DNA of 64,000 nucleotides from Salinilacihabitans rarus (lineage in GTDB: Archaea > Halobacteriota > Halobacteria > Halobacteriales > Natrialbaceae). Below the pieces are notes generated by a model that was given only the letters and a program-made list of their open reading frames with translations, made no database searches and was not told the origin of the DNA. The DNA lies in NCBI RefSeq assembly GCF_024296665.1, contig NZ_CP100762.1, positions 3,534,001-3,598,000 of the forward strand. The letters run 5' to 3'. The position numbers and the translations under genes were made by a program. This document shows, piece by piece, positions 1 through 64,000 of this stretch (the stretch's first letter is position 1; each line of letters opens with the position of its first letter).

Positions 1-1
1 C

Positions 2-139
2 AGTGGCGACCACATGCTGATGGCCGAGGTACGTGCCGCCGACGGCGACGAACTCGGCGAGATCATCTCGAACCGGATCCTCGAGATCGAAGGCGTCACC
101 GCCGCCCACCCCTCGTTCCTCCAGGAGCGGCTCAAGTGA
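2..139 (+). CDS. Lrp/AsnC-family regulator, C-terminal fragment
   Basis: The frame is open from the first base of the window and ends in TGA at 137-139, so only the last 45 residues are visible. They read as the end of an Lrp/AsnC RAM ligand-binding domain: a strand with the GDHMLMAEV pattern, a helix (LGEIISNRILEIEGV) and a final short strand. In this family the domain binds amino acids or similar effectors and drives oligomerisation, while the DNA-binding helix-turn-helix lies upstream, outside the window. The family call is by pattern only, and the regulated genes cannot be deduced. Confidence 0.6.
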   Translation, partial: SGDHMLMAEVRAADGDELGEIISNRILEIEGVTAAHPSFLQERLK

Positions 140-197
140 CCGGCTCGCGACCGGCGTCGGCCCCCGGAGCTTTGGTCCGCCGGCACGTAGTTCGAGT

Positions 198-689
198 ATG
201 CCGACCTACGAGCGCGTGACGACCGTCAGCGCCCCGCTCGAATCCGTCTGGGAGTTTCACTCGCGACTCTCGGGGCTGGAGGCGCTGACGCCCGCGTGGA
301 TGCGGCTGCGCGTCGAGGCGGCGGTCGGCCCCGACGGCGAGCGCGACCCCGACGTGCTCGCGGCCGGATCGGAGGTCGACCTCTCGGTCCGGCCGTTCGG
401 GATCGGCCCGCGACAGGGGTGGACCTCGGTCATCACCGAGCGCGAGCGCGCCGACGGCGCGGCGTACTTCCGCGACGAGATGGTCTACGGCCCCTTCGAT
501 CGCTGGGAGCACACCCACGCCTTCTACGCCGACGGCGACCGGACGGTCGTCCGCGACCGCGTCGAGTACGAACTGCCCCTCGGCGGCCTCGGCGAGGCGG
601 TCGGCCCGCTCGCCACGCTGGGGTTCGAGCCGATGTTTCGCCACCGCCACCGGGCCACGAGGGAGGCTCTCGAAGGCCCCGACGCCTGA
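198..689 (+). CDS. SRPBCC/START-like (polyketide cyclase fold) protein
   Basis: This 163-residue soluble protein opens with a typical SRPBCC first strand and helix (ERVTTVSAPLESVWEF) and later shows the DRWEHTH strand and a C-terminal helix rich in Arg and His (MFRHRHRATREAL). It resembles haloarchaeal cyclase/dehydrase-like proteins that bind a hydrophobic ligand in a helix-grip cavity. The ATG at 198 is preferred over longer in-frame starts, because the upstream extension is arginine/serine-rich and overlaps the preceding gene. No partner or substrate can be named. A second SRPBCC gene lies at 12276. Confidence 0.8.
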   Translation: MPTYERVTTVSAPLESVWEFHSRLSGLEALTPAWMRLRVEAAVGPDGERDPDVLAAGSEVDLSVRPFGIGPRQGWTSVITERERADGAAYFRDEMVYGPFDRWEHTHAFYADGDRTVVRDRVEYELPLGGLGEAVGPLATLGFEPMFRHRHRATREALEGPDA

Positions 690-709
690 CCGGCGGGGAC
701 CAATCGCGT

Positions 710-717
710 TTTACCCC
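710..717 (+). promoter_or_regulatory. Probable TATA box of the nosL-like gene
   Basis: The AT-rich run GTTTTACC sits 21-28 bases before the ATG at 738 in an otherwise GC-rich gap, which is the spacing expected for a leaderless haloarchaeal transcript. This is inferred from spacing and composition only. Confidence 0.45.
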
Positions 718-737
718 CCGGGCCGCTATCGTCCCCC

Positions 738-1355
738 ATGACCGGCACGGACAGGCGGCGGTTCGCGGCGGCGGTCGGCGCGACCGTCGCGGGCGCGCTC
801 GCCGGGTGTTTCGGCGGCTCCGGGGGGACGGATTCGGACGGCCTCGACGGCTCCGACGACTCCGACGCCAAGCGACTCGAATCCGTCTTCTTCGAGTACC
901 CGGGCGACGGCCCGGTCGAGGTCGGAGACAGCTACAACTGTCCGGTCTGTAGCATGACGGCGGCGGACTACCCCGACTGGAACGCGCAACTCGTCCACGG
1001 GGACGGCACCGGCGTCTTCTGTGACACCACCGGCTGCGCCTTCGCCTACTACGTCGCCCCGGCGTACTACGACGGCCCCGACGCGCCGATCGACCGCCTC
1101 TGGGTCACCGACTTCGAGACGGGCGACTTCGTCGACGGCGCCGAGGCGTCGTTCGTCCTCGTGCGCGACGGGGGCGTCCTCGACGACCCGATGCGGATCA
1201 ACCCGCGCCCGTTCGCCGACCCCGAGACCGCTCGCGAGTACGCCGAGGGCTACGAGCACGAGGACCTCGACGAGGACGACGTCGTCGACCTCACGGACGT
1301 CGACTACGAGGTGGCCGCGATCTACCGCGGCCGCCGCCTCCCGCCGCGGGGGTGA
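738..1355 (+). CDS. nosL: NosL-family copper-binding lipoprotein
   Basis: A 205-residue exported protein. The N-terminus has a twin-arginine-like start (TDRRRF), a hydrophobic stretch and a lipobox ending at Cys24 (ALAGC), so it should be a Tat-exported lipoprotein on the outer face of the membrane. The mature domain contains the NosL signature NCPVCSM at about residues 67-73, where the two Cys and the Met form the presumed copper site, followed by a conserved second Cys pair region (FCDTTGCAFAYY). NosL proteins bind Cu(I) and serve nitrous-oxide reductase maturation or general copper delivery. No nos genes are nearby, so a general copper-handling role is equally possible. Confidence 0.85.
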   Translation: MTGTDRRRFAAAVGATVAGALAGCFGGSGGTDSDGLDGSDDSDAKRLESVFFEYPGDGPVEVGDSYNCPVCSMTAADYPDWNAQLVHGDGTGVFCDTTGCAFAYYVAPAYYDGPDAPIDRLWVTDFETGDFVDGAEASFVLVRDGGVLDDPMRINPRPFADPETAREYAEGYEHEDLDEDDVVDLTDVDYEVAAIYRGRRLPPRG

Positions 1356-1371
1356 CACGTAGCGAGCGGAA

Positions 1372-1393
1372 ACCCACCCCTGAAGGGGTGGGT
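1372..1393. repeat. Left-end hairpin of the IS1341-type element
   Basis: ACCCACCCC (1372-1380) and GGGGTGGGT (1385-1393) form a perfect 9-bp stem with a TGAA loop. The same core occurs at the right end. Confidence 0.85.
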
Positions 1394-1426
1394 GTAAGTG
1401 ACAGCATGGCTCGGGCAATCCGCGCG

Positions 1427-1570
1427 CTACGACTCGTCTGGTTGTTCCACCGCTTCCAACCCTGCTTCGATAATCTCCCGATAGGCTTCTTCGAGGGTCA
1501 CGTCCTGCTGTTCGGCGTAGTCTTTCACGCGCCCGTTCAACGTGTGCGAGATGTTGATGTTCGGTCGCAT
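1427..1570 (-). CDS. Small ribbon-helix-helix-like protein within the IS element
   Basis: A 47-residue frame starts at the ATG complementary to 1568-1570 and stops at 1427-1429. It has the layout of a ribbon-helix-helix (CopG/MetJ-type) DNA-binding protein: a short strand (NINISHTL), a first helix ([11 protein letters not shown]), a turn (DVT) and a second helix ([18 protein letters not shown]). It is divergent from tnpB with only 38 bases between the two starts, so both promoters share this gap. Small divergent genes next to tnpB recur in haloarchaeal IS1341-type elements. I infer a repressor of tnpB or of its own gene, or an antitoxin-like accessory. No experimental function is known to me. 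Confidence 0.65.
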
Positions 1571-1608
1571 CGCCTGTGTCCAAAAGACATTCAGACGTAA
1601 AACTACAA

Positions 1609-2918
1609 ATGTCTGTTGTCGTGAGGCGAACCAACACGTTCGCGGTGCGCCCGCTCTCCGAGCAGGACGAGCAACTGCTCCGCGACCTGTTGGACGCCTC
1701 CGCCAGCCTGTGGAACGAACTCACCTACGAACGTCGCCAGAACCTCTTCGACGGCGAGTCGGTGTGGGATACCGCCGACTACCGCAAGCAGTACGTCGGA
1801 GTCCTCGGCTCCGCCACCGCCCAACAGGTCGTCCGCAAGAACAGCGAGGCGTGGCGGTCGTTCTTCGCTGTCCGAGAGGACGGCGAGGACACCGCCCCGC
1901 CGGGCTACTGGGGCAACGAGGACGAGGGGCGGGAATTGCAGACGTACATCCGCAACGACCAGTACACCCTCGAAACCGGCGAACGGAGCCGACTCGAAAT
2001 CCCCGTCGGCCAAGACCTCAAAGACGAGTACGGCCTTGGCTACCACGACCGACTGCGTCTCAAAGTCGCTGGCGACCCGAAGTGGGAGGGCAAACAGGGC
2101 CGGTTGGAACTGTACTACGACGAGGTGGACGACACGTTCAGGGCCATTCAACCCGTCACCGTGCCTGATTCTCGACGGGATTCTCCATTAGCCGATGAAT
2201 CGGCTGCCTTGGACGTGGGCGCGAACAACCTCGTCGCCTGTACAACGACGACCGGCCAGCAGTACCTCTACGAGGGTCGCGACCTGTTCGCCCGCTTCCG
2301 CGAAACCACCGAGGAGATCGCCCGCTTGCAGTCGAAACTCCGCGAGGGCCGGTACAGCAGTCGCCGGATTCGACGGTTGTACCGCAAACGGACGCGACGG
2401 CGCGACCACGCACAGGACGCACGTCCGGGACTTGATGGAACGACTGTACGACGAGGGCGTTGCCACCGTGTATGTGAGCGACCTCGCCGATGTGCTGTCG
2501 GAACATTGGTCACCGCGAGTGAACGAGAAAACGCACCAGTTCTGGGCGTATCGCTCGTTCATCGACCGTCTCGCCACGACCGCCGAGGAGTACGGCATCA
2601 CGGTCGAAGTTGAGTCAGAAGCATACACGACGGCGGAGTGCCGTGTGTGGCGAGCGCGACGATACAGAGCGGGACGGCGACTTGTTCCGGTGTTCGTGTG
2701 GCTACGAGGGACACGCCGACCTCGATGCTTCGCGGACGTTCCTCGAACGACAGGCTGGCGAATCCGAAGTCGGGTCGATGGCACGGCCCGTGCGCCTCAA
2801 GTGGGACGACCACAACTGGTCGGAGATACCACACTCTCCCGAGAGGGCAAGTCCCAACGAGGAGCGCACAAACCAGAGTACCGGCGACGGGAAACTTGCC
2901 TCCGTGGGTACGGCATAG
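1609..2918 (+). pseudogene. tnpB: TnpB (RNA-guided nuclease of the IS605 superfamily), two frameshifts
   Basis: The frame starts at ATG 1609 and reads as TnpB with the N-terminal REC/wedge part and the RuvC-I motif (LDVGANN, Asp at residue 202). Near 2413-2417 the homologous reading (VRDLMERL) continues in the next frame, and near 2640 it changes frame again in the middle of the zinc-finger CPxC motif (CRVW instead of CPVCG). The last part ([21 protein letters not shown], shown in two frames' worth of context) keeps the second Cys pair and the RuvC-III Asp, and stops at 2916-2918. Each shift fits a 1-base gain or a 2-base loss. An intact copy would be about 430 residues. As it stands the nuclease cannot be complete, although the 3' end that would encode the guide-RNA scaffold is preserved. 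Confidence 0.85.
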
Positions 2919-2939
2919 CCAACATCCCCACCGGAGGAA

Positions 2940-2961
2940 TCCCACCCCTTTAGGGGTGGGA
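2940..2961. repeat. Right-end hairpin of the IS1341-type element
   Basis: TCCCACCCC (2940-2948) and GGGGTGGGA (2953-2961) form a 9-bp stem with a TTTA loop and match the left-end hairpin core. In TnpB elements the guide (omega) RNA scaffold normally ends at this right end and its guide reads into the flanking DNA, here towards 2968 onwards. Confidence 0.8.
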
Positions 2962-2967
2962 GGATGT

Positions 2968-2978
2968 CAATTTATCAG
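2968..2978 (+). promoter_or_regulatory. Probable TATA box next to the IS right end
   Basis: CAATTTATCAG lies 23-33 bases before the ATG at 3001, a normal position for a leaderless haloarchaeal promoter. The IS hairpin ends only 6 bases upstream, so the BRE element and everything further upstream of this promoter now consist of IS sequence. Confidence 0.5.
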
Positions 2979-3000
2979 TCGGGCCGTTGGAGCCGTCGAC

Positions 3001-3558
3001 ATGACGCACGTGGCAATCGTCGGCGGCGGCCCCGCCGGCCTGAGCGCGGCGCTGTTCGCCGCGAAGAACGGCCTCGAGGCGACCGTCTTCGACACCGACG
3101 ACACCTGGATGCACAGGGCGCACCTGTACAACTACCTCGGCATCGAGAGCGAGGACGGGACGGCGTTCGTGGCGGACGCCCGCGAGCAGGTCGAGGCGTT
3201 CGGCGCCGAGCGGCGACAGGGCGAGGCGGTGACGGACATCGAGCGGGCCAGGGACGGTTTCCTCCTCGAAACCGACGACGGCGAGTACGAGGCCGACTAC
3301 GTCGTCGTCGCGACGGGGACGGACCGGGACCTCCTCGAAGGGCTCGGCTGCGATACGACCGCGGAGGGAACGATCGCCGTCGACATCGACATGGAGACGA
3401 GCGTCGACGGCGTCTACGCCGTGGGAGCGGTCGCCCGCGCCCAGAAGTGGCAGGCGGTCATCTCCGCGGGCGACGGCGCCGCGGCCGCCCTCGACGTGCT
3501 GAGCAAGGAGAAAGGCGAGCGGTTCCACGACTTCGATACGCCCGACGCCGCGGAGTGA
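3001..3558 (+). CDS. Short FAD-dependent oxidoreductase, thioredoxin-reductase-like
   Basis: A 185-residue protein beginning with a dinucleotide-binding motif (IVGGGPAGLSAA, residues about 6-17) and ending with the FAD-contacting GVYAVGAVA motif (about 137-145) followed by a helix. It is little more than half the length of thioredoxin reductase (about 310 residues), and it lacks both the separate NADPH domain and the redox CxxC. It thus looks like a single FAD fold, a form seen in haloarchaeal proteins annotated as NAD(P)/FAD-dependent oxidoreductases. The electron donor and acceptor are unknown. It could be a flavoprotein partner of another reductase. Confidence 0.75.
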   Translation: MTHVAIVGGGPAGLSAALFAAKNGLEATVFDTDDTWMHRAHLYNYLGIESEDGTAFVADAREQVEAFGAERRQGEAVTDIERARDGFLLETDDGEYEADYVVVATGTDRDLLEGLGCDTTAEGTIAVDIDMETSVDGVYAVGAVARAQKWQAVISAGDGAAAALDVLSKEKGERFHDFDTPDAAE

Positions 3559-3608
3559 GCCGCGGGTCACGGCTGCCGGTTCCGTCACCCCTTTAGGGCG
3601 GCTGGAAC

Positions 3609-4568
3609 GTGGTGACCGACGTGCACGCGCGCTCGCGATCGGACTCGGACCTCGAAGTGACGCCCGCGGTGGCGCTCGCGTTCGCCGTCTTCGCCGCGAG
3701 CACGAGCGCCGTCCTCGTCCGCTGGAGCGAGGCGCCGAGTTCCGTCGCCGCCTTCTACCGGGTGCTGTTCACGACGGCCATCGTCGCGCCGGTCGCGTTC
3801 GTCCGCCACCCCGGCGAGTTCGCCCGCCTCGAACGCCGCGACCTCGGCGTCGCCGTCGTCGCGGGCGTCGCGCTCGCGGTCCACTTCGCCGCGTGGTTCG
3901 AGAGCCTCAACCACACGAGCGTCGCCGCGAGCGTGACCATCGTCCAGACCCAGCCCATCTTCGTCGCGCTGGGGGCGGCGCTCGTGCTCGGCGAGCGCGT
4001 GAGCCGCGAGACCGTCGTCGGACTGGTCGTCGCCATCGCGGGCGCCGCCGCGATGTCGCTCGGCGACGCCGGCGAGGCGCCGCTCTCGGACGCGACGCCG
4101 TACGGCAACTCGCTCGCGCTTTTGGGCGCGATCACCGTCGCGGGCTACGTCCTCGCGGGGCGGTCGATCCGCCAGCGGGTCTCGCTGTTCCCGTACGTGA
4201 CCGTCGTCTACTCGGCCTGTGCGCTCGCGCTGTTCGTCCTCGTCGGCGCGGGGGACCACGCCTACCTCGCCTACCCGCCGCGGGAGTGGGTGCTCTTCCT
4301 CGCGATGGCCGTCGGCCCCGGCGTCTTCGGTCACACCGTCGTCAACTGGACGCTGAAGTACCTCGAATCGGTGGTCGTGAGCGTCGCGTGGCTGGGCGAA
4401 CCCGTCGGCGCGACGCTGCTCGCGCTCGTCCTGCTGGCGGAGGTCCCGGACGCGATCACGGTCGTCGGCGGGGTCGTCGTCCTCGCGGGCATCTACGTGA
4501 CGACGGTCGAGCGCGAGCGCCGGCAGCCGGACGTCGAGGTCGAGGCGGACCCGCCGGAGGACGCCTGA
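3609..4568 (+). CDS. EamA/DMT-family transporter
   Basis: A 319-residue membrane protein with about ten hydrophobic helices arranged as two EamA repeats, preceded by a short charged N-terminus. Typical EamA features are the PSSVAAFYRVLFTT region of repeat 1 and the second-repeat segment VVNWTLKYLESVVVSVAWLGEPVGATLLA. Members of the drug/metabolite transporter superfamily usually export amino acids, nucleosides or other metabolites, and the substrate here cannot be deduced. The GTG at 3609 is the first start after the preceding gene; two further GTG codons follow (3612 and 3621). The gene converges on queC, leaving only 4 bases between the stops. Confidence 0.85.
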   Translation: MVTDVHARSRSDSDLEVTPAVALAFAVFAASTSAVLVRWSEAPSSVAAFYRVLFTTAIVAPVAFVRHPGEFARLERRDLGVAVVAGVALAVHFAAWFESLNHTSVAASVTIVQTQPIFVALGAALVLGERVSRETVVGLVVAIAGAAAMSLGDAGEAPLSDATPYGNSLALLGAITVAGYVLAGRSIRQRVSLFPYVTVVYSACALALFVLVGAGDHAYLAYPPREWVLFLAMAVGPGVFGHTVVNWTLKYLESVVVSVAWLGEPVGATLLALVLLAEVPDAITVVGGVVVLAGIYVTTVERERRQPDVEVEADPPEDA

Positions 4569-4572
4569 GCCG

Positions 4573-5304
4573 CTACTCGCGTCCCCCGTACGACGGCCGC
4601 TCGGCGTACGCGATCGGGTCCCGGACGCCGATATTCTGGAACGCCTCCAGCCGGAACGCACAGGAGTCGCAGGTGCCGCAGGCGGGTTCCTCGGCGCGGT
4701 AGCACGACCAGGTGTGCTCGAACGGCACGCCGAGGTCGACGCCGCGGGCGGCGATGTCGGTCTTCGAGGCCTCGACGAACGGCGCCTCGATCGAAATCCC
4801 GGTCTCGGGGCGCGTCCCCACCTCGACGACGCGCTCGAAGGCCTCGAAGAACGCCGGGCGGCAGTCGGGGTAGCCCGCGAAGTCCTCGCTGTGGGCGCCG
4901 ACGAAGACGGCCGAACAGCCGCTGGCCTCGGCGTAGGAGACCGCCATCGACAGCAGGTTCGCGTTCCTGAACGGGACGTACGTGTCTGGAATCCCCTCGC
5001 CGTCGGGGTCGGCGTCGGCGACCGGCGTCCCCTCGTCGGTGAGGCTGGAACCGCCGACGGCGGCGAGGTGGCCGGTCTCGATGCGGAGGAAGTCGGCGGC
5101 GTCGAGGTCGTCGGCGAGCAGGCGGGCACACTCGCGTTCGCGGTCCTCGGTGCGCTGGCCGTAGGAGGTGTGCAGGGCGTGGATCTCGTAGCCCCGCTCG
5201 CGGGCCTCGTAGGCGGTCGTCGCGCTGTCCATGCCGCCGGAGAGGAGGACGACGGCGCTGCGGTCGTCGGTCGGTACGTCGGATGCGAAGTTTGCGTCGG
5301 TCAT
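4573..5304 (-). CDS. queC: 7-cyano-7-deazaguanine (preQ0) synthase QueC
   Basis: A 243-residue PP-loop ATPase. The nucleotide-binding SGGMDS motif is at residues 22-27, and the C-terminal Cys cluster (CYRAEEPACGTCDSCAFR) binds zinc. QueC converts 7-carboxy-7-deazaguanine, ammonia and ATP into preQ0, the base inserted by archaeal TGT at position 15 of tRNA on the way to archaeosine. It is the last gene of the queD-queE-queC operon, 9 bases after the end of queE. Confidence 0.95.
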   Translation of the reverse strand: MTDANFASDVPTDDRSAVVLLSGGMDSATTAYEARERGYEIHALHTSYGQRTEDRERECARLLADDLDAADFLRIETGHLAAVGGSSLTDEGTPVADADPDGEGIPDTYVPFRNANLLSMAVSYAEASGCSAVFVGAHSEDFAGYPDCRPAFFEAFERVVEVGTRPETGISIEAPFVEASKTDIAARGVDLGVPFEHTWSCYRAEEPACGTCDSCAFRLEAFQNIGVRDPIAYAERPSYGGRE

Positions 5305-5313
5305 GATCGCTCG

Positions 5314-6099
5314 TCAGGTTTCGGGTGCGTCGTTCCAGAGGTCGACGTGCAGGCGGGGCGTGTACCGGAAGCCGTGCTCCAGGGCGAGGTCTGCGACCCG
5401 GCCGCGCGTTTCGGCCAGTCGCTCGCGGGTCGCCCCCTCGGGCATCAGGAGGACGTCCTCGTCGCGGATCGGGGCCGTGGCGGCCTCCCGGAGGCGCGCG
5501 AGCAGGTCGCGGATCTCCGGCACATCGTCGGCGTCGGTCACGACGAACTTCAGCTGGAACGGGTAGTCCTCGATTAGCGCGGCGAGGGCGTCGAGGTCGA
5601 TCCGCGCCGCCTCGTGGCGCCGCTGCCACCGCCGCGCCGCGTCCTCGTGCTCGCCGCCGGGGACGCGCTCGGGCGTCGGCGTCGAACTCGCGAGCTTCGG
5701 GCTGATCGAGGCGAGGTCGATCGGCGCCTCGCGGTGGATCGTGCCGTTGGTCTCGACGGTGACGTGGTAGCCGCGGGCGTCGAGGCGTTCGAGGAGGGCG
5801 ACGCTGGCCTCGTGGACCAGCGGCTCGCCGCCCGTGAGGACGACGTGGTCGGGGTCGCGCGAGCGGACCTCGTCGACGACGTCGTCGACGGCGAGCCACG
5901 CGTGGGTCGGTTCCCACGAGGTGTGAGCGGAGTCGCAGAACCAACACCGGAGGTTACAGCCGCTCGTGCGGACGAACGTCGAGGGGACGCCCGCGAGTTT
6001 CCCCTCGCCTTGCAGCGAGGCGAACAGTTCGTTGATCGGCAGGGCGTCGCCCTCGGGGCTATCCGTGCCCGCCACGCCGGGGGTCTCGGAGGCCGGCAT
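5314..6099 (-). CDS. queE: 7-carboxy-7-deazaguanine synthase QueE (radical SAM)
   Basis: A 261-residue radical SAM enzyme with the cluster motif CNLRCWFC (Cys48, Cys52 and Cys55, CX3CX2C) followed by the GGEP-type SAM-binding motif (LTGGEPLVHE). It rearranges 6-carboxytetrahydropterin, made by QueD, into 7-carboxy-7-deazaguanine. The gene starts one base after the queD stop codon and runs directly into queC, so the three steps from 7,8-dihydroneopterin triphosphate to preQ0 are transcribed together. The final transglycosylation and archaeosine-forming steps are not in this window. Confidence 0.95.
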   Translation of the reverse strand: MPASETPGVAGTDSPEGDALPINELFASLQGEGKLAGVPSTFVRTSGCNLRCWFCDSAHTSWEPTHAWLAVDDVVDEVRSRDPDHVVLTGGEPLVHEASVALLERLDARGYHVTVETNGTIHREAPIDLASISPKLASSTPTPERVPGGEHEDAARRWQRRHEAARIDLDALAALIEDYPFQLKFVVTDADDVPEIRDLLARLREAATAPIRDEDVLLMPEGATRERLAETRGRVADLALEHGFRYTPRLHVDLWNDAPET

Positions 6100-6100
6100 C

Positions 6101-6553
6101 TCAGAGCCGGCCGCCCCCGCAGAGTTCGCTCGTCTCGCGTACCTGCACGGCGACCGCGGCGACGTTCTCGCCGAGGGCGTCGGCGAGCTTTCGTTCGAGG
6201 ACGGCGCTCATCACCTCCGCCGTCGGCGGGGCGTCGAGGACGACCACGGCGTCGTCGTCGCCGCTGGCCTCGAAGGCGTCGATCAGCGGGTCGCCGGCCT
6301 CGAGCAGGAACCGGTGGTCCCACTCGGCGATCACGTCGGTAATATCTCCCTTGTCGACGACCCACCCCTTCTCGGAGAGGGTGCCCTCGACGGCGACGCT
6401 GATCTCGTAGTTGTGGCCGTGGGGACGGGCGCACTTGCCGTCGTGGTGTCGGATACGGTGGCCGGCGCTGATCCGGATCGGACGGTCGCGGCCGACGTGG
6501 AGGACGCGTCGGGCCCCGACGAACGCGTCGCCGCCGGTTGTTCGCTGAACCAT
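6101..6553 (-). CDS. queD: 6-carboxytetrahydropterin synthase QueD
   Basis: A 150-residue member of the PTPS/QueD fold, first gene of the preQ0 operon. Zinc-binding His residues are seen in the early SAGHRI motif and in the HGHNYEI motif, and a Cys (KCARPHGHNY) sits at the catalytic position typical of QueD. It turns dihydroneopterin triphosphate into 6-carboxytetrahydropterin. The ATG at 6551-6553 lies 18-29 bases downstream of an AT-rich element at 6571-6582, which supports this start and a leaderless message. Confidence 0.92.
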   Translation of the reverse strand: MVQRTTGGDAFVGARRVLHVGRDRPIRISAGHRIRHHDGKCARPHGHNYEISVAVEGTLSEKGWVVDKGDITDVIAEWDHRFLLEAGDPLIDAFEASGDDDAVVVLDAPPTAEVMSAVLERKLADALGENVAAVAVQVRETSELCGGGRL

Positions 6554-6570
6554 ACTCGGGTATTACTGGG

Positions 6571-6582
6571 AGAATACTTAAC
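6571..6582 (-). promoter_or_regulatory. Probable TATA box of the queDEC operon
   Basis: On the minus strand this reads CGTTAAGTATTCT-like sequence 18-29 bases before the queD ATG. It is the only AT-rich run in the gap between queD and the next gene. Confidence 0.45.
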
Positions 6583-6602
6583 GCCCCCGGCCCGCCGCGC
6601 GC

Positions 6603-6956
6603 TCAGCTCTCGAGTTTGTCCTCGAGGCGGTTTTTCGCCTCGGTGCGCGGCTTGCGGGAGAACTCGGGCGTCTCCGCGGAGAAGTCGACCTCGATCTCGT
6701 CGACCGTTCGCCGGTAGATGTTGGTGCGGCGTCCTTCCTCCGAGAGCCGTCGCCCCTCACACTCGAGCAGGCCGGCGTCGACGAGTTCCTCGATCCGCCG
6801 ATAGCAGGTCGCGATCGGGATCTCGATGTCCTCGCTCAACGCCTGCGCGGACTTCGGCGTTCCGGCGGCACAGAGGATCTCGGCGCTGTACTTGCTCCCG
6901 AGCGCCGAGAGGACCGCACTCGAATCGGGTTCGTGCTTCCAACCACCACGTGACAT
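6603..6956 (-). CDS. ArsR-like winged-helix transcriptional regulator
   Basis: A 117-residue protein with a winged helix at about residues 15-80: LSALGSKYSAEILCAA, a second helix (SAQALSEDI), a recognition helix (PIATCYRRIEELVDAGLL) and a wing ending in IYRRTVDEIEVDF. The basic C-terminus (KPRTEAKNRLEDKL) may form a coiled tail. Such small regulators are common in haloarchaea and usually act near their own gene. It lies 50 bases upstream of queD on the same strand, so it could lead or influence the queDEC operon, but the TATA-like element between them suggests a separate transcript. The ATG at 6956 is preferred over the upstream in-frame ATG at 6980, which would start within the AT-rich promoter region. 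Confidence 0.75.
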   Translation of the reverse strand: MSRGGWKHEPDSSAVLSALGSKYSAEILCAAGTPKSAQALSEDIEIPIATCYRRIEELVDAGLLECEGRRLSEEGRRTNIYRRTVDEIEVDFSAETPEFSRKPRTEAKNRLEDKLES

Positions 6957-7074
6957 CGATACGGTGTTTCCAATTATCAAAATTGAATCTTCCGGTTACC
7001 CCGAGTGTCAGCCTGCACGACCTGTCGGGCAGCGACGACGAGACGCATTTGGGGCGTCGGTCCGAACGGGGGGT

Positions 7075-7770
7075 ATGGACGTAGCGGTCGTGACAGTCGG
7101 GGACGAACTGCTCGCCGGGCGGACGACGAACACGAACGCCACGTGGCTCTGCGAGCGACTGGCCGAGCGCGGCGTGGGCGTCGAGCGCGTGACGACGGTG
7201 CCCGACCGGGTCGCCGACATCGCCCGCGTCGTCAACGAGTACCGCGCGGAGTACGACGCGGTGGTCGTCACCGGGGGCGTCGGCCCGACCCACGACGACG
7301 TCACCATGGACGGCGTCGCGGCCGCGCTCGGTCGCTCGCTCGAACGCCACGAGGGGGCTCTGGAGTGGCTCGAAGAGGAAGGCGGCTACGCCCGCGAGGA
7401 CCTGACCGAGGGGACCGCGGACCTCCCGCGGGGCGCGCGGGCGCTGCACAACGAGGTCGGGGTGGCACCGGGCGCCGCCCTCGACGGCGTCTACGTCCTC
7501 CCGGGCGTCCCGACGGAGATGCGGGCGATGTTCGAGTCGATCGCCGACGAGTTCGCGGGGACGCGGACCTACCGCGAGGAGGTCGTCGCCGACGAACCGG
7601 AGAGCGCGCTGCTCGCGCGGATCGCGGAACTGCGCGAGCGCTTCGACGTGCGCGTCGGCAGCTACCCCGGGGAGTTCGTCCGCGTCTCGATCGAGAGCGA
7701 CGACGAGGCGACGACCGAGGCGGCCGCCGCGTGGCTCAGGGAACGGGTCGACGCGCCGGCTCAGCGGTAG
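7075..7770 (+). CDS. CinA-like molybdopterin-binding-domain protein
   Basis: A 231-residue protein with the MoCF-type fold of CinA N-terminal domains: VVTVGDELLAGRTTNTNATWL at the start, the GGVGPTHDDVT motif at about residues 66-76, and PGVPTEMRAMF near residue 143. It lacks the C-terminal nicotinamide-nucleotide amidase domain of bacterial CinA. Archaeal stand-alone homologues are annotated as molybdopterin-binding or competence/damage-inducible proteins, and some have ADP-ribose pyrophosphatase activity. The function here is unproven. Its 3' end overlaps a convergent small gene by 10 bases. Confidence 0.82.
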   Translation: MDVAVVTVGDELLAGRTTNTNATWLCERLAERGVGVERVTTVPDRVADIARVVNEYRAEYDAVVVTGGVGPTHDDVTMDGVAAALGRSLERHEGALEWLEEEGGYAREDLTEGTADLPRGARALHNEVGVAPGAALDGVYVLPGVPTEMRAMFESIADEFAGTRTYREEVVADEPESALLARIAELRERFDVRVGSYPGEFVRVSIESDDEATTEAAAAWLRERVDAPAQR

Positions 7771-7883
7771 AGGTACAGCAGCCAGGCGACGGTGATCAGC
7801 AGGCTCACGATCAGGACCACCCAGCCAGTACCGGTCGGGAGCGCCGGCTCCGACGCGAGCACGACGTACGCGAGTTCGCTCAT
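7761..7883 (-). CDS. Small single-span membrane protein (40 residues)
   Basis: An ATG-started frame of 40 residues containing a short N-terminal segment (MSELAYVVLASEP) and one strongly hydrophobic helix (GWVVLIVSLLITVAWLLYLY), then Arg and stop. It overlaps the end of the convergent CinA-like gene by 10 bases. The composition is that of a real membrane span rather than a GC-frame shadow, which would be rich in Arg, Ala and Pro. No function can be given. It would be missed by annotation with a 50-residue cutoff. Confidence 0.6.
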   Translation of the reverse strand: MSELAYVVLASEPALPTGTGWVVLIVSLLITVAWLLYLYR

Positions 7884-7982
7884 GTTCGAGGCTCCGTACC
7901 CGCCCCTCTTAACGTTTCAGAAGTCGTGGCGAACTCCGGCCGAAGCCACACGGCTTTTGCACCGCCGCCCCAACGGGCGGAC

Positions 7983-9062
7983 ATGGAGTCGATCGGCGTC
8001 GTCGTCAACCCGATCGCCGGGATGGGGGGCCGGGTTGGCCTGAAGGGGACCGACGGGGTGTTCGAGGAGGCGCGCCGCCGCGGGGCCGAACCGCGGGCAC
8101 CCGACCGCGCGCGGGAGGCGCTCGGCGCGTTGCACCGCCGGGCGCCGGAGGTGGCGGTCTACACGGCTGCCGGCGAGATGGGCGCGGCCGCGGCCCGCGA
8201 GGCGGGCTACGAGCCGACGGTCGTCTCCGACCCCGGCGACGCGGCCGTCGGCGAGACGACCGCGGCGGACACGAGGGCGGCCGTCCGCGAGTTCCTCGAC
8301 CGCGGCGTCGACCTCGTGTTGTTCGTCGGCGGCGACGGGACGGCCGTCGACGTCGCCGAGGTCCTCGAGGAGAGCGAGGGCGAGACGCCGATGCTCGGCG
8401 TTCCGGCGGGAGTCAAGATCTACTCGTCGGTCTTCGGGGTCACCCCCGCCGACGCCGGCCGGATCGCCGCCGAGTTCGACCGCGTCGAGTCCCGCGAGGT
8501 CAACGACATCGACGAGGAGGCCTACCGCGAGGGCGAGGTCCGCGCCGAACTGCGGGCCGTCGTCCCCGTCCCGGTCGCGAGCGACGTCCAGTCGGGCAAA
8601 CAGCTGTCCAGCGGCAGCGTCGACACGCTCGCCGAAGGGTTCGCCCGCGACGTCGACCCGGAGACGACGTACGTCTTCGGCCCGGGGAGCACCGTCGGCG
8701 CGATCGAGGCGGAGTTGGGGATCGACCCCTCGCCGCTGGGCGTCGACGTCTGGCGCGACGGCGAGGTGCTCGCCCGCGACGCCTCCGAGGAGGAGATTCT
8801 ATCGGTCGTGAGAGACCCTGCGGTGATCGTCGTCTCGCCCATCGGCGGCCAGGGGTTCGTCTTCGGCCGGGGCAACCACCAGATCTCCCCGGACGTGATC
8901 CGGCGGGCCGCGGACGTCGAGGTCGTCGCCTCGGGGCAGAAACTCGACGGGATCGGCGCGTTGCGCGTCGACACGGACGACGCGGACCTCGACGAGCGAT
9001 TGCGCGGCTGGATGCACGTGCGGACGGGACGGTTCACGACGCGGCTCGTGAAGGTCGTCTGA
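7983..9062 (+). CDS. ATP-NAD kinase-like protein (COG3199 family)
   Basis: A 359-residue protein of the diacylglycerol-kinase/NAD-kinase superfamily. It has the N-terminal VVVNPIAGMGG motif (residues about 6-16), the nucleotide-binding FVGGDGTAVDV motif (about 117-127), a GVPAGVKIYSSVF segment and a C-terminal IVVSPIGGQGFVFGRGNHQISP motif. This set matches the archaeal COG3199 group of predicted inorganic polyphosphate/ATP-NAD kinases. The substrate is not established by sequence. The start at 7983 is the ATG after the only promoter-like run (GCTTTTGC, about 25 bases upstream). Confidence 0.85.
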   Translation: MESIGVVVNPIAGMGGRVGLKGTDGVFEEARRRGAEPRAPDRAREALGALHRRAPEVAVYTAAGEMGAAAAREAGYEPTVVSDPGDAAVGETTAADTRAAVREFLDRGVDLVLFVGGDGTAVDVAEVLEESEGETPMLGVPAGVKIYSSVFGVTPADAGRIAAEFDRVESREVNDIDEEAYREGEVRAELRAVVPVPVASDVQSGKQLSSGSVDTLAEGFARDVDPETTYVFGPGSTVGAIEAELGIDPSPLGVDVWRDGEVLARDASEEEILSVVRDPAVIVVSPIGGQGFVFGRGNHQISPDVIRRAADVEVVASGQKLDGIGALRVDTDDADLDERLRGWMHVRTGRFTTRLVKVV

Positions 9063-9093
9063 TGCGTCTCTAGACATATTACGACGCGCCGCG

Positions 9094-9102
9094 TGTATAA
9101 TG
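9094..9102 (+). promoter_or_regulatory. Probable TATA box of the AbrB/PhoU regulator
   Basis: GTATAATGA lies about 45-53 bases before the ATG at 9147. A GTG in frame at 9093 would begin inside this element, which argues for the downstream ATG as the true start and for a short leader. Confidence 0.5.
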
Positions 9103-9146
9103 AGCATATAGTCAGGATTAAGGTCGAGAGCGACGTACGGCGGTCC

Positions 9147-10178
9147 ATGGAGACGCGGAAAGTGCAGCGACTGGGGCCGTCGACGCTGGCGATGACCCTC
9201 CCCGCGGAGTGGGCGTCGGAACACGGCGTCGAGAAGGGCGACGAGGTTACCCTCCGGATGGGGGGGAAGGGAACGCTGACGGTGATGCCCGAGTCGGCGA
9301 GTTCGGAGGAGACCGAGGCGATCATCCGCGCGGACGACCTCGACGCCGACGCCGTCGAGCGCGCCATCGTCGCCCAGTACGTCCTCGGCCGGCGCGTCAT
9401 CCGCGTCGAGTGCGACGACGGCGCCCTCGACTCGGCGCACATCAACGCCGTCTACCGTGCCGAGACCCAGTTGATGGGTCTGGGCGTCATCGAGGAGACC
9501 CCCGAGAGCATCTCCATTCGCTGTTCGGTCGACCCCGAGGACTTCACGCTCGACAACCTCCTCGAACGGCTGGAGCGGACGGGCCGGACGATGCGCGGCG
9601 AGGCCGTCAAGGCGCTCGCCCACGGCAACCCCGACCTCGCCCAGCGGGCGCTCAACCGCGAGCGTCAGGCGAACAAGATATTCGTCCTCCTGTTGCGGCT
9701 GATCTTCACCGCCTACCAGAACCCCAACCTCGCGCGGGCGGTCGGCCTCGACTCGGGCTTCCCGCTGATCGGCTACCGCTCGATCGCGAAGAACCTCGAA
9801 CTGACGGCCGACAACGCCGAGGACGTCGCGGACATCGTGATGGAGGCCGACGGCCACACCCTCAACGTCGACAGCAGCGTCACCCGCGAGATCCGCGAGT
9901 TCACCGAGCAGGTCGACGAGATCACGTCGCTGGCCGTCGAGTCGGCGGTCGAACGCGACTACGACAAGACGATCGAGGTCCGCAAGCGGTTCCACGAGGT
10001 CTCCGACCGCGAGCGCGAGATCCTCGCCGACCTCCCGGAGATGCAAAACGAGGACCTGCTGCAGGTGCGCGAGGTGCTCGTCAGCCTCCAGCAGACCGCC
10101 CAGTTTGCCATGCGAAACGCCGAGATCGCCGCCAACCTCGCGCTCAACGAGGAGTCCGAGCACACGACGATCAAGTGA
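9147..10178 (+). CDS. Phosphate-type regulator with AbrB and PhoU-like domains
   Basis: A 343-residue protein. Residues about 1-45 form an AbrB/SpoVT swapped-hairpin DNA-binding domain (METRKVQRLGPSTLAMTLPAEW, then a basic-acidic GDEVTLRMG strand). The rest is helical, with two PhoU-like three-helix bundles containing the E/D-rich pattern AEDVADIVMEADGHTL and the final ALNEESEHTTIK tail. Haloarchaeal AbrB-PhoU fusions are thought to regulate phosphate uptake or metabolism. No pst genes are adjacent, so the target is distant or the protein has another role. The long helical part is well conserved with the family, by pattern. Confidence 0.85.
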   Translation: METRKVQRLGPSTLAMTLPAEWASEHGVEKGDEVTLRMGGKGTLTVMPESASSEETEAIIRADDLDADAVERAIVAQYVLGRRVIRVECDDGALDSAHINAVYRAETQLMGLGVIEETPESISIRCSVDPEDFTLDNLLERLERTGRTMRGEAVKALAHGNPDLAQRALNRERQANKIFVLLLRLIFTAYQNPNLARAVGLDSGFPLIGYRSIAKNLELTADNAEDVADIVMEADGHTLNVDSSVTREIREFTEQVDEITSLAVESAVERDYDKTIEVRKRFHEVSDREREILADLPEMQNEDLLQVREVLVSLQQTAQFAMRNAEIAANLALNEESEHTTIK

Positions 10179-10190
10179 TCGCCGCCCCGG

Positions 10191-10640
10191 CTACTCCTCG
10201 CCTTTCTCGACGGTCAGCGGACTGCGACTCGCCAGCCGACAGTCGAACGCCGGGTGTTCGGCGAAGTGGCGGACGATCAGGTGGCGCCGCGACCCGGTGA
10301 TGCCGGTCCGGCAGACTTCCTCCGCGCCGAAGCGGTCGGGGAGGCGGTCGAACAGCCGTCGGGCGGCCGCGAACGACTCGAACACCTTGGCGTTGCCCGC
10401 CGAGTCGGCGCCGCGCCGGGAGACGACGTAGGAGCCGTCCTCGCGGTGGGTGCCGGCGGTGTGCAGGAACTCGCGGCGGTCGGTCAGGGCGGCGTCGATG
10501 GCGTCCTGGAGGGCGACGGCGTCGCCGCGGGACAGTTCGCGTTCGGCGCCGTCGATCGTCAGTCGGATGGTGCCGTCGGGATCGGTCTCGACCGTGGGGC
10601 CGTCGGCCCGGTCGTCACTGCTCGAGAAGAACGCGATCAG
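10191..10640 (-). CDS. Conserved haloarchaeal protein of unknown function, apparent CTG start
   Basis: This frame codes for about 149 residues with clear protein character: an N-terminal strand pair (GTIRLTIDG, ERELSRGDA), a central RREF...SYVVSRRGADSAGNAKVFESFAAARRLFDRLPDRF block, and a C-terminal GITGSRRHLIVRHFAEHPAFDC motif. It resembles a family that I recall as DUF7528. No ATG, GTG or TTG occurs in frame before the GTG at 10385, which lies inside the conserved block. The CTG complementary to 10638-10640 overlaps the stop of the upstream gene as CTGA, mirroring the ATGA/GTGA overlaps used elsewhere, and is taken as the start. Alternatively there is a frameshift and translation starts at the ATG at 10662. 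Confidence 0.68.
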   Translation of the reverse strand: MIAFFSSSDDRADGPTVETDPDGTIRLTIDGAERELSRGDAVALQDAIDAALTDRREFLHTAGTHREDGSYVVSRRGADSAGNAKVFESFAAARRLFDRLPDRFGAEEVCRTGITGSRRHLIVRHFAEHPAFDCRLASRSPLTVEKGEE

Positions 10641-11653
10641 GAGACGGTTCGCTCCGTTGCATGGACGGTCGTACGGAGTCGGGGGTCAAAAGTGCTGTCG
10701 TTCCCGACCCCCTCGCCGAAGACGTCCGTCTCGACGGTCCCCTCCTGTGCGAGCGCGTCCAGCGGCACGGTGATCGTCACTCCGCCGAGTGGAACCCGGG
10801 CCTCGAAACTGACCCGGAGCGTCGAGACCTCGTCGTTCTCGACGTGGGTGACCCACCACTCGTCGAGGCGCTCGTTCTCGATCCGGGTCGTCGCCTCGAC
10901 GGTCGTGACCTCGCCGGCACGGAGCCGGTACTCGTCGCCGGTCGTCCCCTCGCCGACGACGACGCCGTTCAGGTCCGCCTCGTACCCCAGTTCCGTCACC
11001 GGCACGTCGAACGGCTGCGGGTTGTAGACGTCGGCCCGCAGTTCGAGTTCCGTCCCCTCGGCGTCGACGTCGCCCCACTCGGCCTCCGTGCGGTTCACGT
11101 AGAGGACGGGGTCGTCGATGCCGGGCTGGTCCGCGTTCACCGGCCGCGTCTCCGTCGATTCGAGCGTCGCGAGGACGTCCGTCTCGACGGTTCGCGCCTC
11201 GGTGTGACTCGTCGACAGGCCGAGCGCGTCGCTCTCGATCGTCGCGTCGATCGTCACCTCGGTCTCCTCGCCGTTCTCGACGTGGGTCGCCCACCACTCC
11301 GGAATGCGGTCGTTGCGCAGCGGAACCGTGACGTGCTCGGTCGACCGGCCGGCCGGGAGGGCGACGTCGTCCTCGCCGGCTGCCACCTCGACGTCGTTCA
11401 TCGCGACGGCGTAGCGCACGGAGACGTCCGCGCCGACCGGATTCGGGTTCTCCACCGCGACGGCGGTGTGGACCTCGGTGTGGGTCTCGTTTACGTCGCC
11501 GAACTCGGCGTCGACGGCCTCGATCGACGGGACGCCGACGACCCCGGCGGCGTACGCGACCGCGAGGGCGACGAGCGTCACGACGAGCGTCGCGAGCAGG
11601 AGGACGCCGGCGATCCGGAGCGCGCCGGACGACCCCCGTCTGTCGTCGGTCAT
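10637..11653 (-). CDS. LEA14-like (WHy-domain) membrane-anchored protein
   Basis: A 338-residue protein with one N-terminal membrane anchor (about residues 14-38) and then two LEA type-2/water-stress domains. Both repeats show the same pattern: an ENPNPVGADV / YNPQPFDVPV strand, a later R-E-W-W-x-T-H-V-E-N motif (IPEWWATHVENG and LDEWWVTHVEND) and an acidic strand tail. Family members are extracellular or periplasm-facing beta-sandwiches linked to desiccation or solute stress, although their molecular role is unclear. Its stop codon overlaps the apparent CTG start of the next gene, so the two are probably translated together. Confidence 0.82.
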   Translation of the reverse strand: MTDDRRGSSGALRIAGVLLLATLVVTLVALAVAYAAGVVGVPSIEAVDAEFGDVNETHTEVHTAVAVENPNPVGADVSVRYAVAMNDVEVAAGEDDVALPAGRSTEHVTVPLRNDRIPEWWATHVENGEETEVTIDATIESDALGLSTSHTEARTVETDVLATLESTETRPVNADQPGIDDPVLYVNRTEAEWGDVDAEGTELELRADVYNPQPFDVPVTELGYEADLNGVVVGEGTTGDEYRLRAGEVTTVEATTRIENERLDEWWVTHVENDEVSTLRVSFEARVPLGGVTITVPLDALAQEGTVETDVFGEGVGNDSTFDPRLRTTVHATERTVS

Positions 11654-11748
11654 CGTCGTCCGGTGACGGTCGCGAGGGGCCGCCTTGAGCCTCCCGACCG
11701 TTCCCCGGAATGGGTGCAGTTAAGGGACCGGCCTCCCAACGCCGCGAC

Positions 11749-11937
11749 ATGGCAGGAATCACGGAGACGACGACGGACAAGGGACCGGGGCTGACGCTCG
11801 CGTTCGCCGTGCTGGCCGCCCTCGGCGCGCTCGCGATGTTCGCCGGCGCCCCGACGGTGCTCGCGGCCTGGGGGTTCGCGGCCGCGGTCGTGTTCGGTTC
11901 GCTCGCGGTCGTCGCCGCCCACGCCTACTGGGACTGA
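11749..11937 (+). CDS. Small two-helix membrane protein (DUF7525-like)
   Basis: A 62-residue protein with a short polar N-terminus (MAGITETTTDKGPG) and two hydrophobic helices, LTLAFAVLAALGALAMF and AAWGFAAAVVFGSLAVVAAHAY. It resembles a conserved haloarchaeal family that I recall as DUF7525. The ATG at 11749 is chosen because it begins right after a TTAAGG promoter-like run about 30 bases upstream. No function is known. It is divergent from the LEA14-like gene and stands alone on its strand before the winged-helix gene at 12001. Confidence 0.75.
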   Translation: MAGITETTTDKGPGLTLAFAVLAALGALAMFAGAPTVLAAWGFAAAVVFGSLAVVAAHAYWD

Positions 11938-11960
11938 TTTCGCGGCCCAACCGGCCGTTA

Positions 11961-11972
11961 ACAGTTAAGGCG
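11961..11972 (+). promoter_or_regulatory. Probable TATA box of the winged-helix gene
   Basis: ACAGTTAAGGCG lies 29-40 bases before the ATG at 12001. It is followed directly by an inverted repeat over the presumed transcription start. Confidence 0.45.
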
Positions 11973-11979
11973 ACGGCGA

Positions 11980-11996
11980 CCGTACGTTCTGTACGG
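11980..11996. promoter_or_regulatory. Inverted repeat (candidate operator) before the winged-helix gene
   Basis: CCGTAC (11980-11985), spacer GTTCT, then GTACGG (11991-11996) make a perfect 6-bp inverted repeat. It ends 4 bases before the ATG at 12001 and lies downstream of the TATA-like element, where a bound repressor would block transcription start. Autoregulation by the encoded winged-helix protein is an inference. Confidence 0.5.
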
Positions 11997-12000
11997 AACG

Positions 12001-12225
12001 ATGACCGACTACTCCGACGAAGAGCAGCGGATTCTCTCGTACCTCCGCGAGAGCGCAGCCCGGGGTGAGCAGTACTTCCGGGCGAAGAACATCGCCGAGG
12101 CGATCGGTCTCTCTTCGAAGCAGGTCGGCGCGCGCCTCCCACACCTCGCGGAGAAATCGGACGACGTGGACATCGAGAAGTGGGGCCGGGCGCGCTCGAC
12201 GACGTGGAGAGTCACGATCAGTTGA
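12001..12225 (+). CDS. Small winged-helix protein (DUF7123-like)
   Basis: A 74-residue protein matching a conserved haloarchaeal family that I recall as DUF7123. It has helix 1 (EEQRILSYLRESAARG), helix 2 (AKNIAEAIG), a recognition helix (SSKQVGARLPHLAEK) and a beta wing (VDIEKWGRARSTTWRVTIS). The whole protein is one winged-helix DNA-binding domain without an effector domain, so it probably acts as a dimeric regulator. The ATG follows a TATA-like element and an inverted repeat that may be its own operator. Confidence 0.82.
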   Translation: MTDYSDEEQRILSYLRESAARGEQYFRAKNIAEAIGLSSKQVGARLPHLAEKSDDVDIEKWGRARSTTWRVTIS

Positions 12226-12275
12226 GCGGCGGGCCTTTCACCGTCTTTTTACGCGAGAGCCACCGAGGTAGGGGC

Positions 12276-12701
12276 ATGACCGTGCGGGTCGAGCGTTCGT
12301 TCGAACTGGCGGCCCCGCCGGATCGGGTCTGGGCGTTCATCTCCGATCCCGAGAAGCGCGCACGATCGATCAGCGTCGTCGCCGACTACACCGCCGACGA
12401 TCCGGACGGCCGGGCGGCGACGTGGCACGTCGAGTTGCCGATCCCGTTCGTCAGGCGGACGGTCACCGTCGAGACCGAGGACGTCGAGCGGCGCCCGCCG
12501 GAGTACGTCGAGTTCGTCGGCCGCTCGCGGGTGATGACCGTACGGGGCGAACACGAGATCGTCGAGACCGCGGACGGCTGTCGCCTGAAGAACCGGTTCG
12601 TCGTCGACGGGAAGGTCCCGGGCGTCGAGACGTTCTTCCGGCACAACCTCGACGAGGAACTGGAGAACCTGCGCCGGGCGCTCGTGAGGGATCTGTCGTG
12701 A
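12276..12701 (+). CDS. SRPBCC/CoxG-like protein
   Basis: A 141-residue soluble protein with the START-like signature: a first strand and helix (VRVERSFELAAPPDRVWAFISDPEKRARS), central strands (ATWHVELPIPFVRRTVTVETEDVE) and a long C-terminal helix (EELENLRRALVRDLS). CoxG-like proteins bind lipids or other hydrophobic ligands. Its stop overlaps the GTG start of the nitrilase gene by four bases (GTGA), so the two are coupled. A joint pathway is plausible but not identified. Confidence 0.8.
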   Translation: MTVRVERSFELAAPPDRVWAFISDPEKRARSISVVADYTADDPDGRAATWHVELPIPFVRRTVTVETEDVERRPPEYVEFVGRSRVMTVRGEHEIVETADGCRLKNRFVVDGKVPGVETFFRHNLDEELENLRRALVRDLS

Positions 12702-13507
12702 CCGCGACCGTCGCGCTCGCGCAGATCCACGTCGAGGCCGGCGACGTCGACGACAACGTCGACCGCGCCGTCGACGCCGTCGCGGCCGCCGCCGACCGCG
12801 GGGCCGACCTCGTCGCGTTGCCCGAACTGTTCAACGTCGGCTACTTCGCGTTCGACCTGTACGAGCGGCTCGCGGAACCGCTCGAAGGGAAGTCGACCAC
12901 GCGCCTGCGCGAGGCCGCCGCCGAACACGGGGTCGCCGTCCTCGCGGGCAGCGTCGTCGAGGACCTCGCGGCCACCGAGTCCGTCGAGACGCCGGCCGAG
13001 GAGGGGTACGCCAACGCGGCGACGCTGTTCGACGCGAACGGCGACCTGCGGCTGGTCTACCGCAAACACCACCTCTTCGGCTACGACTCCGCCGAGAACG
13101 ACCTGCTCGTCCCGGGCGAGCGCGTCGAGACCGCCGACGTCTGCGGGCTCACCGTCGGCGTGACGACCTGTTACGACCTCCGATTCCCCGCGCTCTACCG
13201 GCGACTGATCGACGCCGGCGCCGAGTTGATCCTCGTGCCGAGTGCGTGGCCCTACCCCCGCCTCGAACACTGGGAGACGCTCTCGCGGGCGCGGGCCATC
13301 GAGAACCAGTGTTACGTCGCGACGGTAAACGGCTCCGGCGAGTTCGAGGACGCGACGCTGCTGGGGCGCTCGACCGTCCACGACCCGTGGGGCGTGACGC
13401 TGGCCGCGAGCGGCGACGACCCGGCGCTCGTCACGGCCGAGGTCGATCCCGGGACCGTCGCCGACGTCCGCGAGGAGTTTCCCGCGTTGCGCGACCGTCG
13501 GCTGTAA
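12698..13507 (+). CDS. Carbon-nitrogen hydrolase (nitrilase superfamily)
   Basis: A 269-residue enzyme with the full nitrilase triad: Glu43 in LPELF, Lys123 in YRKHHLF and Cys158 in TTCYDLRF. The tail PALRDRRL is also typical. The superfamily hydrolyses C-N bonds of amides or nitriles. The DLRFPALYR segment resembles omega-amidase or N-carbamoyl-type members, but I cannot settle the substrate. The GTG start at 12698 is supported by the 4-base GTGA overlap with the upstream SRPBCC gene. Confidence 0.88.
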   Translation: MTATVALAQIHVEAGDVDDNVDRAVDAVAAAADRGADLVALPELFNVGYFAFDLYERLAEPLEGKSTTRLREAAAEHGVAVLAGSVVEDLAATESVETPAEEGYANAATLFDANGDLRLVYRKHHLFGYDSAENDLLVPGERVETADVCGLTVGVTTCYDLRFPALYRRLIDAGAELILVPSAWPYPRLEHWETLSRARAIENQCYVATVNGSGEFEDATLLGRSTVHDPWGVTLAASGDDPALVTAEVDPGTVADVREEFPALRDRRL

Positions 13508-13761
13508 CGCTGGACCGGACATCCGTCGGACGGCCGTCGGACGCCGACCGGGGCCTTTTTACCCGAGCCGACTAATGGTCCGTTGCCGGTCGATGGCGCT
13601 TTTCACGTCGAGACCGGCACTGCGCGTCGCTCCGGCCCGTCGCCGCTCGTTCCCGGGGACGAGCACCCGCCGCACGCCTCGTCTCGCCTTTCGTCACTTC
13701 CGGCTCCGCTTTCGTCCTCGAACGGCGAGCGACGAGTCGAGAAGGAAAGTCCGGCCGGGGA

Positions 13762-15297
13762 TCAGTCGTCCTGAGTCTTGATGTCCGCGGACAGCCCCTG
13801 GGCCATCTCGATCTCCTTCGAGTTGTTCATCGTCCACGCGGTGCGCTCGGTGACGGCCTCGATGGCCTCGCGGGCCGAGGGGTAGCCGTTGCCGGACTTC
13901 TTGACGCCGCCGAAGGGCAACTGGACCTCCGCGCCGATACACGGCAGGTTCGCGTACGCGAGGCCGACGTCGGCGCGGTCGCGGTAGTAGTTGATCTGGC
14001 GGTAGTCCTCGGAGATGACCGCGCCAGCGAGCCCGTAAGGCGTGTCGTTGTGGATCTCGACGGCCTCCTCGACGTCACCGGAGTACTTCACCAGCGCGAC
14101 GTGGGGGCCGAAACACTCCTCTTTCAGGCAGCGCAGTTCGGGGTCGTAGTCGATCTCGTAGACGAACGGGCCGACCCAGTGGCCGTCCTCGTGGCCCTCG
14201 GGGACCTCGTCGTCGTCGAGTTCGAAGCGGTCGACCAGCACCTCGGCGCCTTCCTTCTCGGCGAGTTCGTTGTGCCGGCGGATCTTCTCGACGTGGTCGG
14301 CCTCGATGGCCGGCCCCATGAACGTGTCCTCGTCGAGCGGGTCGCCGACGGCGACGCTTTCGGCGACCTCGACGAACCGTTCCTTGAACTCGTCGTAGAC
14401 GTCCTCGTGGACGATCAGCCGCTCGCTGGAGACACAGCGCTGGCCGGTCGTCTTGAACGAGGACATGACCGCCGAGTGGACGGCGATGTCGAGGTCCGCC
14501 TCCTCGGTGACGACGATGCCGTTCTTGCCGCCCATCTCGCAGGCGGCGAGTTTGCCGGGTTCGCCGCCGACCTTGCCCGAAATCTCGTGGCCGACCTCGG
14601 CGGAGCCGGTGAACAACACGGTGTCGACGCGGGAGTCGTCGACGATGGCGGCGCCGGCGTCGCCAAAGCCCTGAACCATGTTGAACACGCCCTCGGGGAC
14701 GCCGGCGTCGTCCATCATCTCGGCGATGATCTGGCCGCACCACGGCGTCTGCTCGGCCGGCTTCCAGACGACGACGTTGCCCTCGACGAGGGCGATGGCC
14801 ATGTGCCAGAACGGGATGGCGACCGGGAAGTTCCACGGCGTGATACAGCCGACGACGCCCCGCGGTTTGCGCCGCATGTAGGCGTCCTTGTTCGGGATCT
14901 CGGAGGGGACCACGTCGCCGTGGGGGTGGCGGGCGTTGCCCGCGGCCCACTCGACCATGTGCCAGGCCTCGGTGACGTCGGCTTTCCCCTCGCTGATCTC
15001 CTTGCCACACTCCTTGGTGACGATCTCGCCCAGTTCCTCGTGTCGCTCGCGCAGTTCGTGGTAGATGTCCCAGAGGTACTCCGCCCGATCGATGTACGAG
15101 AGCGAGCGCCACTCGTCGAACGCCTCCGCGGCCGCTTCGAGAGCGGCGTCGACGTCGGCCTCGGTGGCACGTCGGAAGCGTGCGAGTTCCTCGCCGGTCG
15201 CGGGGTTTACGCTTTCGAACGTGTCGCTGCCGTCACCGTCGATCCACTCCCCGCCGACGTAGTGGCCGTACACCTGTTCCGTGGCTTGGTGGCTCAT
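13762..15297 (-). CDS. Aldehyde dehydrogenase (NAD(P)-dependent)
   Basis: A 511-residue ALDH. Visible signatures are the NAD-binding PWNFPVAIPFWH segment, the FTGSAEVG motif, the general base Glu in CEMGGKNG (about residue 268) and the catalytic Cys in TTGQRC (about residue 302), with the EECFGPHVAL motif near the C-terminus. The MGGKNG and GQRCVSS patterns place it near the ALDH7/pyrroline-carboxylate-like groups rather than the betaine group, but the aldehyde substrate remains open. The ATG at 15297 sits 26-35 bases after a TATA-like run, whereas the in-frame ATG at 15315 would leave almost no room for a promoter. Confidence 0.9.
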   Translation of the reverse strand: MSHQATEQVYGHYVGGEWIDGDGSDTFESVNPATGEELARFRRATEADVDAALEAAAEAFDEWRSLSYIDRAEYLWDIYHELRERHEELGEIVTKECGKEISEGKADVTEAWHMVEWAAGNARHPHGDVVPSEIPNKDAYMRRKPRGVVGCITPWNFPVAIPFWHMAIALVEGNVVVWKPAEQTPWCGQIIAEMMDDAGVPEGVFNMVQGFGDAGAAIVDDSRVDTVLFTGSAEVGHEISGKVGGEPGKLAACEMGGKNGIVVTEEADLDIAVHSAVMSSFKTTGQRCVSSERLIVHEDVYDEFKERFVEVAESVAVGDPLDEDTFMGPAIEADHVEKIRRHNELAEKEGAEVLVDRFELDDDEVPEGHEDGHWVGPFVYEIDYDPELRCLKEECFGPHVALVKYSGDVEEAVEIHNDTPYGLAGAVISEDYRQINYYRDRADVGLAYANLPCIGAEVQLPFGGVKKSGNGYPSAREAIEAVTERTAWTMNNSKEIEMAQGLSADIKTQDD

Positions 15298-15322
15298 AGT
15301 CGGCAATACTTTCACCGACCGG

Positions 15323-15332
15323 TGTAAAAAAC
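15323..15332 (-). promoter_or_regulatory. Probable TATA box of the aldehyde dehydrogenase gene
   Basis: The minus strand reads GTTTTTTACA 26-35 bases before the ATG at 15297, in a gap of otherwise mixed composition. This fits a leaderless transcript. Confidence 0.55.
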
Positions 15333-15365
15333 CCTGCTACTCGGTTACGGACGCCGCTCCCCGCC

Positions 15366-16175
15366 TCAGCCGCCGCTCAGGTCGGCGGCCTTCTCGACCT
15401 CGCTTCGCAGTTGCGTCGAGTCGAACTCGTGGTCCGGGCGGAGCCTGACGAAGTCGAGGAACGTCCGCGCGGACAGCAGCGTCTCGGGGTCGTAGACCGC
15501 CGCGGCGGCGCCGACGGCCTCCCGGGCGCCGATCCGCGGTTCGAGGACGGCCAGCGCGCACGCGAGGTCGTAGGCGGTCGTCTCGTCGACGCGGTCCTCG
15601 TGGACGCTGGTGGCGTCGATGACGTACAGTTCGCCGTCGCAGACGAGGATGTTCTCCGCGCGCAGGTCGCCGTGGGCGAGGCCGTGGGCGTGCATCGTCG
15701 CGAGCATCTCGAACAGATCGGGGGCGCGCGCTCGCACCTCCCGGTCGGCGAGGTCGTCGAACGTCCGGAACGCCGGGAGGTACTCGAGGACGAGCACGCC
15801 CAGCCCGTTGACCTCGAACGCCTCGATCGGTCGCGGGGCGTTCACGCCGATTTCGCGCATCCGCCGCGTGGCCTCGTACTCGTGTTCGACCATCTCGCGG
15901 GGCGTCGCGAACCGGTCGAAGAAGCCCTCGGTTCCCGAGGAGAAGGCGCCGACGTTGCGCCCGGTCGTCAGCAGGGCGTGGACGAGGGCGTTCTGCCGGG
16001 AGACGATCTTGACGAACCACTCCTCGTCGACGACGCAGGGCGTCGACAGCCAGTTGTCCGCCTCGAGGAACTCGACGCGCACCTCCTCGCGGCCGTACCG
16101 ATCCGCCAGCGTCCGGACGACACGCTCGATCCGGGGCCACTCGACGGTCCCCCGAGCGAACTGGCGGATGTCCAT
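15366..16175 (-). CDS. RIO/Bud32-like serine/threonine protein kinase
   Basis: A 269-residue protein with an N-terminal part (WPRIERVVRTLADRYG) and an atypical kinase domain. The catalytic loop reads LAHGDLRAENILV (Asp in HGD, Asn four residues on), and the metal-binding motif is VIDATS in place of DFG, both characteristic of RIO/Bud32-type lipopolysaccharide-kinase-like folds. Upstream are the VKIVS lysine strand and an EYEATRRMREIG helix with its Glu. Such archaeal kinases phosphorylate proteins or themselves, and the target is unknown. The ATG at 16175 follows a TATA-like element by 21-30 bases. Confidence 0.82.
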   Translation of the reverse strand: MDIRQFARGTVEWPRIERVVRTLADRYGREEVRVEFLEADNWLSTPCVVDEEWFVKIVSRQNALVHALLTTGRNVGAFSSGTEGFFDRFATPREMVEHEYEATRRMREIGVNAPRPIEAFEVNGLGVLVLEYLPAFRTFDDLADREVRARAPDLFEMLATMHAHGLAHGDLRAENILVCDGELYVIDATSVHEDRVDETTAYDLACALAVLEPRIGAREAVGAAAAVYDPETLLSARTFLDFVRLRPDHEFDSTQLRSEVEKAADLSGG

Positions 16176-16195
16176 ACCCGAACAAGGATTCCCCG

Positions 16196-16205
16196 GAATA
16201 AATGC
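16196..16205 (-). promoter_or_regulatory. Probable TATA box of the RIO-like kinase gene
   Basis: The minus strand reads GCATTTATTC 21-30 bases before the ATG at 16175, which fits a leaderless promoter. Confidence 0.5.
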
Positions 16206-16324
16206 GTCCCGGACCGCCCCGACAGATCCGGCGACTGACGTGTCGGTCGTGCCGGTCGGTCAGCCGGCGAACCGGCCGGGAGAGCGGTACCCTTTTCATC
16301 ACTGCGTCTAGATTATCGGCAACC

Positions 16325-17458
16325 ATGTACGCCGTAGACGATCTGGGGGACGCGATCGACGCGACGCGGGAGTTCCTGACTCCGGTTCGCGCCGGGATGT
16401 GGCTCAGGCTCGCGCTCGTCGTCTTCTTCGTCGGCGGTGCCAGCGGCGGCTTTCCGTCGGTTCCCGGCGGGACCGGAACGTCGCCGGACACCGGACCGAC
16501 CGACCCCGGCCCGGCGCCCGGGCCGGAGCCGACGCTGACCGACGGGGAGATACTCGCCACGATTCTCGTGATAGTCGGCATCGTCGTCGCCATCGCGCTC
16601 GTGTTCGCGCTGATCGGTTCGATCATGGAGTTCGTCTTCTTCGAGTCGCTGCGCAACGGCGAGGTCCACCTCCGCCGGTACTCGAACCGGAACGTCGGTA
16701 AGGGCCTCAGACTGTTCGGTTTCCGGGTCGTCGTCGGCCTGCTGACGGCCGCGCTCGTCCTCGGCCCGTTCGCCGCGCTCTTCCTGCTCGGCGGGTTCGG
16801 CGACGGGACGTTCGTCGCCGCGCTCTTCCTGCTGATCCCGGTCGTCATCCTCGTCGCGCTCGTCTCCGCGGTCGTCGGCCGGTTCACGACGGTGTTCGTC
16901 GCGCCGATCATGCTGCTCGAAGAGCGGGGCGTCCTCTCGGCGTGGCGGCGGTTCTGGCCCACGTTCCGGGGGAACTGGACGGAGTACGTCGTCTACCTGC
17001 TGCTGGTCTGGGTCCTCCGGATCGCCGTCGGCATCGGCGTCGGCCTCGTCGCGGCGTTCGTCGCCGTCGTCGCGGCCATCCCGTTTCTGGTGGTCGGGGC
17101 CGCGCTCGTCTTCGGCCTCGGGGACGTCGGCTTCCTCCTCGCGGTGCCGGTCGGACTCCTCGGCCTGCTGGTGGTCCTCGTGCTCGTCTTGCTCGTCTCC
17201 GTCCCCATCGAGACCTACTTCCGGTACTACGCGCTGTTGCTCCTCGGCGACACGAACCCCGACCTCGACCTCGTCCCCGAGCAGCGGGCGGCCATCCGCG
17301 GCGACGGCGGTGAAGACGACGGCGACCGCGGCTGGGACGCCGGTCCCGAAGACGGCGGCGACACGCCGGGGGCGGGCGACGAACCGGCGGGCCGGGACGA
17401 CTCCCGCGACCGGGACGACCGCTCGTCGACGGACGACGAGGACGACTGGCACTGGTAG
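16325..17458 (+). CDS. Multi-span membrane protein (DUF7544-like) with acidic tail
   Basis: A 377-residue membrane protein with about six to eight hydrophobic helices, an early low-complexity loop rich in Pro, Gly and Thr (residues about 45-75) and a C-terminal tail of about 55 residues rich in Asp, Gly and Arg. The opening MYAVDDLGDAIDATREFLTP is typical of a haloarchaeal family that I recall as DUF7544. The tail is predicted to be disordered and cytoplasmic. No transport or enzymatic motif is visible. It is transcribed towards the acyl-CoA dehydrogenase but has its own upstream gap, so no operon is claimed. Confidence 0.75.
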   Translation: MYAVDDLGDAIDATREFLTPVRAGMWLRLALVVFFVGGASGGFPSVPGGTGTSPDTGPTDPGPAPGPEPTLTDGEILATILVIVGIVVAIALVFALIGSIMEFVFFESLRNGEVHLRRYSNRNVGKGLRLFGFRVVVGLLTAALVLGPFAALFLLGGFGDGTFVAALFLLIPVVILVALVSAVVGRFTTVFVAPIMLLEERGVLSAWRRFWPTFRGNWTEYVVYLLLVWVLRIAVGIGVGLVAAFVAVVAAIPFLVVGAALVFGLGDVGFLLAVPVGLLGLLVVLVLVLLVSVPIETYFRYYALLLLGDTNPDLDLVPEQRAAIRGDGGEDDGDRGWDAGPEDGGDTPGAGDEPAGRDDSRDRDDRSSTDDEDDWHW

Positions 17459-17500
17459 CCACGCGCCCGCGTCCGGGAAACCGTCATCATCGTTCGGTGC

Positions 17501-17510
17501 GTTTATTTCG
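17501..17510 (+). promoter_or_regulatory. Probable TATA box of the acyl-CoA dehydrogenase at 17531
   Basis: GTTTATTTCG lies 21-30 bases before the ATG at 17531, consistent with leaderless transcription. Confidence 0.6.
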
Positions 17511-17530
17511 ACCGTCGGCGACTATCGCGT

Positions 17531-18673
17531 ATGGACTTCGACCTGCCCGACGAGCACCGGATGATCCGGGACACCGTACGGGAGTTCTGCGAGGCGGAGA
17601 TCGAGCCCATCGCCCAGGAGATCGAGGAGGAACACCGCTTCCCGGACGAGATTTTCGATCAGCTGGCGGAGCTGGACATGATGGGCGTGCCGATCACCGA
17701 GGAGTACGGCGGCCTCGGCGGCGACCAGCTCATGTACGCGCTGGTCACCGAGGAGATCGGTCGGGTGTCGGGCTCGGTCGGCCTCTCCTACGCCGCCCAC
17801 GTCTCGCTGGCGACGAAGCCCATCGAACTGTTCGGCACGCCGGAACAGAAGGAACGCTGGCTGCGCCCGCTCGCCGAGGGCGAGTACGTCGGCGGCTGGG
17901 CGCTGACCGAACCCGGTAGCGGCTCCGACGCCTCGAACATGGACACGACCGCCGTCAAGGACGGCGACGAGTGGGTGCTCGACGGGACGAAGCAGTTCAT
18001 CACCAACGCCTCGGAGGCGGGTTCGGTACTCGTGAAGGCGGTCACGGACCCCGACGCGGGTTACGACGGCATCTCGACGTTCATCGTCGACCCCCGCGAG
18101 GACGACGGCTTCGAGGTGACGACGATCTGGGACAAGATGGGGCTGAACGCCTCGCCGACCTGCGAGATCACGCTGGACGACGTGCGCCTCCCCGAGGACC
18201 GCCTGCTCGGCGAGGAGGGCGAGGGCTGGACCCAGACGATGAAGACTCTGGACGGCGGCCGGATCTCGATCGCCGCGCTCTCGACGGGGCTCGCCCAGGG
18301 TGCCTACGAGCACGCCAGACGCTACAGCACGGAGCGCGAGCAGTTCGGCAAACGGATCTCGGAGTTCGACGCCGTCCGCGACACGGTCGTCGACATGTAC
18401 CGCAAGACCGAGCGCGCGCGGCTGCTGACCTACCGGGCGGCCCGCCGGTACGACGAGGGCCAGCCCGTCACGAAGGAGTCGGCGCTGGCGAAACTCGACG
18501 CCAGCGAGGCCGCCCGCGAGGTCGCGGAGGACGCCGTCCAGGTGCTCGGCGGCTACGGCTACACCACCGACTTCGCGCCCCAGCGGTTCTACCGCGACGC
18601 GAAGCTGATGGAGATCGGCGAGGGAACGAGCGAGATTCAGCACCTCGTCATCGGGCGCGAACTCGGGCTCTGA
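17531..18673 (+). CDS. Acyl-CoA dehydrogenase
   Basis: A 380-residue flavoenzyme of the usual ACAD length. It shows the FAD/substrate motif WALTEPGSGSDAS (about residues 120-132), the FITNASEAG segment, and the C-terminal GEGTSEIQHLVIGR motif, whose Glu is the catalytic base in short/medium-chain enzymes. It oxidises an acyl-CoA to the enoyl-CoA and passes electrons to an electron-transfer flavoprotein. The Glu position suits straight-chain or isovaleryl-type substrates, but the chain specificity is not resolved. A related but distinct ACAD lies at 36896. Confidence 0.92.
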   Translation: MDFDLPDEHRMIRDTVREFCEAEIEPIAQEIEEEHRFPDEIFDQLAELDMMGVPITEEYGGLGGDQLMYALVTEEIGRVSGSVGLSYAAHVSLATKPIELFGTPEQKERWLRPLAEGEYVGGWALTEPGSGSDASNMDTTAVKDGDEWVLDGTKQFITNASEAGSVLVKAVTDPDAGYDGISTFIVDPREDDGFEVTTIWDKMGLNASPTCEITLDDVRLPEDRLLGEEGEGWTQTMKTLDGGRISIAALSTGLAQGAYEHARRYSTEREQFGKRISEFDAVRDTVVDMYRKTERARLLTYRAARRYDEGQPVTKESALAKLDASEAAREVAEDAVQVLGGYGYTTDFAPQRFYRDAKLMEIGEGTSEIQHLVIGRELGL

Positions 18674-18718
18674 GTCGGGCGCGAGACGGGTGAACGTTCG
18701 GGGTCGGAGTTCGGCCGG

Positions 18719-19231
18719 TCAGTCGCCCACCCGGTCGTCGTCCTCGCCCTCGGCGAGCGGGCCGGGCAGGCGCGCCGTCGCGGTGCCGTCCGACCGCCGG
18801 TACGAGCGAGCGAGGTAGAGGACGGCGGTGTAGCCGACGGCCGCGAGCGCGAGCGCGAGCAGGACGTTCCCGATCACGACCCGCTGGACGACGGCGAGCA
18901 GGGCGTCGAGCAACGGCCAGTCGAATTGTATCAGCGGGTCGGTGCCGAGCAGCCCCGCGCCGACCCGGTAGCTCGCGACGTAGACCGCGGGCTTCACGAA
19001 CGGGTTCAACACCAGCAGCGAGGCGAACATCGCCGTCTTGTTCACCCACGACCACCAGTAGGCCAGCACGACGAACAGGCCGACGCCGGCGCCGCCGCTG
19101 GGCAGGGTCGTGATGAAGACCCCGATGGCGAAACTGGCGGCGACCCTCCGGGCGGCCTCTTCGGCCTCGAACGCGGCCGTCAGTTCGCGGCGGAACTGGC
19201 GGCGGTAGCGGGACACGCGCTGGCGGAGCAT
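18719..19231 (-). CDS. DUF2062-family membrane protein
   Basis: A 170-residue protein with a charged N-terminal helix (MLRQRVSRYRRQFRRELTAAF) and three hydrophobic segments, including the DUF2062-type motif SFAIGVFITTLPSGGAGVGLFVVLAYWW and the following NKTAMFASLLVLNPFVKPAVYVASYRVG. DUF2062 proteins are small integral membrane proteins of unknown biochemical role, sometimes next to glycosyltransferases. Here it stands between an ACAD and a glutamate dehydrogenase gene without an obvious partner. The ATG at 19231 is chosen because the longer frame is an Arg-rich shadow of the gdh gene. Confidence 0.75.
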   Translation of the reverse strand: MLRQRVSRYRRQFRRELTAAFEAEEAARRVAASFAIGVFITTLPSGGAGVGLFVVLAYWWSWVNKTAMFASLLVLNPFVKPAVYVASYRVGAGLLGTDPLIQFDWPLLDALLAVVQRVVIGNVLLALALAAVGYTAVLYLARSYRRSDGTATARLPGPLAEGEDDDRVGD

Positions 19232-19323
19232 CGAACCCTCGTCAGTACGGAAATCCGCCGGCACTATCAAAAACGTATCGACACTGGTGACGTCGGCCGC
19301 GAACGCCGGCCGAGCGCGACCGG

Positions 19324-20580
19324 TCAGGGCCAGCTTCCGCCCTGTTCGAAGGCGTCGACGACGCGCCGGATCGCGACGACGTACGCGGCCGTCCGGAGGG
19401 TGTCGAGGCCGTGTTCCTCGTAGGTGTCGATCAGCGCGTCGAAGGCGTCGACGACGATGGCCTCGAGTTCCTCGTTGACGCGCTCTTCGGTCCAGTAAAA
19501 GCGCTGGCGGTTCTGCACCCACTCGAAGTAGGAGACGGTGACGCCGCCGGCGTTCGCGAGGATGTCCGGGATCACGAGGACGTCCTTCCCGGCGAGGACC
19601 TCGTCGGCGGCGGGCGTGATCGGACCGTTGGCGGCCTCGGAGATCACGTCCGCGCGCACGTCGCCGGCGATTCCCTCGTCGATGGCGTTCTCCAGCGCGG
19701 CGGGGATCAGGAGGTCGACGTCGAGAGTGAGCAACTCCTCGTTCGTGATCTCCTCGTCTGCGCCCTCGAAGCCGACGACGCTGCCCGTCTCGTTCTTGTG
19801 GTCCTTGGCCGCGACGGGGTCGAAGCCGTCGTCGCTGTAGATGCCGCCCGAGGAGTCGCTGGCGGCGACGACGGTCGCCCCCATCTCGTCGATCAGTTTC
19901 GCGGCGATCCAGCCGGCGTTGCCGTACCCCTGGACGGCGACGGTCGCGCCCTCCAGGTCCGTGTCGAGGTAGTCGAACGCCTCGCGGGCGGCGATGACGG
20001 TCGAGCGGCCGGTCGCCTCGACCCGGCCCGCGCTCCCGCCGGAGTCGGGCGCCTTGCCGGTGACGACGCCCGGCGCGGTCGTGTTCTCGAGGGTCTCGTA
20101 GGTGTCCTTGATCCAGTTCATCTCCCGCTGGCCCGTGTTCACGTCGGGCGCGGGGATGTCGCGGTCCTCGCCGATGAGCGGCCGGAGTTCCTTCGCGAAC
20201 GCGCGCGTGATCCGCTCCAGTTCCGCCTCGGAGTAGTCGTCGGGGTCGATGACGATGCCGCCTTTCCCGCCGCCGTAGGGGATGCCGACGGTCGCGCACT
20301 TGTAGACCATCCAGCCCGACAGCGCCTTCACCTCGTCGCGGGTGACGTCGGGGTGGTACCGGATACCACCCTTGTACGGCCCGCGGTCGCCGTTGAACTG
20401 CGAGCGGAACGCCCGGAATCGGTCCAGCGAGCCGTCGTCCATCTCCACGGTGAGGTTCGTCTCAAGGACGCGCTCGGGGTGTTTCAGGCGTTCGAGGACG
20501 TCCTCGCCGACGTCCATGTGCGCAGCCGCCCCGTCGATCTGCGACTGCAGACTTTCGAACGGATTTACTTCCTCGGACAT
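19324..20580 (-). CDS. gdhA: Glutamate dehydrogenase (Glu/Leu/Phe/Val family), copy 1
   Basis: A 418-residue hexameric-type dehydrogenase. It has the catalytic Lys region [13 protein letters not shown], the [10 protein letters not shown] substrate motif, and the nucleotide-binding [10 protein letters not shown] motif (GxGxxG), followed by [14 protein letters not shown]. It interconverts 2-oxoglutarate plus ammonia and glutamate. The ATG at 20580 gives the normal length. A second paralogue lies 2.1 kb away at 22732 on the same strand, with a CitE-like lyase between them. Cofactor choice (NAD or NADP) is not clear from the sequence. Confidence 0.93.
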
Positions 20581-20662
20581 TACGCGCGTGTTTCGGAGTC
20601 GGGGAGATAAGCGTGGCGAATAACGTCCATGAGTCAACTATTAATTCGTATTATAATCCTTC

Positions 20663-20679
20663 AATGTGGTTAATGTGGT
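20663..20679. repeat. Short direct repeat in the AT-rich gap upstream of gdh copy 1
   Basis: AATGTGGT occurs at 20663-20670 and again at 20672-20679 with a 9-base period. It lies beside the AT-rich block 20636-20660, between the citE-like gene and the gdh start at 20580. The position suits a regulator site or a transcript end. The function is unproven. Confidence 0.35.
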
Positions 20680-20684
20680 ATCGA

Positions 20685-21542
20685 TCAGTCGCGCTCGCCG
20701 GCCGCCTTCGCCCGGGCGACGATCCGCTCGGCCTGGGCGATCAGCGGCGCGTCGATCATCTCGCCGTCGACTTCGAAGACGCCCCGGCCCGCCGCGTCGG
20801 CCTCGCGTTTCGCTTCGAGGACGGCCTCGGCCCACTCGACGTCGTCGGGGTCGGGGGTGAACGCCTCGTTGATGGGGTCGACCTGCGCGGGGTGGATCGC
20901 CAGTTTGCCGTCGTAGCCCAACTGGACGGCGAAGGCGGTCTCGGCGCGGAGGCCGTCGACGTCGTCGAAGTCGGTGTAGACGGTGTCGATCGCGTCACGG
21001 CCGTGGGCCGCCGCGGCGACCACGACGCGCTCGCGGGCGTAGAGCACCTCCGTCCCCTCCCGCGTTCGGGTCGCGCCGACGTCCGCCGCGAGGTCCTCCG
21101 CGCCGAAGATCAGGGCGTCCGTCGCGGGGACGGCGGCGATCGCGTCGGCCGCGAGCACCCCGCGGGCGCTCTCGATCAGCGCGAGGACGGGGACCGCCGC
21201 GCCGCGCTCGCGCAGGGCCGCGGCCAGTCGCTCGACGTCGCCCGCGGCCTCGGCTTTCGGCAGCATGACGGCGTCGAGACGGACGTCGTCGTCGTCGCCG
21301 AGGACGACCGCGAGGTCCTCCGCGGCGGCGTCGGCGGCGGTGACGCGCACGCAGACCTCGGCGTCGGGGTCGAATTCGGGGTCGGCGAGCACGTCGCGGA
21401 CGGCCTCGCGGGCCTCGGCCTTGCGCCGCGGCGCGACGGCGTCTTCGAGGTCGAAGACCACGACGTCGGCGCCCGCACGTGGCGCCTTGCGCATCATCTC
21501 GGGGCGGTCGCCGGGCGTGAACAACACGCTTCTGCGAACCAT
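20685..21542 (-). CDS. HpcH/HpaI aldolase, CitE-like acyl-CoA lyase
   Basis: A 285-residue TIM-barrel lyase of the CitE group. It opens with RRSVLFTPGDRPEMM and has the DVVVFDLEDAVAP motif at about residues 26-38 (Asp/Glu metal-related residues), then LIESARGVLAA, FGAEDLAADVGA and the C-terminal YDGKLAIHPAQVDPIN motif. Members cleave or form citryl-, malyl-, beta-methylmalyl- or citramalyl-CoA, and some haloarchaeal homologues act in the methylaspartate cycle. Placement between two glutamate dehydrogenases and near a MaoC hydratase fits such a role, but this is an inference. Mutase and ammonia-lyase genes are absent here. Confidence 0.88.
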   Translation of the reverse strand: MVRRSVLFTPGDRPEMMRKAPRAGADVVVFDLEDAVAPRRKAEAREAVRDVLADPEFDPDAEVCVRVTAADAAAEDLAVVLGDDDDVRLDAVMLPKAEAAGDVERLAAALRERGAAVPVLALIESARGVLAADAIAAVPATDALIFGAEDLAADVGATRTREGTEVLYARERVVVAAAAHGRDAIDTVYTDFDDVDGLRAETAFAVQLGYDGKLAIHPAQVDPINEAFTPDPDDVEWAEAVLEAKREADAAGRGVFEVDGEMIDAPLIAQAERIVARAKAAGERD

Positions 21543-21604
21543 ACGGGGGTGTGTGCGGACCGGCGAGTTGAAGATACGGGCTCCCGGACGGCCGGCCGAC
21601 GTAT

Positions 21605-21614
21605 CACGATCGTG
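21605..21614. promoter_or_regulatory. Perfect 10-bp palindrome in the divergent promoter gap
   Basis: CACGATCGTG lies in the gap between the citE-like gene (start 21542, minus) and the membrane protein gene (start 21660, plus), a few bases before a GTACAGTAC run and a TTAAG element. This could be an operator for either gene. A 10-bp palindrome also occurs by chance at this GC content. Confidence 0.3.
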
Positions 21615-21626
21615 TACAGTACAGAA

Positions 21627-21637
21627 CAGTTAAGTGT
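21627..21637 (+). promoter_or_regulatory. Probable TATA box of the GIDE-like membrane protein gene
   Basis: ACAGTTAAGTG lies 23-33 bases before the ATG at 21660, as in other leaderless promoters of this window. Confidence 0.45.
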
Positions 21638-21659
21638 TGGCCGTACGAGCGTCGGGTCC

Positions 21660-22655
21660 ATGGGACTGTGGTCGGCGCTGGGGGTGATCGCGCTCGTCGT
21701 CGGACTCACCGTCGCGGTCGCACGGATGGACCCGGACAGGATCGAACGGGTTACGAGCGAGGTCGACCTCCCGGCGCCGCTCGGGCGGGTGGCCTACGGC
21801 CTCTGGGTGGTCGGGCTCGCGGTCCCGTTCGCGTTCGGGGCGTCGGTCGAGGACACGGCCTCCGGGATCGGCCTGGCGCTGTACTCCGTCGGGGCGTTCT
21901 TCCTCCTCGTCTCCGTCTCGACCCGCGACGAGTACGCGCGCTTCCGGGCGGCGACGAAGACGACGCCGGACGCGGTGCGCCCGTCGGCCGACCCGGACGC
22001 GTCGCCGGTCGCTCTCTCCGGGGTGCCGGTCCCCGTCGAGGCGCCGCCGACCGGGCCGGCCTCCGGCGAGGCGGCCGTCTCCGTCGAGTGGACGCTCCAG
22101 AAGCGGGGTCGGCTCGCTCACCGAACCGTGTGGGACACCGTCGCGGCCGGCGCCGAGGCCGTCCCGTTCGCGTTCGAGACCGACGCCGTCGACCTCCGGA
22201 TCGAACCACGCCCGGAACGGAGCTTCGAGACCGAGACGGCCGCGGCGAGCGCGGACCCCGACGAGCCGTTGCCGCCCGCGTTCGAGACGCTGCTCGACCG
22301 GCGGGCCGACCTCCCCGACCCGAACGCCCGGGACGAACGGCTGCGCGTGATCGAGGAACGACTCCCGGCCGACCGCCCCGTCACCGTCGTCGGGACGCCG
22401 CGGCGCGCGGCGGACGGGACGGTCGTGATCGACGGCGGGCCGCCCGCGGGGGCGCCCTCGCGGGCCGCTCCGGGCGCGGAGGCGGCGACCGACGGCGCGG
22501 GGGCGCCGGCGCCGGTGGTCGTCCCCGGGACCGTCGACCGAGCGGAACGGCACCTCCGCCGTCGAGTCCGGTGGCTCGGCGCCGCGAGCGTCGCGCTCGT
22601 GATCGGCGGACAGGCCGCCGCGTTCGCGTGGTCGAGCGCCTCCCTCCCGGTGTGA
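21660..22655 (+). CDS. Membrane protein with possible GIDE-type domain
   Basis: A 331-residue protein with an N-terminal helix, two further helices (about residues 43-60 and 65-85), a soluble central part and a final membrane span (WLGAASVALVIGGQAAAFAW). The central region (SVEWTLQKRGRLAHRTVWDTVAAGAEAVPFAFETDAVDLRIEP, described here by its pattern) and the later ERLPADRPVTVVGTPRRAADG resemble the GIDE domain found next to RING ligases in eukaryotes and alone in prokaryotes. That likeness is weak and only by eye. A Gly/Ala/Pro-rich linker separates it from the last span. No function is known. Confidence 0.65.
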   Translation: MGLWSALGVIALVVGLTVAVARMDPDRIERVTSEVDLPAPLGRVAYGLWVVGLAVPFAFGASVEDTASGIGLALYSVGAFFLLVSVSTRDEYARFRAATKTTPDAVRPSADPDASPVALSGVPVPVEAPPTGPASGEAAVSVEWTLQKRGRLAHRTVWDTVAAGAEAVPFAFETDAVDLRIEPRPERSFETETAAASADPDEPLPPAFETLLDRRADLPDPNARDERLRVIEERLPADRPVTVVGTPRRAADGTVVIDGGPPAGAPSRAAPGAEAATDGAGAPAPVVVPGTVDRAERHLRRRVRWLGAASVALVIGGQAAAFAWSSASLPV

Positions 22656-22731
22656 GGGCGCGCAGCGGTGGACGTCCGCGACGGGCGGTGATGGCCCGAA
22701 GACGGGAACGGAGTCGACTACGCCGCCGCGG

Positions 22732-24006
22732 TCAGGGCCAGAGGCCGCGGGTCTCGTGGGCCTCGGCGATCCGCGAGAGCGCGACGATGTAGGCGGCGTC
22801 GCGCCAGGTGACGTCGCGGGCCTCGTACTCCTCGCGGACGGCGTCCCACGCGCGGAGCATCTCCGCCTCGAGTTCCTCGTTGACGCGTTCGAGCGACCAC
22901 GACCGGCGGTTGATGTCCTGGAGCCACTCGAAGTAGGAGACGGTGACGCCGCCGGCGTTCGCGAGGAAGTCCGGGATGACGGGGACGCCACGCTCCTCGA
23001 AGATGCTGTCGGCCGTCGAGGTCGTGGGGCCGTTTGCCCCCTCGACGACCATCGCCGCGCGCACGTCGCGGGCGTTCTCGGCGGTGAGCACGTTGCCGAC
23101 CGCGCTCGGGACGAGCACGTCGACGTCGAGGGTGAGCAACTCCTCGTTGGTGAGCGTCTCGGGGGCGTCGTACCCCGAGACCATCCCCGGCGTCTCGTCG
23201 TGGTCCTCGACGTCGTTCGTGTCGAGGCCGTCGGGGTCGTAGATGGCCCCGTCGACGTCCGAGACCGCGACGACCGACGCGCCGGCCTCGTCGAGGTAGC
23301 GCGCGGCGTTGGCGCCGACGCTGCCGAACCCCTGGACCGCGACGGTCGTCTCCGCTACGTCCCAGTCGTAGTACTCGATCGCCTTCTCGGCGATGATGCC
23401 GACCGACCGGCCGGGGGCCTCCTCGCGGCCCGCGCTCCCGCCGACGACCGGCGGCTTGCCGGTGACGACGCCGGGTTCGGTCTCGCCTTCCTGCATCGAG
23501 TAGGCGTCCATGAACCACGCCATCGTCTCCGGGTCCGTGCCCATGTCCGGCGCCGGGATGTCCGTCATCGGGCCGATCACCGGCCGGAGCTCCTCGGCGA
23601 ACCGGCGGGTGAGCCGCTCCTTCTCGGCGGCGCTGAGGTCCTTGGGGTCGACGACGACGCCGCCTTTGCCCCCGCCGAACGGGATGTCCATCACGGCACA
23701 CTTCCAGGTCATCCACATCGAGAGGCCCACGCACTCGTCTTCCGTGACGTCGGGGTGGTAGCGCAGGCCGCCCTTGTACGGGCCGCGGACGTCGTCGTGG
23801 TGGGCGCGGTAGCCCGTGAGGACCTCCGTCGACCCGTCGTCGCGTTCGAGCGGGATGGCGACTCGGTAGACGGAGTCCGGGTGGCGGAGCCGTTCGAGGA
23901 CCCCCTCGTCGACGTCGAGGTGCGCGGCGGCGCGTTCGAGCTGGCGGCGGGCGGTCTCGACGGCTGTCTCTTCCGTGGGTTCGGACGTGGGTTCAGCGGT
24001 TGCCAT
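22732..24006 (-). CDS. Glutamate dehydrogenase (Glu/Leu/Phe/Val family), copy 2
   Basis: A 424-residue paralogue of the protein at 19324. It carries the [13 protein letters not shown] catalytic region, the [10 protein letters not shown] motif, the [13 protein letters not shown] nucleotide-binding motif and the [12 protein letters not shown] block. The N-terminus is longer and Thr/Glu-rich ([13 protein letters not shown]). Its coenzyme site differs from copy 1 (SVGANA against NAGWIA), so the two may use different cofactors or work in opposite directions. The ATG at 24006 gives the usual length. It is divergent from the semialdehyde dehydrogenase gene at 24227, with two inverted repeats in the shared gap. 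Confidence 0.92.
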
Positions 24007-24115
24007 AGTAGAGTGGTGAGCGTCGCCCGTGCGAACGAGTGACACGGTCGGCGGCGAAACCCGGCCGACGGCTCGGCCCGCGAAATTCGGGGTGCCGTCG
24101 GCGCATTCGATCGGA

Positions 24116-24127
24116 GTTGTTCACAAC
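24116..24127. promoter_or_regulatory. Short inverted repeat GTTGT-TC-ACAAC in the gdh2/ALDH gap
   Basis: GTTGT (24116-24120) and ACAAC (24123-24127) form a 5-bp inverted repeat about 110 bases upstream of the gdh copy 2 start. It is the weaker of two symmetrical sites in this divergent promoter region. Confidence 0.3.
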
Positions 24128-24158
24128 AGTTCATAACCCTTGCTACTCGGCGGCGGTT

Positions 24159-24175
24159 CGTGCAATACTTGCACG
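24159..24175. promoter_or_regulatory. Inverted repeat CGTGCAA-TAC-TTGCACG (candidate operator)
   Basis: Two perfect 7-bp arms, CGTGCAA (24159-24165) and TTGCACG (24169-24175), separated by TAC. The site lies between divergent gdh copy 2 and the semialdehyde dehydrogenase gene, about 20 bases upstream of the latter's TATA-like run (24196-24202). This is where haloarchaeal activators such as Lrp-type proteins bind. The binding protein is unknown. Confidence 0.5.
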
Positions 24176-24195
24176 GCCGGCGAGGGCGACCCCGG

Positions 24196-24202
24196 GTTTA
24201 AG
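24196..24202 (+). promoter_or_regulatory. Probable TATA box of the semialdehyde dehydrogenase gene
   Basis: GTTTAAG lies 25-31 bases before the GTG at 24227, supporting that GTG as the start of a leaderless message. Confidence 0.5.
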
Positions 24203-24226
24203 CGGTCGTTCGTGGTCCGTTCCCGC

Positions 24227-25627
24227 GTGACCATCGAGAGCGTGAATCCGGCGACGGGCGAGGTCATCGAGACGTACGAGCGCGAGTCGACGGCCGAACT
24301 CGACGAGAGCCTCGACCGGGCGAGCGAGGCGTTCGCCGAGTGGAAGGCGGTGCCGGTCGCCGAGCGAGTGCGCCCGCTCCGGCGGGCCGCCGACGTCCTC
24401 CGGGAGAACGCCGCCGAGTACGCCGACCTGATGACCCGCGAGATGGGGAAACCGATCGACCAGAGCCGATCGGAGGTCGAGAAGTGCGCGTGGGTCTGCG
24501 AGTACTACGCCGAGTACGCCCCCGCGTTCCTCGCCGACGAGGTGGTCGCCGGCGAACCCGACGCGCGGACGCTGGTGACCTACCAGCCCCTCGGGCCGGT
24601 GCTGGCGATCATGCCGTGGAACTTCCCGTTCTGGCAGGTGTTCCGGTTTGCCGCGCCCAACCTCGCGGCGGGCAACGTCGGCCTCCTGAAACACGCCTCG
24701 AACGTCCCCGGCTGTGCGCGGGCCATCGAGGAGGTGTTCGCGGCGGCCGGCTTCCCCGAGGGGACGTTCACCTCGCTGCTGGTCTCCTCCGACGAGGTCG
24801 ACGACGTGATCGCGGACGACCGCGTCGCGGGCGTCACCCTCACGGGCAGCAGCGGTGCCGGCCGATCGGTCGCCGAGACCGCCGGGCGCGAGTTGAAAAA
24901 GACCGTCCTCGAACTCGGCGGGAGCGACCCGTTCGTCGTCCTCGCCGACGCGCCGCTGGAGCGGACCGTCGAGAAGGCCGTACGGGCGCGCCTGCTCAAC
25001 TCGGGGCAGTCCTGCATCGCCGCCAAGCGGTTCGTCGTCGTCGACGACGTCTACGACGAGTTCAAAGAGCGGTTCGTCGCCGCGATGGACGCCCAGCGCG
25101 TCGGCGACCCGACCGACGAGGACACCGACGTCGGGCCGCAGGCCCGGGAGGGCCTGCTGGCGTCCCTCGCCGAGCAGGTCGAGGAGACCGTCGAGCAGGG
25201 GGCGACGGTCGAACTCGGCGGCGAGCCGCTGGACCGCGAGGGGGCGTTCTACCCGCCGACGGTGCTGACCGGGATTCCCGAGGGGTCGCCCGCCGACACC
25301 GAGGAACTGTTCGGCCCCGTCGCGACCGTCTTCCGCGTCGACGACGAGGAAGACGCCCTCGAGACGGCCAACGACACCCGGTTCGGCCTCGGCGCGAGCG
25401 TCTGGACCGGGGACCTCGAACGCGGCGAGGACTTCGCCCGCGAGTTCGAGGCGGGCTGTTGCTTCGTCAACGAACTCGTCAAGTCCGACCCGCGGCTCCC
25501 GTTCGGCGGCGTCAAGGACTCGGGGTACGGCCGCGAACTCGCCCGCCACGGCATCCGCGAGTTCGTCAACGCGAAGACCATCTGGGTCCAGCGCGGCGTC
25601 GGCGCGGACGACGGGCTGGTGGAGTGA
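24227..25627 (+). CDS. NAD(P)-dependent succinate-semialdehyde dehydrogenase-like ALDH
   Basis: A 466-residue aldehyde dehydrogenase of the compact GabD/SSADH type. It has PWNFPFWQVFRFAAP, the LTGSSGAGRS coenzyme motif, the general base in LELGGSDPFVVL, the catalytic Cys in NSGQSCIAAKRF (about residue 262) and the C-terminal PFGGVKDSGYGREL motif. The enzyme would oxidise succinate semialdehyde to succinate, linking glutamate/GABA breakdown with the citric acid cycle. That fits its position opposite a glutamate dehydrogenase, although related semialdehydes are possible. The GTG start is supported by its TATA spacing. Confidence 0.88.
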   Translation: MTIESVNPATGEVIETYERESTAELDESLDRASEAFAEWKAVPVAERVRPLRRAADVLRENAAEYADLMTREMGKPIDQSRSEVEKCAWVCEYYAEYAPAFLADEVVAGEPDARTLVTYQPLGPVLAIMPWNFPFWQVFRFAAPNLAAGNVGLLKHASNVPGCARAIEEVFAAAGFPEGTFTSLLVSSDEVDDVIADDRVAGVTLTGSSGAGRSVAETAGRELKKTVLELGGSDPFVVLADAPLERTVEKAVRARLLNSGQSCIAAKRFVVVDDVYDEFKERFVAAMDAQRVGDPTDEDTDVGPQAREGLLASLAEQVEETVEQGATVELGGEPLDREGAFYPPTVLTGIPEGSPADTEELFGPVATVFRVDDEEDALETANDTRFGLGASVWTGDLERGEDFAREFEAGCCFVNELVKSDPRLPFGGVKDSGYGRELARHGIREFVNAKTIWVQRGVGADDGLVE

Positions 25628-25876
25628 GGCCGACGGACGACACTCCCACGGGTACGTCTCCGGCGGCGTCTCCCCGCCCTCGATCCCGACGGGTGCAGCG
25701 CCTCGGCCTCGTCGAGGCGGCCGAACGCGTCGTCGCGGTCGGGACGTCGTTGCCGCCCTCGGACTCGGGACGGGGGACGACGCCGGTGGCGCGGTGCCCG
25801 CGCGGCTCGCAACGTTCCGCGGGCGACCCCGACCCGAACCGCCGGGATTATTCCCGATGGGATCGAGGTCCGACAC

Positions 25877-26350
25877 ATGACCGGACGCTACTACGAGGAG
25901 TTCGAGGTCGGCGAGACCATCGAACACGAGCGTCGGCGGACGATCTCCGAGAGCGACAACCAGCGCTTCTGTGACATGACGATGAACCAGCAGCCGCTGC
26001 ACATAGACGGCGAGTTCGCCGCCGACACCCAGTTCGGCGAGCGCCTCGTCAACGGCCTCTACACGATGTCGCTGGCCGTCGGCATCTCGATCCCCGAGAC
26101 GACCGACGGGACCATCGTCGCCAACCTCTCGTACGACGACGTCGAGCACCCGTCGCCGGTGTTCCACGGCGACACCATCCGCGTCCAGTCGACGGTGACC
26201 GACAAGCGCGAGACCAGCGACGGCGAGCGCGGGGTCGTCACGATGCACGTCGAGGTCTTCAACCAGGACGACGACCTCGTCTGCGAGTTCGACCGGACGG
26301 TGCTCTCGCTGAAACGCGAGTACGCGACGCCGGAGGACGCCGAGGAATGA
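25877..26350 (+). CDS. MaoC-family (hotdog-fold) enoyl-CoA hydratase
   Basis: A 157-residue single-hotdog hydratase. The hydratase-2 motif is recognisable as CDMTMNQQPLHIDGEFA (Asp and His as the catalytic pair, about residues 33-44), and GERLVNGLYTMSL forms the central helix. MaoC proteins hydrate enoyl-CoA esters, including mesaconyl- or itaconyl-type CoAs in some pathways. With the CitE-like lyase 4.3 kb away it could form a hydratase-lyase pair, but the real substrate is open. Its stop overlaps the start of the next gene (ATGA), so it is co-translated with the PH-domain gene. Confidence 0.85.
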   Translation: MTGRYYEEFEVGETIEHERRRTISESDNQRFCDMTMNQQPLHIDGEFAADTQFGERLVNGLYTMSLAVGISIPETTDGTIVANLSYDDVEHPSPVFHGDTIRVQSTVTDKRETSDGERGVVTMHVEVFNQDDDLVCEFDRTVLSLKREYATPEDAEE

Positions 26351-26946
26351 CGGCGTCCGAGATCGATTCCGCGAACCTGGAGTGGCTCTCCCTCGAAGAC
26401 GACGAGGAGATCGTCTGGGCGAGCGGTCCCGACCGCCGAACGCTCGTTCCCGCGTTCCTGATCGGCATCCCGCTCTCGATCGTCCTGATCGGCATCTTCA
26501 TCGTCCTCGGGGAGTACCTCCGCGTGACGAACACCCACTACGTCGTCACGACCCACGCGCTGTACAGGAAGACCGGCGTCTTCTCCCGCGGCGTCAAACG
26601 GATCGAGCACGGGAAGATACAGGACATCTCCTACTCCCAGAGCGCGCTCGGAACCCGCTTTGGCTACGGGACCGTCGACGTCAGCACCGCCGGCGGGGCC
26701 GGCGTCGAGTTGTCGTTCGACGCCGTTCCCGACCCGCGGGCGGTCCAGCGGCAGATCAGCGACCTCGTCGATCGGCCGCGGGGCGGGCGCGGCGACGAGC
26801 GGCCGACCGACGACGTCCTCGCGGAGATCCTCACCGAACTCCGCGCCATCCGCGAGGCGGTCGAGGAGTCGGAGACCGGGCCGGCGCGTGCCGCGAACGG
26901 CGGGCGGCCCGCCGGCGAGGAGAGCGATCGCCGGCCGAACCGATGA
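26347..26946 (+). CDS. PH-domain (bPH2/DUF304) membrane protein
   Basis: A 199-residue protein with one clear membrane helix (LIGIPLSIVLIGIFIVL, about residues 38-55) and a bacterial-type PH domain. Its typical core is NTHYVVTTHALYRKTGVFSRGVKRIEHGKIQDISYSQS (given by pattern), then GYGTVDVSTAGG. The C-terminus holds an EILTELRAIREAVEE coiled stretch and a disordered polar tail. It overlaps the preceding hydratase gene and the following PH-domain gene by 4 bases each, so the pair of PH proteins is probably made together and may form a complex at the membrane. Confidence 0.8.
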   Translation: MTASEIDSANLEWLSLEDDEEIVWASGPDRRTLVPAFLIGIPLSIVLIGIFIVLGEYLRVTNTHYVVTTHALYRKTGVFSRGVKRIEHGKIQDISYSQSALGTRFGYGTVDVSTAGGAGVELSFDAVPDPRAVQRQISDLVDRPRGGRGDERPTDDVLAEILTELRAIREAVEESETGPARAANGGRPAGEESDRRPNR

Positions 26947-27536
26947 GAGACGACGGCCGGATCGACCCGCGGGACCCGACGACCGGCCGGGACCTCGGGT
27001 GGCTCGCGCTCGAAGCGGACGAGGAGATCCGCTGGCGCGGCGGGCCGCGGATCCAGACCGTCTACCCCTGGGTCGCCGTCGCGCTCCTGGGGACGGTCGC
27101 GGTCCTCGGTGCCGTCGCGGCGGGCGGCCTCCCCTCGTGGGGCGTGATCTGGCTTCCCGTCCTCTGGCTCCCGGCGGGGTGGCGGTACGCCCGGGTGTCG
27201 CGAACGACGTTCCTGATCACGGACCGGCGAATCGCCGTCAAAACCGGCGTCCTCGGTCTCTCGGTTCGAGTCCTCGGGATCGATCGGATCCAGAACACCA
27301 CGTTCGAGCAGGACGCGACCGGCCGGCTGTTCGACTACGGAACCGTCGAGATCGACCCCGCGGGCGGGGCGGCGCTGACCTTCTGGAACGTCGACGATCC
27401 GGCGCGCGTGCGGGCGAGACTCGACGCCCAGCGCGACCGCGGTTCGTCGGCGACGGTGCCCGGGAGCCGGGACCAGTGGCTCGCCGTCCTCGAGCACGTC
27501 CGGGGCTGGCGGCGCGCCCTCGAACGGGGCCGCTGA
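26943..27536 (+). CDS. Second PH-domain (bPH2/DUF304) membrane protein
   Basis: A 197-residue partner of the preceding gene. It has the same LALEADEEIRWRGGP opening, two hydrophobic helices (about residues 42-60 and 66-82) and the PH core RTTFLITDRRIAVKTGVLG followed by IDRIQNTTFEQ and DYGTVEIDPAGG. It lacks the C-terminal coiled extension of its neighbour and ends in a short basic helix (LEHVRGWRRALERGR). The ATG at 26943 forms a 4-base ATGA overlap with the upstream stop. The two-gene arrangement of unequal PH proteins recurs in archaea and firmicutes, but its role is unknown. Confidence 0.8.
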   Translation: MRDDGRIDPRDPTTGRDLGWLALEADEEIRWRGGPRIQTVYPWVAVALLGTVAVLGAVAAGGLPSWGVIWLPVLWLPAGWRYARVSRTTFLITDRRIAVKTGVLGLSVRVLGIDRIQNTTFEQDATGRLFDYGTVEIDPAGGAALTFWNVDDPARVRARLDAQRDRGSSATVPGSRDQWLAVLEHVRGWRRALERGR

Positions 27537-27602
27537 GTCGGCCCTGTCGGGGCCCCACACGGCACCGGCACAGTTTTCCTCCCTCCCTTCGTCGACGGGA
27601 TC

Positions 27603-28235
27603 ATGGCGGATCTCTTCCCCGAGACGATCGAGACCGACCGGTTGCGCCTCGAAGCCCTCCGTCCCGGGACCGTCGACGTCTTCGAACTGTACGAGGTCTG
27701 CTCGTCCGATCCCGCCATCGACGAGATCACGCGGTACCTGGCGTGGGACCCCCACGAGACGCCGCGGGACACCCTCGAATTCGTCGAGGGCGTCGCCGAG
27801 CAGCGCGAGTCCCACGAGGGCGGGTCGTACCTGATCCGGCCCCGCGAGGGCGACCCGGGCGCGGGCGAGATCGCCGGCATCGCCGGCTTCGGCGTCGACT
27901 GGGAGACGCGGACGATGACCCTCGGCGTCTGGCTCCGCAAGCGCTTCTGGGGGCGGGGCTACTCCGGCGAGCGCGCGGCGGCGTTCATGGGACTCGCCTT
28001 CGGGCGTCTCGACCTCGAACTGGTCGCGATCACCGCACACGTCGACAACGAGAAGTCCAACCGGGCGATCGAGACGTACACCGAAGCCCACGGCGGCGGC
28101 CGCGACGGCCTGCTGCGCAACTGGCGGCTTCAGGACGGCGACCCGGTCGACGTCTACCGCTACAGCGTCTCACACGAGGAGTGGCGCGAGAGCGCGACCG
28201 ACGAGGACGTCGAGGTCACCTTCCACGACCGCTGA
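27603..28235 (+). CDS. GNAT-family N-acetyltransferase (RimJ/RimL-like)
   Basis: A 210-residue acetyltransferase. It begins with the RimJ/RimL-type pattern ETIETDRLRLEALRPGTV and shows the acetyl-CoA-binding region LGVWLRKRFWGRGYSGERAAAFMGLAFGRL (R-G-x-G-Y variant of the Q/RxxGxG/A motif), then VDNEKSNRAIETY with the conserved Asn. It would acetylate an amino group of a protein N-terminus, amino acid or small molecule. The final 30 residues hold acidic stretches typical of halophiles. It stands alone. Confidence 0.87.
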   Translation: MADLFPETIETDRLRLEALRPGTVDVFELYEVCSSDPAIDEITRYLAWDPHETPRDTLEFVEGVAEQRESHEGGSYLIRPREGDPGAGEIAGIAGFGVDWETRTMTLGVWLRKRFWGRGYSGERAAAFMGLAFGRLDLELVAITAHVDNEKSNRAIETYTEAHGGGRDGLLRNWRLQDGDPVDVYRYSVSHEEWRESATDEDVEVTFHDR

Positions 28236-28318
28236 CCGACCTCGTTCCCGACCGACGGACCGACTGGCTCGAACGGCGTCTGTGCCGTGGGCGTCCGCCG
28301 GACGTCCCGTTCGCGGAG

Positions 28319-28684
28319 TCAGAGGGCCGCCGAGATCGAGTAGACGTTGACGAGGGCGGCGAACAGCCATGGGAGCGCGAGCGCGGCGGGGACGATCGGC
28401 CGGTACTCCCGGTCGAGGATCGGCCGGCAGGCGACCGCGACGGCCACCGCGAGTCCCTTCAGTGCGAACATCCCGGCCATCCCCCAGCCGTCGATCGCGC
28501 CTCTGGCGATCGGGTTCGACTCGGCCAGTCCGAGCCGAAGCCCGAGAAACGTCGTCACGACGTCGCCGGCGAGCGCGACGGCGACGAGCAGCCACAGGCC
28601 ACGCTCGCGGGCGTCCATCCGGCCGCTCCCGAACCGAGGCCGGAGCCGGGCCTGCGAGCGCGTACCGTCGGAACCCGTACCCAT
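28319..28684 (-). CDS. DUF5658-like small membrane protein
   Basis: A 121-residue protein with a polar N-terminus and three or four hydrophobic helices: LWLLVAVALAGDVVTTFLGL, GMAGMFALKGLAVAVAVACR and PAALALPWLFAALVNVYSI. The D-V-V-T-T...ESNP pattern matches DUF5658 proteins. No function is known. The start may be the ATG at 28684 or an internal one at about residue 23 (MDARERG), which begins right before the first helix. Confidence 0.7.
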   Translation of the reverse strand: MGTGSDGTRSQARLRPRFGSGRMDARERGLWLLVAVALAGDVVTTFLGLRLGLAESNPIARGAIDGWGMAGMFALKGLAVAVAVACRPILDREYRPIVPAALALPWLFAALVNVYSISAAL

Positions 28685-28914
28685 AGCCGCCCCACCGGAG
28701 TCGAACCGGTTCGCGGCGCCGACCCGCGACGCCGCGCCCGAGAGAGCGTGTGACAGGCCGCGCTCGGCGCTTCACGCGAAGTGGGTATTGTTATGCCACG
28801 GGTAGCGGCTCCGGGGGCGGTCGGCGCGGGCGGTAAGACGGTCGTACTCCGACGGAGGCGGCGCTTACCGCGAGAAGAGGGGAGTTACAGCGTGGTTACG
28901 GCCCGCCGACCGGT

Positions 28915-30669
28915 TCAGAGGACCGTCCCGTGTTTCTTCCGCGGGAGGTCCTTCTCGACGTCCTCGTAGAAGGCAAACCGGTTCGTCAGTTCCTCGCGGA
29001 GGGTACTCGGCGGGACGATCTCGTCGATGACGACCTCGCTGGCCATCCGGTGGACGTCGATGTCCTCGCGGTACTCCTCGCGTAACTGCTGTTCCATCGC
29101 CGCGCGTTCGTCCTCGTCGTCGATCTCCGAGAGCTTGCGGGCGTAGACGGCGTTGATCGCCGCCTCGGGGCCCATGATACCGATCTCGCCGGAGGGGAGC
29201 CCGATCACGCTCTCGGGGTCGTAGGCGGGCCCGCCCATCGCGTAGATGCCCGCGCCGTAGGCCTTCCGGACGATCACCGTCTGTTTGGGCACCGTCGCCG
29301 ACGACGTCGCGTAGATGAACTTCTTGCCCTTCTCCAGAATGGCGTCCTGCTCGACCTGCGAACCGGCCATGAAGCCGGGGGTGTCACAGAGGTACAGCAG
29401 CGGGACGTTGAACGCGTCGGACTTCCAGATGAACTCGGCGGCCTTCTCGGCGGCGTCGGGGAAGATCGCGCCCGCGCGGTGGGCCGGCTGGTTGGCGACG
29501 ATGCCCACCGGTCGGCCGTCGATGCGCGCGTAGGCCGTGACGATCTCCTCGCCGTAGTCGGGTTTGAGTTCGAAGTACGAACCCTCGTCGACGACCCGGC
29601 GGATCACGTCGACCATGTCGTAGCCGCGGTTCGGGTGCTGTGGGATCACCGCGTCGATGCCCTCGGGCGACTTCGCGGGCGGGGTCGGCTCGGCGCGGGG
29701 CGGTTTCTCGTCGGCGCTGTCCGGCAGGAAGCCGATCAGGTCCGCGACGAGTTCGCGGGCGTGCTCTTCGTCCTCGGCGACGAGGTCGGCCGATCCGGAC
29801 TCGCTGGCGTGGACGTGTGCGCCGCCGAGGTCCTGCATGCTAATCTCCTCGCCGGTGACCATCTCGACCATCCGCGGGGAGGCGATGGCCATCGCGGACA
29901 TCCCCTCGACCATGATGGTGAAATCGGCGAATACGGGCGTGTAAGCCGCGCCTGCGATACAGGGCCCGTAGAGGACGCAGATCTGGGGGACCCGGCCGGA
30001 GAGCATCGAGTGGTTGTAGTAGTACTTGCCGATCCCCTCGCGGTTGGCGAAAAAGCCCGTCTGCTGGTCGATCCGCCCGCCGGAGGAGTCCATCAGGTAG
30101 AGGACGGGCTTTCCCGACTTCAGCGCCCGCTGTTGCATCCGGAGGAACTTCTCGACGCCCTTCGCGGCCATGCTCCCCCGCTTGACGGTGTAGTCGTTGG
30201 CCATGAAGTGCAGGTCCCGCCCCTCGAAGGTGGCGGCGCCCGTGATGAGGCCGTCGGCGGGGAGGCGGTCGTCGGCGTCGAACTCGGCGAACTTGCCGTC
30301 CTCGAACCGGAGCGCGCCGTCCTCGCCGTCGAACCAGAGGTCCAGTCGGTCCCGGACGAACAGTTTGCCCTCCTCGGGGAGTTGCTCTTTGTACTTCTCG
30401 GGGCCGCCCTCGAGGATCTCCTCGATCTCCTCCCACAGGCGCCGCTCGCGGTCGGTCGGCCCGCGGTCCCCGTCGGCCTCGCTCCCGGCGCCGGCACCCG
30501 CGCCGGCCGGGGCGCTCGCGCCCGACTCGCCCTCGTGGGCGCGGATGGCGACCGGTTCGTCGCCGTCGCCGACGTACACCTCGACCTCGGCGCCGACGTG
30601 TTCGGCCAGCGCCGCCGCGATCGCCGACGCCTCGTCGTCGGAGGCGCCCGACGCGATACGAACCTTCAT
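28915..30669 (-). CDS. Acyl-CoA carboxylase beta (carboxyltransferase) subunit with N-terminal extension
   Basis: A 584-residue protein. Residues from about 75 on form a biotin-dependent carboxyltransferase of the propionyl/acetyl-CoA carboxylase type, with motifs MDSSGGRIDQQTGFF, GPCIAGAAYTPVFADF, PRMVEMVTGEEIS, NQPAHRAGAIFPDAAEKAAEF and GPEAAINAVYARKL. Residues 1-70 are extra. They start with a strand-helix unit (VRIASGASDDEASAIAAALAEHVG) like the small epsilon/PccX-type subunits, followed by a Gly/Ala linker. The enzyme would carboxylate acetyl- or propionyl-CoA together with a biotin carboxylase subunit, which is not in this window. Confidence 0.9.
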   Translation of the reverse strand: MKVRIASGASDDEASAIAAALAEHVGAEVEVYVGDGDEPVAIRAHEGESGASAPAGAGAGAGSEADGDRGPTDRERRLWEEIEEILEGGPEKYKEQLPEEGKLFVRDRLDLWFDGEDGALRFEDGKFAEFDADDRLPADGLITGAATFEGRDLHFMANDYTVKRGSMAAKGVEKFLRMQQRALKSGKPVLYLMDSSGGRIDQQTGFFANREGIGKYYYNHSMLSGRVPQICVLYGPCIAGAAYTPVFADFTIMVEGMSAMAIASPRMVEMVTGEEISMQDLGGAHVHASESGSADLVAEDEEHARELVADLIGFLPDSADEKPPRAEPTPPAKSPEGIDAVIPQHPNRGYDMVDVIRRVVDEGSYFELKPDYGEEIVTAYARIDGRPVGIVANQPAHRAGAIFPDAAEKAAEFIWKSDAFNVPLLYLCDTPGFMAGSQVEQDAILEKGKKFIYATSSATVPKQTVIVRKAYGAGIYAMGGPAYDPESVIGLPSGEIGIMGPEAAINAVYARKLSEIDDEDERAAMEQQLREEYREDIDVHRMASEVVIDEIVPPSTLREELTNRFAFYEDVEKDLPRKKHGTVL

Positions 30670-30878
30670 GGCAAATTCTGCGAGACCGGATCAAAAACCG
30701 TTTTCCCTTTTCGCCGCGGCCGCGACCCGGAGAAGGCTCGGGTTACAGTTCGTAAGGAGTCCATCACGATCGCCGCCCGGACGGCGTCGACCCGTCGACT
30801 GCCAGCCCGCAATTCAGGTGTCGACGGAACGATGGCTTACAGTACTCGTTCGACGCCCGCCGAGACGCCACCCGATCC

Positions 30879-32060
30879 ATGTCCCGTGACAGCGACCCGC
30901 CCCGGACCGACGACCGGGGTGTAGCGACGGTTCGCGACCGCCTCGCGGAGGGCCCCGACCGCCGGGAGTTCCTCCGGGCGGCGGCAGGCACGGGCTACGC
31001 GCTCGGGGTGGCGCGACTGCTCGGCGTCGAGGACGTCCTGCGCGCCGACGGCGAGGTGGAGGTCGTGACGGCGCTCGTCCACGACGAGGACGACCCGTGG
31101 TCGGTGACGCGGCGGACGAAGAGCGTCCCTGCGAGGTGGTACGCGGCCGTTTCGAAGGCCTTCGAGGTGAACGAGGCGCTGGCCGACCGGGGGCTCGCCG
31201 GCTACCTCGGTAGCGCGGTCGTCCCGGGCGACTACGACCGGGGCGGCGCCCGACTCACCGTCGAAGTCTCCGCGGACGTCAACGACGTCAGGGAGGCCCT
31301 CGAAGAGATCGTCGGCGGCGTCGCGCTCGACGTGGAGGCGATCGACGACGTCGGAGACGTCGAGGACATGGAGAACGACCCGAAACTCTCCGAGCCCCGC
31401 TATCTCGACGCCGCCGACGACGGGCGGGTCCCCGGCGGGGTCAGTTGCGAGACGAGGACCAGCATGGCGACGCTCGCGCCCGCGCTCTTCCACCCGGACC
31501 ACGGGAAGCCGTTCTTCGTCACCGCCCGCCACGCGTTCGGCGACGGCTCGGACGTCCGCGGCGACCCGATCACGGTGCCGCTGGCCGACGGCGACACCCT
31601 CGACGCCGGCGAGGTCCGGTTCGACCACCCCGTCGAGGACTTCGTCGCCGCCGAGGCGACCGGCCCCTACCGGGCGGCCGCGGCGATTCGGGCCGGCCGC
31701 CCGGTTCGCGTCCGCGGCCAACTCACCCGGTGGGGGCTGGCCGACGTCGCCGCCCGCGGCGACCACCTCGAGAAGGTCGCCGCGCGGACCGGCCACACCA
31801 CTGGTCGGATCAGCGGCATCGACGCGGTGACGTGTTTCACCGACGAGGTCTGCCGGCGCGGCCAACTCCGCTGGGGCGAGGAGTCCGACCTGACCGACGG
31901 CGACAGCGGCTCCGTCAGCTACTACCCCGATCCCGAGGCGCCGGACGGCGGCGTCCTCGTCGCCAGTTTCAACAACGCCCGGACGTGGTGGCCCGGGCAG
32001 AGCTACATCTGGGGGACCGCCGCCTACCGGCTGGCCGAGACGTACGGCTACCACTTCTGA
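30879..32060 (+). CDS. Tat-exported trypsin-like serine protease homologue
   Basis: A 393-residue protein. The N-terminus has a twin-arginine-type sequence (PDRREFLRAAAGTGYALG, about residues 26-43). Residues from about 190 form a trypsin-like fold: His218 in VTARHAFG, and Ser343 in TDGDSGSVSYY, the GDSGS box of chymotrypsin-type proteases, with an acidic stretch (VRFDHPVEDFVAAE) likely holding the Asp. The region 45-180 precedes the protease fold and resembles no domain I know. It would act at the cell surface or outside. A non-proteolytic role cannot be excluded. Confidence 0.75.
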   Translation: MSRDSDPPRTDDRGVATVRDRLAEGPDRREFLRAAAGTGYALGVARLLGVEDVLRADGEVEVVTALVHDEDDPWSVTRRTKSVPARWYAAVSKAFEVNEALADRGLAGYLGSAVVPGDYDRGGARLTVEVSADVNDVREALEEIVGGVALDVEAIDDVGDVEDMENDPKLSEPRYLDAADDGRVPGGVSCETRTSMATLAPALFHPDHGKPFFVTARHAFGDGSDVRGDPITVPLADGDTLDAGEVRFDHPVEDFVAAEATGPYRAAAAIRAGRPVRVRGQLTRWGLADVAARGDHLEKVAARTGHTTGRISGIDAVTCFTDEVCRRGQLRWGEESDLTDGDSGSVSYYPDPEAPDGGVLVASFNNARTWWPGQSYIWGTAAYRLAETYGYHF

Positions 32061-32062
32061 CC

Positions 32063-32278
32063 ATGTCCCGGGAATCCACGCTCCGCTCGCTGCGCGCCGC
32101 CGCGGTCGCCGTCGGTCGCGTCCTCACCGACGCGCTCGTCCTCGCGCTGTGGGTGGTCCTCCTCGCGTTGCTGTTCCTCGCGACCGGCTGGCCCCGCTGG
32201 GGGTTCTACGCGCTGCTGGTCCTCGGAATCGCGGCCTACGTGCTGGTGACGGCGCCGTGGAGCGGACGCGGCGCGTGA
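32063..32278 (+). CDS. Small two-span membrane protein (DUF8119-like)
   Basis: A 71-residue protein with a short basic N-terminus (MSRESTLRSLRAAAVAVGR) and two hydrophobic helices (ALVLALWVVLLALLFLATG and GFYALLVLGIAAYVLVT). It starts 2 bases after the stop of the protease-like gene, so the two are probably in one transcript. It resembles small haloarchaeal membrane proteins that I recall as DUF8119. No function is known. Confidence 0.68.
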   Translation: MSRESTLRSLRAAAVAVGRVLTDALVLALWVVLLALLFLATGWPRWGFYALLVLGIAAYVLVTAPWSGRGA

Positions 32279-32279
32279 G

Positions 32280-33167
32280 CTACCCGAGGGTCCCCTCGAG
32301 CAGGTCGATCAGGGACTCGTTGCCGACGTGCAGCGGCGTCCGCTGGTGGAGTTCCGTCGGTTCGACGTCGAGCAGCGACCGCTCGCCGTTCGAGGAGCGC
32401 CCGCCCGCCTGCTCGATCACGTACCCGATGGGGTTGCCCTCGAACTGCAGGCGGAGCTTTCCGTTCGGTGCCGATTCGAGGCCGGGGTAGGCGAACGTGC
32501 CGCCGTAGGTGAGCACCTGGTTGACGTCGGCGATCATCGCGCCGCCGTAGCGGAGTTTCATCTCGGGGTCGGACTCGACCTCGCGGGCGTACCGGCGGAA
32601 GTCCTCGGGCCAGTCCGGGACGCGCCCGCCGAAGCCGTACACGAGCGGGTCGTCGGGGAGGGTGACGTCCGCCTCGACGAGCGACGCCCCCTCGTCGGTG
32701 AGTTCGTACTTGCGAACGCCGTCGTCGTCGGCGACGGCCATCGTCGTGATCGGCCCGTAGAGGACGTAGCCGCCGGCGACGAGGTCGCGCCCGCTCGCGG
32801 GCAGCGGCGCGTCGTAGACGCCGAAGATCGTCCCCATCGTGTTGTTCGACTTGAGGTTCGACGAGCCGTCGAGCGGGTCGACGGCGACGCCGAAGCGACC
32901 GTTGCCGGCGTCGACGACCTCGGGTCGCTCCTCGCTTGCGTACTCGGCGACGCCGTCGATCGCCGTGAGTCGCTCGGCGAGCAGGTCGTCGGCCCAGAGG
33001 TCGGCCTCGGCCTGGGTCTCGCCGCTCGGGTTCTCCTCGTCGACGTCGCCGCGACGGCCGACGAGGCCGCGCCTGATCTCGGTGGCCGAGCGGGCGACCG
33101 TCGAGACGACGGCGTCGACGGTGGAGTCGGCCGCTGCGGTCGCGGTTGCGGTGTCGGACACGGTCAC
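32280..33167 (-). CDS. fbp: Fructose-1,6-bisphosphatase, class I type
   Basis: A 295-residue enzyme with the class I FBPase metal-binding motif VDPLDGSSN (about residues 101-109), an earlier EYASEE motif, and the C-terminal region LEGTLG. It removes the 1-phosphate from fructose 1,6-bisphosphate in gluconeogenesis. The GTG at 33167 overlaps the aldolase stop (GTGA), and an alternative GTG follows two codons later. Aldolase and phosphatase are thus coupled, matching the gluconeogenic direction in haloarchaea, which degrade glucose mainly by a modified Entner-Doudoroff route. Confidence 0.92.
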   Translation of the reverse strand: MTVSDTATATAAADSTVDAVVSTVARSATEIRRGLVGRRGDVDEENPSGETQAEADLWADDLLAERLTAIDGVAEYASEERPEVVDAGNGRFGVAVDPLDGSSNLKSNNTMGTIFGVYDAPLPASGRDLVAGGYVLYGPITTMAVADDDGVRKYELTDEGASLVEADVTLPDDPLVYGFGGRVPDWPEDFRRYAREVESDPEMKLRYGGAMIADVNQVLTYGGTFAYPGLESAPNGKLRLQFEGNPIGYVIEQAGGRSSNGERSLLDVEPTELHQRTPLHVGNESLIDLLEGTLG

Positions 33168-33952
33168 CCCTCGAGGGCCGTGTCGGCGGTTTCGCCCCCG
33201 TATATCACCTTCTCGAGGCCGTCGAGGATCCGCGTCGGGTCCTCGCGCTGCCAGACGTTGCGCCCGACGGCGAGCCCCTCGCAGCCGGCGTCGACGGCGG
33301 ACTCGACGGTCGAGAGGAACTCGTAGTCCGACGTCTTCGATCCGCCGCTCATGACGACCTTCGTGTCGCCGGCGGCCTCGCAGGCGTGGGCCATCGCCTC
33401 GCGGCTGCCGGGGTACTTCACCTTCGCGACGTCGGCGCCGAGTTCGAGGGCGATCCGGGCCGCATAGGAGATCGTCGAGGGCTTCGTGTCGTTTTTCAGC
33501 CCCTGTCCGCGCGGGTACGACCACATGACGACCGGCAGGTCGTACTCGCGGGCGGCCTCGTGGATCTCGCGGAACTCCTCGAACATCTCGACCTCGTGGT
33601 TCGAGCCGCTGTAGACGGTGAAGCCGACGGCGTCGGCGCCGAGTTCGACCGCGTAGTCGACCGAGCAGTTGATCGCCGAGTCCGGCTCGCCCATCCACAT
33701 GTTCGAGGTGCCGTTGAGCTTGACGAGGAGGTTGACGTCGTCCTCGTAGCTCGGATAGTAGCCCTCGGCGACGCCCTTCTGGACCGCCATCGCGGTCACC
33801 GCGTCGTGGGTCGCCGTCTCGAAGACGGTCGCCGGATCGAGCTTCTCCGGGACCGCTTCGAAGTCGACGGGCCCGTGTTCGAGCCCGTGGTCCATCGCCA
33901 GGATCAACACGTTGCCGTCGCGGACGATCGGGGAATCGTCGATCGGGATCAT
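33164..33952 (-). CDS. fba: Archaeal class I fructose-bisphosphate aldolase
   Basis: A 262-residue DhnA-type aldolase. It opens with MIPIDDSPIVRDGNVLILAMDHGLEHGP (conserved Asp and His), and the Schiff-base lysine is expected in GADVAKVKYPGS. SGGSKTSD and AVGRNVWQ form the phosphate-binding loops. It joins glyceraldehyde 3-phosphate and dihydroxyacetone phosphate. The ATG at 33952 is chosen because an in-frame ATG at 34003 would put the strong TATA sequence CTATATATTTTTGG (33976-33989) inside the gene. A related function, 2-amino-3,7-dideoxy-threo-hept-6-ulosonate synthase, belongs to the same family, but the fbp partner favours aldolase. Confidence 0.9.
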   Translation of the reverse strand: MIPIDDSPIVRDGNVLILAMDHGLEHGPVDFEAVPEKLDPATVFETATHDAVTAMAVQKGVAEGYYPSYEDDVNLLVKLNGTSNMWMGEPDSAINCSVDYAVELGADAVGFTVYSGSNHEVEMFEEFREIHEAAREYDLPVVMWSYPRGQGLKNDTKPSTISYAARIALELGADVAKVKYPGSREAMAHACEAAGDTKVVMSGGSKTSDYEFLSTVESAVDAGCEGLAVGRNVWQREDPTRILDGLEKVIYGGETADTALEG

Positions 33953-33975
33953 CTGGTCGTAGGTCCAACGGCGCG

Positions 33976-33989
33976 CTATATATTTTTGG
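33976..33989 (-). promoter_or_regulatory. Strong TATA box of the fba-fbp operon
   Basis: The minus strand reads CCAAAAATATATAG with its centre about 30 bases before the ATG at 33952. It is one of the clearest TATA boxes in the window and defines the aldolase start. Confidence 0.7.
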
Positions 33990-34121
33990 CGCTCCGGGCC
34001 CATGAAAAATACTTCTTAGAGTAGTAAATCCCTCCGGTTACCGGTCGCTCGGGGGCGAAAGATAGTTCGTTCGACCGACCGCGGCGAGAAACGAACGGCG
34101 TTCGAGGCCTCGATGTCCGGT

Positions 34122-34682
34122 TCAATCGACGAGTTCGCGGGCGTTGTGCCGCCACGTGCGCACGTGCAGGACGTTCAGGTCGAGCGCATCGGCCACCTCC
34201 GCGGCGGGGGCGGTCGCCAGCCGCTCGGCCGAGTTGATCCCGGCCTCCGCCAGCCGCTCGGCGTTCTCGGGGCCGACGCCCGTGACGGCCGTCACCGGGG
34301 TCGGCCGGGGCCACGGCCGCTCCTCGCTCGCGTCGTCGTCGCGGTCCGACGTCCGGGGCGGCTCGAACGCCTGCCAGTCCTCGTCGGCGCTGCGCTCGAC
34401 CCACTCGCGCTCGGCCTCGCCGAGGCCGCGGACCTCCTCCGACCGGCGGTCGAGGTCGCCGTCGGTCTCGAACGACCACGGCAGCGAGAAGCGCCGGCGC
34501 AGCGAGTCGGCGACCGCCTCGTCGACGCCCGCGTCCAGCAGCGTCCGGTACGAACAGTCCTTGCTCGAAACGACCGCGGGCTCGACGCCCGCCGCCTCGA
34601 GCGCCGCGCGCTCGTCCGGCTCGAGCGCCGCGACGATGTCCCCCGAATCTTCGACCACGTTGTTCTTGCTCACGCGACTCAC
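34122..34682 (-). CDS. Helix-hairpin-helix protein (DUF7409-like)
   Basis: A 186-residue protein with two helix-hairpin-helix-like ends. The N-terminus (MSRVSKNNVVEDSGDIVAALEPDERAALEAAGVEPAVV, described by pattern) and the C-terminus (VTAVTGVGPENAERLAEAGINSAERLA) resemble RuvA/pol-beta-type DNA-binding HhH units, joined by an acidic, Arg/Asp-rich linker. It matches haloarchaeal proteins that I recall as DUF7409. DNA binding is likely but untested. The GTG at 34682 is used because the next in-frame GTG (34673) would cut the conserved VSKNNV start. Confidence 0.72.
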   Translation of the reverse strand: MSRVSKNNVVEDSGDIVAALEPDERAALEAAGVEPAVVSSKDCSYRTLLDAGVDEAVADSLRRRFSLPWSFETDGDLDRRSEEVRGLGEAEREWVERSADEDWQAFEPPRTSDRDDDASEERPWPRPTPVTAVTGVGPENAERLAEAGINSAERLATAPAAEVADALDLNVLHVRTWRHNARELVD

Positions 34683-34839
34683 CGGATCGTCTGTAACTCA
34701 AACCCGCTGCCCTTGAAAGTTGCCCTCGGAAATCGCCGGACGCCGCGACGTCTGACGCGCCCGCGGTGGCGACGCCCGCGGCCGATTCGCCCCGCACCTC
34801 ACCGGCAGGCTTACGACCCGGTCCCAAGAAGTGCCCCGC

Positions 34840-35691
34840 ATGGTACGCGAGACGATCGACCGCGTCGGCGTCGTCGGCGCGGGCACGATGGGCAGCGGCA
34901 TCGCGCAGGTCGCCGCGACGAACGGCTACGACGTCGTGATGCGCGACGTCGAGGCGGAGTTCGTCGAGAACGGGTTCGACTCCATCGAGGACAGTCTGGG
35001 CCGACTCGACGCCAAGGACGCCCTCGAAGCGGACCCGGAGACGGTCCTCGGGCGCGTCGAGGGGACGACGACGCTCGCGGACCTGGCCGACTGCGACGTG
35101 GTCGTCGAGGCCGCCGTCGAGGACATGGACGTCAAGAAGGAGATTTTCCGGGACCTCGAGGCAGTCTGCGACGAGGACGTGCTGCTGGCGACGAACACGA
35201 GCACGCTCTCGATCACGTCCATCGCCTCGCCGCTCTCGAACCCCGAGCGCGTGATCGGCCTGCACTTCATGAACCCCGTCCCGATCATGGAGGGTGTCGA
35301 GGTCGTCGTCGGCGAGAAGACGAGCGACGAGGTGACGGCCCTCGCCCACGACCTCGCCGCGGACCTCGGGAAGACCACCTGGGAGTCCGACGACAAGCCC
35401 GGCTTCGTCACGAACCGCATCCTGATGCCCTGGATCAACGAGGGCATCCGCGCCTACGACGAGGACGTCGCCTCGAAGGAGGACATCGACCGCGGGATGA
35501 CCCTCGGGACGAACGTCCCGATGGGGCCGCTGACGCTCGCCGACCATATCGGGCTAGACGTCTGCCTGCACGCCTCCGAGACGCTCTACGAGGAACTCGG
35601 CGACCGCTACAAGCCGGCGTACCTGCTCAAGCGCAAGGTCGAGGCGGGCGACCTCGGGAAGAAGACGGGGCGGGGCTTCTACGAGTACTGA
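34840..35691 (+). CDS. 3-hydroxyacyl-CoA dehydrogenase
   Basis: A 283-residue NAD-dependent dehydrogenase of the single-domain-pair type used in fatty-acid and crotonyl-CoA pathways. It has the Rossmann motif VGVVGAGTMGSGIAQ (about residues 8-22), the catalytic His in VIGLHFMNPVP (about residue 142), the VEVVVGEKTSDEV segment and the GFVTNRIL motif. It oxidises (S)-3-hydroxyacyl-CoA to 3-ketoacyl-CoA. The ATG at 34840 is preferred to the GTG at 34831. Acyl-CoA dehydrogenases at 17531 and 36896 suggest it serves beta-oxidation. Confidence 0.92.
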   Translation: MVRETIDRVGVVGAGTMGSGIAQVAATNGYDVVMRDVEAEFVENGFDSIEDSLGRLDAKDALEADPETVLGRVEGTTTLADLADCDVVVEAAVEDMDVKKEIFRDLEAVCDEDVLLATNTSTLSITSIASPLSNPERVIGLHFMNPVPIMEGVEVVVGEKTSDEVTALAHDLAADLGKTTWESDDKPGFVTNRILMPWINEGIRAYDEDVASKEDIDRGMTLGTNVPMGPLTLADHIGLDVCLHASETLYEELGDRYKPAYLLKRKVEAGDLGKKTGRGFYEY

Positions 35692-35725
35692 GGCCAGCAC
35701 GGCCTCGCGTTCGTCCGACGCCCCC

Positions 35726-36778
35726 TCACTGGTGCAGCGGCTTCTCGGCCATCTCGCGGCGCAACTCCTCGAGGTTCGACCGGGAGACGCCGTGCTCGAA
35801 CTGCTGGAGCAGCGCGTACACCTCCGCGCGGGAGACCTTGACGTTGCCCTCGCGGACGACGTCCTCGGGGCGCTCGCGCAGTTCCCGCAGGGTGCCGACC
35901 GCGAGCAGGTACGGAATCGCCCACGCCGAGAGGGTGTTGCCGCGGTGTTCGGGGACGACTTCGAGGTAGCGCTGGGCGTCGTCGAGGTAGCCCTCGGCGC
36001 GGCCGATCACCCGGCGGATCACGTTCGTCACGCCGCCGTGGTTGTCGGCGTCGGTGACGCGCTCGACGTCGACGTCCTCCTCGGCGAGCCACTCGGCGGG
36101 GAGGTAGACGTTGTTCTCCTCGTGGTAGTCACGCTGGACGTCCTTGGCGATGTTGACCAACTGGAGCAGCAGGGCGAACGCGCGGGCGTTGTCGCGCAGT
36201 TCCGCGGCGCGCTCGCCGGAGGCCCCGCGCGCGACGAGGCCGGTGATGAGCGTCCCGACGGTGCCGGCGGCGTACCAGCAGTACTCCTCGAGTTCCTCGA
36301 GGGTCTGCAGTCGGAGGCCGCCCTCGTCGGCGTAGCGGTCGGTGAACATCGCCATCCCGCCGACGAGTTCGCGCACCGGGTCGCGCATGATCTCGCGGGG
36401 TTCGTCCGCGAGGGCCTCGAAGGTCCGCAGCACGCGGGGCGTCTCCGCGACGACCGTCCAGTCGTCGTCGCGGTCCTCGGGAGCCGGCAGCCACGGCTCG
36501 ACGTCCGCCATGAACCGGTCGACGTCGTAGCCGTCGGTCGGATCCAGTAGTCGGTTGTAGTTGGTGAGCAGTTCCGTCTGCGTCGCCGGCGGGATGTGTC
36601 CCGCGTCCTCGATCGTGTCGGCGACCCTACAGAGGAGATACCCCAGACAGATGTGCCTCGCCATCGGCTCTTCGAGTCGGTCGACTGTGATCGAAAACGT
36701 CCGCGAGACGCCATGGACCGCCTCGTAGCACCACTCGAGGTCGGCTTCGATCGTGACGTCGTGCTGGCCCGTAGTCAT
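35726..36778 (-). CDS. Squalene/phytoene synthase family enzyme, squalene-synthase type
   Basis: A 350-residue prenyl-coupling enzyme. Motif 1 reads RVADTIED (Asp-x-x-x-Asp, residues about 51-58), which resembles squalene synthases (DTIEDD) more than phytoene synthases (DELVD). Motif 2 reads NIAKDVQRDYHEENNVYLP, with the second Asp pair. The conserved SRTFSITV stretch follows at the N-terminus. It would couple two farnesyl diphosphates to squalene, a precursor of haloarchaeal neutral lipids and possibly menaquinone-associated membrane lipids. Phytoene formation for carotenoids remains possible. Confidence 0.87.
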   Translation of the reverse strand: MTTGQHDVTIEADLEWCYEAVHGVSRTFSITVDRLEEPMARHICLGYLLCRVADTIEDAGHIPPATQTELLTNYNRLLDPTDGYDVDRFMADVEPWLPAPEDRDDDWTVVAETPRVLRTFEALADEPREIMRDPVRELVGGMAMFTDRYADEGGLRLQTLEELEEYCWYAAGTVGTLITGLVARGASGERAAELRDNARAFALLLQLVNIAKDVQRDYHEENNVYLPAEWLAEEDVDVERVTDADNHGGVTNVIRRVIGRAEGYLDDAQRYLEVVPEHRGNTLSAWAIPYLLAVGTLRELRERPEDVVREGNVKVSRAEVYALLQQFEHGVSRSNLEELRREMAEKPLHQ

Positions 36779-36895
36779 CTACTCGTTGCCGTTTCGACCG
36801 CATCCCGCAAAAACACCCCGGTCGCGGAACTCGTCTCGCCGGCCGCCGAACCCGGTACAAAAACAGTAAAGGATCGACCCCCCCATTGATCGCCC

Positions 36896-38038
36896 ATGGA
36901 CTTCGCGCTCACGCCGGAGCAACGACAGATCAGGGAGATGGTCGCCGAATTCGTCGACGAGGAGGTCGTCCCCGTCGCCGACGAGATCGACCACGACGAC
37001 GAGTTCCCCCGCGAGTTGGTGAGCGAGATGGCCGACCTCGGCCTCATGGGAATGCCCTTCCCCGAGGAGTACGGCGGCGCCGGTCTCGATTACCACTCCT
37101 ACGCGATCGGCATCGAGGAGATCTCGCGCGGGTCGGGCGGCCTCGGGACGATCGTCGCCGCCCACATCTCGCTGGCGGGCAACATGATCTACGAGTTCGG
37201 CGACGAGGCCCAGAAGGAGGAGTACCTGACCCCCCTCGCCGAGGGCCGGGACATCGGGGCGTTCGCGCTCTCGGAGGCCGGCGCGGGCAGCGACGTCCCG
37301 TCGATGGAGACGACCGCCGAACGCGACGGCGACGAGTACGTCCTGAACGGCGGCAAACTCTGGATCTCGAACGGTTCGGTCGCCGACACGATCACCGTCT
37401 TCGCGAAGACCGACCCCGAGGCGGGCAACCGCGGCATCTCCTCGTTCGTCGTCCGCCCCGACGAGGACGACGGCTTCCACGTCGAGGGCACCGAGGAGAA
37501 ACTCGGCGACAAGGGCTGTCCGACCGCCGAACTCCGCTTCGACGACCTCCGGGTCCCCGAAGACCGCCTCATCGGCGAGGAGGGCGACGGCTTCGTGCAG
37601 GCGCTCAAGACGCTGAACGGCGGCCGGATCACCATCGCCGCCCGCGGGGTCGGCATCGCCCGCGCCGCGTTCGACGAGGCCCGCCGGTACGCGAAAGAGC
37701 GCGAGCAGTTCGGCCAGCCCATCGGCGAGTTCCAGTCGATCAAGCACAAACTGGCGGACATGGACACGAAGATCCAGGCCGCCAAACTGCTGATGCACAA
37801 GGCCGCCGACAACAAGATCCGCGGCGAGGACTACATCAAGGAGGCCGCCCAGGCGAAACTCTACGCGAGCGAGGTCTCCCGCGAGGTGGCAAACGAGGGC
37901 ATCCAGATCCACGGCGGCTACGGCTACACGAAGGACTTCGCCGCCGAACGGTTCTACCGCGACGCCAAACTCAACGAGATCTACGAGGGGACGAGCGAGA
38001 TCCTGCGGAACACGATCGGCGATCGGTTGCTAAAGTGA
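36896..38038 (+). CDS. Acyl-CoA dehydrogenase, second copy
   Basis: A 380-residue ACAD like that at 17531. It shows FALSEAGAGSDVPSM, LWISNGSVADTI, and the C-terminal LNEIYEGTSEILRNTIGDRLLK motif, in which the Glu of YEGT is the catalytic base. It differs from the first copy in the substrate-pocket region, so a different chain length or branched substrate is likely. It may be followed by the short gene at 38049, only 10 bases away. Electron transfer would go via ETF. The ATG is placed just after a weak AT run (ACAAAAACAGTAAAGG, 36857-36872). Confidence 0.92.
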   Translation: MDFALTPEQRQIREMVAEFVDEEVVPVADEIDHDDEFPRELVSEMADLGLMGMPFPEEYGGAGLDYHSYAIGIEEISRGSGGLGTIVAAHISLAGNMIYEFGDEAQKEEYLTPLAEGRDIGAFALSEAGAGSDVPSMETTAERDGDEYVLNGGKLWISNGSVADTITVFAKTDPEAGNRGISSFVVRPDEDDGFHVEGTEEKLGDKGCPTAELRFDDLRVPEDRLIGEEGDGFVQALKTLNGGRITIAARGVGIARAAFDEARRYAKEREQFGQPIGEFQSIKHKLADMDTKIQAAKLLMHKAADNKIRGEDYIKEAAQAKLYASEVSREVANEGIQIHGGYGYTKDFAAERFYRDAKLNEIYEGTSEILRNTIGDRLLK

Positions 38039-38048
38039 GGGCGGTACG

Positions 38049-38411
38049 ATGGGACTTCCGAGTATCAGGTTCCACCTCCCGCCCTCGCGGTTCGTGACGG
38101 TCGAAATGGACGAACCCAACGCACGGGCCGCGGACCGGACGTGGGACGACGAGGAGACGACGCTCCTCACCGGCGAAACGCACTGGGCCAAACTGCGGTT
38201 CGTCGCCGGAGAGTCCGGCCACGGGTTTCCGCCGCCGGAGGTCTCGAACGAGGGGCTCCGGGAGATAGCCGCTGCGCTGGGCAAACTCGAGTACGAACCC
38301 CGGATGGCCGAGGAGTACCCCATGATCGACGACCGGGACGAGTTCGAGTTCTGGGTGACGCTGTTCGAGGCGTACGCCGCCGCCGGCGCGACCGTGACCA
38401 CCAGCTACTGA
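38049..38411 (+). CDS. Small protein of unknown function in an ACAD-linked cluster
   Basis: A 120-residue acidic protein without membrane segments. It shows strands around SRFVTVEMDEP and ETHWAKLRFVAGESGHGFPPPEVS, then a helix (NEGLREIAAALGKLEY) and a final FWVTLFEAYAAAGATVTTSY. I do not recognise it. It sits 10 bases after the ACAD stop and 3 bases before the next gene, so it may belong to an operon with either or both. The pattern suggests a small alpha/beta fold, perhaps a helper subunit. Confidence 0.65.
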   Translation: MGLPSIRFHLPPSRFVTVEMDEPNARAADRTWDDEETTLLTGETHWAKLRFVAGESGHGFPPPEVSNEGLREIAAALGKLEYEPRMAEEYPMIDDRDEFEFWVTLFEAYAAAGATVTTSY

Positions 38412-38414
38412 CCG

Positions 38415-40139
38415 ATGCAGTTCGACGACGCCGACATCCGGACGACCGTCGAGGCGTGGGCCGAGTCGTGTGCCGACTGCCGCGTCGTGACCCACGAGTT
38501 GACCCACGCCACCGCCACCGAGTACGACCTCTGTGAGGAACACCACCGAGAGGCGATCGAACGACGCCACGAGCGCGAAACCGCCGAGACCGGGGAGGGG
38601 CTCTCGATCCGCCAGCGGGACCAGGAGGCGCTCGCGTCGTTCGGCGTCGAGGCCGCCGACACGGTCACCGACGCGATTCTCTCCGCGGTCGACCCGGCGA
38701 GCGTCGCCGCGGCCGTCGCCGACGACCCGACCGACGGCGACGCCGTGCGAACCCTGGGCGTCCTCGCCAGACTCGACCCCGAGCGGATCAGCGACGCGTC
38801 CGCGGCCGTCGACGCGTGTCTGTCGGTCGTCGTCGACAGCGAGTGGGACGGGCGGGCCGTCGGAGCGAGGACGGTCCTGGAGGCCGTCGCTCCCGTCGAC
38901 CGTTCGGTCGCGAGACGACTGATCGACGCCGTCACCGACCCCGACCCCACGTACCGTGCCACCCGGGCCCTCGCGGCGGTCGTCGAGAACGACCCCGAGA
39001 CCATCCTCGCCGTCGAGAGCGGCGTGTCCTCGCTGGCGGACGTTGTCGTCACCAGGGGACGCGCCGGTTCGAGTTCGAGTTCGGTGTTCCGGATCGCGCT
39101 TCAGGTGGCCCGCGCCGATCCGACCGCCTTCCGTGGCTCGGTCGACGCGTTCGCTCCCCTGCTCGACGGGGCCGACGGAGGGTCCGACTCGGCGTTCCTC
39201 GCGGCCGCGACGCTCGGTCGAGTCGCGAGCGCCGACGCCAACGCGGTCGACGAGTACCGCGGGATACTACTCGACTGGGCCCACACGGAGGCGGTCGCCC
39301 CGCGACGCGAGATGCGCCACCGCACCGCGGCCGCGGTGGCGTTCGCCCACTCGCCGGCACTGGCCGCCGGGGCCGGGGTCGACCGGGACTGGCTCCGGGA
39401 GCGACTCCGCCCGGCGCTGCAGCGCAAACCGGTCGTCGACGAGCGACGAGCGGAGGTCGTGCGGGCGCTCGGCCGGTTCGTCCCGGTCGAGGACGACCCC
39501 GACCCGGCCGGCGACCGGGCGTTCCTGGAGTGGATCGCCCGCGTCCACGACGGCCGCGTCGAGACGGCCGCCCGACGAGCGCTCGACGGGGCGTTCCGCG
39601 TCGGGTGGCCTACGGGGTCTACGTCCACCGGCCCGGGTGCCACGGCGGACGCCGACGGTCGGACCGGTAGCGTGTACGGCCGCCTCGCGGCGCGCCTCGC
39701 CGACCGGGACGTCCCGTTATCGTTCGTCGTGGCGACAGGAACGCTGGAAGAACTGGGAGTCGACGTCGAGGACGACGCCGTCGAGTGGGACGCGGACGAA
39801 CTCCGGCCGTTCGCGCACCTGACCGCCCACCACGAGGTGGGCGTGGCCGATCTCCACGAAGCGCTCTCTCTCAACGCGGTCGTTATCTGCATCGGACTCC
39901 AGCACTTCCGCTACGAACCCGAACGCTATCCGTTCCCGGTGTACGGCTTCGACTCCGATCGGCCGACGCTCTACGCCACGCCGGAGGGACTGCTCGTCGC
40001 ACCCCGGGTGGACGACCGCGAGGCGGTCGAGGAGACGTTCCGGGAGATAGTCGAGGAGTTAGCCGCCGCCGACGTCGTCGAGGGCGCCGACGCGACGGTC
40101 GAGGTCTCGCGCGTCGGTGACCTGTTCGAGGGCGAGTAG
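38415..40139 (+). CDS. Large protein with N-terminal zinc-finger-like motif and HEAT-like repeats
   Basis: A 574-residue soluble protein. Residues about 18-45 hold a CADC...CEEHH cluster that could bind zinc (CxxC and CxxH). Residues 60-420 are rich in Ala and helical pairs with periodic Asp-Pro (for example VDPASVAAAVADDPTDGDAVRTLGVLARLDPERI by pattern), as in HEAT-like repeats. The last part (about 425-574) is a mixed domain with LSFVVATGTLEELGVDVED and LNAVVICIGLQHFRYEPERYPFPVYGF. I know no homologue. Such a layout would suit a scaffold or regulator. It has 3 bases to the preceding small gene. Confidence 0.72.
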   Translation: MQFDDADIRTTVEAWAESCADCRVVTHELTHATATEYDLCEEHHREAIERRHERETAETGEGLSIRQRDQEALASFGVEAADTVTDAILSAVDPASVAAAVADDPTDGDAVRTLGVLARLDPERISDASAAVDACLSVVVDSEWDGRAVGARTVLEAVAPVDRSVARRLIDAVTDPDPTYRATRALAAVVENDPETILAVESGVSSLADVVVTRGRAGSSSSSVFRIALQVARADPTAFRGSVDAFAPLLDGADGGSDSAFLAAATLGRVASADANAVDEYRGILLDWAHTEAVAPRREMRHRTAAAVAFAHSPALAAGAGVDRDWLRERLRPALQRKPVVDERRAEVVRALGRFVPVEDDPDPAGDRAFLEWIARVHDGRVETAARRALDGAFRVGWPTGSTSTGPGATADADGRTGSVYGRLAARLADRDVPLSFVVATGTLEELGVDVEDDAVEWDADELRPFAHLTAHHEVGVADLHEALSLNAVVICIGLQHFRYEPERYPFPVYGFDSDRPTLYATPEGLLVAPRVDDREAVEETFREIVEELAAADVVEGADATVEVSRVGDLFEGE

Positions 40140-40192
40140 CCGTCCGGACGTCCGTAGTCTCGGTTCGCGTTCGTCAACCGGCGAGTCAGTAC

Positions 40193-40202
40193 ACATATAT
40201 CA
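40193..40202 (+). promoter_or_regulatory. TATA box of the membrane protein gene at 40225
   Basis: ACATATATCA lies 23-32 bases before the ATG at 40225, a clear match to the leaderless spacing. Confidence 0.65.
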
Positions 40203-40224
40203 CACGAAACGCGACCTCCGGGCG

Positions 40225-41049
40225 ATGTCGCCCCGCGCCCGCGCCGCCCTCCTGCTCGCCCTCGGCGTCGGTCTGCTCGTCAACCCGTTCTACTGCTGGC
40301 CGTACCACGCCGAGGACGCGCACGAACTCCGTGCGAGCGAGGTCCGGCTCGTCTCCGGCGCGGAGTCGACGCCGATCGTGGACCTCCCGCCCGAGACGGC
40401 GGCGGCCGTCGAGGCGGCGGTCGAGGTATCCGACGACCCCTCGGAGGACGACTGGCCGCGCTACGAGAGCCGCGAGGCGGTTCCTGTGGACGGTCTGTAC
40501 GAGACGGGCCTCGGCGTCGTCACGGTGGACGGCGTCGAGTACCGCGTCACGATCGAGTCGGTCGATCGCTCCCCGCCCGTCCTCCCCGAATCGTTCCGCG
40601 TCCCGGTCGGCTTCGCCGGCGCGCTCTCGCTCGCGCTCGGCGCGCTGACGGCGACCCGCGGGCGAGCGCGGCCGACGACCCGGGAGTCGTCGGTCGTCGT
40701 CGGCGTCTGGGCCGGCGTCCTCCTCGCGACGGTCGCCTACGACGGCGACCCGACGGGCGTGGCGCTCACCACCGTGACCGAACTGGCGCCGTTCGGGATC
40801 CGCCTGCCGCCGCTCGCCGGCGCGCTCCTCGGGGTCGTCCTCCCGCTCCTGCTGCCGGCGGTCGGGATCGTCGTCGGCGTCGGCGTCCGTCGCGGCCGGT
40901 GGCTGCCCCCGGACGTCGACCCGGCGAAGTTCGTCTCGCTGCTCGCGTTCGTCGCCGTGACGCTGCCGTTCACGCTCCCCGGCGCGGCGGTCGGATTCCT
41001 GCTCGGCCGTCCGTCGCGACCGACGGGCGAACCGACGCCGGCGCGGTGA
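40225..41049 (+). CDS. Membrane protein of unknown function
   Basis: A 274-residue protein. A signal-anchor-like helix (AALLLALGVGLLVNPFYCW) is followed by an extracytoplasmic region of about 100 residues, with the pattern HELRASEVRLVSGAESTPIVDLPPETAAAVEAAVE. Four or five helices then form the C-terminal half (VGFAGALSLALGAL, VVVGVWAGVLLATV, LAGALLGVVLPLLLPAVGIVVGVGV and FVSLLAFVAVTLPFTLPGAAVGFLLG). No known motif is visible. It carries a strong promoter of its own. Confidence 0.65.
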   Translation: MSPRARAALLLALGVGLLVNPFYCWPYHAEDAHELRASEVRLVSGAESTPIVDLPPETAAAVEAAVEVSDDPSEDDWPRYESREAVPVDGLYETGLGVVTVDGVEYRVTIESVDRSPPVLPESFRVPVGFAGALSLALGALTATRGRARPTTRESSVVVGVWAGVLLATVAYDGDPTGVALTTVTELAPFGIRLPPLAGALLGVVLPLLLPAVGIVVGVGVRRGRWLPPDVDPAKFVSLLAFVAVTLPFTLPGAAVGFLLGRPSRPTGEPTPAR

Positions 41050-41064
41050 TGGTGCGCCGGACGG

Positions 41065-41346
41065 TCACTCGCCCGCGAGACACTTCCGGACCCACTCGCC
41101 GTGTTCGCGCGTCCGGCGTTCGCCCGCCTCGGTCAGCGAGTAGACGTCGTGCAGTCCCTCGGTGCGCTTCTCGACGAACCCCGCGTCGACGAGCGCCGAC
41201 AGCGACCCGTAGAACGCCGTCGGTTCGACGCGCTCGTCGTAGTGGGATTCGAGGGCGGATTTCAGCTGCTGGCCGCGCATCTCGCCGCCGGCCGCGAGCA
41301 GGAGACAGAGGTCCCGCCGTCGGCCGCTCCGGAGCCACTTCGCCAT
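41065..41346 (-). CDS. PadR-like winged-helix regulator
   Basis: A 93-residue protein with a winged helix: GRRRDLCLLLAAGGEMRGQQLKSALES, recognition part PTAFYGSLSALVDAGFVEKRTEG and wing VYSLTEAGERRTREHGEW. The order and the short C-terminal helix match single-domain PadR regulators, which bind small ligands or drugs and repress neighbouring genes. Its neighbour on the same strand is the DUF3267-type membrane protein, 33 bases upstream, so it may be in that operon. Confidence 0.75.
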   Translation of the reverse strand: MAKWLRSGRRRDLCLLLAAGGEMRGQQLKSALESHYDERVEPTAFYGSLSALVDAGFVEKRTEGLHDVYSLTEAGERRTREHGEWVRKCLAGE

Positions 41347-41379
41347 GCGCGGGAGGTTCGCGGGGGAGGCGTTCGAGGG

Positions 41380-42288
41380 TTACGGTTCGCCGCCGAGACG
41401 GTCGCGGACCGCCGAGAACGCGACCCGCGCCAGTCCGCCGGCGGCCGACAGCGCGAGGACCGCCGGGACGCCGACCTCGACGACGGCCTCGCGGTTCCCG
41501 CGGTGGAGTTCGTGCCGGAAGAGGAACCAGCGGCCGTCGGGGTCGCCGAGGACGACGTCGCCGGTGGCGAACGCGAGCGAGGCGAACACCAGCGCGAACA
41601 GCCCCGCGACGACCGCGGCGAGCGCGTAGACGGCGCCGAGAGAGAAGGCGGCCAGCCGGGGCGAATCGAACGCGCTCCCGGCCGCGTCGGCCGGGCCGTA
41701 GATCCCCATCCCGTCCGCGCCGTCGGGGCGTTCGCCGACGCGGACCGACGAGGGGTACCGCAGCAGGACGGCAGCCATCCAGAGGTCGCCGATCGACCCC
41801 GCGGCGTTGGCCGCGAGCGCGAGGGCGATCGGCTGGACGGGCAGGACCGGCAACAGCGCGAGGCCGGCGAGCGTGATGACCACGAACGGTGCGAGCAGGA
41901 CGGCGAGCATCTCGTCGCGCGCGTAGGTCGTCCCCTCGGTCCGCGCGTAGGCGTACGGCAGCAGGAACCCCGAGACGCCGACGCCGTACTCGGGGCGGCC
42001 CCCGTAGCGGGCCATGAACAGCCCGTGGAGCAGTTCGTGCGGGACGACGACCAGCGCGACCAGCGCCAGCAGCGTCGCGACCAGCGGGAGGAGGTCCGGC
42101 CGCGAGGAGGCCGAGACGACGATCGGTTCGAGCGGGCGGCCCTCGACGGCGGCGACGACGGCCCCGAAGAGGTACGCGAACGCGAAGAAGCCGGTCGTGG
42201 AGACGACGACCCAGCGCGCCGCGACGGCGCGGGCCGGCCGGAACTCCGCGAGCAGCGTCTCGCCTTCGACGTCGGTCTCGCGGCTCAC
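41380..42288 (-). CDS. DUF3267-like membrane metalloprotease homologue
   Basis: A 302-residue membrane protein with about six helices. An HExxH motif (HELLH, His84, Glu85 and His88) at the end of the second helix, followed by GLFMARYGGRPEYGVG, is the typical zinc-site layout of site-2-protease-like DUF3267 proteins. The third ligand is not visible to me, although an Asp in SIGDLWMAAVLLRYP is a candidate. An acidic loop (residues about 190-215) precedes the last helices. The GTG at 42288 starts right at the family-like SRETDVEGETLLAEFRPAR segment. The substrate is unknown. Confidence 0.75.
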   Translation of the reverse strand: MSRETDVEGETLLAEFRPARAVAARWVVVSTTGFFAFAYLFGAVVAAVEGRPLEPIVVSASSRPDLLPLVATLLALVALVVVPHELLHGLFMARYGGRPEYGVGVSGFLLPYAYARTEGTTYARDEMLAVLLAPFVVITLAGLALLPVLPVQPIALALAANAAGSIGDLWMAAVLLRYPSSVRVGERPDGADGMGIYGPADAAGSAFDSPRLAAFSLGAVYALAAVVAGLFALVFASLAFATGDVVLGDPDGRWFLFRHELHRGNREAVVEVGVPAVLALSAAGGLARVAFSAVRDRLGGEP

Positions 42289-42391
42289 GCCACCGACTCC
42301 CGAGGGGACGCCCAAAGCGATGTCGGTTCCGCCCCCGCGGGCTGAATACGTAGGGCCAAGCGTGTTTCCCGGGTCGGCCGTACCGCACGCC

Positions 42392-42952
42392 ATGGCAGAC
42401 CGGATCCCCGCCGACCGGGCGTTCGACGACGTCTTCGCGGACGCGCTCGCGAGCGTCCCGGAGGAGCACCGCGACCCCGAGCGGTTCGTCCCCGGCGTCG
42501 GGCCGCTCTCGGCGGCCGTGATGCTCGTCGGCGAGGCCCCGGGCGGTCAGGAGGTCGCGCAGGGCGAGCCGTTCGTCGGACGGGCCGGCGAGCAACTCGA
42601 TCGAGCGCTCGCGGCGATCGGCCGCGACCGCGGGGACCTCTACGTCACCAACCTCGTGAAGGTGCGCCCGCCGGAGAACCGCGACCCCCACGTCGCCGAA
42701 ATCGCGGCCTGGCGGCCGGTACTCGACGCCGAGATCGAGCGCGTCGACCCGGCCGTCCTCGTCCCGCTCGGGAGCTTCGCGACGGACGCGATCCTCGACG
42801 TCGACGGGACGATCACCGACCTCCACGGCCGCGAGGTCGAGCGCGAGGGACGGCTCGTCGTCCCGTCGTTTCACCCGGCGGCGGCGCTGTACGACCGGAG
42901 CAAGGTCGAGGCGATCGAGTCGGCCCTCGCGGCGGCGTTCGAGGCGGCGTAG
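42392..42952 (+). CDS. Uracil-DNA glycosylase superfamily (family 4-like), no cysteines
   Basis: A 186-residue protein. Motif 1 is GEAPGGQE (about residues 48-55), a central TNLVKVRPPENRDP block follows, and motif 2 is PSFHPAAALYDR (about 159-170). These match family 4 uracil-DNA glycosylases. The four cysteines that hold the Fe-S cluster in that family are missing: the CxxC start, KCRPP (KVRPP here) and the E..xC.P segment (AAWRPVL here). The protein contains no Cys at all. It may still excise uracil, or it may be a cluster-less branch with another activity. Confidence 0.85.
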   Translation: MADRIPADRAFDDVFADALASVPEEHRDPERFVPGVGPLSAAVMLVGEAPGGQEVAQGEPFVGRAGEQLDRALAAIGRDRGDLYVTNLVKVRPPENRDPHVAEIAAWRPVLDAEIERVDPAVLVPLGSFATDAILDVDGTITDLHGREVEREGRLVVPSFHPAAALYDRSKVEAIESALAAAFEAA

Positions 42953-43002
42953 CGTCGGGTCGAACCGACACGTTTCCGTCCGTCCCGTCCCGACCACCCG
43001 CC

Positions 43003-43281
43003 ATGGCAGACGAGCGAACGGCCGAGGCCGCCGGCGTGACCGCGACCTACCGCGAGACGGAGACCGAACGGCTCCTCGTGTTCGACCGCGACGGCCGGAC
43101 CGCGGCGGTCGCCCAGAACCGCGACGGGTACGCCATGCTCGCGGTCAGGCGGGCGGCCGACGGCGACGAACTCGAACGGTACTACGGCTTCGAGATGGCC
43201 CTCGACCACGCCGCGGAGTTGCTGGGCGTCCCGCCACAGGACCTGCCGGTGCCGGCGGCGGCCGCGGACATGGGCATGTGA
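43003..43281 (+). CDS. Small conserved protein (DUF7111-like)
   Basis: A 92-residue acidic protein with the strand pattern TATYRETETERLLVFDRDGRTAAVAQN, then YAMLAVR, ELERYYGFEMALDHAAELLGV and a final DMGM. It matches a haloarchaeal family that I recall as DUF7111. No membrane segment or motif indicates a function. It is transcribed alone and converges on the short zinc-finger gene, with only one base between them. Confidence 0.72.
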   Translation: MADERTAEAAGVTATYRETETERLLVFDRDGRTAAVAQNRDGYAMLAVRRAADGDELERYYGFEMALDHAAELLGVPPQDLPVPAAAADMGM

Positions 43282-43282
43282 G

Positions 43283-43597
43283 TCAGGTCACGACCGCGTA
43301 GACGAACAGCAGGCCGAAGTACGTCGCGACCACCGCGGCGAGCGCGAGCAACCGGAACCGGCGCAACTCGGCGCCCTCGGCGTCGTATGCCGCCTCGAAC
43401 GCCGCGCGCTCGCTCGCGTCGATCCGGTCGGGGTGGGAGTGCCCGAGGTGGAGCGTCCGCAGGCGCTCCTCGGGGAACGGCCGGTCGCAGTAGGGGCAGG
43501 CGACGGCGGCCGCGTCCGCCGGGACGGCGGTCTCGGGGTCGTCGCGGTCGGCGGCGCGAGGCTCCGGCCGGCTCACGGGTCCGACGACGCGCCCCAC
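43283..43597 (-). CDS. C2H2-type zinc-finger membrane protein (DUF7410-like)
   Basis: A 104-residue protein. It has a CPYCDRPFPEERLRTLHLGHSH motif (residues about 34-55, CxxC then HxxxxH-like His residues) and one C-terminal membrane helix (LLALAAVVATYFGLLFVYAV). The acidic N-terminus precedes the finger. It matches a haloarchaeal family that I recall as DUF7410. A small zinc finger anchored to the membrane might bind DNA, RNA or a protein near it. The gene is divergent from the fused heme gene at 43706. Confidence 0.72.
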   Translation of the reverse strand: MGRVVGPVSRPEPRAADRDDPETAVPADAAAVACPYCDRPFPEERLRTLHLGHSHPDRIDASERAAFEAAYDAEGAELRRFRLLALAAVVATYFGLLFVYAVVT

Positions 43598-43668
43598 GGT
43601 GATGGCTCTTGGCCCGCGTCGCGTCGCGCGAGGGTCCCGTCGGAGGCCGCGCCCGCAAAAGCGAGGTT

Positions 43669-43678
43669 CCTATATACG
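43669..43678 (+). promoter_or_regulatory. TATA box of the ctaA-ctaB fusion gene
   Basis: CCTATATACG lies 28-37 bases before the GTG at 43706 and therefore supports that GTG as the start. Confidence 0.65.
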
Positions 43679-43705
43679 CGGAGTCGTACGGTTCCGTACG
43701 TAGCC

Positions 43706-45145
43706 GTGGATACCGAGGCCTTCCCCCGACCGATCGGGACGCGACCCCGTTTCTCGGCGCTGCTCGCAGCCACTGCGCTCGGCGTCTACCTCCTGCTGGT
43801 CGTCGGCGCGACGACGTCGCTCACCGACGCCGCCGCGGCGTGTACGACGTGGCCGACCTGCCACGCGCCGACCGACCCGCTGAGCCAGACCGAACTCGCG
43901 ATCGCGTGGGGCCACCGCCTCGCCGCCGCCGTCGTCGGCCTGCTCGTCGTCGCCTCGACGGCGGTCGGCGTCCTCGGCGACGCCCCGCGGCGCGTCCGTG
44001 CCGCGCTGGTCGCCGCGTTCGTCCTCTACGTCGTTCAGGTGGGCGTCGGCGCGCTGACGGCTGTCGACGGCCCCGGCGCGATCGCTCCCGGCCTGCACCT
44101 CGCGCTCGGCGTCGTCATCCTCTCGGCGGTCGTCGTCGCGCTCGCGTGGGACCTCGAAGCCGCCACCGGGACCGACGACGAGGCGACCGACCCCGCACCC
44201 GAGCCGGCCCCGGACCCCCTCGCGGACGAGGAGGCGACCCCGCGGCGACTCCCCGAGGGCGGCCTCGCCCGCGCCCGACTGACCGCGGTCGCCTACGTCA
44301 GGATGATGAAACCGCGGCTGATGTGGCTGCTCTGTCTCGTCGCCGCGGCCGGGATGGCGCTGGCGGCCGGCCCCGACCTCGACGCCCACACCATCGTCGC
44401 GACCCTCGGCGGCGGCGTCCTCGCGATCGGCGCGAGCGGCACTTTCAACCACGTCCTCGAACGCGACGTCGACCGCCGGATGTCGCGGACCGCCGACCGG
44501 CCGCTCGCGACCGACCTGATCCCCGCGCGGAACGCGGTGCTGTTCGGGCTGTTCCTCGCGGCCGCGTCGACGACCGTCTTCCTCTCGATCAACGCGCTGG
44601 CCGCGGGGCTTGGCCTCGCCGCGATCCTCTTTTACAGCGTCGTCTACACGCTGGTTCTCAAGCCCAACACCGTCCAGAATACCGTCATCGGCGGCGTCGC
44701 GGGGGCGTTGCCCGCGCTGATCGGCTGGGCGGCGGTCACGAACGAGATCGGCGTCCCCGCGCTCGCGCTCGCCGGCGTCATCTTCCTCTGGACGCCCGCG
44801 CACTTCTACAACCTCGCGCTCGCCTACCGCGACGACTACGCCCGCGGTGGCTTCCCGATGATGCCGGTCGTCCGCGGCGAGACCGAGACCCGAAAGCACA
44901 TCCTCTACTACATCGCAGCGACGTTCGTCGCCACGGTCGCGCTCGCCTGGCTTACCGACCTCGGGGCCGTCTACGCCGTCACGGTCGTCGTCTTCGGCGG
45001 GGTCTTCCTCCGGTACGCCGTCTCGCTGCACTTCGAGCAGACCGACTCGGCGGCGTTCCGCGCGTTCCACGCCTCGAACGCCTTCCTCGGCGCCGTGCTG
45101 GTGGCGATCCTCGTCGACGCACTCGTCGCGCTGCCGGCGTTCTGA
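43706..45145 (+). CDS. ctaB: Fused heme A synthase-like/heme O synthase (CtaA-like + CtaB)
   Basis: A 479-residue membrane protein. Residues 1-155 form four helices like half a heme A synthase, with His70 (AWGHRLAA), His131 (GLHLALG) and a Cys46-Cys52 pair (CTTWPTC) as in CtaA. Residues about 195-479 are a complete UbiA-type heme O synthase, with KPRLMWLL, the Asp-rich NHVLERDVDRRM...RTADRPL and a KPNTVQNTVIGG loop. Heme O synthase farnesylates heme B, and heme A synthase then oxidises a methyl. Both would serve a heme-copper terminal oxidase in the cytoplasmic membrane. A glycine replaces the residue just before His70, and the Glu expected three residues before it is Ala. Confidence 0.85.
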   Translation: MDTEAFPRPIGTRPRFSALLAATALGVYLLLVVGATTSLTDAAAACTTWPTCHAPTDPLSQTELAIAWGHRLAAAVVGLLVVASTAVGVLGDAPRRVRAALVAAFVLYVVQVGVGALTAVDGPGAIAPGLHLALGVVILSAVVVALAWDLEAATGTDDEATDPAPEPAPDPLADEEATPRRLPEGGLARARLTAVAYVRMMKPRLMWLLCLVAAAGMALAAGPDLDAHTIVATLGGGVLAIGASGTFNHVLERDVDRRMSRTADRPLATDLIPARNAVLFGLFLAAASTTVFLSINALAAGLGLAAILFYSVVYTLVLKPNTVQNTVIGGVAGALPALIGWAAVTNEIGVPALALAGVIFLWTPAHFYNLALAYRDDYARGGFPMMPVVRGETETRKHILYYIAATFVATVALAWLTDLGAVYAVTVVVFGGVFLRYAVSLHFEQTDSAAFRAFHASNAFLGAVLVAILVDALVALPAF

Positions 45146-45297
45146 CGGCGCCGATCGGGTAATTTCCGTTTACCGCTCCAACCGAGCGTTAGCTTCGCGA
45201 CGACGGCGGGGCAAGCGGGTCGCCGTCGTCCGATCCACGGCGCGCGGCCAAAACGATCGCGCTCCTTTTTGCCGCTACTCGTGCCAGCGACGGCCGC

Positions 45298-45777
45298 ATG
45301 AGCCAGCCATCCGACGACCCCACGACGGACGCGGACGCGACGACCGCCGAGGACGAGCGCGCGAGTGCCGGCCGTCGAGGCCGGGACGACGGCGACCTCC
45401 GGGGCAAGCGGCTGCTCAGCGGCTTCGTCTCCGTGATCGGCCTGTGGATCGCGCTCTCGCCGACCGTCTACGAGACGACGCAGGCCGGCCTCTGGAACAA
45501 CGCGGTCGTGGGCGCGGCGATCTTCCTCGTCGCCGGCTACAACTTCTACCGGATCGGGACGCTGCGCGCGTCGAGTACGGCCGCGATGGCGCTGGTCGCC
45601 CTGCTGGGGCTGTGGTCGGCGGTCGCCCCGTTCGCGATCGAGATGATAGACCAGGGGATCTTCTGGAGCACCGTCGTCTCCGGGGCGGCGATCGCGCTGC
45701 TTTCGGCGTACGTCGCGTACGCCTCCGGCGAGAGGCGCGCGGAGCGGGCCGCCGAACCCGCCGAAGGCGTCAGGTGA
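45298..45777 (+). CDS. SPW-repeat membrane protein
   Basis: A 159-residue protein with a disordered acidic N-terminus (residues 1-38) and four hydrophobic helices forming two SPW repeats. The first repeat (GLWIALSPTVYE...GLWNNAVVGAAIF) and second (GLWSAVAPFAIE...FWSTVVSGAAIAL) show the characteristic Trp/Ser-Pro patterns. SPW-repeat proteins are small membrane proteins of unknown role, often in clusters of stress genes. It is alone here. Confidence 0.82.
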   Translation: MSQPSDDPTTDADATTAEDERASAGRRGRDDGDLRGKRLLSGFVSVIGLWIALSPTVYETTQAGLWNNAVVGAAIFLVAGYNFYRIGTLRASSTAAMALVALLGLWSAVAPFAIEMIDQGIFWSTVVSGAAIALLSAYVAYASGERRAERAAEPAEGVR

Positions 45778-45794
45778 CCGGCCGAGAAGGAGGC

Positions 45795-46799
45795 TCAGTC
45801 GCCCCCGGCGCCGTTCCGGGCGGCGTCGATCCGCTCGAACTGTTCGTCGCTGAGCGAGAGGTCGACGGCGCCGACGTTCTCGTCTAGCTGGTCGACGGTG
45901 CGCGCGCCGACGATGGGGACGCAGGTGAACCGATCCTGATCCATCAGCCAGCGCAGCGAGACCTGCGAGGGCGTCGCGTCGACCTCGTCGGCGACCGACT
46001 CGACCGCCTCCAGTACGTCCCACGCGGTGTCGGTGGCGTAGTACTCGCCGAAGCGCTCGGTGAGGCTGCCCCGGGAGCCGTCGGGCGCCTCGACCGAGCC
46101 GTCCGCGGCGCGCTCGTACTTGCCGGTGAGGAAGCCGCCGGCCAGCGGCGAGTACGGGCAGACCGCGAGGTCCCGGTCGGCACAGACGTCGAGGTAGTCG
46201 CCGACCTCGTCGTAGTGGGCGGCGTTGACCATCGGCTGGGTCACCTCGAACCGTTCGAGGCCGTCGACGTCGGCGGTCCAGAGGGCCTTCGTGAGTTGCC
46301 AGGCGGCCATCGTCGAGGCGCCGAGATAGTGGACTTTCCCCTCGCGGACGAGTTCGGTGAGCGTCCGGAGCGTCTCGCGGATCGGCGTGTTTTCGTCCCA
46401 GCGGTGGATGTAGTAGAGGTCGAGGTAGTCGGTGCCGAGGCGGTCGAGCGTCCCCTCGATCTGCGCCCGGACGTGTTTGCGCCCGAGTCCCGAATCGTTC
46501 GGGCCGGGGTCGCCCCAGCCGTCGAACGGGAAGTAGACCTTCGAGGCGAGCACGAAGTCCTCCCGGTCGTGGTCTTCGAGCCACTCGCCGATGTACTCCT
46601 CGCTGGTCCCGTGTGGCGTCCCGTAGACGTTGGCGGTGTCGACGAAGTTGATGCCGCGTTCCCACGCCGCGTCGAGCAACTCGTGGGCCTCCTCGCGGTC
46701 CGTCTCGACCACGCCGTCGGACTCCTTGGCGAACCGCCAGGTTCCGAAACACAGTCGCGAGACGGTCGTACCCGTGTTACCGAGCGTGACGTACTCCAT
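45795..46799 (-). CDS. Aldo/keto reductase
   Basis: A 334-residue TIM-barrel NADP(H) oxidoreductase. It opens with MEYVTLGNTGTTVSRLCFGTWRF, has the catalytic Asp in FVDTANVYG and the Tyr equivalent within that motif, the Lys in LASKVYFP (about residue 86) and the His in LYYIHRWD (about residue 130). The last third carries CVPIVGARTVDQL, the coenzyme site. It resembles the YajO/aldo-keto reductase group (general carbonyl reductases). The ATG at 46799 is chosen over an upstream in-frame start that would add an unlikely basic stretch. Confidence 0.9.
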   Translation of the reverse strand: MEYVTLGNTGTTVSRLCFGTWRFAKESDGVVETDREEAHELLDAAWERGINFVDTANVYGTPHGTSEEYIGEWLEDHDREDFVLASKVYFPFDGWGDPGPNDSGLGRKHVRAQIEGTLDRLGTDYLDLYYIHRWDENTPIRETLRTLTELVREGKVHYLGASTMAAWQLTKALWTADVDGLERFEVTQPMVNAAHYDEVGDYLDVCADRDLAVCPYSPLAGGFLTGKYERAADGSVEAPDGSRGSLTERFGEYYATDTAWDVLEAVESVADEVDATPSQVSLRWLMDQDRFTCVPIVGARTVDQLDENVGAVDLSLSDEQFERIDAARNGAGGD

Positions 46800-46906
46800 G
46801 GCAGCGGGTTCACGTGCGAGTGTGAAAACCGATGGGGAAGCGGCGATCGGGCGACCGCATGTCACACCACCGAAAGGATTCTAAGCCACACCGCGGTAGT
46901 CGGCGT

Positions 46907-47968
46907 ATGGACGTCCCCGAACCGCGGGAGATTTCGGACGCGACCCTCGCGGAGATGGTCCGGACGGTCGAACCGACGTGGGACCTCCGGGAGGCGGTCC
47001 CGGTCGAACGCGGCTTCTGTTCCGTCTCCCGCGTCGTCGTCGACGACGGCGGCGCGAGCCGTACGCTGTACCTGAAGGCGTCGCCCGACGGGGACCCCCG
47101 GTCGATCCCGACCGAGGCCCGGCTTCAGGCGGTCCTCGACGCCCGCACGTCGATTCCCGTCCCCGAGGTGCTCGGCGTCGTCGACGACGGCGACGCCCTC
47201 CCGACCCCGTACTACCTCATGACCGCCCTCCCCGGCGAGGCGGTCGCCTACGAGCGCGTCTGTCGGCTCGACGACGACGCGCTCCGGCGACTCGCCCGGG
47301 AGACGGGGCGGTACCTCGCCGAGTTGCACTCGGTTCCGGCGGTCGATCGGTTCGGCCTGGTTCGCCACGACGGCCCCGAACTGACCGGCGAACGGCCGAG
47401 CGGCGATCCGAGGCCCCTGACCGTCGCGGGGTCCCGGGAGGAGTGGCCGTCCTACCTGCGCGAGTACGCCGCCCGCGAACTCGACCGGCTCGCTGACTCC
47501 CGGTTTTCGGACCTGGCGTCCGACCTGAACCGGTGGGTCGAGAAGCGACTCGACGCCCTCCACGGACCGTTCGAGCCGGTTCTGGGGCGCAACGACCACG
47601 GACTGCACAACCTCCTTGTCGACCCCGAAACCGGCGAGATCACCGCGGTGCTCGACTGGGGGTACACGCTCGCCGCGCCCGCGGCCTTCGATTTCGAGTT
47701 CGCGGTCTACATCTACGGCGGGGCCTTTCTGGCGGGTCTCCCCGACGTCCCGGACCGGCGTCCGCTGGTCCGCGAGGCGATGCTGTCGGGCTACCGGACG
47801 GCCGCGCCGGACCGCGCCGAGGCGGTCTCGACCCCGGTCCCGCTCTACGGAGCGCTGGCGGCGGCCCGCATCATGAACGACTTCCGCCACCTCGACGTGC
47901 CCGACGGGTGCGAAGCGGCGGTGATGGATCGTATCAGGGCGGACGTCCGCAGTCTCGTCGACGGCTGA
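46907..47968 (+). CDS. Phosphotransferase (APH-like kinase)
   Basis: A 353-residue protein of the aminoglycoside/homoserine kinase-like fold. Its catalytic loop is RNDHGLHNLLVDPETG (Asp, then Asn five residues on), and the metal-binding motif is VLDWGYT. An LYLKAS lysine strand appears at about residue 55, and an ELHSVPAVDRFG helix follows. Such proteins phosphorylate small molecules (antibiotics, choline, sugars or protein side chains) or act on unknown metabolites. It is a single gene without an obvious partner. Confidence 0.85.
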   Translation: MDVPEPREISDATLAEMVRTVEPTWDLREAVPVERGFCSVSRVVVDDGGASRTLYLKASPDGDPRSIPTEARLQAVLDARTSIPVPEVLGVVDDGDALPTPYYLMTALPGEAVAYERVCRLDDDALRRLARETGRYLAELHSVPAVDRFGLVRHDGPELTGERPSGDPRPLTVAGSREEWPSYLREYAARELDRLADSRFSDLASDLNRWVEKRLDALHGPFEPVLGRNDHGLHNLLVDPETGEITAVLDWGYTLAAPAAFDFEFAVYIYGGAFLAGLPDVPDRRPLVREAMLSGYRTAAPDRAEAVSTPVPLYGALAAARIMNDFRHLDVPDGCEAAVMDRIRADVRSLVDG

Positions 47969-47981
47969 CCCGCCGGCCCGC

Positions 47982-48938
47982 TCAGCGGACCGCCGGCAGC
48001 ACCTCCTCCTCGTAGAACTCGATCGCCGCCTCCTGGTCGTCGCCGATCTGGTGGACGTAGACGTGGTCGAAGCCGGCGTCGATCGCCTGCCGGATCGACT
48101 CGACGTGCGCGTCCGGATCGGGACTCGTGACCGTCGATCCCTCGGCGACGTCCTCGGGTTCGACCATCGCGGCCGCCTGCTCGAAGTGTGCCGGCGTCGG
48201 CAGTTCCTGGCTCAACTCGCCGGAGAGCGCCGTGTTCGGCCACCGCTCGTACACCGTCTCGACGGCTTCCTCCTCGGTCTCGGCGTAGCAGACGTCGAGT
48301 TGTGTGTACGTCGGCCCCTCGCCGCCGGCGTCGGCGTAGGCCTCGCGGACCGCCTCCTGCGGGCCGACCGTCCAGAGGCCGTCGCCCGCCTCGGCGGCCA
48401 TCCGGGCGGCCTTCGGACCGAACGCCGAGACGACGATTTCGGGGATCTCGTCGGGTGTCGTGTAGAGTCTGGCGTTCTCGACGGTGTAGTGCTCGCCACG
48501 GTGGCTCGTGTTCCGCCCGGTCCAGAGTTTCCGCATGACGTCCATCGCCTCCTCTAGCATCTCGAGGCGGACCTCGTGTTCGGGCCAGCGCGCACCCGTC
48601 ACGTGCTCGTTCAGGTTCTCGCCGGTGCCGACGCCGAACGTGAATCGGCCGTCGGCCATCACCTGGACCGTCGCGACGGCGTGGGCGACGTTGACGGGGT
48701 GGATGCGGATCGTCGGACAGGTGACGCCGACGCCGATCTCGATCTCGTCGGTCGCGCGGGCGATCGCGCCGAGCGTCGACCAGACGAACGGCGCGTTCCC
48801 CTGTGCCGAAATCCACGGGTGGAAGTGATCCGAGATCGAGACGAAGTCGAAGCCGGCCGCCTCGGCCCGGACGGCGACGTCGACGAGGCGATCCGGGCCG
48901 TGTTCCTCGCTCGAAAGAGTGTAACCGAGACTCGTCAT
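47982..48938 (-). CDS. F420-dependent LLM-class oxidoreductase (TIGR03557-like)
   Basis: A 318-residue TIM-barrel protein of the luciferase-like family. It starts with LGYTLSSEEHGP and has SISDHFHPW, FGVGTGENLNEHV and EIVVSAFGPKAARMAAEAGDGLW, as in F420-dependent glucose-6-phosphate dehydrogenase relatives. In archaea these enzymes use reduced F420 to act on alcohols, sugars or aldehydes. The substrate is unknown. It ends 15 bases before the convergent phosphotransferase stop. Confidence 0.87.
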   Translation of the reverse strand: MTSLGYTLSSEEHGPDRLVDVAVRAEAAGFDFVSISDHFHPWISAQGNAPFVWSTLGAIARATDEIEIGVGVTCPTIRIHPVNVAHAVATVQVMADGRFTFGVGTGENLNEHVTGARWPEHEVRLEMLEEAMDVMRKLWTGRNTSHRGEHYTVENARLYTTPDEIPEIVVSAFGPKAARMAAEAGDGLWTVGPQEAVREAYADAGGEGPTYTQLDVCYAETEEEAVETVYERWPNTALSGELSQELPTPAHFEQAAAMVEPEDVAEGSTVTSPDPDAHVESIRQAIDAGFDHVYVHQIGDDQEAAIEFYEEEVLPAVR

Positions 48939-49003
48939 GGGCGGCCCGCTACCACGAACGGGCGCCTAACGGTTGAGCCTGCGAGGGCAAGAAGGCGGGC
49001 GGG

Positions 49004-50086
49004 TCAGCCTTCCATCCCGCCGAACGAGAGGCCGCTCTCGATGTACCGCTGGGCGAAGAGGTAGATGAAGACGATCGGCGAGGCGTACAGCAGCGCGAAC
49101 GCCGAGAACCGCCCCCACGGCACCGAGTAGGTGTCGATGAGCATGAACAGCCCGACCGGGAGCGTGTAGTTTTCCGGCTGCAGGACGGTCTGGGCGACGA
49201 TGAACTCCATCCACGGGGTGAGAAAGATGAAGATGAAGATCGTCGCCAGGCCGGGTTTCGCCAGCGGGAGGACGACCTCCCAGGCGACCCGGAACGGCGA
49301 GGCGCCGTCCATGATCGCCGCCTCCTCGTAGGAGACGGGGATCGAGTCCATGTAGGTCTTGAGCAGCCAGGTGTTGAACGGCACCGCCAGCGCGGCGTAG
49401 TAGATCGACATCGCGAGGCGGCTGTTCGCCGCGCCGACGCCGACGAAGATCGTATAGAGCGCGATGAGCGCGGCGATGCCGAGGCCGCCGCCGATCTGCG
49501 TGAACAGGACGTAGCCGTAGAGGATCTTCATCCGGCCGACGAACTGCCGCCGGGAGAAGGCGTACGCCCCCGGAACGATCAGCGCCAGCGCGATGAGCAC
49601 GGTCGGGATCGCGATCGCGAGGCTGTTTTTGAGGTAGCGCCAGAAGTCCGAGGTCTCCTCGACGCCGTAGGCGCTCGCTTCGAGGAAGACGACCCGCGGG
49701 GTCGTGACGTAGAACGTGACGTCCGTCAGCGGGATCGAGATGGCGACCGTCACCGACGGGATGGCGATGTCGCCGATCACCCAGAGGAACGCCTCCGGGC
49801 TGATCTCTCCCGGCAACAGGCCGGCGCTCTCGGTCGAGTACAGGGTCCCGCCCTCGCCCTGGAGGGCGAGGCCGAGGATCCACACGACCGGGAACAGCAA
49901 CGCCACGACGAACGCCAGCGTCGCGACCGTCGAGAGGGCGGTCTTGGCCACGTCGAGCGGGTCGACGGTTCCCTCGCGGATCCCCTCGACCGTGTACGCG
50001 ACCTCGTCGCGGAGGTCCGCGGGCTTGTTCAGCGCGCTCTCGACGTCGGTCCGAATCTTGCGGGCGATCCAGCCGAGGAGCGTCAT
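49004..50086 (-). CDS. malG: Sugar ABC transporter permease, MalG-like
   Basis: A 360-residue membrane protein. After a polar N-terminal segment of about 55 residues it has six to eight helices and the permease EAA loop EEAAIMDGASPFRVAWEVVLPLAKPGLA, which contacts the ATPase. Its closest visible likeness is to the MalG group. The N-terminal charge-rich extension is longer than in bacterial homologues. It overlaps the MalF-like gene by 4 bases (ATGA) and comes last in the malE-malF-malG order on the minus strand. Confidence 0.88.
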   Translation of the reverse strand: MTLLGWIARKIRTDVESALNKPADLRDEVAYTVEGIREGTVDPLDVAKTALSTVATLAFVVALLFPVVWILGLALQGEGGTLYSTESAGLLPGEISPEAFLWVIGDIAIPSVTVAISIPLTDVTFYVTTPRVVFLEASAYGVEETSDFWRYLKNSLAIAIPTVLIALALIVPGAYAFSRRQFVGRMKILYGYVLFTQIGGGLGIAALIALYTIFVGVGAANSRLAMSIYYAALAVPFNTWLLKTYMDSIPVSYEEAAIMDGASPFRVAWEVVLPLAKPGLATIFIFIFLTPWMEFIVAQTVLQPENYTLPVGLFMLIDTYSVPWGRFSAFALLYASPIVFIYLFAQRYIESGLSFGGMEG

Positions 50087-51132
50087 TCTCCGTCCACCCC
50101 CTCGGCGAGTCGCCCTTTCTTGACGGCTACGATCATGAACATCGCGACGAAGGCGACGGCGGTGAGCATGATCGCCGCGCCGGCGCCGTACTTGTCGAAC
50201 GCGAACGCTTCGCGGTACCCGTACAGGATGAGGAGTTCGTTCTGTCTGGACGGACCGCCCCGGTTGAACACGTACGGGATGAGGAACTGCTGGAACGACG
50301 CGGCGGCCGTGAGGATCGACGCGAACAGGACCGGCCGTTTGATCGATGGGACGGTCACGTGCCAGAACCGGTGGAGGTAGCCGGCGCCGTCGACCTTAGC
50401 GGCGTCGACGAGTTCGTCGGGGACGGCCTGTAGCGCGCTCACCGTGATGAGCACCATAAACGGGTACGCGAGCCACATCTCGGTGACGTTGTAGGTGAGA
50501 AACGCGATCCACCGGTCCTGGAGCCACGCCTGCTGGCCGAACCCGAGCGACATGAAAAACTGGTTTGCGAGCCCGAAACGGGCGGAACTGAACACGCCGC
50601 GCCAGACCGTGATCGTGAAGATGGTCGGCAGCCCCATCGGGACGATGATGACCGCGCGCATGTAGCGCTTGCCGCGGACGCGGTCGCTCGTGAGCACCAT
50701 CGCGATGAAGACCCCGAACGCGACCTTCAGCGCCACGCTCGTGGCGACGAACAGCATCGTGATGCCGATCGAGTTCCAGAACAGCGGGCTCGCGGCCTCG
50801 ACGCCGACGAAGGGGAACTCGGAGGTGACCGACGCGGAGACGGACAGCAGGTCGGCGTAGTTCTCGAGGCCGACGAACGTCTCGTCGCCGCGGAGGCCGA
50901 AGAAGCCGGTGAGCCCGCCGGGGCCGTCCGCGAAGACGGTCGCGGGTTCGGCGTCGGTCAGCGAGAGGTAGGCCGTGTAGAGAAGCGGGAAGAACATGAA
51001 CGCCGCGAACGCGAACAGCCCCGGCAACACGAGCAGCAACGACCCGTTCTCGTCGATCCAGCGGCGCACGCCGTATGGAACGGCCTCTTCGTACCGCTGG
51101 CGGGTCTGTCGTCCAACTGAAGAAAGGCTCAT
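50083..51132 (-). CDS. malF: Sugar ABC transporter permease, MalF-like
   Basis: A 349-residue permease with six or seven helices and the EAA loop ELVDAAKVDGAGYLHRFWHVTVPSIKRP. It forms the other half of the membrane channel with the MalG-like protein. The large segment between helices 1 and 2 (about residues 58-120) carries acidic stretches and is external. It lies 9 bases after the binding-protein gene. The stop overlaps the start of malG. Confidence 0.88.
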   Translation of the reverse strand: MSLSSVGRQTRQRYEEAVPYGVRRWIDENGSLLLVLPGLFAFAAFMFFPLLYTAYLSLTDAEPATVFADGPGGLTGFFGLRGDETFVGLENYADLLSVSASVTSEFPFVGVEAASPLFWNSIGITMLFVATSVALKVAFGVFIAMVLTSDRVRGKRYMRAVIIVPMGLPTIFTITVWRGVFSSARFGLANQFFMSLGFGQQAWLQDRWIAFLTYNVTEMWLAYPFMVLITVSALQAVPDELVDAAKVDGAGYLHRFWHVTVPSIKRPVLFASILTAAASFQQFLIPYVFNRGGPSRQNELLILYGYREAFAFDKYGAGAAIMLTAVAFVAMFMIVAVKKGRLAEGVDGE

Positions 51133-51141
51133 CTGTACCCG

Positions 51142-52446
51142 TCAGTCCCAGGCGTCGAGGATCTGGCTCTCCGCGTCGCCCATCGCCTCCTCGACGGTCT
51201 TGTTGTCCTGCAGCACCTCCTCGAACTCCGTCTCGATCGGCTCCCAGACGTCCTGCATCCGCGGGTCGGTCGGCATCGGGATGCCCTGCTCGACCGCCCG
51301 AGTGAAGCCCTGGACCGACTCGGGGAGTTCGTCGGCCTCCTCGTCGTCCTCGACGAACGCCTCGTGGACCGGGATGTAGCCCTGCTCGGCGGCCATCTGG
51401 GCGGCGATCGAGGTGTTCGTCGCGTACCACTCGGCGAACGAGCGCGCCGCGGCGGCGCGATCCTCGTCGTCGTCCATCGCGGCGGCGAAGTAGAGCAACT
51501 GGATCCCGGTGTACGGGCTGGGTTCGTTACCGTCGACGGTCGGGAACGGCGCGACGCTCGCCTCGAAGTCCTCGACGTCGCCGAGGAACCACGGCCCGTT
51601 GATCGCGAACGGGGCGTTCCCGTCGACGAAGATGGCCGCCTGCGTCTCGTACTCCCAGTCCTGGGGCATGTAGGGGTAGAGTTCGTCGCGGACGAACTCG
51701 AGGCCCTCGATGGTCTCGTCGTTCGTGATGCCGAGTTCCCCGGTCTCGTCGTCGAAGTAGTAGCCGCCGAAGCAGTGGGCCCACGCGCTGTAGAAGTACG
51801 CGTCGAAGTTGTGCGAGAGCCCGTAGACCCCGTTTTCGGGGTCGTGGTACTCCTCCATGATCTCGCGCATCTCCTCGAACGTCTCCGGCGGTTCGTCGAC
51901 GTAGTCCTCGTTGTAGATCAACGCGACGGTCTCGGCGGCGTAGGGGAGACCGTACAGGCCGCCGTCGAACTGCGCGGCGTCGGCGGCCTCGCCGAAGAGG
52001 TCGAGGTCGACGCGGACCTCGTCGCTCTGGTCGCTGAGGAAGCCGTTCTGCTGGTAGTCGCCCACGAGGTCGTGCGCCCAGAGGAACAGCTCCGGCCCCT
52101 CGCCCGCGGGGATCGACGTCGTCGTCGCGTCGACGAACTCGGCGACGGCGTCCGCGCGGATCGTCGGCGCGTACTCGCTGTTGAACGAGTCGACGTTCCC
52201 GTCGAACAGCGCCGTCGCGCTCTCGGTGAGGTCGTGCCAGAGGGTCGCCTCCCCGTCGACGCCTTCTTCAGGTTCGAGCGCCTCGTACTCGTCGTCCCTG
52301 TCGTACTCGTCGGCGCCCCCGTCGCCGCCGTCGCCGCCGTCTTCGTCGCCCGATCCCGGATCCTCGGTGCTGATACAGCCCGCGAAGGCGCCGGCCGCGG
52401 ATGCCCCCGCCACGTACTTCACCAGCGTCCGTCTATCGAGTGCCAT
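51142..52446 (-). CDS. malE: Sugar ABC transporter substrate-binding lipoprotein, MalE-like
   Basis: A 434-residue extracellular solute-binding protein. The N-terminus has a Tat-type pair (DRRTLVKYVAG) and a lipobox ending at Cys24 (AFAGC), followed by an acidic Gly/Asp-rich linker. The binding domain shows EATLWHDLTESATALFD and GLPYAAETVALIYNEDYV, typical of maltose/maltodextrin-type receptors. It is first in the operon and controls the substrate that the permeases import. The substrate is inferred from the family and from the neighbouring amylases. The TATA-like CTAATAAATAG lies 30-40 bases before the ATG. Confidence 0.9.
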   Translation of the reverse strand: MALDRRTLVKYVAGASAAGAFAGCISTEDPGSGDEDGGDGGDGGADEYDRDDEYEALEPEEGVDGEATLWHDLTESATALFDGNVDSFNSEYAPTIRADAVAEFVDATTTSIPAGEGPELFLWAHDLVGDYQQNGFLSDQSDEVRVDLDLFGEAADAAQFDGGLYGLPYAAETVALIYNEDYVDEPPETFEEMREIMEEYHDPENGVYGLSHNFDAYFYSAWAHCFGGYYFDDETGELGITNDETIEGLEFVRDELYPYMPQDWEYETQAAIFVDGNAPFAINGPWFLGDVEDFEASVAPFPTVDGNEPSPYTGIQLLYFAAAMDDDEDRAAAARSFAEWYATNTSIAAQMAAEQGYIPVHEAFVEDDEEADELPESVQGFTRAVEQGIPMPTDPRMQDVWEPIETEFEEVLQDNKTVEEAMGDAESQILDAWD

Positions 52447-52475
52447 GGTGAATACCTGATGAATTATGACTTCAT

Positions 52476-52486
52476 CTATTTATTAG
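52476..52486 (-). promoter_or_regulatory. Probable TATA box of the malEFG operon
   Basis: The minus strand reads CTAATAAATAG 30-40 bases before the malE start at 52446. The whole divergent gap 52447-52605 is AT-rich compared with the window. Confidence 0.55.
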
Positions 52487-52574
52487 TTTGGGTACGATGA
52501 TGAAGGATCGGTTCGACACGGCTGGTAGAAGTTGTACGAAATAGTGCATCATAGATTCGCAGATCACGAAAAGA

Positions 52575-52584
52575 GTTATATGTG
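52575..52584 (+). promoter_or_regulatory. Probable TATA box of malK
   Basis: GTTATATGTG lies 22-31 bases before the ATG at 52606, so malK is probably leaderless. Confidence 0.6.
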
Positions 52585-52605
52585 TTATCCCCCCACGTGA
52601 CACAA

Positions 52606-53736
52606 ATGGCAAGTCTGCGAGTCGAGAACCTCCGTAAGGAGTACGACAGGGGGTCGATCGTCGCGGTCGACGACCTCGACCTGGAGGTCGACGACGGCCA
52701 GTTCGTCACCGTCGTCGGCCCCTCGGGGTGTGGCAAGACGACGACCCTGCGGATGATCGCGGGGCTCGAAAAGCCCACCGCGGGGTCGATCTACCTCGAC
52801 GGCGAGGAGGTCACCGACCGGAGCGCGCGGACGCGGGACATCGCGATGGTGTTCCAGAACTACGCGCTGTACCCGCACAAGACCGTCTTCCAGAACATGG
52901 CCTTCGGCCTGCGGATGAGCACCGACCTCTCGACGGACGAACGCCGCGAGAAAGTCGAGTGGGCCGCCGAGATGCTCGACATCGGCGAACTCCTCGAGAA
53001 GACGCCCGACGAACTCTCCGGCGGGCAGAAACAGCGGGTGGCGCTCGGGCGTGCGATCGTCCGCGAGCCCAAACTGTTCCTGTTCGACGAACCGCTCTCG
53101 AACCTCGACGCCAAACTCCGGACGACGATGCGCGCGGAGATCCAGCGCCTGCAGGACGAACTCGGCATCACGTCGGTGTACGTCACCCACGATCAGGAGG
53201 AGGCGATGACGATGGGCGACGAGATCGTCATCCTCAAAGACGGCGAACTCCAGCAGACCGGCGCGCCGAAGGACGTCTACGAGCGGCCGGCAAACCGGTT
53301 CGTCGGCGGCTTCATCGGCTCGCCGTCGATGAACTTCGTCGACGTCACCGTTCGGACGGCCGGCGGCGACCTCGTCCTCGCCAGCGAGGCGTTCCGGTAC
53401 GCGCCGTCGGCGTCGCTGGCCGCCGACCTCGACGTCGCGGACGGCGACTCGGTGACCTTCGGGATCCGGCCCGAGGACGTCCGCCCCGCGGGGCCCGGCG
53501 AGGACGGGATCGACGCCACCGTCGAGGTCGTCGAACCGATCGGCAGCGACAACTACCTCTACCTCGACGTCGGCGCCGCGGACGACTTCATCGCGCGCGT
53601 CGACGCCGACGTCGAACCGGCGGTCGGCGAGGTCCTCCCGATCGCCTTCGACGACGACAAGATTCGTCTGTTCGACGGCGAGACCGGCGAGTCGCTGCTG
53701 CATTCGAGCGAGGCCGTCCCGACGCCCGAGGCCTGA
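52606..53736 (+). CDS. malK: Sugar ABC transporter ATP-binding protein, MalK/UgpC-like
   Basis: A 376-residue ATPase with Walker A GPSGCGKTT, signature LSGGQKQRVALGRAI, Walker B LFLFDEPLSNLDAKLR and the H-loop THDQEEAMTMGD, followed by a C-terminal TOBE-like part (residues about 240-376). That part has FGIRPEDVRP and VEVVEPIGSDNYLYL and is the regulatory domain of the MalK group. It is divergent from the binding protein and permeases, and energises them. Such ATPases can serve several sugar importers at once. Confidence 0.93.
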   Translation: MASLRVENLRKEYDRGSIVAVDDLDLEVDDGQFVTVVGPSGCGKTTTLRMIAGLEKPTAGSIYLDGEEVTDRSARTRDIAMVFQNYALYPHKTVFQNMAFGLRMSTDLSTDERREKVEWAAEMLDIGELLEKTPDELSGGQKQRVALGRAIVREPKLFLFDEPLSNLDAKLRTTMRAEIQRLQDELGITSVYVTHDQEEAMTMGDEIVILKDGELQQTGAPKDVYERPANRFVGGFIGSPSMNFVDVTVRTAGGDLVLASEAFRYAPSASLAADLDVADGDSVTFGIRPEDVRPAGPGEDGIDATVEVVEPIGSDNYLYLDVGAADDFIARVDADVEPAVGEVLPIAFDDDKIRLFDGETGESLLHSSEAVPTPEA

Positions 53737-53764
53737 GTCCCGCCCCCGTCGTTCGCGACCGGCG

Positions 53765-55756
53765 TCAGTTCCCGACGGCGCCCGCGTCCACGCGCTCGGC
53801 GACCGGCGTCAGTTCGTCCGCCGCGTCGAGTTCGGCGACGGTCGCCAGCCGGAGCGCGTGGGGCCACCCCAGCGGCGTCGCGCTGTCGGGCGTGCCGTCG
53901 TCGAACACCTGCTCGGGGAGGTACCCCGACGCCAGACAGAGGCTCCCGCCGGGGAGCAACTCGGCGAGCAACTCGCGCGAGCGCCGGTAGTAGCCGTCGT
54001 CGTCCGCGAGCGCGGCGAACGCGGCGGCCGCGTTGGCCCCCCACGCGGTCGAGACCGTCCAGACCTTCTCGTCGTCCTGCGTGCGGGTCCGCCAGTCGTC
54101 GCCCTCGAAGCGGACCAGGCCGCGGACGGCGTCGGTCTCGCGCCACAGCCCCGCCAGCGTGGCGTCGACGTGCGAGCGCAGGCGGTCGAGGCGCTCGTCG
54201 TCGACCTCGCCGATCGCCCCGTAGGCGCGGTGGGCGTCGACGAGCGCGAACGTGCTCGAATCGAGGCGGTCGTCGAGGTCGCCGTCGCGTGCGCGGAGGG
54301 CGTAGACGCCGCGGTCGTCGACCCACAGGTCGTCGAGCGCCCGGTAGACCTCGCGGGCGCGCTCGGCCGCCCGGTCGCGGCGGTCGGCGTCGAAGGGAGC
54401 CGCGGCGACCGCGGCGTAGGCGTGGAGGTACGTCGCCGCGGTGTGGGTGAACCGGCCGGCCATGTTCTCCCAGGCGTTCTGGCAGGGCTCCGGGAGGCCG
54501 TCGTCGGCGAGCGTCGCGTCGAGGCCGTCGAGGCCGCGCTCGACGACCGGTTCGACGGCGTCGCGGCGCTCGTCGGCCGTCTCGGCGTACGCCGCGAGAA
54601 ACGAGAGGACGCTCGCGGTCTGGTCGGCCTGATAGTCGACGCCCTCGCCGCGGACGCGGTCGTTCGCCCAGCCGGGGGCCAGCGAGCCGTCGACCGGCCA
54701 GACGCGGTGGGGCCAGGTGCCGTCGTCGAGTTGCGTCGCCTCGTAGACCGCCGCGCTGGCGTCGTGGGTCGCCCCGAGGTCGAGGTCGAGGGTCGCCTCG
54801 CTCTCCAGCAGGAACCGGGCGATCTCGGCGTCGTCACGGAACCACGTGTAGCCGTACCCCCCCGAGTAGAGGTAGTGGGGGTCGAAGTCGGGGCCGGCGA
54901 TCCGGCTCCCCGACGGCGCGGAGAGCAGGTCGACGACGCGGAGGTCGGCGACGACGCTCTCGCGGTCGGCGGCCGGGCGCCCGGACGCGGCCTCGACGAG
55001 CGCGTCGGCGTCGGCGAAGCCGGCGGCGGTCTCGGCCACGTCCGCGACGGCCGCGGCGCCGGGCGACTCGCGGACGGACGTGAGAAGCGCCGCGCTCCCG
55101 TCCTCGACCGGGAGCCGCGTGACCACGTACCCGCCGAGGCGGCCGTCCTCGTACTGGCTCGCCTCCTCGCCGGTCGGGTGGTCCGTCGGCTCCTCGGCGA
55201 GCACGTCGGCGAGGCCCTCGGGGAGCTGGCCGGCGACCGCCTCGAAGCCGGTCGCGCTCGCGACGTAGTCGCGCTCGGTCCGGTGGTAGACCTCGACGAC
55301 GTCCTCGTCGTGGACGAGCTGGCCGACCCGGTCCTCGCGGCCGTCGGGGGCGAAAGCGAGGAACGCCACGAGCGCCTCGACCGGCCCCGACTCGACCGCG
55401 ACGTGGGTGACGTGCTCGCCGTCGACGGCGAGGTCGAGCCGGTCGAGGGCGAACGCGTCGGTCTCGTAGGTCGTCCGCACGAGCGTCGTGTCGTCGACGT
55501 ACCGCTGGTCGGTCGGTTCGAGGGCGTCGAGCCAGACGGTCTCGCCGTCGACGCACACGCCGAGCCGGGAGCGGTCGATGCCGTACAGCCCCGACAGCGG
55601 GTACGAGAAGTCCCGCAGCGCACCGTCACGGCCCACGTGAACGAGCCGGCGGTCGCTGCCCGCGAAGAGTCCCGCCGTCGTCCGCCGCTCGCCCGGGAAC
55701 GCGGTTCGCGCTCCCCTGTTGCGCTTGAAATCGTCCAGCGTCGCGCGCAAGGTCAT
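53765..55756 (-). CDS. GH15-like glucoamylase/trehalase-type glycoside hydrolase
   Basis: A 663-residue protein without a signal peptide. Residues 1-270 form an N-terminal beta domain (PLSGLYGIDRSRLGVCVDGETVWLD, by pattern), and residues about 300-650 form an (alpha/alpha)6 toroid of the GH15 type, with GGYGYTWFRDDAEIARFLLE, YQADQTASVLSFL, NAWENMAGRFTHTAATYLH and VSTAWGANAAAAFAAL. I cannot assign both catalytic Glu residues by eye. It would cut glucose from imported maltodextrins in the cytoplasm. The divergent neighbour is a GH13 enzyme. The ATG at 55756 follows a TATA-like run (55781-55791). Confidence 0.85.
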   Translation of the reverse strand: MTLRATLDDFKRNRGARTAFPGERRTTAGLFAGSDRRLVHVGRDGALRDFSYPLSGLYGIDRSRLGVCVDGETVWLDALEPTDQRYVDDTTLVRTTYETDAFALDRLDLAVDGEHVTHVAVESGPVEALVAFLAFAPDGREDRVGQLVHDEDVVEVYHRTERDYVASATGFEAVAGQLPEGLADVLAEEPTDHPTGEEASQYEDGRLGGYVVTRLPVEDGSAALLTSVRESPGAAAVADVAETAAGFADADALVEAASGRPAADRESVVADLRVVDLLSAPSGSRIAGPDFDPHYLYSGGYGYTWFRDDAEIARFLLESEATLDLDLGATHDASAAVYEATQLDDGTWPHRVWPVDGSLAPGWANDRVRGEGVDYQADQTASVLSFLAAYAETADERRDAVEPVVERGLDGLDATLADDGLPEPCQNAWENMAGRFTHTAATYLHAYAAVAAAPFDADRRDRAAERAREVYRALDDLWVDDRGVYALRARDGDLDDRLDSSTFALVDAHRAYGAIGEVDDERLDRLRSHVDATLAGLWRETDAVRGLVRFEGDDWRTRTQDDEKVWTVSTAWGANAAAAFAALADDDGYYRRSRELLAELLPGGSLCLASGYLPEQVFDDGTPDSATPLGWPHALRLATVAELDAADELTPVAERVDAGAVGN

Positions 55757-55780
55757 GCGGCTACCGACGGGCGGCGGGTA

Positions 55781-55791
55781 CAAAAGTATGT
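55781..55791 (-). promoter_or_regulatory. Probable TATA box of the GH15-like gene
   Basis: The minus strand reads ACATACTTTTG 25-35 bases before the ATG at 55756, in the AT-rich divergent gap. Confidence 0.5.
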
Positions 55792-55815
55792 TGTAATTGT
55801 AGTTCACATCCCAAA

Positions 55816-55826
55816 GCGATAAAGCG
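55816..55826 (+). promoter_or_regulatory. Probable TATA box of the GH13 gene
   Basis: GCGATAAAGCG lies 22-32 bases before the ATG at 55848. The promoter faces the opposite one for the GH15-like gene within 91 bases. Confidence 0.45.
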
Positions 55827-55847
55827 GTGCCGCCCCACCTGCCGCGT

Positions 55848-57950
55848 ATGGACCATCCAGGCCCGCCGCGGTTCTGCGCCGTCGGCGAGACGGTCGAACT
55901 CGCGCCGCGAGCGCCAGATACCGAGGCGACCTACGAGTGGACGGTACGCGACCGCCCCGACGGGAGCGACGTCTCGGCGCCGGAGGCACCCGTCTGGCAC
56001 CTCGAACCGGACGTCCCGGGCACCTACCGGCTCGAACTCCGGACGCCCGAGGACCGGTTCGAACAGCGCGTCCGCGCGTTCCCCGACCCGCGCGAGTCCG
56101 TGGCGTTCGAACGCGACCGCGACGCCCTCCCCGAGCACGACCCCGAGGAAGTCTCCGTGCTCGGCCCGTTCAACGAACACCTCGCGGGCCGCGACCGGCC
56201 GACCCTCGAGGACGGCACTTACGTCTACGAGGTCGACCTGCCGCCGGGGCGTCACCGTCACGCGTTCATCGTCGGCGAGGACTTCGAGAACGCCGTCTGG
56301 GACGAACTGGAGGTGCCCGGTCCCGGACGGCCGCGGGTCCGCCTCGACGGCGAGCGCGACGGCGACGAGGTCGTCGTGACCGCCGACGCGGTCCCGGGGA
56401 CCGACAGCGAGTCCGACGCCGACGACCTCGCGGTGGAGTTCCTCGTCGACGACCGCGACCCGCTCGCCGACGACGACCTCGTCGTCGAGGGACACGAGGC
56501 CCGCGTTCCGCTCGCGGCCCTCGACGACTCGGTTCGCGTCCACGCGGTCGCCGTCGGCGAGCGCCACGGCGTGGCCGACCGCCTCGCGGTCGCCCCCGAC
56601 GGGAGCGTCGACCGCGTCAACGACCCGCCTGAGTGGGCCCGCGACGCCGTCGTCTACGAGATTTTCGTTCGCTCGTTCACCGACGCCGGCACCTTCGAGG
56701 CGCTCGAACGCCGGGTGCCGTACCTCGAATCGCTGGGCGTCGACTGCGTCTGGCTGACGCCGATCCTCGAGAGTCCGACCGACCACGGCTACCACACGAC
56801 CGACTACTTCGAGACGGCCGCCGACCTCGGAACGCGTGCGGAGTTCGAGTCGTTCGTCGAGCGCTGCCACGAGGCGGGCGTCCGGGTCGTCTTCGACCTC
56901 GTGATCAACCACACCGGCCGCGAGCACGCCGCCTTCGACATGAGCGCGGCGCTCGTCGACGGCTACGAGGACTGGTACGTCTGGGAGCCCCTCTCGGAGT
57001 CCGGCGTCGACCCCGCGGCCCTCGCGGACGGCCGCGAGGACGGCGGCCCGCCGGCGCGGACCCGCGAGGACGGCCGGGTCGAGGTGGCACAGCACTACTT
57101 CAACTGGCGGGGCATCCCGAACGTCGACTACGACTCGCTGGCCGTCCGCGAGTTCTTCCTCTCGGTGATCGACGAGTGGGCCGACGTCGTCGACGGCTTC
57201 CGCTGTGACGTCGCGTGGGGAGTCCCTCACGGCTTCTGGAAGGAGGTCTCCGACCGCGTCACGTCCCGCGACCCGGAGTTCCTGCTGCTCGACGAGACCA
57301 TCCCCCGCGACCCCGACTACGCCGAGTCGGAGTTCGACGTCCACTACGACACCACCCTCTACGGCGCGCTCCGGGACGTCGGCAACGGCGAGCGCCCCGC
57401 CGCCGACCTGCTCGAGGCCGCGACCGCCCCCGAGCGCGAGGGGTTCCCCGACTGGTCGCTGCACATGCGCTACGTCGAGAACCACGACGAGTCGCGCTAC
57501 CTCGACGAGTGTGGCGCCGACGCCCAGCGGGCGGCCGTCGCCGCCGTGTTGACGCTGCCGGGCGTCCCGATGATCTACTACGGTCAGGAGCGGGGCGCGA
57601 CCGAGTACCGCGGGACGATGCCGTGGGAGGGCGACGCCGCGTCGACGGCGTTCCACCGCCGGCTGGTCGCCGCCCGCCGCGACTCGCGGGCGCTCTCGCG
57701 GGGTGATCTCGTCCCCGTGGCCCACGAGTCCGACGCCGAGGGGGCCGTCGCCTTCGCCCGCGAGGCCGACGGCGAGGCGGTCGTCGTCGCGCTGAACTTC
57801 GGGGCGGAACCGGCGCGCGTGCGCGTCGACCGCCCGCTCGCGGCGACCGACCTCGTCTCGGGCGACCCGCTCGACGCCGAGCGCGACGGGGACGCGACCG
57901 TCCTGTCGGTCGCCGACGTCGTCGTCGCGCGGGTCGACGACGGCCGCTGA
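55848..57950 (+). CDS. GH13 alpha-amylase family enzyme
   Basis: A 700-residue cytoplasmic enzyme, without a signal peptide. Two N-terminal beta domains (residues about 1-80 and 90-160, the second like a glycogen-binding CBM48: VSVLGPFNEHLAGRDRPTLEDGTYVYEVDLPPG by pattern) precede a TIM barrel with all GH13 regions: DLVINHT, DGFRCDVAW (nucleophile Asp454), LLLDET (acid Glu483) and VENHDES (Asp547). A C-terminal beta domain follows. It may be a neopullulanase-, cyclodextrinase- or branching-type amylase acting on imported oligosaccharides. Confidence 0.9.
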   Translation: MDHPGPPRFCAVGETVELAPRAPDTEATYEWTVRDRPDGSDVSAPEAPVWHLEPDVPGTYRLELRTPEDRFEQRVRAFPDPRESVAFERDRDALPEHDPEEVSVLGPFNEHLAGRDRPTLEDGTYVYEVDLPPGRHRHAFIVGEDFENAVWDELEVPGPGRPRVRLDGERDGDEVVVTADAVPGTDSESDADDLAVEFLVDDRDPLADDDLVVEGHEARVPLAALDDSVRVHAVAVGERHGVADRLAVAPDGSVDRVNDPPEWARDAVVYEIFVRSFTDAGTFEALERRVPYLESLGVDCVWLTPILESPTDHGYHTTDYFETAADLGTRAEFESFVERCHEAGVRVVFDLVINHTGREHAAFDMSAALVDGYEDWYVWEPLSESGVDPAALADGREDGGPPARTREDGRVEVAQHYFNWRGIPNVDYDSLAVREFFLSVIDEWADVVDGFRCDVAWGVPHGFWKEVSDRVTSRDPEFLLLDETIPRDPDYAESEFDVHYDTTLYGALRDVGNGERPAADLLEAATAPEREGFPDWSLHMRYVENHDESRYLDECGADAQRAAVAAVLTLPGVPMIYYGQERGATEYRGTMPWEGDAASTAFHRRLVAARRDSRALSRGDLVPVAHESDAEGAVAFAREADGEAVVVALNFGAEPARVRVDRPLAATDLVSGDPLDAERDGDATVLSVADVVVARVDDGR

Positions 57951-57993
57951 ACGGAGGGAAGCCTTCTTACCGGCCGGCGGGCCAACGAGTGGC

Positions 57994-59061
57994 ATGGACG
58001 ACACGACGCTTTCGGACCGGCTCCGACAGCTTGGGTTGTCGGAGAAGGAGATCGCCACCTACCTGACGATCCTCGAACACGGGGAGGCGAAAGCGAGCAC
58101 CGTCGCCGACGACGCCGGCGTCTCGAAACGCTACGTCTACAGCGTAAGCGAGAAACTCGACGACCGCGGGTTCGTCGAGGTGCTCGACCACGCCGTGCCG
58201 ACGACGATCCGGGCGAACCCGCCCGAGGAGGTCGTCGCCGACCTGACGAGCGACCTGCAGGCGCTCGAACCGGCGCTGGTCGACCGCTACGGCGACGCCC
58301 CCGAGCAGGAACGGGAGTTCGAGGTGATCAAGACCCGGACGACGATCCTCAAACGGATCAAGGAACTGCTCGCGCGGGCCGAAGACGAGGTGACGGTGTC
58401 GATTCCCGCGCCGCTGCTCGGGGAGGTCGAGGATCGGCTGCGCGAGACGGTCGACCGGGGCGTGCTGGTGATCCTGCTGGTCACCGGCGACGGCGACGGC
58501 ACCCTCGGGCCCGAGCGGTTCGACGGCGTCGCCAGCGTCGTCCGCGTCTGGGAGGAGAACGCCCCCGTGATCGTCACGGCCGACCGGCAGTTCGGGCTGT
58601 TCGCGCCGAACGAGATGCTCGTCCGGACGAACGCCGGCAAGCAGGGGATCGCCATCGCACAGGCGCAACTCGTCCCGATCATCGTCGGCTCGTTCTTCGG
58701 CAACTACTGGCCGATGGCGACCCAGGCGTACGTCACCGACCCCGTGGACCTCCCCCGGACGTTCACCGGCTTCAGACACGCCGTCCTGCAGGCGACGCTG
58801 CACCTGGAGGTCGGCGACGAGGTCCGCGTGAGCGCCGAGGCGCGGCCGGTCGGCACCGACGACGAGTACGGCGCCGTCGAGGGGACGCTCGTCGGCGTCC
58901 GACAGGGGCTGATCGAGCCGACGCGGGACGTCTTCGCCGTCGAGAACGCCCTGATCGTCGAGACCGACGACGGCGAGCGGGTGAGCGTCGGCGGCGAGGG
59001 CGCGTTCGTCGAGGACTACGAGGCGCGGACGGCGACGCTCGAACCCGCCGTCCCCGAGTAA
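57994..59061 (+). CDS. trmB: TrmB-family sugar-sensing transcriptional regulator
   Basis: A 355-residue regulator. Residues 1-85 form a winged helix (LRQLGLSEKEIATYLTILEHGEAKASTVADDAGVSKRYVYSVSEKLDDRGF, by pattern), and the remainder forms the TrmB sugar-binding region, ending in a small beta domain (residues about 265-355). TrmB proteins bind maltose, sucrose or glucose and regulate sugar uptake and hydrolysis. Its position right after the GH13 gene and near the importer suggests that it controls this whole block. The promoter element CTTCTTACC sits about 26-34 bases upstream. Confidence 0.9.
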   Translation: MDDTTLSDRLRQLGLSEKEIATYLTILEHGEAKASTVADDAGVSKRYVYSVSEKLDDRGFVEVLDHAVPTTIRANPPEEVVADLTSDLQALEPALVDRYGDAPEQEREFEVIKTRTTILKRIKELLARAEDEVTVSIPAPLLGEVEDRLRETVDRGVLVILLVTGDGDGTLGPERFDGVASVVRVWEENAPVIVTADRQFGLFAPNEMLVRTNAGKQGIAIAQAQLVPIIVGSFFGNYWPMATQAYVTDPVDLPRTFTGFRHAVLQATLHLEVGDEVRVSAEARPVGTDDEYGAVEGTLVGVRQGLIEPTRDVFAVENALIVETDDGERVSVGGEGAFVEDYEARTATLEPAVPE

Positions 59062-59100
59062 ACCGAACGGCTTACCCCGAACCGGCCGATAGCCGCTCGC

Positions 59101-60063
59101 ATGGAAGCCGTGGTCGCCGCCGAGGAGCTACGAAAGACGTACGGCGAGACGGTCGCGCTGGCGGGGGTGTCGCTGTCGGTCGGACGCGGCGAGGTGTTCG
59201 GCCTCATCGGCCCCAACGGCGCCGGCAAGACGACGCTCGTGCGCGCGCTGACGGGGACGACGACGCCGGACGCGGGCGCCGCGCGGATTCTGGGCGAGTC
59301 GCCGGCGGCCGTCGACCGCGACCGACTGGGCGTCCTGCCGCAGTCGTTCGCGCCACCCGAGCGACTCACTGCCCGCGAACTGCTCGCCTACTACGCCGGG
59401 CTCTACGAGGACGCCCGCGACCCCGACGACGTCCTCGCGGACGTCGGCCTCGCCGACGCCGACGACACCTGGTACGAGAAGCTCTCGGGCGGCCAGCGCC
59501 GGCGCGTCTGCGTCGGCACCGCGCTCGTCAACGACCCCGACGTGCTCTTCCTCGACGAGCCGACCACCGGCATCGACCCCGCCGGGCGGCGCACCGTCTG
59601 GCGGCTGATCGAGGACCTCGCCGACGCCGGGACGACCGTCTTTCTCACCACCCACGACATGGCCGAGGCCGAACGGCTGGCCGACCGCGTCGGCCTGCTC
59701 GCCGACGGCGACCTCGTCGCGGTCGGCGCGCCGGCGGCCCTCGTCGCCGAACACGGCGGCGCGAGCCGGCTCGTCGTCGAGACCGCGGCCGATCCCGACG
59801 AACTCGCCGCGCTCGGCCACCCCGTCGAGCCGCGAAACGACGGGCTCGTCGTCCGCGAGGTCGAACCGGCCGAGATCGGCCGCGTCGTCGACGCGCTCGA
59901 CGACCGCGGGATCGAGTACACCGGTCTCTCGTGGACCGAGCCGGATCTTGAGGACGTCTACCTCGCGCTGGCGGGCGAGACGGAGCGCCTGCGGACCGCC
60001 CGGGCGACGGCGCCGTCGGCGGCGGCGCCGGCGGACGCCGCGGCCGGAGGTGAGCGGCGATGA
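59101..60063 (+). CDS. ABC transporter ATP-binding protein (DrrA/CcmA type)
   Basis: A 320-residue ATPase with Walker A GPNGAGKTT, signature LSGGQRRRVCV, Walker B VLFLDEPTTGIDP and THDMAEAERLADR. Its longer C-terminus (residues about 215-320) carries a beta domain (PVEPRNDGLVVREVEPAEI) as in DrrA-type exporters of drugs or lipids. It overlaps the following permease gene by 4 bases (ATGA), so the two form a two-gene exporter. The ligand is unknown. Confidence 0.92.
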   Translation: MEAVVAAEELRKTYGETVALAGVSLSVGRGEVFGLIGPNGAGKTTLVRALTGTTTPDAGAARILGESPAAVDRDRLGVLPQSFAPPERLTARELLAYYAGLYEDARDPDDVLADVGLADADDTWYEKLSGGQRRRVCVGTALVNDPDVLFLDEPTTGIDPAGRRTVWRLIEDLADAGTTVFLTTHDMAEAERLADRVGLLADGDLVAVGAPAALVAEHGGASRLVVETAADPDELAALGHPVEPRNDGLVVREVEPAEIGRVVDALDDRGIEYTGLSWTEPDLEDVYLALAGETERLRTARATAPSAAAPADAAAGGERR

Positions 60064-60833
60064 CCCGGACCGGGCGCGTCCGTGCGGCGGCGGGCGCCGA
60101 GTGGCGGTCGTTCGTCCGCCGGCGGACGGCCGTCTTCTTCACGTTCTTCTTCCCCGTCATCCTGATCGTCATCTTCGGGGCGCTCGTGCGCACGGACCCC
60201 ACCGGCGGCGGCCTCTTCGCCGAGCCGCCGGCGTACTACGTGCCGGGCTATCTCGCCACCGTCGTCCTCTTCACGCCGCTGTCGCGGCTGGGCAGCGAGG
60301 TCGCCCGCCACCGCGAGGACAACCGCTTCGAGAAGCTGGCGACGACGCCGCTCTCCCGGGGGGAGTGGCTGCTCGCCCAGACGGCCGTCAACGCGGCCAT
60401 CATCGGCATCGCGAGCCTGCTCATCCTCGCGCTGGTCGTCGCGCTGACCGGCGCCGAGATCGCGTTCTCGGCGCTGCTCGTTCCGTACGTGCTGGTCGGC
60501 GTCGTCTGCTTCTGTGGCGTCGGCGCGTTGCTGGGCAGTTACACCGACTCCCGCGACGGCGCCGTCGCCGCCAGCAACGCCCTCGGGCTGCCGTTGCTGT
60601 TCCTCTCGGAGACGTTCGTCCCGCTCTCGCAGCTCCCGGGCTGGTTCGGGCCCGTCGTGAACCTCTCGCCGCTGACCTACTTCGCCCGCGGGGTTCGGGC
60701 GGCGACGTACCCCGCGGCCGGAACGCCCGCCGTGGCCGGCGTCGACCCGGTTCTCGCCAACCTCGCCGTCCTGTCGGCCCTCGCCGTCATCGCGTTCGCG
60801 CTGGGCGCGCGGTCGATCCCCCGGACGGACTGA
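60060..60833 (+). CDS. ABC-2 type exporter permease
   Basis: A 257-residue membrane protein with six helices. The first helix and loop (RRRTAVFFTFFFPVILIVIFGALV) and the helix block FSALLVPYVLVGVVCFCGVGALLGSY match ABC-2 permeases of the DrrB kind, with an FVPLSQLPGWFGPVVNLSPLTYFARGVR motif near the end. It overlaps the ATPase gene by 4 bases. Together they would move a small hydrophobic molecule or lipid out of the cell. Confidence 0.9.
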   Translation: MTRTGRVRAAAGAEWRSFVRRRTAVFFTFFFPVILIVIFGALVRTDPTGGGLFAEPPAYYVPGYLATVVLFTPLSRLGSEVARHREDNRFEKLATTPLSRGEWLLAQTAVNAAIIGIASLLILALVVALTGAEIAFSALLVPYVLVGVVCFCGVGALLGSYTDSRDGAVAASNALGLPLLFLSETFVPLSQLPGWFGPVVNLSPLTYFARGVRAATYPAAGTPAVAGVDPVLANLAVLSALAVIAFALGARSIPRTD

Positions 60834-61000
60834 GCCGGCGGCGATCGGTCGGGAGTCGGGTGGCCGGGCGCCACGCTCGCGTAACGCCGCCGTTAGATGC
60901 GTAGTCTACCACGTACCGGTTAATATAACCAGTGAATAGTTGCATCCATCGCGTTTCGGGGACGAATTCACGTGTGCCGACGAAGTATACGCTCTCCGAA

Positions 61001-62245
61001 ATGTTCCGAACCCGTGACTGTACGACCCGTCGAACGGTGCTGAAAGGACTCGGCGCGACCGCGGTCGGCCTCGGTGCCGTGGGTTCCACGGCGAGCGCGA
61101 ATCGGGGAGGTGGCGACCGGAGCCCGCGGCTGGAACTGGTCGGCCACACCACGCTCGGCGCGTGCGACGGCGCGAACACCCACGGCGCCGTAAACGAGGA
61201 CCTCGATCTCGCCGCGGTCGGATCGTTCGTCTTCGGTAACAACGAATTGCGCATCATCGACATCTCTGACCCCTCCGACCCGGAGATGGTTTCGACGATC
61301 GGCACGGACCCCGAAGGCCACTCCAGCGACATCCGTAACTCGGACATCCATCCCACGAAACCGTGGGTGTTCACCGCCAACGAAGGCGGAGAAGATGCCG
61401 GTTGGGCCATCGTCGATGCGAGCGATCGTACGGATCCCACTCGCTTCGGCCCGTATACGGTCGAAGACTCCGAAAGTGGCGCCCACAACGTCCAGACCTT
61501 CGGCGAAGACTACCTCATCACGGCGGGCCACGGGCGCGGGATCGTCGTCTACGACATCTCCGATCCCGGGGACCCCGTGGAAGTGTCGAGCTTCGAGGAG
61601 GTCCACGTCCACGCCGCGCACGTCCGCGGTGACTACGTGTACCTCGCCGCCTCGGGCAATGGACTGTACATCCTCGACATGAGCGACCCCGAGAGCCCCG
61701 CGGTCGCTGCATCGTTCGACTTCGAGGAGGAGGAAGGCCAGGACGCCCCCCTCCGATGGGCCCATCATTCGGTCCCGCATCCTTCAGAAGACATCGTTCT
61801 GGTCGGCGAGGAGATCGGTACGGGCGAACCGGGGTACAAGCACGTTATCGACTTCGACCTCGACACCGGCGAGACGAACCTCCGATCCTCGTTCCAGTTC
61901 CCACAGCACGCCACCATGCCGACCGGCAAACAGGGCTTCTGGTGGACCGGACACTTCTCGGACTGGGGTGTCGGCGATCAGGAGGACGTGCTGTTCAGCG
62001 GCGATTACAAGGCCGGTGTCCAGGTGTTCGACCTCTCGGACCCCGACGACCCCGTACGGATCGACCAGTACCTGCCGACCGAGGGGATCGGCGAGGTTCG
62101 CCGCGAGGACCCCGCACGGCTGGGTCTGGTGGACCACGTCCCGTTCACGTGGGGCGCGGAGAGCCAACTCGCGGGAGACAGCGGCCGCGTCTACGTGTCC
62201 GACGCCACCACCGGCTTCTACGTCCTCACCCTCGAAGGGTACTGA
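61001..62245 (+). CDS. Tat-exported LVIVD-repeat beta-propeller protein
   Basis: A 414-residue protein. The N-terminus is a Tat-type signal (TTRRTVLKGLGATAVGLGAVGSTASA, about residues 7-34, with cleavage near ASA). The rest holds five LVIVD repeats with the pattern (hydrophobic)-x-D-(I/M/L/A)-S-D-P-x-(D/S)-P: IIDISDPSDP, AIVDASDRTDP, VVYDISDPGDP, YILDMSDPESP and VQVFDLSDPDDP. They should form a beta-propeller at the cell surface. No catalytic motif is visible. The GC content looks a little lower than in neighbouring genes. The ATG at 61001 is chosen because it begins the signal sequence. Confidence 0.85.
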   Translation: MFRTRDCTTRRTVLKGLGATAVGLGAVGSTASANRGGGDRSPRLELVGHTTLGACDGANTHGAVNEDLDLAAVGSFVFGNNELRIIDISDPSDPEMVSTIGTDPEGHSSDIRNSDIHPTKPWVFTANEGGEDAGWAIVDASDRTDPTRFGPYTVEDSESGAHNVQTFGEDYLITAGHGRGIVVYDISDPGDPVEVSSFEEVHVHAAHVRGDYVYLAASGNGLYILDMSDPESPAVAASFDFEEEEGQDAPLRWAHHSVPHPSEDIVLVGEEIGTGEPGYKHVIDFDLDTGETNLRSSFQFPQHATMPTGKQGFWWTGHFSDWGVGDQEDVLFSGDYKAGVQVFDLSDPDDPVRIDQYLPTEGIGEVRREDPARLGLVDHVPFTWGAESQLAGDSGRVYVSDATTGFYVLTLEGY

Positions 62246-62346
62246 GACCCCGCGGTCCCTCCGCTACCGACGACTCGCCACCGCGGACGGACCGACGCCT
62301 GCCCCCGACGGCGGGACGACGCCGACGGGTCGCCGGCGACCGGCCG

Positions 62347-62793
62347 CTACTCGGACGCTCGCATCCGCCCGGAGTAGTCCCAGCCGTACACCGCGTCGGG
62401 ATCGATCGCGATCCGCACCTCCTCCCTGCCCTCGGCGAGCAGTCGGTCGGCCAGCGGCGAGTCCGTCCCGCCGAGGTAGCGTTCGAGCAACGCCCGCAGC
62501 AGTTCCTTCCCCTCGTCCGGCGCGACCGCCGCGGTGCCGCGGCCCCTGACGCCGCGGTAGGGCGGCTCGTTCGTCGACACCTCGAACGCGACGCCGGGGT
62601 CCGACTCGACGTACTCGACCACGTCGGCGCTCGCCGACGTCGCACAGTGCAGTCGGCCGTCGCGGTACAGGAACCACAGCGAGAGCATCCAGAGGTGGCC
62701 CGACGGCGTCCGGCAGGCGACCCTGACGGGGACCGCGGTCGCTTCGAGGAACGCCTCGACCTCCTCGCGGGCGAGACCGCCGCGTACGCGCAT
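62347..62793 (-). CDS. Pyridoxamine 5'-phosphate oxidase-fold (PPOX) protein
   Basis: A 148-residue protein with the split-barrel pattern: REEVEAFLEATAVPVRVACRTPSGHLWMLSLWFLYRDGRLHCATSASADVVEYVE (by pattern), then VAFEVSTNEPPYRGVRGRGTAAVAP. PPOX-fold proteins bind FMN or F420. Stand-alone archaeal members are often F420-dependent reductases or biliverdin-like binding proteins. The family does not fix the substrate. It is followed on its strand by nothing in the window. Confidence 0.8.
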   Translation of the reverse strand: MRVRGGLAREEVEAFLEATAVPVRVACRTPSGHLWMLSLWFLYRDGRLHCATSASADVVEYVESDPGVAFEVSTNEPPYRGVRGRGTAAVAPDEGKELLRALLERYLGGTDSPLADRLLAEGREEVRIAIDPDAVYGWDYSGRMRASE

Positions 62794-62843
62794 GGGCGTC
62801 CCAACGTGCCGTCGGGACAAAAATCGGTGTCCCCTGCGGACCG

Positions 62844-63866
62844 TCAGGCCGCCTCGTCGATCAGTTCGCGCACGTCGACGCGCCTGCCCTCCCGGTCGGC
62901 GGCGTAGGCGGCCTCGGTCAGCGCCGTCACCTGCAGGCCGACGTCGGCGGGGACGGCCGGCTCGGTGCCGCCGGCGACCGAACTGAGGAAGTTCTCGAGT
63001 TTCGCCGTCGTCAGCGTCGTGAAGTCCGTCCGGGCGTCGACCACGCTCTCGTAGACCGCGGCGCCGCGTTCCGCGAGGCGGATCGTCTCGCCGTCGAAGG
63101 TGACCCGGCCGTTGGTCCCCCAGATGGCGTACCCCTCCGAGGGGACGAGGTCGACGCCGTCGCCGCTCACCGTCACCCCCGCGATCACCGGGTCGCCCTC
63201 CCGGTCGAGTTCCACCGAGAGCGCGCTGTTGACGTCGATCCCGGGCTCGTCGTACTGCATTCGGGCGGAGACCGACAGCGGCTCCGTCCCGGTGATCCAC
63301 AGCAGCGCGTCGAGGAGGTGCGAGCCGGTGTCGTACAGCTGTCCGCCGCCCGACAGCGCGGGGTCGACCCGCCAGGTCCCCTCGTGGAGGCCGACCCAGT
63401 TCTGTCCGAGGTAGGCGTTCGCGGCGTGGATCCGCCCGAGGCGTCCGCTGTCGACGAGGCGCTTTACCTCGGTGAACCCCGGGTGGAAGTGGCGCTGGTA
63501 GCCGACCTCCAGGGTCAGCTCCCGATCGCGGGCCAGTTCGACCAGTTCCACCGCCTGATCGACCTCGGTCACCATCGGCTTCTCGAGGTAGACGTGGACG
63601 CCGGCTTCGAGACACGCCCGCGCCTGCTCGTAGTGGAACGCGTGGGGCGTGACGATCAGGGCGACGTCGACGTCCGCGCCGTGGTCCTCCAGCATCGACT
63701 CGTGGTCCTCGTAGGCCGGCGCGTCGAACTGTCGTTCGAACACGCGGCGGGCGTCGGGCGAGACGTCGGTGCCGGCGACGACCTCGACGCCATCGAGGCT
63801 CGCCAGCACCTCCAGTTCGAGCTGTCCGAGCCCGCCGAGACCGATCGCCGCCGCGCGGAAATCCAT
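62844..63866 (-). CDS. Gfo/Idh/MocA-family oxidoreductase
   Basis: A 340-residue NAD(P)-dependent dehydrogenase. A Rossmann motif (AAIGLGGLGQLELEVLA) opens the protein, and the EKP motif is in VYLEKPMVTEVDQ (about residue 97, Lys for catalysis). The C-terminal domain begins near residue 125 with the characteristic GGGQLYDTGSHLLDALLWITG (about residues 171-191, conserved Asp/His). These enzymes act on sugars, inositol or sugar derivatives. The substrate is open. The gene is divergent from whatever follows the window. Confidence 0.9.
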   Translation of the reverse strand: MDFRAAAIGLGGLGQLELEVLASLDGVEVVAGTDVSPDARRVFERQFDAPAYEDHESMLEDHGADVDVALIVTPHAFHYEQARACLEAGVHVYLEKPMVTEVDQAVELVELARDRELTLEVGYQRHFHPGFTEVKRLVDSGRLGRIHAANAYLGQNWVGLHEGTWRVDPALSGGGQLYDTGSHLLDALLWITGTEPLSVSARMQYDEPGIDVNSALSVELDREGDPVIAGVTVSGDGVDLVPSEGYAIWGTNGRVTFDGETIRLAERGAAVYESVVDARTDFTTLTTAKLENFLSSVAGGTEPAVPADVGLQVTALTEAAYAADREGRRVDVRELIDEAA

Positions 63867-63962
63867 ACGCCTACTCGGGTATCCGGCGAGAAAAGCCCTT
63901 CCCGGCCCGTCAGTCCGCGAAACGGTCGATCACCGACGACCGTCTTTGTTCGTAACCGGTCG

Positions 63963-64000
63963 ATGGTGAGCCCTACCGGAAGCTACTCGCGTCACGGCGT
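63963..64000 (+). CDS. Possible start of a further gene, cut by the window end
   Basis: An ATG at 63963 opens a frame that remains open to the window end (MVSPTGSYSRHG). It lies about 20 bases after the run TCTTTGTTCG, a weak promoter-like signal, on the strand divergent from the dehydrogenase gene. The evidence is thin and no product can be named. Confidence 0.3.
   Translation, partial: MVSPTGSYSRHG

Follow-up and report, generated by a model that had tools for sequence, protein, structure and literature searches.

A CtaA-like half without the ExxHR glutamate, fused to heme O synthase in Halobacteria, as a candidate half of a two-part heme A synthase

The haloarchaeal fusion of a half-size CtaA-like domain with heme O synthase (CtaB) lacks the Glu of the ExxHR motif, and the same genomes nearly always carry a separate CtaA that keeps it. 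The architecture, this Glu split, the conservation of the other motif residues, the co-occurrence with the separate CtaA and the joint absence with the heme-copper oxidase were all directly observed. We infer from them, with a probability of roughly 0.55, that heme A synthase here consists of two parts, the fused half being the heme-b-type one and the separate CtaA the catalytic one. This two-part reading is more likely than a single-chain CtaA/CtaB enzyme. There is about an even chance that the arrangement is class-wide, that is, a trans-split heme A synthase with a free Glu-bearing half (of four helices, or of eight with a decayed second half) and with the heme-b half placed on heme O synthase.

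The window is a stretch of 64,000 nucleotides from Salinilacihabitans rarus (NZ_CP100762.1, positions 3,534,001 to 3,598,000). The fusion gene lies in it as one open frame with a GTG start, 479 codons plus a stop, and no internal stop. Its features are as follows.

43706..45145, + strand: CtaA-half/CtaB fusion gene, 479 aa (translation, class-wide search, Pfam, NCBIfam)
43742..44167, + strand: CtaA-like four-helix half, residues 13-154 (COX15-CtaA match, model helices, profile against 6A2J)
43841..43861, + strand: Cys46 ... Cys52 (CTTWPTC), the first-loop Cys pair (translation; present in 80/80 primary fused copies)
43904..43906, + strand: Ala67 codon at the expected position of the ExxHR catalytic Glu (translation)
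43913..43915, + strand: His70 (H1), heme-ligand-type, with Arg71 next to it (His in 79/80 primary fused copies)
44096..44098, + strand: His131 (H2), heme-ligand-type (His in 80/80 primary fused copies)
44168..44260, + strand: acidic interdomain linker, about residues 155-185 (no helix; first part of low pLDDT)
44261..45145, + strand: CtaB, heme O synthase of the UbiA fold, with the NHVLERDVDRRMSRT and YRDDYARGGFPMMPVV stretches (TIGR01473, PF01040)

The Pfam search of the fusion gave UbiA (PF01040, residues 211-459, 204 bits) and COX15-CtaA (PF02628, residues 19-154), the latter passing its cut-off of 29.9 with 38.7 bits. Heme o synthase (TIGR01473, residues 196-471) was obtained from NCBIfam with 295.6 bits, above the curated cut-off of 210.3. 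In the predicted structure, helices at residues 13-39, 61-90, 95-121 and 126-154 are followed by a low-confidence linker and the CtaB helices, and the CtaB part adopts the UbiA fold (Z 29.0, rmsd 3.2, 280 residues aligned to 6m31). The first-pass annotation had described a half-size CtaA-like domain with two His and a Cys pair joined in one frame to a full CtaB, with the expected ExxHR Glu missing. The translation, Pfam and NCBIfam bear out this architecture, and Ala67 indeed stands in place of the Glu. When compared with half-size type 1A CtaA, the window fusion has the Cys pair, H1 and H2 and lacks the Glu. Two His ligand positions without a Glu, directly before CtaB, correspond to the pattern of the heme b half of eight-helix CtaA. 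The neighbours of the gene in the window are unrelated (uracil-DNA glycosylase family, DUF7111, DUF7410, SPW repeat and aldo/keto reductase).

The whole fusion protein was used as a query and matched in 387 of the 391 genomes of the class, the weakest best E value being 4e-91. Therefore, the fusion is neither a chance joining nor a sequencing slip, and the survey of haloarchaeal CtaA/CtaB fusions that had been proposed finds them nearly throughout the class. Among the match ranges listed, nearly all cover the whole protein, with that of G150 truncated at residue 397. All 38 genomes of a closer set, drawn from 37 genera, matched the fusion, and 36 did so as one span over both domains; the exceptions are G017, with two pieces in one frame, and G303, where the match is split over two contigs. 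A search of the phylum (196 genomes) gave 31 matched genomes, all of them Halobacteria and each with matches at two places at least.

The alignment was composed of 88 fused copies (84 genomes plus the DL31 plasmid record, 11 families) and 115 separate haloarchaeal CtaA. At the position three residues before H1, Glu was found in none of the 87 readable fused copies (Ala 73, Val 10, Phe 2, Tyr 2) and in all 115 of the separate CtaA. The primary fused copies carry Ala (71/80) or Val (9/80) there and never Glu (0/80), and they keep the Cys pair (80/80), H1 (79/80) and H2 (80/80). Glu is also absent from all seven secondary fused copies. Glu63 of the window fusion, which lies near Ala67, is unconserved among the fused copies. 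The earlier suspicion that the missing Glu may mean no oxidation by the fused domain was judged right. Repeats of one gene (L126, L137, L266, L284-L286 and L289) and loci fetched for other purposes were dropped before counting. The motif is still readable in L330 and L332, both cut by contig ends. L046/L047 and L112/L115 are pairs of separate CtaA with identical cores from different genomes, and each pair was counted as two. L331 (G009 C1:204700-207300) was kept out of both the fused and the separate counts; its fusion frame is broken inside the CtaA half by a sequencing slip or by real decay, and its visible motif is ALGHR.

The genome of the window (one contig, 3.62 Mb, 99% complete) has three CtaA-family genes, namely the window fusion and the following two.

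C1:159142-160575: second Glu-less fusion, motif FWGHR (translation)
C1:361946-362818: separate CtaA of 290 residues with the EWIHR Glu and H2 (translation)

The second fusion belongs to a cluster (C1:159142-167220, the same as L012:7143-15221) with NirK-like oxidase, SCO-like, thioredoxin-like and CcdA-like proteins, a short COX2 and COX1; COX1 was assigned by its PF00115 match and the other names were read by eye from the translations. Comparable secondary fusions with Tyr or Phe at the Glu position were seen in G004, G025 and G028. In the separate CtaA, to which the NCBIfam search gave no name, Gln and Tyr occupy the second-half positions H3 and H4, so that both heme-ligand His are gone. Therefore, the separate CtaA and the fusion look complementary. 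The first-pass annotation had staked its proposal on the genome having no separate complete CtaA. One is largely there, since a Glu-bearing CtaA exists, but its second half is incomplete. Its idea that a lone fusion carries heme from farnesylation on to oxidation found no support.

The proposed mechanism can be outlined as follows. The C-terminal CtaB would farnesylate heme B to heme O, as is established for its family. Both His and the Cys pair are retained in the fused four-helix half, which therefore probably still binds a heme. As it lacks the Glu proposed to be catalytic in B. subtilis CtaA, it would not oxidise heme O by itself. Its role would instead be that of the heme-b-type second half in a two-part enzyme. 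The separate CtaA of the same genome, which has Glu, H1, H2 and the Cys pair, would supply the first half, presumably through physical pairing. The asymmetry of an ordinary eight-helix CtaA would then be recreated in trans by the two proteins, with CtaB kept by the fusion at the site of heme O oxidation.

Judged by frame length, the 111 rows of separate CtaA comprise 83 eight-helix and 28 four-helix proteins. Among 66 distinct eight-helix proteins, H3 is His in only four (Gln 32, Phe 16, Tyr 14), H4 is His in two, and both are kept in one. Most eight-helix separate CtaA are therefore without a two-His heme site in the second half, and the fused half keeps such a site. The same kind of loss appears in the accessible text of a published survey, with Phe at H3 in 55% of its type 1A* sequences (PMC12808453). 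The one protein with both H3 and H4, L120, speaks against the two-part reading. The four-helix separate CtaA have Glu, H1, H2 and the Cys pair; by analogy with Aeropyrum CtaA they could be partner-free homodimers, which also speaks against it. From this side comes a rather unlikely but still sizeable alternative, in which the fused half binds heme and acts as a tether or relay, passing heme O from CtaB to a complete separate CtaA, for example a homodimer, with no shared active site. The full set of residues in the four-helix proteins and the retention of H1, H2 and the Cys pair in the fused half agree with such a relay, as do the bacterial CtaA-CtaB complexes, possibly passing heme O, that are described in the accessible part of PMC9145763. 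However, H3 and H4 are missing from most of the eight-helix separate CtaA, whose heme b site would then have to come from elsewhere. Extra four-helix CtaA are plasmid-borne in some genomes. The one on pNG600 of Haloarcula marismortui (L182:7836-8453) is Glu-bearing, lies beside a thioredoxin-domain protein and DsbB, and has relatives on other haloarchaeal plasmids.

A profile search found a separate CtaA beside the fusion in 39 of 41 fusion-bearing genomes. The exceptions, the drafts G184 and G205 (93 and 94% complete), show the fusion with no separate CtaA and count against the two-part reading. With the separate CtaA as the query, 383 of the 391 genomes were matched at 1e-8, a figure that may include weak cross-hits to the fused half. 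The four genomes without the fusion (G001, G007, G093 and G129) also have no separate CtaA and no COX1, and COX1 was found in all 12 of the fusion-bearing genomes searched for it. G093 has the same genus code as G346, which carries both the fusion and COX1. In seven of 12 genomes a fusion copy and COX1 are no more than about 7 kb apart, and in DL31 the fusion adjoins coxI-II-III. In G021 the separate ctaA is directly upstream of the fusion on the same strand. In G285, also on the same strand, its stop and the start of the fusion overlap as ATGA, and this gene order reads as that of the Thermomicrobium roseum CtaA-CtaB protein split after the first half.

A control was given by fusions outside Halobacteria. 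The locus L234 carries the half-size fusion in a form that has the Glu. Sixty genomes around that of L234, itself included, were searched, and the whole half-size fusion was found in seven of them (G554-G560). The profile search detected no CtaA besides the fusion in any of the seven, and Glu, H1, H2 and the Cys pair are kept in 7/7. The fusion alone therefore does not remove the Glu, and Glu loss as a property of any half-size fusion is ruled out. The Glu is missing in the haloarchaeal fusion clade, where a separate Glu-bearing CtaA exists. The archaeal status of the seven genomes rests on the L234 proteasome and on computed kinship: L234 is a MAG contig titled Proteobacteria with an archaeal proteasome alpha subunit above the curated cut-off, and the label of the record is doubtful.

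The same control bears on the idea that the fusion makes heme A unaided, with the role of the Glu taken by another residue, such as the fused-specific Tyr28 or Tyr108. Tyr28 is Tyr in 80/80 primary fused copies and variable in separate CtaA, Tyr108 is present in 76/80, and the accessible text of the survey places these fusions among the type 1A heme A synthases (PMC12808453). However, the Glu is kept in all seven fusions that are the only CtaA of their genome, and a Glu-bearing CtaA nearly always accompanies the haloarchaeal ones. No conserved acidic replacement was found within the membrane in the fused halves, E151 at the end of helix 4 being the only conserved acidic residue. This idea is improbable. 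Very improbable is a degenerate remnant or a heme-sensing regulator tuning CtaB; the Glu is lost, and in the secondary fusions L326 (G196) and L327 (G017) the Cys pair and parts of the motif are gone too, with H1 and H2 still in place. However, Cys, His, Arg, Gln111, Tyr28 and Trp148 are almost perfectly conserved over 80 primary copies, which is not drift, and a decayed leftover is rejected for these copies.

The descent of the fused half was approached with profiles, trees and a structural model. A profile of the fused halves matched B. subtilis CtaA (6A2J) with an E value of 1.7e-21. The fused profile A2 scored 51.2 and 34.3 bits on the N- and C-terminal halves of 6A2J and 59.7 and 53.9 bits on those of T. 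roseum CtaA; the higher N-half scores would count against reading the fused half as a C-terminal half. The separate-CtaA profile A1 gave 69.4 and 27.3 bits (6A2J) and 65.0 and 61.6 bits (T. roseum). On these values, the profile score was rejected as an indicator of N- or C-half descent. The haloarchaeal fused halves came out as a single clade (SH-aLRT 100) in the trees, which had 98 and 117 rows. Therefore, the Glu loss may have happened just once, and its link to a partner is nearly a sample of one (n = 1). The four-helix separate CtaA are intermingled with the eight-helix ones in the trees, with four changes, at least two of them forced by well-supported branches. After six long or odd rows were dropped, the AU test gave p 0.688 for the fused halves with bacterial C halves and 0.493 for the fused halves with haloarchaeal separate CtaA, without placing the fused half. 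Since a structure search with the whole fusion showed mostly CtaB, the CtaA half was folded alone. Its model, built from an alignment of bacterial N-terminal halves and L234, superposes best on the C-terminal half of 6A2J (residues 157-303; Z 12.9, rmsd 2.8, 145 aligned), tied with unrelated four-helix bundles. A likeness to the C-terminal half may come from descent or from parallel losses that followed a duplication. A partial Mantel test of fused-half against separate-CtaA distances given CtaB (r 0.21, p 0.001, 42 genomes), in which the CtaB part of the fusion represents the species tree only imperfectly, gives weak support to a joint evolution of the two proteins beyond that of CtaB.

If the two-part reading is true, the two halves of an internally duplicated enzyme have become two genes, and the enzyme that makes the first product is tied to the non-catalytic half of the second. 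A trans-split would also account for the ability of type 1A* enzymes to do without heme-b ligands of their own. The residue split thus offers a testable answer on the fusions and on type 1A*, neither of which may be complete alone. Besides, Halobacteria would provide a natural separation-of-function system for the role of the heme b half, in which the catalytic and non-catalytic halves could be mutated or deleted as separate genes. Annotation across an archaeal class would be corrected as well, as NCBIfam names the fusion by its heme o synthase part only.

In the family as presented in the accessible parts of PMC12808453 and PMC9145763, CtaB makes heme O and CtaA oxidises its methyl group. In B. 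subtilis CtaA the Glu lies in the N-terminal half, the presumed holder of heme O, and heme b is held by the C-terminal half. The fusion architecture is ordinary for the class and is already in print: according to the accessible text of the survey (Karavaeva et al. 2026), 154 of 273 type 1A sequences, mostly from Halobacteria, are fused to heme O synthase (PMC12808453). These resemble the fusions here in the four-helix CtaA half, the one Cys pair and the joined CtaB. The survey text calls the Glu strictly conserved, whereas no readable haloarchaeal fused copy has it here; the fusions were omitted from the survey alignments, and therefore the missing Glu went unexamined there. What is new in this work is the Glu split across the class, the set of control fusions with Glu, and the decay in the second half of the separate CtaA; together they favour the two-part reading over a single-chain CtaA/CtaB enzyme. 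In the open-licence PMC literature on half-size or heterodimeric heme A synthase and on CtaA in haloarchaea, no report of a Glu-less fused half or of such a pairing was found. The available text on Natrialba magadii assigns separate ctaA and ctaB and names no fusion (PMC3403918).

The separate CtaA of the window's genome is like the type 1A* eight-helix heme A synthases of Halobacteria in its EWIHR Glu, its H2 and the lack of the second-half H3 His. In the accessible survey text, it is unclear whether type 1A* is a true heme A synthase, and it is mostly the only one of its genome (PMC12808453), whereas the type 1A*-like CtaA here sits beside Glu-less fusions keeping the two His that it has lost. 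The text further gives type 1A* together with type 1A in only 10 assemblies, which is at odds with the co-occurrence found here; a survey filter that misses many Glu-less fusions would explain this figure and is a candidate reason. Aeropyrum CtaA is half-size with four helices and a Cys pair like the fused half. Unlike the haloarchaeal fusion, it is described without a CtaB part and as a homodimer in the accessible passages of papers citing it. A trimeric CtaA is described in the available part of PMC7327177, and that of PMC8239418 covers CtaA-CtaB fusions of bacteria and, for some bacteria, natural substitutions of Glu57. The bacterial eight-helix fusion of T. roseum (WP_143714781) has, as in haloarchaea, a Glu-less half with two His and a Cys pair directly before CtaB. 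In T. roseum the Glu half, the Glu-less half and CtaB form one chain, whereas the Glu half is a separate gene in haloarchaea.
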